Assembly: GCA_949123685.1 (NCBI GenBank)
Contig: CASBHZ010000074.1
Coordinates: 1 to 15,085 of the forward strand
Origin: an uncultured Bacteroidales bacterium
GTDB lineage: Bacteria > Bacteroidota > Bacteroidia > Bacteroidales > Muribaculaceae
Reading direction: 5' to 3'
Length of the DNA stretch: 15,085 nucleotides
This document shows positions 1 to 15,085 of the stretch, piece by piece. The notes under the pieces were generated by a model. The model was given only the letters and a program-made list of their open reading frames with translations, did not search any database and was not told the origin of the DNA. Position 1 is the first letter of the stretch. Each line of letters starts with the position of its first letter. The position numbers and the translations under genes were made by a program.

Positions 1-59
1 TTTATTGAAAATCAGACATGATTATTTTGAAGCTCAAAAAAGTGACGAAGTCAGGCTCG

Positions 60-203
60 GTGCCGGTAAATATCCATGCCAGCTTCTTACATCTGAAACT
101 CTGTACCTCTGTGCCTCCGTGTTAAATTTTCGAATCAGATTCTGCCTCTTCCAATCCATATTTATTATTTATCCTCCAACCATTTATAACCACGCAATAA
201 CCA
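60..203. repeat. Intergenic repeat, copy 1 (truncated at its right end)
   Basis: This stretch is about 85% identical by eye to 3489-3630: both run from GTGCCGGTAAAT through a shared CTGTACCTCT and GCCTCCGTGTTAAATTTT to a CAACCA-rich end. In the copy near 3600 the CAACCA-rich end continues into a loop and a complementary right arm. Here only the left arm is left (about 175-205) and the sequence then diverges, so this copy is truncated. It lies just downstream of the stop codon of the transglutaminase-like gene. No gene is supported in 1-231; the plus-strand reading frame there is formed by the repeat and the antisense of the neighbouring gene. Confidence 0.8.
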
Positions 204-231
204 TATTAATAGAATCCTGCACCATAAATGG

Positions 232-2166
232 TCACTTACTCGATTTTAAACAATTTCTCAGATCCGCGTTAAAAAGCTGCCTTCCGTCACGGCATATAAA
301 GATCTGCTCCTCTCTCCCTTTTGTGAGGTTGCGGAGCCAAAGCACGGCATTCGCAGGCACGTCATACGTGATGTCGAACCCTTCTGATACCTTCCTCCCT
401 AGGGACTTCCATCCTTCCCTGTCGAAATAGAACAGTTCATACTCCTCTCCCGGCACGACATAGTTGTCATCGTTACGCGGAATGAGGAAAATGCTGTTTA
501 CAATCCTGTCGGAATCAATTCTGAATATAATATCTCCGTATTCAGGTTGGTAGCTTATCCATGTTAGGATGTCTCCATCCACGAGCAAATTCTTCTCTTC
601 TGCCGTGAGGCTTCCGGTAATTACCGACAGTGGCAAACGTTGCAGAGCGAGAGAATCAGCTGTCGCCATCACTTCTCCGATCTCGGAGCAACGCATTGGA
701 GATGGCTGCAGCCGGATGTATCTTTCATTACTGCCCATGCTTACCGGAATACGGTAGAAATTATGTAACGGCATGGTGTATATACTGTCCACATCACGCC
801 AGGGACCATCCGCGGTCAATCCGACCTGCATCCTTATACCTATGACAGAACGCATCTGTCCGGGATGATGAAGCCAGAATGGCATCTTGCGTTTCATTGT
901 CAGACTTTCCATTCGGGAAATATCCGGTATAAACTCATGTACGTTCCCATCGCTTTTGAGCATGAATGGATTGCCACATGTGCGGTAACCACCCCCATCA
1001 AACGTCACCGGGAAATATATCAGATCCGGTTCTATGTCACGGAACACGGCGTTGCCATACGCCTTTTTCTCAGCTACGTCTATCGGTCTGTAACCCTCAG
1101 GGGAGAAAACACCGAGAAATACCGTTCCCGATTTCTCACCTGTCCGCACTGATGCTTCATTATGCCCGAAATAATCCGCAGTAACATCCCGAAATCTCGG
1201 GTTCAGCAATTCAGCGGGGACATCAGGGATAGAGGAGAGTTTACTTACCCTATCGGTGTTTATTTCCCATGTCCGCCTATAGACTTTCCCTTTTCTCCTG
1301 CCATCATAGTGCACAGAATCTCTTGTCGGAGGAAATCGACTGTTATCGAACATACGGAAGGTATTGTCTTCGGTATCAAGAACCATGCACCATTGATGCG
1401 ACGTGCCGTTGTCGGGAGATACAAGTATCTCATCGATTGTCACAGGAACCCCGAAGGCACGCATGGCATACGCGATCCTGTCGCAGTCGTCGCGACAGTA
1501 TCCCACCGGAGCGGAGAGCAGTCCGGTTGCCGGACGATGTGGATTTCTCAGGTTATTGTTATAATGCACATCACCCAAAGCTTCCGAAATAATAGCAGCT
1601 GCAGCTACAGAGCCGAAAGCGGCATCTATCTTGCCAGATAATGAATCGTATGCGGCACGATACTCCACACGCCATTCGGTGACCGGTTCATTCCCGATAC
1701 GGTAAGGCAGAAGAAATTCAGAAAAATCCGAAACAGAGAGACTGCGGTTCCATATCCGCTTCTCTTTATACATCCAAGCGTCTTCAAAGTTGTTTATGAG
1801 ATAATCTGCTGTCAGAACCTGCAGGTCTGGGATATTTCGGTGTGGAATAAGCTCATATCGTCTGCCTGCAGCAAGCTGCAGGGAATCGAACTGCCAACTG
1901 CCGTTTGGATGCGGAAGCTGATGGTAAAGGCTCTCAATAGAGTCGATACCCTCGCCACACAAAGAATACCTTCCGATCATTCCTCGTACGAGACTGGCTG
2001 CAGCATCCCCCTTTTCGCCATCGTACCTGTCAATAAACTTACAAATCTCATTTGCATTCTCTCCCGCTTCCGATAATGCCAGCTCCTGCAATGCAGAATC
2101 GGAGGTAGAACAGCCTGAATTAAATATTACAAAGAATGATAATACTACTCTTAAAAAATATTTCAT
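232..2166 (-). CDS. Transglutaminase-like lipoprotein
   Basis: A 644-residue predicted lipoprotein. A hydrophobic N-terminus ends in FNSGC, so Cys19 would be lipidated and the protein anchored in an envelope membrane. About residues 185-295 resemble the transglutaminase-like cysteine protease fold: GYCRDDC, then RAFGVPV, then SHQW and FDNS, giving a likely Cys-His-Asp triad of Cys224, His257 and Asp274. Cys224 fits better than Cys228 because 15 residues separate it from the Gly of GVPV, as in related Bacteroidales proteins. The C-terminal part (about 520-635) has a DGD...YGDIIFRI pattern typical of F5/8-type (discoidin-like) beta-sandwich domains. Substrate is unknown; in Bacteroidales such proteins may cleave or bind peptides or glycans at the surface. 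I chose the ATG at 2166 because it overlaps the stop of the preceding gene as TGATG and leads straight into the signal peptide; a TTG four codons upstream is less likely. It is more GC-rich than its operon partner. Confidence 0.85.
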   Translation of the reverse strand: MKYFLRVVLSFFVIFNSGCSTSDSALQELALSEAGENANEICKFIDRYDGEKGDAAASLVRGMIGRYSLCGEGIDSIESLYHQLPHPNGSWQFDSLQLAAGRRYELIPHRNIPDLQVLTADYLINNFEDAWMYKEKRIWNRSLSVSDFSEFLLPYRIGNEPVTEWRVEYRAAYDSLSGKIDAAFGSVAAAAIISEALGDVHYNNNLRNPHRPATGLLSAPVGYCRDDCDRIAYAMRAFGVPVTIDEILVSPDNGTSHQWCMVLDTEDNTFRMFDNSRFPPTRDSVHYDGRRKGKVYRRTWEINTDRVSKLSSIPDVPAELLNPRFRDVTADYFGHNEASVRTGEKSGTVFLGVFSPEGYRPIDVAEKKAYGNAVFRDIEPDLIYFPVTFDGGGYRTCGNPFMLKSDGNVHEFIPDISRMESLTMKRKMPFWLHHPGQMRSVIGIRMQVGLTADGPWRDVDSIYTMPLHNFYRIPVSMGSNERYIRLQPSPMRCSEIGEVMATADSLALQRLPLSVITGSLTAEEKNLLVDGDILTWISYQPEYGDIIFRIDSDRIVNSIFLIPRNDDNYVVPGEEYELFYFDREGWKSLGRKVSEGFDITYDVPANAVLWLRNLTKGREEQIFICRDGRQLFNADLRNCLKSSK

Positions 2167-3179
2167 CACAGATTCCAAATATAAAATACCGTTGCATCCT
2201 GATCTTGAGAATACCCGATCAGCCTATGCTTCTCAATATCAAATGATATAGAATATATATCCTTATCGAGAACATACATATTTACCGGTGTGTTATTTTT
2301 TATATTGTAAGTTTCAATGATGTTTCCGGTTTCACTGCCATCAGTTGATTTTAGGCAATAGAAATTATCCCCATCATACGCAACACTCAAATATTTGTAT
2401 TCCAATTTATTATAATCTTCAATCTTAGACTGATCCTGTGTATCACCATATGATTTGATTAAACTAATGCCATCTTTTGTAATATCGTATATTTCAATCA
2501 GATCAATGTATTTATATGCAACAAATAATTTTGAATCATATACGCTCTGAATTAAATCAAACGGAGTGTAGCTGTATTCCTTATCTCGGATAGGATTTTC
2601 ATATTCCCACAATATCTTTTTATCTTTAAGGTCAACAAAATGCCATGCTGATTTTGAAGGGGAATCAAGTTTCATTAAAAACGTATCATTGTCAACCTGA
2701 GTTATGAAAGTATAGGGATTTGTTAAGCCGTCTTCATCAACCGGAAGTTCAAATTCTGCATTCACTTTAAATGGCACACTCGTTAGATCATAGGTATATA
2801 AGGTCCTTCGCATTATATCATAGGACAATACATTATTAAAAATATTGGTTTCCCCGGAGTTGAATGATACATACTCATCCGGTCCATTCCCTATATTAAT
2901 ACCGCTTTGTATTAATTCAGAAGTTGTATCGGAATATTCGTAAAGCACGTCATTGTCTTGATCGTCAACGCTAAACAATGCTATGCTGTGAGGTAAAACT
3001 TTCCATCCGACAATATTGAAAACTCTTTTTACAACAATACTATCATTCACATTCTTACGAATTGTAGAACTAAATTCTTTCTTCGAAAAGGTCCGAACAG
3101 AACCCGATTCTTTTTTCACACAACTTGTTCCCAACAGTATTAGAACTATAACCGATATTATTGATTTAAATTTTATCAT
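2166..3179 (-). CDS. 6-bladed beta-propeller lipoprotein (third copy)
   Basis: A 337-residue predicted lipoprotein: a hydrophobic segment ends in LLGTSC, with Cys20 the lipidation site. The family marker GNGPDEY is at residues 97-103, followed by repeating beta-strand stretches with aromatic and Asp-Gly turns, as in the Bacteroidales 6-bladed beta-propeller (DUF5128/TolB-like) proteins. These are binding scaffolds with no known enzymatic activity and usually unknown ligands. The frame is open back to 3398, but that extension runs through an intergenic repeat; the ATG at 3179 directly precedes the signal peptide and has an AGAAGAT sequence just upstream. The stop overlaps the ATG of the transglutaminase-like gene by one base, so the two are probably translationally coupled. 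The gene is strikingly AT-rich compared with that partner. Family membership is fairly secure; function is not. Confidence 0.85.
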   Translation of the reverse strand: MIKFKSIISVIVLILLGTSCVKKESGSVRTFSKKEFSSTIRKNVNDSIVVKRVFNIVGWKVLPHSIALFSVDDQDNDVLYEYSDTTSELIQSGINIGNGPDEYVSFNSGETNIFNNVLSYDIMRRTLYTYDLTSVPFKVNAEFELPVDEDGLTNPYTFITQVDNDTFLMKLDSPSKSAWHFVDLKDKKILWEYENPIRDKEYSYTPFDLIQSVYDSKLFVAYKYIDLIEIYDITKDGISLIKSYGDTQDQSKIEDYNKLEYKYLSVAYDGDNFYCLKSTDGSETGNIIETYNIKNNTPVNMYVLDKDIYSISFDIEKHRLIGYSQDQDATVFYIWNL

Positions 3180-3197
3180 ATCTTCTATATTTATTCC

Positions 3198-3719
3198 CCA
3201 ACCACTTACAACCACAGAACAACCACTAAAGATCCATAAAACCTTTTGAGTGTAGATGTAAGATTGGTTGTTACGTGGTTGTGAATGGTTGGAACTTTTG
3301 TACGGAGAGGTTTGACATGGCGATTTAAACACAGGGACACAGAGATACAGAATTTTTAGCTCAATATGGTGTTTAATGAAGTAGAGGCGCGGAGGCATCT
3401 TGCGATGCTGACAGAGGCACGGAGGCCGATGGCAGTCTCTTCATTCTCCTCAAGCTCCGTGCCTCCATAAGGTCGTTCACGACCCTCCGTGCCGGTAAAT
3501 ATCAATGCTTGCTTCTTACATCTGAAACTCTGTACCTCTATGCCTCCGTGTTAAATTTTCTAATCATATTTTGCTTCTTACATTCCATATTTTATTTATC
3601 CTCCAACCACTTACAACCACGGAACAACCACTTACAACCACGGAACAACCACTTAAAGATGCATAAAACCTTTTGAGTGTAGATGTAAAATTGGTTGTTA
3701 CGTGTTTGTGAGTGGTTGG
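3198..3719. repeat. Composite inverted-repeat intergenic element
   Basis: It fills most of the 606-bp gap between two propeller genes. Reading inward from both ends: (1) 3198-3292 is a hairpin-forming unit with 28-nt arms 3198-3225 and 3265-3292 that pair at 24 of 28 positions; (2) 3604-3719 is a second copy of that unit, with right arm 3692-3719 and a left arm extended by a tandem 21-bp duplication (3610-3651); (3) between them, 3326-3350 is the inverse of 3530-3553; (4) innermost, an 11-bp perfect inverted repeat pairs 3414-3424 with 3455-3465 (GAGGCACGGAG). The whole is roughly symmetric around 3440-3460. No reading frame in it looks coding. It may act as a transcript-end hairpin, a boundary between operons, or a non-autonomous mobile sequence; the sequence alone does not decide. 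The remaining 3720-3785 holds nothing I recognise. Confidence 0.85.
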
Positions 3720-3785
3720 AAAATTGGTCTGGCTTATCTGGGATGTTGATATTCGACATTATGTCACATTCCGGTTAATTCTGAA

Positions 3786-4850
3786 TCATGACCCGCCCGA
3801 ATTTCTTTTCATTGAGACTTTTACCAGTTTCCCGGGAACTCCGAAGATGATTTGTCCCTTATGGTAGGCAACGGCGTCTCCAAGGTTTTCATGCTCCTCT
3901 TCAGTCAGATAATACAGGTGTGATACATATGTGTCCGTATTGACGATAAGGACATAATGCCTGTCTCCGCTATTGAAAGTATGCAACACGTTTCTGCCGT
4001 CGGAAAGGATGTCAAGGGTATTCACATATCCCTCCTCTGCAATCCTGTCCCACAGATTAACAGTTCCTTCATTCCTGTCTCCTTTTTTAAATTCATACCA
4101 TTTACCCTTGAAATCAAGACGATACAACGGTTCGGTGCTATCAGACCCACAGAGATAAATTACATTTTCCGTCGTTGGCATATACAATAGCGAATCTCCG
4201 GACAACTCTGCAAATGAATGCCAGTTTTCAAATGTAATGTTTTTAAGGTTCTCAGGTATTCTCAACATTGTTTTAGATCCCGCCCCTTTTTTGTATATCA
4301 GTTTGGAATCATTGCCTTCATGTGCAATATTTCCTCTATCAAACCAGTATGCATCGTTCATGGAATCATAAAAGAAATGAAAAATATAGTCTTCCACTTT
4401 CTCTCTACGCACAAAGTTCAAGCCACGATCAAGGTACATCAACTTCTCGTCAGAATGAGGATCAAGCAATATGATTTTATCAGACGTAACATTAAAATCC
4501 CTTATATTCAGAAACTCTTCCGGTCCTTCTCCTTTGTTTACAAAGCTGTTGATAATATTTCCGTCAGAATTGTATACATACAGACCCCGGTCTTTGAACA
4601 TATCCATTACAAAGATCGAATCCCTGTCAAACACTACTTTTGACAGGTGTCCCGGAAGGTGCCCAGTCTCTGAATCTTTTAATGTCATTACATCCACACT
4701 CTGGACATTCTCTGTCAATGGCAACGCCTTATTCAAATCGACCTCGACAGCTTTTGTTTCACTCTCCGATTCTTTATTGTTTGTACAGGCATATGCGATC
4801 CCCGCCAAAACAACTACAACAAAAATTTTTACGATTCGTGATATATTCAT
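3786..4850 (-). CDS. 6-bladed beta-propeller lipoprotein (second copy)
   Basis: A 354-residue predicted lipoprotein with a hydrophobic N-terminus ending in IAYAC (Cys22 lipidated), then a Lys/Glu/Ser-rich linker. GEGPEEF at residues 107-113 is the family marker, followed by strand-turn repeats such as LYVYNSDGNI and YLDRGLNF, expected for a propeller. It is only distantly related to the copies on either side, so these are old paralogues or independently acquired members rather than a fresh tandem duplication. A 265-bp gap containing a palindromic element separates it from the first propeller upstream. I found no TAnnTTTG box directly ahead of it, so it may depend on read-through from the peptide operon. 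Function is unknown beyond probable binding of a ligand or partner in the envelope. Confidence 0.87.
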   Translation of the reverse strand: MNISRIVKIFVVVVLAGIAYACTNNKESESETKAVEVDLNKALPLTENVQSVDVMTLKDSETGHLPGHLSKVVFDRDSIFVMDMFKDRGLYVYNSDGNIINSFVNKGEGPEEFLNIRDFNVTSDKIILLDPHSDEKLMYLDRGLNFVRREKVEDYIFHFFYDSMNDAYWFDRGNIAHEGNDSKLIYKKGAGSKTMLRIPENLKNITFENWHSFAELSGDSLLYMPTTENVIYLCGSDSTEPLYRLDFKGKWYEFKKGDRNEGTVNLWDRIAEEGYVNTLDILSDGRNVLHTFNSGDRHYVLIVNTDTYVSHLYYLTEEEHENLGDAVAYHKGQIIFGVPGKLVKVSMKRNSGGS

Positions 4851-4880
4851 TTTTATCGTTTAATGTTATTACTTTTTATT

Positions 4881-5059
4881 TTAAGTATGACATCGAAATT
4901 ATTTAATGAATTGATTAGTCAACGCATCTTTTTGCGTCTTTCCAGTGATTTAAGCGAGTTCAATCAGTCACAATGCACGCATTGCTCCTTCCTGAACTAT
5001 CTTAAATCCCTCGAAAATCCGTTAAAATTTGCATTAACTAATTTGCGAGTCATACTTAA
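4881..5059. mobile_element. Palindromic MITE-like element
   Basis: The ends are a perfect 11-bp inverted repeat: TTAAGTATGAC at 4881-4891 and its complement at 5049-5059. Pairing continues inward imperfectly: AAATTA-TTAATG on the left matches the inverse of 5026-5048, GATTTAAG..AGTTCA (about 4948-4962) matches the inverse of about 4993-5015, and the centre CAATGC-AC-GCATTG (4971-4984) is itself palindromic. The whole is therefore one imperfect palindrome of about 180 bp without a coding frame, the shape of a miniature inverted-repeat transposable element or of joined ends of an insertion sequence. No target duplication is evident. It lies between two propeller genes and is unrelated to the CAACCA-type repeats elsewhere in the window. 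Confidence 0.6.
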
Positions 5060-5115
5060 TACGGAAATAATAGTGTCTTTTACCATTTTGACATCACTCT
5101 TACAGTAGACAGCGA

Positions 5116-6135
5116 TTACAGATTGCCTAATATTTTGGGAATTTCATATACCATGGCATCTGCTTCGTCAGAACGAGGTGTCACACCAATAATCAAATGT
5201 CGTTTTGCATCTATTGCAATTCTCATGGCGGATTCAATTTCCAAGTCAGCTATAGGGTTTCCGGCATAGTCTAATACAAAAACATGGCTATTTTCATCTA
5301 TATCAGGATCTCCGTATAGCAACCAGACATAGTTAGTGGTTAAATCTACATCTAAATAACATTCCTTTGTCTTTTCATTATTTTTTTCATCTTTGGAATA
5401 TCCTGTATATGTATATGAGCCTATGATTTCACCATCTGTACCATGAAGTATAACAGTTGGGAAACATCCGTATATTTCCGCACATGCATTATTTTTTTCA
5501 TTGTATGCCATGGAACGAAAAGAAATCACTTCATTTGCAGGCATATTAATGTCTTTAAAATTGTAACCTAAAGGCCATTTTTGTACTTTTTTACTCTTCG
5601 GATCAAATGAAACCATGCCATACTGATAATCTCCACGTATTGCTATATATTTGCCCTCAATGTTTTTGATAACACTTAAAGGAACATACCGTGTAAAATC
5701 CTTACCAAAAGAGATTTCCTCTTTTAATTTATAATTATTTTTAGGATTAAATGAATATAAACAAATTTTCTTGGGATCGTATACTGACAATGAACCCTCG
5801 GAATCAATTACTTGACCAAATACTCCGGTGACTCCGGTAAATTCATCGGGACCTTCCCCTTTATATGCTAATGGTTTGGGATTAGAAAATGTGGAATCTG
5901 TCATTAGTAGATAATGGTCTGTCATATATGTATAAAACATATAACCATCGCCTGCTATTTCTACAGAGCCCACATTATATTGTTCCGAGTCTGGAAACTC
6001 TATCGCTCTGCCATCCAATGATATGTGTGTTGGAAAATCAGAAAAACAACGTTCTTTGTTTTTCTCGTTGTCAGTACAAGACATTATACTCAAAATGAGT
6101 ATAATGTCTAAACATAATATTATCCGCGTGTGCAT
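5116..6135 (-). CDS. 6-bladed beta-propeller lipoprotein (first copy, in the NVEALA operon)
   Basis: A 339-residue predicted lipoprotein: residues 5-19 are hydrophobic and LSIMSC places the lipidated Cys at 20. GEGPDEF at residues 93-99 marks the Bacteroidales 6-bladed beta-propeller family. The ATG at 6135 was chosen because it opens directly on the signal sequence; an upstream start at 6162 would add nine polar residues ahead of it. The chosen start lies inside the end of the NVEALA peptide gene (16-bp overlap, different frame), implying one mRNA and probably coupled translation. Its first codons contain a perfect 13-bp hairpin. The gene is AT-rich, like the third propeller. In Bacteroidales such propellers often sit beside NVEALA peptides, which suggests binding of or response to the peptide; that role is inference. 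Confidence 0.87.
   Translation of the reverse strand: MHTRIILCLDIILILSIMSCTDNEKNKERCFSDFPTHISLDGRAIEFPDSEQYNVGSVEIAGDGYMFYTYMTDHYLLMTDSTFSNPKPLAYKGEGPDEFTGVTGVFGQVIDSEGSLSVYDPKKICLYSFNPKNNYKLKEEISFGKDFTRYVPLSVIKNIEGKYIAIRGDYQYGMVSFDPKSKKVQKWPLGYNFKDINMPANEVISFRSMAYNEKNNACAEIYGCFPTVILHGTDGEIIGSYTYTGYSKDEKNNEKTKECYLDVDLTTNYVWLLYGDPDIDENSHVFVLDYAGNPIADLEIESAMRIAIDAKRHLIIGVTPRSDEADAMVYEIPKILGNL
6079..6109 (-). promoter_or_regulatory. Perfect RNA hairpin inside the signal-peptide codons of the propeller gene
   Basis: AGACATTATACTC (6079-6091) and GAGTATAATGTCT (6097-6109) form a 13-bp perfect stem with a 5-nt loop. On the transcript it starts 11 nt after the last base of the peptide gene's stop codon and covers codons for about residues 9-19 of the propeller protein. 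No U-run follows, so it is not a typical intrinsic terminator. It could protect the 3' end of a processed peptide message or dampen propeller translation so that the peptide is made in excess. Confidence 0.55.
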
Positions 6136-6386
6136 CTGGATTCTGTTTTGGATCCTTCCCAATCTTCAATTCTCTCGCATTTTGAGCAATCAACATATGA
6201 TTTCCCATATTTTTGGTTGGCTGAGCTATGGCAAGGAATTCTGTCTCCACTCTCCCCACTAACAAGGGCTTCGACATTAGCCATCTGAATATCCGACATT
6301 GCATCTTTCTGCTGCGCGTTTACTCCAACGTAAGCGGAAACACCCAGAACTGCCATTACGGCAGCGAAAATGATTCTCTTTTTCAT
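6120..6386 (-). CDS. NVEALA-type exported peptide
   Basis: An 88-residue precursor. Residues 1-24 look like a signal sequence (two Lys, hydrophobic core, VNA-QQ). Residues 31-41 read SDIQMANVEAL, matching the conserved ANVEAL(A) motif of the Bacteroidales NVEALA family, followed by SGESGD as is usual there. The C-terminal part carries four cysteines (52, 67, 70, 85), two of them as CSKC, and is otherwise polar. Known family traits are a short exported protein with a conserved leader motif and a variable cysteine-bearing tail; the biological role is unestablished. The gene lies 30 bp after the thioredoxin-like/DUF1573 gene and overlaps the next propeller gene by 16 bp, so all three are one operon. 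A plausible reading is a leader-directed secreted peptide whose cysteines are oxidised or modified by a neighbour. Family recognition is strong; the function is inferred. Confidence 0.88.
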   Translation of the reverse strand: MKKRIIFAAVMAVLGVSAYVGVNAQQKDAMSDIQMANVEALVSGESGDRIPCHSSANQKYGKSYVDCSKCERIEDWEGSKTESRCTRG

Positions 6387-6416
6387 TGTCTTGAATTTTT
6401 TTTAATGATTAAACCT

Positions 6417-7295
6417 TTATTTTATGAATCCGTGGAAGATGAGTCTCTCCGGATTCGGTCTCTCCTTGAACCAGACATCGGCATAGCGGTGGAACTGCTG
6501 CGAGATCGTGTCGGCTACGTAGATGATCTCGACATCAGCATATTCTCCGCTTTTCAAGACATCCCAATCCACTTTGGCACTGATACAATGACATGAGGGT
6601 GTAACATCCTGCAGTGTCAGGTCTAATTCTGTGTCATTATTAAATCTGAAAAGTTTGGTTATTGTATCTCCCTTGCTGACCACGCCAATACCACGTACGG
6701 GATTCTTACAGATTTGTTCTTCTTCATCTCCCAATGTCTTTCCGCTATCTGTTGAATCAAAGATTAGGTGACTATACAGCTCCTTGATCTTCGGATTATA
6801 GACAGGATTTCCCAAAGCGATAATCTTGTTGTCTGCGTCAAGAAGGAATGTCTGATGTTCAGGTCTGGATGGGAGCGGGGTGGTTCTGCTGAAAAGTCCT
6901 GCCGAGTCTATGGCGACCGGATTGTGGAAGTTGTTGTCTCTTATGAGCCTTTCAATCTCCTCCCGCTTATCCGAGCCTACTATCATAAGGAAGTTGACAT
7001 CAATATCGGGAGAGGATTTGAAGCTGTTGATCACCTTTTCCCAGTCCTTGAGTTTCATACGGCAGTTGGTGCATCCGGAGGAATCGACATAGGTGACGAT
7101 CTTGAAATCGGCGGCATCGAAATCGTAATCCACGGGGACATTACCTACCTGAAATCCAAGTTCACCCGGAATTACGATTTCCCTGCCGACCCACTCGGCA
7201 ACGATATCCTGCTGCTCCTTGTTAGTGCCCGAACAGGATATTATTAATGGAAGCAATAATGGTATTAGACGATAGTTTTTTCTTAAGGAAAACAT
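6417..7295 (-). CDS. Thioredoxin-like / DUF1573 lipoprotein
   Basis: A 292-residue predicted lipoprotein with two recognisable parts. After a signal sequence ending in LIISC (Cys21 lipidated), residues about 60-180 resemble a TlpA/thioredoxin-like fold: KIVTYVDSSGCTNC has a CxxC redox pair at Cys75 and Cys78, and a later FLLDADNKIIALGNP matches the strand pair following the cis-proline region. Residues about 200-292 match DUF1573, an immunoglobulin-like domain, with its typical TPSCHC and a following VDW...GEYADVEIIY. Such proteins recur in Bacteroidales exported-protein clusters; the redox substrate is unknown. The frame is open back to 7493, but the ATG at 7295 precedes the signal peptide and the extension runs into repeat DNA. 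As first gene of the peptide operon it could keep the peptide's four cysteines in the right redox state; this is inference from adjacency. Confidence 0.85.
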   Translation of the reverse strand: MFSLRKNYRLIPLLLPLIISCSGTNKEQQDIVAEWVGREIVIPGELGFQVGNVPVDYDFDAADFKIVTYVDSSGCTNCRMKLKDWEKVINSFKSSPDIDVNFLMIVGSDKREEIERLIRDNNFHNPVAIDSAGLFSRTTPLPSRPEHQTFLLDADNKIIALGNPVYNPKIKELYSHLIFDSTDSGKTLGDEEEQICKNPVRGIGVVSKGDTITKLFRFNNDTELDLTLQDVTPSCHCISAKVDWDVLKSGEYADVEIIYVADTISQQFHRYADVWFKERPNPERLIFHGFIK

Positions 7296-7374
7296 GTATA
7301 TATGTTTTTTAGCAAATCCAATATGCATCAAACAGCTAATTGCTTTTGTCAATAAGATGCACAGGACTTGGAAG

Positions 7375-7406
7375 CAAATATATACATATTTATCCAAATG
7401 GGCAAC
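7375..7406 (-). promoter_or_regulatory. Candidate promoter of the NVEALA operon
   Basis: On the minus strand TATATTTG (7375-7382) matches the Bacteroides -7 consensus TAnnTTTG exactly. Twenty bases upstream lies GTTG (7403-7406), one base off the -33 TTTG; an exact TTTG is three bases further (7406-7409). Transcription would start near 7370, leaving a leader of about 75 nt before the ATG at 7295. A short inverted repeat TGGGCA...TGCCCA (7399-7404 and 7412-7417) overlaps the -33 region and could be an operator, but it is small. Confidence 0.45.
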
Positions 7407-7459
7407 AAATATGCCCAATAACATAAGTTGCTTTATATTCCAATACATATTTTTATTCT

Positions 7460-7555
7460 CTAACCACTTACAACCACGGAACAACCACCTCAAGATGCAT
7501 AAAACCGATTAAGTGTAGATGTAAGATTGGTTGTTCCGTGGTTGTGAATGGTTGG
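7460..7555. repeat. Intergenic inverted repeat, copy 3
   Basis: This is the same unit as at 3198-3292 and 3604-3719: left arm 7460-7487, a loop containing AAGTGTAGATGTAAGAT, and right arm 7528-7555. The arms pair at 25 of 28 positions, the best-preserved copy in the window. It lies in the 447-bp gap between the lacZ-type gene and the NVEALA operon, upstream of the candidate operon promoter, so it separates the two transcription units. Confidence 0.85.
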
Positions 7556-7562
7556 AAAATAA

Positions 7563-7667
7563 TAACAACCATCTCTGGATACATAAAACCGTTTGTTTTT
7601 TTGTGTGTGGATACAGATCTGAGAGTAGATGTAAAAGTGGTTATTATGTGGTTATGAGCGGTTTGAG
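7563..7667. repeat. Degenerate further copy of the intergenic inverted repeat
   Basis: Immediately after copy 3 a second, more diverged unit follows: it starts with AACAACCAT, keeps GATACATAAAACCG and GTAGATGTAAAAGTGGTTATTATG from the loop and right arm, and ends in GAGCGGTTTGAGG. The left arm is shortened and the loop carries an AT-rich expansion, so pairing is weaker than in copy 3. It lies just beyond the lacZ-type terminator. Confidence 0.7.
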
Positions 7668-7710
7668 GATAAAAACAGACACCCGATACGAAGTAAGACG
7701 TATCGGGTGT
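7668..7710 (-). terminator. Intrinsic terminator after the beta-galactosidase gene
   Basis: ACACCCGATACG (7679-7690) and CGTATCGGGTGT (7699-7710) form a perfect 12-bp stem with an 8-nt loop. On the minus strand CTGTTTTTAT follows the stem, giving the U-run of a Rho-independent terminator. It lies 33 bp after the beta-galactosidase stop codon. Confidence 0.88.
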
Positions 7711-7742
7711 GAAAAAGTGTTATTGTCTTGTATTATCAGCTA

Positions 7743-10940
<3,198 letters not shown>

Positions 10941-11573
10941 TCACTCAGGCGTTTCGAGCAGCAACGTGTCAATTTCAGTCTGAGCCGATGTCTGGACGAC
11001 AGGATCGAAACTCTCACTCAACGATATGGTATCCTTCTCTTCAAGATCAGTCATCGTGTCTTTCACCGGTTCCTTGGGAGCCTCATCCTGATAAGTGAAT
11101 ATAGGCTCTTCAACGATACTGTCTTGCATAAGGATAGGATTCTCTTCATCCTCGCTATTCCCATTACGTGGATTCATGTTTATTTCCCCGCTGTTAAGTG
11201 TAGTTGTCGTCATTAACATGCCGAACACAAGGAAGAGGAGACATATAGCGCTCAGAAGTTTGTCAATTCCCAAGAAACGAATTTCATGACATTCGGAGGT
11301 TCCTTTTTTCAATACCCTGCATATGAGAGCCGCCATCGGGCAGGCTGAACCTAAAAGCCATATAACAGACACGATAGACAAAGCCATGAATCCGACTTCC
11401 GGACCAAGGAGACCCACAAATCCCAAAAGCACACCGACAACACCGGCAGTCACAATCAGCCACGCCCCGACAGAAACCAACGCGTCCTTTCCGCTTGTGA
11501 CTCCCCCGAAATCAGAATATTGCCTAAAAAAGGGTATTATGAAATATCTTTCAAAAAAACCGATATGAGTCAT
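10941..11573 (-). CDS. Hypothetical three-helix membrane protein
   Basis: A 210-residue protein of no family I recognise. Three hydrophobic segments (about 31-56, 61-86 and 104-124) are likely membrane helices. The N-terminus is aromatic and basic (FFERYFIIPFFRQY). Residues 130-210 form a soluble tail rich in Glu, Asp, Thr and Pro, probably disordered. The loop between helices 2 and 3 has two cysteines nearby (Cys85, Cys95). It lies between the phage-like block and the beta-galactosidase gene on the same strand, 69 bp before the latter. The only visible promoter for it ends four bases before the ATG, so translation may be leaderless. It has no apparent phage or sugar-use signature. Confidence 0.7.
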   Translation of the reverse strand: MTHIGFFERYFIIPFFRQYSDFGGVTSGKDALVSVGAWLIVTAGVVGVLLGFVGLLGPEVGFMALSIVSVIWLLGSACPMAALICRVLKKGTSECHEIRFLGIDKLLSAICLLFLVFGMLMTTTTLNSGEINMNPRNGNSEDEENPILMQDSIVEEPIFTYQDEAPKEPVKDTMTDLEEKDTISLSESFDPVVQTSAQTEIDTLLLETPE

Positions 11574-11577
11574 GATG

Positions 11578-11609
11578 CAAATATACGAATATTAATTAGT
11601 TTTTGCAAA
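11578..11609 (-). promoter_or_regulatory. Bacteroides-type promoter of the membrane-protein gene
   Basis: On the minus strand TTTG (11606-11609), a 20-nt spacer and TATATTTG (11578-11585) match the Bacteroides consensus TTTG-N19-21-TAnnTTTG at every specified base. The box ends four bases before the ATG at 11573, so transcription should begin at or within a few bases of that start codon. A start this close implies leaderless or nearly leaderless mRNA. Confidence 0.75.
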
Positions 11610-11663
11610 CAATGAACCTTTTGACTTTCAATATTGCACTTTTTGTCTCTTCCTTTTGGCATT

Positions 11664-12248
11664 TCAGTCCATTATCTCGCGAATCTTACAAGCCGTCTTC
11701 TCCACCACTTCAGATATTAAGCGCCGGGGAATCCATAACGAGTCGCCCGATTCGAGAAGCGGCACCGGCAAGTATCCGGCACGCTCCACGAAGGCACCGG
11801 GATCGGAAGACCCTATAAATTCGAGTCTCTTCCTGCATCTGCCTTCCACTATCGCCACCGCAGGTGATTTCCTTATATTCATACGCGACGGACGCGGCGC
11901 GAAACGCAGTGAATACACCGATGAATCCGAAGAAACAGCCGTGGTGACGGAGCGCTTCCAATCACTCATCCGGAACACGATCAGACGCAAAAAGTCGCAC
12001 GGTAATTCCAATTCGCCTCGACCCGGTGACACCCATTCAAAATCGGCATCCATCTCCAGCCATTCGTCAATATTCCCTCTGTCGGCATTCATGACAACAT
12101 GCTCCGCAATATCGGGAACCACCTCGGCTATAAGGTCTGCAAGACAAGTATGAGGATAACCGAACTCAGTCTTGTCCATAATTATTTCCTCGTTTTCATC
12201 GAGGTATTTAATCACTTTCGATATAATTTCACGTATTTTAATTTTCAT
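11664..12248 (-). CDS. Possible phage head-tail connector/adaptor protein
   Basis: A 194-residue soluble protein. The N-terminal part is helical (residues 1-20 and 36-56), residues 78-100 read RGELELPCDFLRLIVFRMSDW, and the end (175-193) is again helical. The LP-x-DFLRL pattern between helical segments resembles connector and tail-adaptor proteins of double-stranded DNA phages, where such helices line the head-tail junction. Its place two genes after a capsid-like protein, on the same strand, fits. The assignment rests on pattern and position, not on a recognised family motif. A 7-bp repeat array begins only four bases before its ATG, so its translation-start region lies within repeat sequence and has no Shine-Dalgarno-like element. 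Confidence 0.5.
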   Translation of the reverse strand: MKIKIREIISKVIKYLDENEEIIMDKTEFGYPHTCLADLIAEVVPDIAEHVVMNADRGNIDEWLEMDADFEWVSPGRGELELPCDFLRLIVFRMSDWKRSVTTAVSSDSSVYSLRFAPRPSRMNIRKSPAVAIVEGRCRKRLEFIGSSDPGAFVERAGYLPVPLLESGDSLWIPRRLISEVVEKTACKIREIMD

Positions 12249-12252
12249 GTTG

Positions 12253-12465
12253 GTTTTAGGTTTTAGGCGTTAGGCGTTAGGCGTTAGGCTTTAGATGTAT
12301 TCTGAAAACTGAAAACCTATAGCTGAAAACTATTCAGGCGTTAGGCTTTAGGCTTTAGAATGGCTATCACCTAACGCCTAATGCCTAAAGCCTAAAGCCT
12401 AAAGCCTAAAGCCTAAAGCCTAACACTAAAGCCTAATGCCTAAAGCCTAACACTAAAGCCTAAAC
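12253..12465. repeat. Opposed arrays of a 7-bp repeat
   Basis: Six tandem units of the GCGTTAG/GCTTTAG/GTTTTAG type occupy 12253-12294 and three more 12338-12358. The complementary type (CCTAAAG, CCTAACG, CCTAATG) runs from 12370 to 12465 in about fourteen units, some shortened to six bases. The two orientations can fold on each other into a long imperfect hairpin. Between the two forward arrays lies a short stretch with CTGAAAACTGAAAAC and another CTGAAAACT. The array reaches to within two bases of the stop codon of the 74-residue gene and four bases of the next ATG. Units vary and no spacers separate them, so it is not a CRISPR array. Confidence 0.9.
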
Positions 12466-12467
12466 TC

Positions 12468-12692
12468 TCACTTCCCCTTCTCTGTTTTGAGGAGAAGTAT
12501 CTTTCTTTTTTTAAACCAGTGACTTTGCTCTATGAGGTGGATCACTGCCGGATTGTCAGTAGTGAACGTGGCGGGAGACACGCCATATCCGGTAACGGCT
12601 CCACCTGTGAAATGCACGCGCAACGTGGTGCGCCCCACCGGGATGAGCGCATTCCATTCCATCATCCCGGCTACTCCATATGTTTTCTTCAT
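12468..12692 (-). CDS. Small conserved-looking protein in the phage block
   Basis: A 74-residue soluble protein with no signal peptide or membrane segment. It opens MKKTYGVAGMMEWNALIPVG and contains alternating beta-type stretches (TTLRVHFTGG) followed by TGYGVSPATFTTDNPAVIHLIE and a basic end. It resembles small hypothetical proteins that accompany capsid genes in Bacteroidales phages and prophages, but I cannot name a family; a capsid accessory role is possible by position. Opposed 7-bp repeat arrays flank it: the upstream one ends 17 bases before its ATG and the downstream one begins two bases after its stop. It therefore looks like a self-contained cassette between the capsid and connector genes. 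Confidence 0.65.
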   Translation of the reverse strand: MKKTYGVAGMMEWNALIPVGRTTLRVHFTGGAVTGYGVSPATFTTDNPAVIHLIEQSHWFKKRKILLLKTEKGK

Positions 12693-12708
12693 AATAGTTA
12701 TTTTTAAA

Positions 12709-12795
12709 GCTTTAGGTTTTAGGCTTTAGGTTTTAGAAATTTGTTGCAAAGAGCCTAAAGCCTAACGCCTAAAACCTAAAACCTAATGCCTAAAG
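12709..12795. repeat. Opposed 7-bp repeat arrays after the capsid gene
   Basis: Four units of the GCTTTAG/GTTTTAG type (12709-12736) face six of the CCTAAAG/CCTAACG/CCTAAAA/CCTAATG type (12754-12795) across a 17-nt loop. They can form a hairpin of about 28 bp. The array ends one base before the stop codon of the capsid-like gene. It has the same units and orientation order as the array at 12253-12465, so the two presumably share an origin. It may serve as an mRNA-processing or pausing hairpin between capsid and downstream genes. Confidence 0.9.
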
Positions 12796-12796
12796 C

Positions 12797-14317
12797 TTAT
12801 CCCACCTCAATTTCCCCCGCATAGGGTTGCCACCCGTTTTTCTCGGATCCATCGTCTCCTACCACTTTGACAGCCTGCCAGATCTGACCGATACGTGCCG
12901 AGGGTGACATCCCGGGACAATCGGCTGTAAGGTAGAACACGTCGCCCGGAAGCGCATCTTCCGGCGCCGATTCGCTATTCCACATGCGGAATGAGAACGA
13001 CCCTTCGGTAGGCTTGTCGCCGTCCCCGTCTATCCAGATATGACAACTCCCCTTAAGGGCAAGCGCATCCCAAATCAAGATACCGTTGCGGGTTGCCTCT
13101 TCCCCATCCACCCTATCACTGAAGCTGTGTTCCGCCGAATAGACATAGTGAACAAGGCGATTTTCCCCGATCAATGCGGCAGAATTGCTCCACCCAAGGC
13201 GATCAAGAGTCGGCTCCCGCTTTATCTCGATGTCTCCAAAGACAGTATGGAAATTAGTCACGGTCCACCCTACCGAATTGACTTTTGTGGTTATCTGTAT
13301 CTCCGGATGCTTCGAGAAGTCGATGCATTGTATCTGCTCAAGAAGATTCTTGCCTGCAAGCAGAAGTGCCGTCTTCGGAACATCTTCACCAGTGAAAAAC
13401 ATTTTAGCGAGGGCGATAACATCTTCCACGGTCCATTTGCCCTTGTGCATAAGCTCCCGCTTGAACTGCCAACGCAAACCTTCCGTGCAATACACATATT
13501 GCAAACCCATGCGGGGGACGTTCATCTTGAACTTTCCGGCACGTCCCGCCCAAAGGGTGCGGTTGCCCCTGACTTTGAAATTGGCAATCGCCTGCTCCGC
13601 GATTATAGCTTTCGAAAAAGGTATGCGCTTACGCTGCGATTCAAAATAGTCTGACACCACCTGGTTCATGCCGCGTTTCTGAAGATAAATCTTTGTGGGC
13701 TGAGGCACTATCAGATCCGGATCCACCTCTTTCTGCGTCTCGTAGAGGGAGTTGGCAAGAATCACGATCTTAGTGCCCGCCGGTATGCGGGGCACACTCG
13801 AAAATTCATCTTCCCGCTGAGACTTACGCCCATTGACGGCACGCACCACAGGATTATTGGTGGTAGGATCCACAGCAACCACGAACAACATCAATTCCTT
13901 ACCCGGCGTGCGGGTATCTCCATCGGGAGTGTAACCGTCAACACCTTTCACCAGCAAAGTGGTGTAGGGTCTCGGAAGGTTCTGGTCCTGAGCCAACAGT
14001 GGCAATGTAACCTGCATCTTGTTCTGTTCGTCGACATCTTCAGCGACAGTGATCAGACTACGGGCTTCGTCAATCATATAATGCTCCACCTCCGGACTGT
14101 TCACCTTAACCCGCTTGGCGCGCAACATCAGATTCATCAAAGGGGTATCATCCGAATTAAATCGGAACAATTCGTCGTCAATATCGCTTTCCACGAAAGA
14201 TCCGGCAGCAATGCCACCTGTAGCTTCGATAGTTGCCGACACAGTCGCAGGCGCGCCCGGCACCTGAGTCTGAAGGTTTGCCGTTCCGGAAACGGGATTC
14301 AAATTTTCTGCATTCAT
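12797..14317 (-). CDS. Phage major capsid-like protein
   Basis: A 506-residue soluble protein. Residues 1-35 are Ala/Thr/Pro-rich and flexible; residues 45-85 (DELFRFNSDDTPLMNLML, then KVNSPEVEHYMIDE) resemble the N-arm that precedes the shell domain in several phage capsid proteins. The middle part holds long mixed alpha/beta stretches, for example DPDLIVPQPTKIYLQKRG and a following QVVSDYFESQRKRIPFSKA. The C-terminal 90 residues look like an added beta-rich domain (CHIWIDGDGD onwards). Size, composition and placement directly after a scaffold-like gene fit an HK97-fold capsid protein, but I cannot name the specific family, and the fold is inferred. No frame disruption is seen, so the gene appears intact. 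Confidence 0.62.
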   Translation of the reverse strand: MNAENLNPVSGTANLQTQVPGAPATVSATIEATGGIAAGSFVESDIDDELFRFNSDDTPLMNLMLRAKRVKVNSPEVEHYMIDEARSLITVAEDVDEQNKMQVTLPLLAQDQNLPRPYTTLLVKGVDGYTPDGDTRTPGKELMLFVVAVDPTTNNPVVRAVNGRKSQREDEFSSVPRIPAGTKIVILANSLYETQKEVDPDLIVPQPTKIYLQKRGMNQVVSDYFESQRKRIPFSKAIIAEQAIANFKVRGNRTLWAGRAGKFKMNVPRMGLQYVYCTEGLRWQFKRELMHKGKWTVEDVIALAKMFFTGEDVPKTALLLAGKNLLEQIQCIDFSKHPEIQITTKVNSVGWTVTNFHTVFGDIEIKREPTLDRLGWSNSAALIGENRLVHYVYSAEHSFSDRVDGEEATRNGILIWDALALKGSCHIWIDGDGDKPTEGSFSFRMWNSESAPEDALPGDVFYLTADCPGMSPSARIGQIWQAVKVVGDDGSEKNGWQPYAGEIEVG

Positions 14318-14335
14318 TTTCTTAAATTCTATTGG

Positions 14336-14401
14336 TTAGTGGTTAATGTTTAATTAAGTAGTAGCTTAATGTTTAAGCAAGTAATATGTAAGTTAGTGGT
14401 T
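14336..14401. repeat. Short direct repeats between scaffold-like and capsid-like genes
   Basis: TTAGTGGTT occurs at 14336-14344 and 14393-14401, and TTAATGTTTAA at 14343-14353 and 14366-14376. They fill the AT-rich 96-bp spacer between the two genes. This may be simple local duplication; I see no promoter box in it. Confidence 0.6.
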
Positions 14402-14413
14402 CAGTATACTTTA

Positions 14414-14995
14414 TCATCCGGCATCTCTGGCAAGATCGAATATCGACGAGACCCGACGCGATGAGCGGCTTGCATTCCCTTGCCCCGACGGATGAGGAAG
14501 TCCGTCGGAATCGTCCGGCTTCATATATTTCTCGGCAATCTGCGCATTACGTCCATGCAGCTCCCCTTCCGCAAATGCCTTGGCAACTGCATTCTCATAG
14601 TCAAGTCCGCGCAACGCTATTTCCAACAATTCCACCGTAAGCGCACCCGTGCGCCACGCTTCTCCAATATCCCCGAGCAGCTTCACGCCCTGCTCCATCT
14701 GACCTGCAGGTATTTCTCGTCCTTTGGCAAAAGATTCTGCCGCCAATTGAAACTCCGGTGTTATTCCTAAATCAGAATTATTTCCCTCACCTGCATCTTC
14801 ATTACACGAAAATCCATTATTTTCTTCGGATTCATCGGGAATTGCGACATCGTCATTACATGTTTCAGATATTTCTTTTCCCGGAAAGAGATCTCCCGAC
14901 ACGTCATCGAGCAACTCTCCATTCACCGGAGGAACAGTTTTCTCTTCAGGATTCTGCTCACACCTGTCTTCTTTCTTTTTTAATATCTTCAGCAT
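14414..14995 (-). CDS. Possible phage scaffold protein
   Basis: A 193-residue soluble protein. A short basic start (residues 1-9) is followed by a long acidic, low-complexity region (about 11-78). A helical part (about 79-160) ends in GELHGRNAQIAEKYM, and a short tail carries GLPHPSGQG. An acidic, helix-rich, poorly ordered protein placed directly before a capsid gene is the usual profile of a capsid scaffold; similar proteins ending in an EGRNA-type helix and a short tail occur in Bacteroidales prophages. The role is inferred from composition and position, as scaffolds are poorly conserved. The ATG at 14995 lies 90 bp from the window edge; in those bases I see no consensus promoter, so transcription probably starts further right. 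Confidence 0.5.
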   Translation of the reverse strand: MLKILKKKEDRCEQNPEEKTVPPVNGELLDDVSGDLFPGKEISETCNDDVAIPDESEENNGFSCNEDAGEGNNSDLGITPEFQLAAESFAKGREIPAGQMEQGVKLLGDIGEAWRTGALTVELLEIALRGLDYENAVAKAFAEGELHGRNAQIAEKYMKPDDSDGLPHPSGQGNASRSSRRVSSIFDLARDAG

Positions 14996-15085
14996 AATTT
15001 ATAAATATTAAGAAGTTGTTTAAAAATAAATGTGAAATTTGGGGCGGCTCTCTTTTGAATAAAATTCATTTAAGGCAAAGGAGCA

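Follow-up and report, generated by a model that had tools for sequence, protein, structure and literature searches.

Modular NVEALA peptides and their probable propeller partners in gut Bacteroidales

NVEALA peptides consist of a conserved leader and a variable, cysteine-bearing tail. These two parts, as judged by sequence comparison, evolve separately, and each tail very probably forms a cognate unit with its own propeller lipoprotein, encoded just downstream. This modularity is the new result. When peptides of different loci are paired for similar tails (similarity >0.35) and dissimilar leaders (<0.5), the propellers go with the tails: in the discovery set (3 of 97 pairs dropped because tail or leader was too short, or for want of the motif) the 21 qualifying pairs have a median propeller similarity of 0.395; the permuted median is 0.029, and none of 2000 permutations reaches the observed value. 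The effect recurs in a replication set of 83 new peptide-propeller pairs, 76 from the G302 family and 7 from the G450 family (13 NVEALA genes were excluded for their closeness to the end of a contig, and 7 of 90 pairs because they could not be split usefully): the median for 57 pairs is 0.498, attained in none of 1000 permutations. Selecting instead for like leaders (>0.8) and unlike tails (<0.25) yields 60 replication pairs, not one of them with a propeller similarity above 0.25. Median propeller similarity exceeds that same value in 17 of 20 tail clusters vs 1 of 16 leader clusters; three tail clusters break the rule, one of them partly explained by an intervening propeller. In other words, the partner changes along with the peptide's variable part, as a toxin-immunity-type pair demands.

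The preliminary description had proposed a conserved leader followed by a variable tail bearing cysteines; that layout is borne out, and is sharpened here to two separable modules. In 92 of the 106 pairs with shuffled leaders, DNA homology breaks off close to where leader and tail meet, and between the window (the whole 15,085-nucleotide stretch of DNA that was analysed) and locus L002 it ends at position 6248, the junction of the window's own peptide. That peptide, an 88-residue precursor (N; 6120-6386, minus strand, as are all genes described below), belongs to the NVEALA family (PF14055; 33.6 bits against a cut-off of 27). Its leader comprises approximately residues 1-46, to NVEALVSGES, and its tail, residues 47-88, has four cysteines spaced 14-2-14. 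Among 216 NVEALA tails the number of cysteines is even in 85%; A, S or G stands right after NVEAL in 97%, and E three residues further along in 91%. (A technical note: the AlphaFold2 model of the NVEALA peptide, with a pLDDT of 47.8, was left unused.)

The neighbours of N are closely packed. Upstream lies the gene for D (6417-7295), a 292-residue lipoprotein and putative thiol oxidoreductase with a CxxC (CTNC) region, a DUF1573 domain (PF07610, 45.9 bits, cut-off 26.1) and a lipobox-like sequence, LIISC; its matches to AhpC-TSA (18.4 bits, cut-off 26) and Redoxin (16.5 bits, cut-off 26.6) fall below cut-off. Downstream lies the gene for P (propeller A, 5116-6135), a six-bladed propeller lipoprotein by its predicted fold, proposed here as the partner to which the N tail is cognate. 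The gap between D and N is 30 nt, and P, with its ATG at 6135, overlaps N by 16 nt. The gene set and packing claimed in the preliminary description are confirmed, by domain and fold matches and by the coordinates. The same is true of the two further propellers and the transglutaminase-like gene said to lie downstream. Propeller B (3786-4850) is a PF17170 lipoprotein (97.2 bits) with no adjoining NVEALA gene; its similarity is highest to a second L001 propeller (0.82), followed by one from L194 that is paired with an N (0.32). Propeller C (2166-3179), also a lipoprotein, has only a below-cut-off match in Pfam/NCBIfam and is placed in the same family by an iterated HMM; its closest relative is an N-adjacent propeller of L070 (0.31). 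Neither B nor C is N-paired; both have relatives that are. T (232-2166), a lipoprotein with its lipobox cysteine at position 19, finds no match in Pfam at E ≤ 0.01 and has no NCBIfam name, and its relative in L001 scores only 16.9 bits against PF01841 (cut-off 23). Among 57 relatives, 32 longer than 450 aa were aligned, and Cys19, Cys224 and His257 are invariant in every one of these: the T relatives keep one cysteine and one histidine in transglutaminase-like manner.

Do such neighbours accompany NVEALA genes generally? The preliminary description had named random neighbourhoods as the observation that would count against it, and they are not what is seen. A propeller lies within 2.5 kb downstream of 194 of the 196 NVEALA genes tested, at a median distance of 49 nt, and only one propeller turns up in 40 regions drawn at random from these genomes. 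The corresponding HMM counts per 100 kb, for 73 NVEALA regions vs the 40 controls, are 20.8 vs 0.2 for P, 8.0 vs 0.0 for D and 3.4 vs 0.2 for T, with recall biased towards the NVEALA regions since the HMMs were trained on those regions themselves. (Of 65 matches listed, all but the 18 weakest were taken as regions; the duplicate loci L065 and L069 were left out.) The random-region controls rule out chance as the source of the grouping. The "dedicated partner set" of the preliminary description needs refining: the tail-specific partner is the propeller, whereas the similarity of D follows the leader (0.634, 10 pairs) more than the tail (0.287, 14 pairs). D behaves like shared machinery rather than a tail-specific partner; of the 60 D proteins longer than 220 aa, 58 have a CxxC between residues 40 and 160.

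What might the locus make? It would produce a small, secreted, disulfide-stabilised peptide and a propeller lipoprotein specific for that peptide. The leader would direct the peptide through the inner membrane via the Sec pathway, and signal peptidase would remove it, most simply after the conserved A-L-A of NVEALA (A-L-V in the window); D would make the disulfides, and the mature tail would work outside the cytoplasm. The unit of tail and propeller appears, with statistical support, to travel as a cassette under exchangeable leaders. The tail may be an antagonistic, bacteriocin-like effector and P its immunity-type binding partner, an assignment that we make tentatively, at slightly less than an even chance. 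In the Parabacteroides-like G302 family, arrays of such pairs stand beside a two-cysteine NVEALA peptide that faces a transmembrane winged-helix regulator, the two probably forming a pheromone switch. The proposal taken whole (secreted disulfide peptide, cognate propeller, effector and immunity, and a pheromone switch in some lineages) has a probability just short of one half; the export, toxin, immunity and pheromone roles in it are read from sequence. It can be counted in its favor that, in the NVEALA regions, unpaired propellers are common (64 of 252) and peptides without a propeller rare (2 of 196). Against it stand several observations: the three tail clusters off the rule; the probably periplasmic location of P, which is an odd place from which to neutralise a peptide before its entry; and the lack, in most loci, of a recurring outer-membrane export gene (RND/TolC-type genes occur in 4-6 loci). 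NVEALA genes are carried by 61 of 123 genomes of one family, in up to 24 copies per genome, and these numbers would fit ligand or antigen variation as well.

The regulators bear on a different assignment, in which the tail is a signal or recognition ligand, P is an envelope receptor or presenter reporting to transmembrane regulators, and there is no toxin. Membrane regulators do recur: of the 40 G302-family regions (which were chosen for NVEALA), 26 have a winged-helix regulator with transmembrane segments, divergently oriented, and among the 68 discovery loci 5 have a divergent winged-helix regulator and 3 a histidine kinase in divergent orientation. TPR-like proteins are found in 13 of 73 NVEALA regions and 1 of 40 controls (the TPR matches of the one that was scanned are below cut-off). 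The peptides that face these regulators are, moreover, a special class: two cysteines in 32 of the 35 tails, over all sets, that face a winged-helix regulator. On the other hand, the arrays set several unrelated tails beside one regulator, more than a signaling pair needs, and most four-cysteine pairs have no adjoining regulator of their own; ligand and receptor without a toxin is accordingly an unlikely account.

The effector-immunity reading accommodates the regulators by treating the two-cysteine class as a pheromone, for which the chances seem about even. The usual regulator is a single protein with transmembrane segments and a C-terminal winged helix; dedicated regulators beside the distinct peptide class are found in the G302 family and in some other genomes of the order, and none was recognised in the Muribaculaceae loci L061-L094. 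(G302 is called Parabacteroides-like because the regulator homologues that carry organism names are Parabacteroides.) In its fullest form the scheme starts from a two-cysteine NVEALA pheromone. A single protein acting as both receptor and transcription factor, or at a few loci a histidine kinase, would detect it through the inner membrane and induce arrays of mostly four-cysteine effectors, each with its propeller immunity lipoprotein; the cassettes would be exchanged beneath a shared leader from one locus or species to another. This full scheme is possible, if rather doubtful. Regulator similarity follows the tail (rho 0.65-0.70) more than the leader (0.33-0.40) in 30 triples, with relatedness uncontrolled and histidine kinases maybe included; for these reasons, and because both halves of the regulator track the tail, sensor specificity is not claimed. 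The window itself holds an effector-type pair without a pheromone-type regulator: no regulator of the winged-helix or histidine-kinase kinds, no signal peptidase and no O-antigen-ligase-like gene was recognised within it, and no ABC exporter among its ten proteins scanned with Pfam.

The propellers, for their part, invite a reading in terms of maturation: P as chaperone, scaffold or enzyme for its own peptide, with D, S26 peptidase, T and a Wzy_C-like protein as common helpers. S26 peptidase genes (15 in the 73 NVEALA regions vs none in the 40 controls) and Wzy_C-like genes (17 vs 2) are indeed enriched, and P probably faces the periplasm, lacking the known surface-export signal: at least three acidic residues at +2 to +6 occur in none of the 165 lipobox-matched P (of 314 examined), a surface location being unsupported on that score; the count for other lipobox-like ORFs, by a slightly stricter pattern, is 5 of 68. 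Propeller A (scanned as 5116-6162) has no Pfam family at E ≤ 0.01, hence no PF17170 (DUF5128) match, and no NCBIfam name; a PDB search with its alignment gave nothing at E ≤ 0.1. An iterated HMM joins it to the propeller family, and its AlphaFold2 model (pLDDT 86.8, pTM 0.86) matches NHL-type propellers in Foldseek (e.g., 4zlr, E 1.9e-10). Another structure that the model resembles is the amidating lyase PAL (3fvz). A reading of P as such a lyase was dropped because the match, one among many to propellers, is at the level of fold only and no catalytic set is obviously conserved across 167 cognate propellers. The want of such a set and the 64 of 252 propellers in these regions that do not stand as the first one behind an N (an N-paired relative exists for 35 of them) make tail-specific maturation quite unlikely. 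Mere linkage, in which leader recombination shifts everything downstream and P follows its tail by adjacency, fits the homology breaks and the 49-nt spacing; it is insufficient as sole cause and very improbable, since similarity above 0.25 is retained by P in 50 of 65 pairs and by the gene after P in only 15 of 65, and since tail and P are kept together at P similarities of 0.25-0.75 despite changes of leader and of most genes further downstream.

Bacteroidetocins offer the nearest comparison. According to the paper describing them (PMC6671954), these too are small four-cysteine Bacteroidales peptides encoded beside a thiol oxidoreductase gene (putative, D, in the NVEALA case); Bacteroides are said there to lack general disulfide machinery, and the encoded oxidoreductase is credited. 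Their GG leader of 15-16 aa, peptidase-ABC exporter and apparent lack of an immunity protein (PMC6671954) set them apart from NVEALA, with its signal-like leader of ~45 aa (ending NVEALVSGE in the window) and its propeller partner. In the effector-immunity reading, NVEALA arrays also call to mind other systems. In Gram-positives, loci such as blp and pln encode class II bacteriocins under pheromone control: in NVEALA arrays, likewise, a pheromone-like peptide shares the leader type of the putative effectors, these are paired with a partner gene, and there is a dedicated membrane regulator. The NVEALA fold is different, however, export probably so, the usual regulator is one protein with TM segments and a C-terminal winged helix (a histidine kinase in three loci), and any activity of the NVEALA peptides is putative. 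Contact-dependent inhibition, a polymorphic toxin/immunity cassette type, similarly has a constant front and a variable end that is swapped together with its downstream partner; the NVEALA peptides differ in being very small, with a signal-like leader and putative toxicity.

The NVEALA/propeller pairs of some gut Bacteroidales, often arrayed, look like a peptide weapon or signaling system. No earlier description of such a communication-and-competition system was found: the word NVEALA did not appear in a literature search, the string PF14055 led to papers that, by their titles, concern Plasmodium or enzyme annotation, and the Pfam description of the entry names no function. With the tail-propeller cassette the family acquires a function that can be tested, and peptide-propeller partners can be predicted; the Parabacteroides-like gut bacteria yield a candidate peptide pheromone; and if the tails are antagonistic, they amount to a large natural collection of peptides, each with a corresponding antidote.

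Phages gave no match to the window DNA or to propeller A, and plasmids none to the single G302-family NVEALA peptide searched. Unpaired propellers may have other partners, which would count against the proposal: small rSAM RiPP precursors (TIGR04149) are neighbours of propellers from this family at L186 and L187. These precursors have a double-glycine leader, unlike the window's N, which matches no NCBIfam family at E ≤ 0.01.

What emerges from the data is a family of cassettes, each joining a peptide to its cognate propeller, with exchangeable leaders and shared envelope machinery. In the window, six genes are transcribed from the minus strand in the following order: the thioredoxin-like/DUF1573 lipoprotein gene D (7295-6417; it carries a CTNC motif and DUF1573, the latter at 45.9 bits against a cut-off of 26.1), the NVEALA peptide gene N (6386-6120; PF14055 at 33.6 bits, cut-off 27), the propeller lipoprotein gene P (propeller A; 6135-5116), propeller B (4850-3786; PF17170, 97.2 bits), propeller C (3179-2166) and the transglutaminase-like lipoprotein gene T (2166-232). 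Rechecking these coordinates bears out the 30-nt spacing and 16-nt overlap of the preliminary description. Propeller A has no Pfam match at E≤0.01; AlphaFold2 models it with confidence (pLDDT 86.8), and the model matches NHL propellers as well as the solved structures of two Bacteroides proteins, 3s9j and 4raa.

The expectation that D and propeller genes accompany NVEALA beyond chance holds up. Seventy-three regions around 105 PF14055 matches (47 of 65 listed from the family of the Muribaculaceae isolate with loci L001 and L002, 58 from a search of the order; 737 kb, a few overlapping) were compared with 40 randomly placed regions in the same genomes (446 kb); 20 regions picked for propellers without NVEALA were read as well. 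Because the HMMs were trained on NVEALA loci, their recall favours NVEALA regions in these counts: N 117 vs 0 in controls, P 153 vs 1, D 59 vs 0, T 25 vs 1, a TPR-like protein 17 vs 1, S26 signal peptidase 15 vs 0 and Wzy_C-like 17 vs 2. Among the HMM families, the next co-directional gene is P for 97 of 115 distinct N (median gap 49 nt) and for 90 of 118 N in a later set; D lies upstream, within 1.5 kb, of 35 of the 115, and elsewhere comes after N or P. With all propellers of at least 250 aa as tblastn queries, the loci's own included, a propeller is found within 2.5 kb downstream of 194 of the 196 N for which 2 kb of sequence is available, the match starting within about 500 nt in 170.

Which part of the peptide does the propeller follow: the leader (window residues ~1-46) or the Cys-bearing tail (47-88)? 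Similarity was taken as the Smith-Waterman score normalised by self-scores. Among 94 discovery pairs, those from different loci with like tails (>0.35) and unlike leaders (<0.5; n=21) have a median P similarity of 0.395 (permutation mean 0.029; reached in 0 of 2000). Pairs with like leaders (>0.6) and unlike tails (<0.25; n=50) have a median of 0.031, which 409 of 2000 permutations reach; restricted to different loci (n=28), the median is 0.041 (1 of 2000), so that leader-similar pairs show a slight excess too. In 83 new pairs (76 from a Parabacteroides-like family, G302, and seven from the G450 family) the tail-like, leader-unlike class (same thresholds; n=57) has a median of 0.498, with 74% above 0.25 (0 of 1000 permutations), and among the 60 pairs whose leaders score above 0.8 and whose tails score below 0.25, no P exceeds 0.25. 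Counted by cluster, P goes with the tail in 10 of 12 and in 7 of 8, and with the leader in 1 of 9 and in 0 of 7. The tail clusters that break the rule are a six-member YC family (median P 0.16), L104/L118 (0.12) and one with five members from the G302 family (0.05). Among those five, L245, L248 and L251 have an extra gene between N and P; the intervening genes are alike (0.89-0.95) and the L245 copy matches PF17170, so that there, too, the true neighbour follows the tail. D, conversely, tracks the leader (0.634, 10 pairs) above the tail (0.287, 14 pairs; all pairs 0.161). Linkage alone is judged insufficient as an explanation: of 65 tail-similar, leader-dissimilar pairs in which both loci have a same-strand gene behind P, 50 have a similar P and 15 a similar next gene, and the conserved unit therefore largely ends with P.

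Leader and tail are separate modules, and the seam is visible in DNA. The closest relatives of the window among genome contigs are L001 and L002, two loci of one Muribaculaceae isolate. L002 matches the window at 82.7% identity over 999 nt spanning D and the leader; homology ends at 6248, one nucleotide beyond codon 46, and the two propellers are unrelated (0.03). With L001, whose tail is like that of the window, homology continues to 6129, almost the whole of N. Across 106 pairs (65 genes; leader >0.75, tail <0.25) the match ends -6 to +21 nt from the NVEAL codon in 92, a break that is partly a construction because pairs were selected by leader and tail; the unrelated downstream propeller is not. 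In 20 same-tail pairs the match ends in that interval in two, at 57-137 nt in six and at ≥990 nt in 12 (median 992).

The 216 N in which the motif is clear have the consensus LSDLxLANVEALAxxE: the residue after NVEAL is A, S or G in 97%, and E follows three residues on in 91%. Tail cysteines mostly number two (69), four (88) or six (25) and are even in 85%. A-L-A is the pattern expected at a signal peptidase I site; the stretch from the hydrophobic segment to it is long for such a signal, for which reason the S26 peptidase of some loci could matter. Leader, cysteine parity and D together predict that the peptides would be exported, cleaved and oxidised. Support for a thiol oxidoreductase dedicated to peptides of this sort comes from the work on bacteroidetocins (PMC6671954). 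A term search of an earlier Bacteroidales RiPP survey (PMC10352776) gave no occurrence of propeller, thioredoxin, transglutaminase, signal peptidase or DUF1573; statements of novelty refer to a literature search whose scope leaves out most subscription-journal papers and bioRxiv preprints.

What does the propeller do? Across 167 cognate propellers, identity of at least 70% is confined to the lipobox Cys (99%), the start Met, a GxGPxE turn, one Asp, one further Pro and one further Gly. So few conserved residues speak for a putative binding scaffold rather than an enzyme, with conserved acidic residues leaving doubt. The Bacteroidetes surface-export signal is SDDDD-like (PMC5080379); at +2 to +6, no P among the 165 with a lipobox match carries as many as three acidic residues. 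Our preferred reading, tentatively held, takes the tails as putative effectors and P as their putative immunity partner. Less probably, P may instead be a receptor of the tail or serve in its maturation. Sixty-four of 252 propellers (≥250 aa) in NVEALA regions are not the first after an N, and 35 of these have an N-paired relative; of this sort are propellers B and C of the window, whose closest N-paired relatives score 0.32 and 0.31.

Other arrangements were seen. Double-glycine RiPP precursors (TIGR04149) lie 3-9 nt from same-family propellers in L186 (4033-4185) and L187 (1614-1880, 5734-6000), so that the propellers may not be limited to a single class of peptide. L179 (4248-4565) has a 105-aa Cys-rich peptide between two propellers, with a signal-like leader of another type and no NCBIfam match. 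DUF4221 proteins, possibly an alternative partner fold, directly follow the NVEALA gene in L250 (6574-7830) and L258 (3225-4391). The propeller after the N at 3070-3315 of L249 is broken across frames, with an intact copy in L248 of the same genome. In L184, propellers precede genes of the Wzy_C-like (O-antigen-ligase-like) and S26 kinds, and no NVEALA gene was called.

PF14055 occurs in 20 of 198 genomes of the L001/L002 isolate's family (E≤0.01; 11 exceed the cut-off), 23 of 393 of the order (E≤1e-4; 22), 61 of 123 of the G302 family (E≤0.001; 58; up to 24 copies per genome) and nine of 18 of another family (seven); a phylum sample of 198 genomes gave no match except the centre genome itself. 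The G302 family is taken as Tannerellaceae by inference only, because all four organism-named homologues listed for one of its regulators are Parabacteroides.

This regulator is a divergent gene, mostly of 320-410 aa, with which G302-family arrays often begin. In a crude hydropathy scan all 36 members between 300 and 420 aa show at least two TM segments, and the C-terminus after them is a winged helix: of six regulators, Pfam places Trans_reg_C above cut-off in L097 and L277 and below it in L246, with no such match in L247, L098 and L261; the C-terminal part of the alignment matches the L287 response regulator with Trans_reg_C. A divergent HMM match lies no more than 600 nt from an N in 26 of the 40 G302-family regions (two matches are short, one of them cut by the region end) and in eight of 68 discovery loci; none of the 40 control or 20 propeller-only regions contains a match. 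Of the eight, L120, L128 and L133 have a histidine kinase rather than a winged-helix protein, leaving the winged-helix regulator in 5 of 68. Regulator-facing tails have exactly two Cys in 35 of 38 and C.G.G...C in 31 (32 and 31 of 35 without the kinase-facing tails); for 195 other tails the counts are 38 and 13. The kinases occupy the regulator's place, with smaller HMM matches just behind, and face two-Cys peptides with another motif, not C.G.G...C. Reciprocally, 30 loci fetched by regulator similarity have a divergent N in 25 (two Cys 22, motif 20), including seven previously unsampled N (six and five). By hand comparison of lists, NVEALA is present in 33 of 37 regulator-carrying genomes (E≤1e-35) vs 28 of 86 others of the family. 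The regulator was not seen in the window or in Muribaculaceae loci L061-L094, some of which have a TPR-like protein instead.

A repeat of some 100 nt whose ends are complementary lies near the starts of propeller C (3199-3297) and D (7462-7560) and between propellers B and C (3626-3724), with similar copies at about 12.6-12.7 kb of L001. Upstream of the operon, beyond a gene for a GH2 beta-galactosidase (7743-10913) and one that has no match (10941-11573), are phage-structural-like genes (11664-14995, minus), with an SU10 major-capsid-like match at 12797-14317 and matches to phrog_26635, phrog_22323 and phrog_22135, all of unknown function; beside them, at 12252-12817, short CCTAAAG/TTTAGG-type repeat clusters flank a small ORF.
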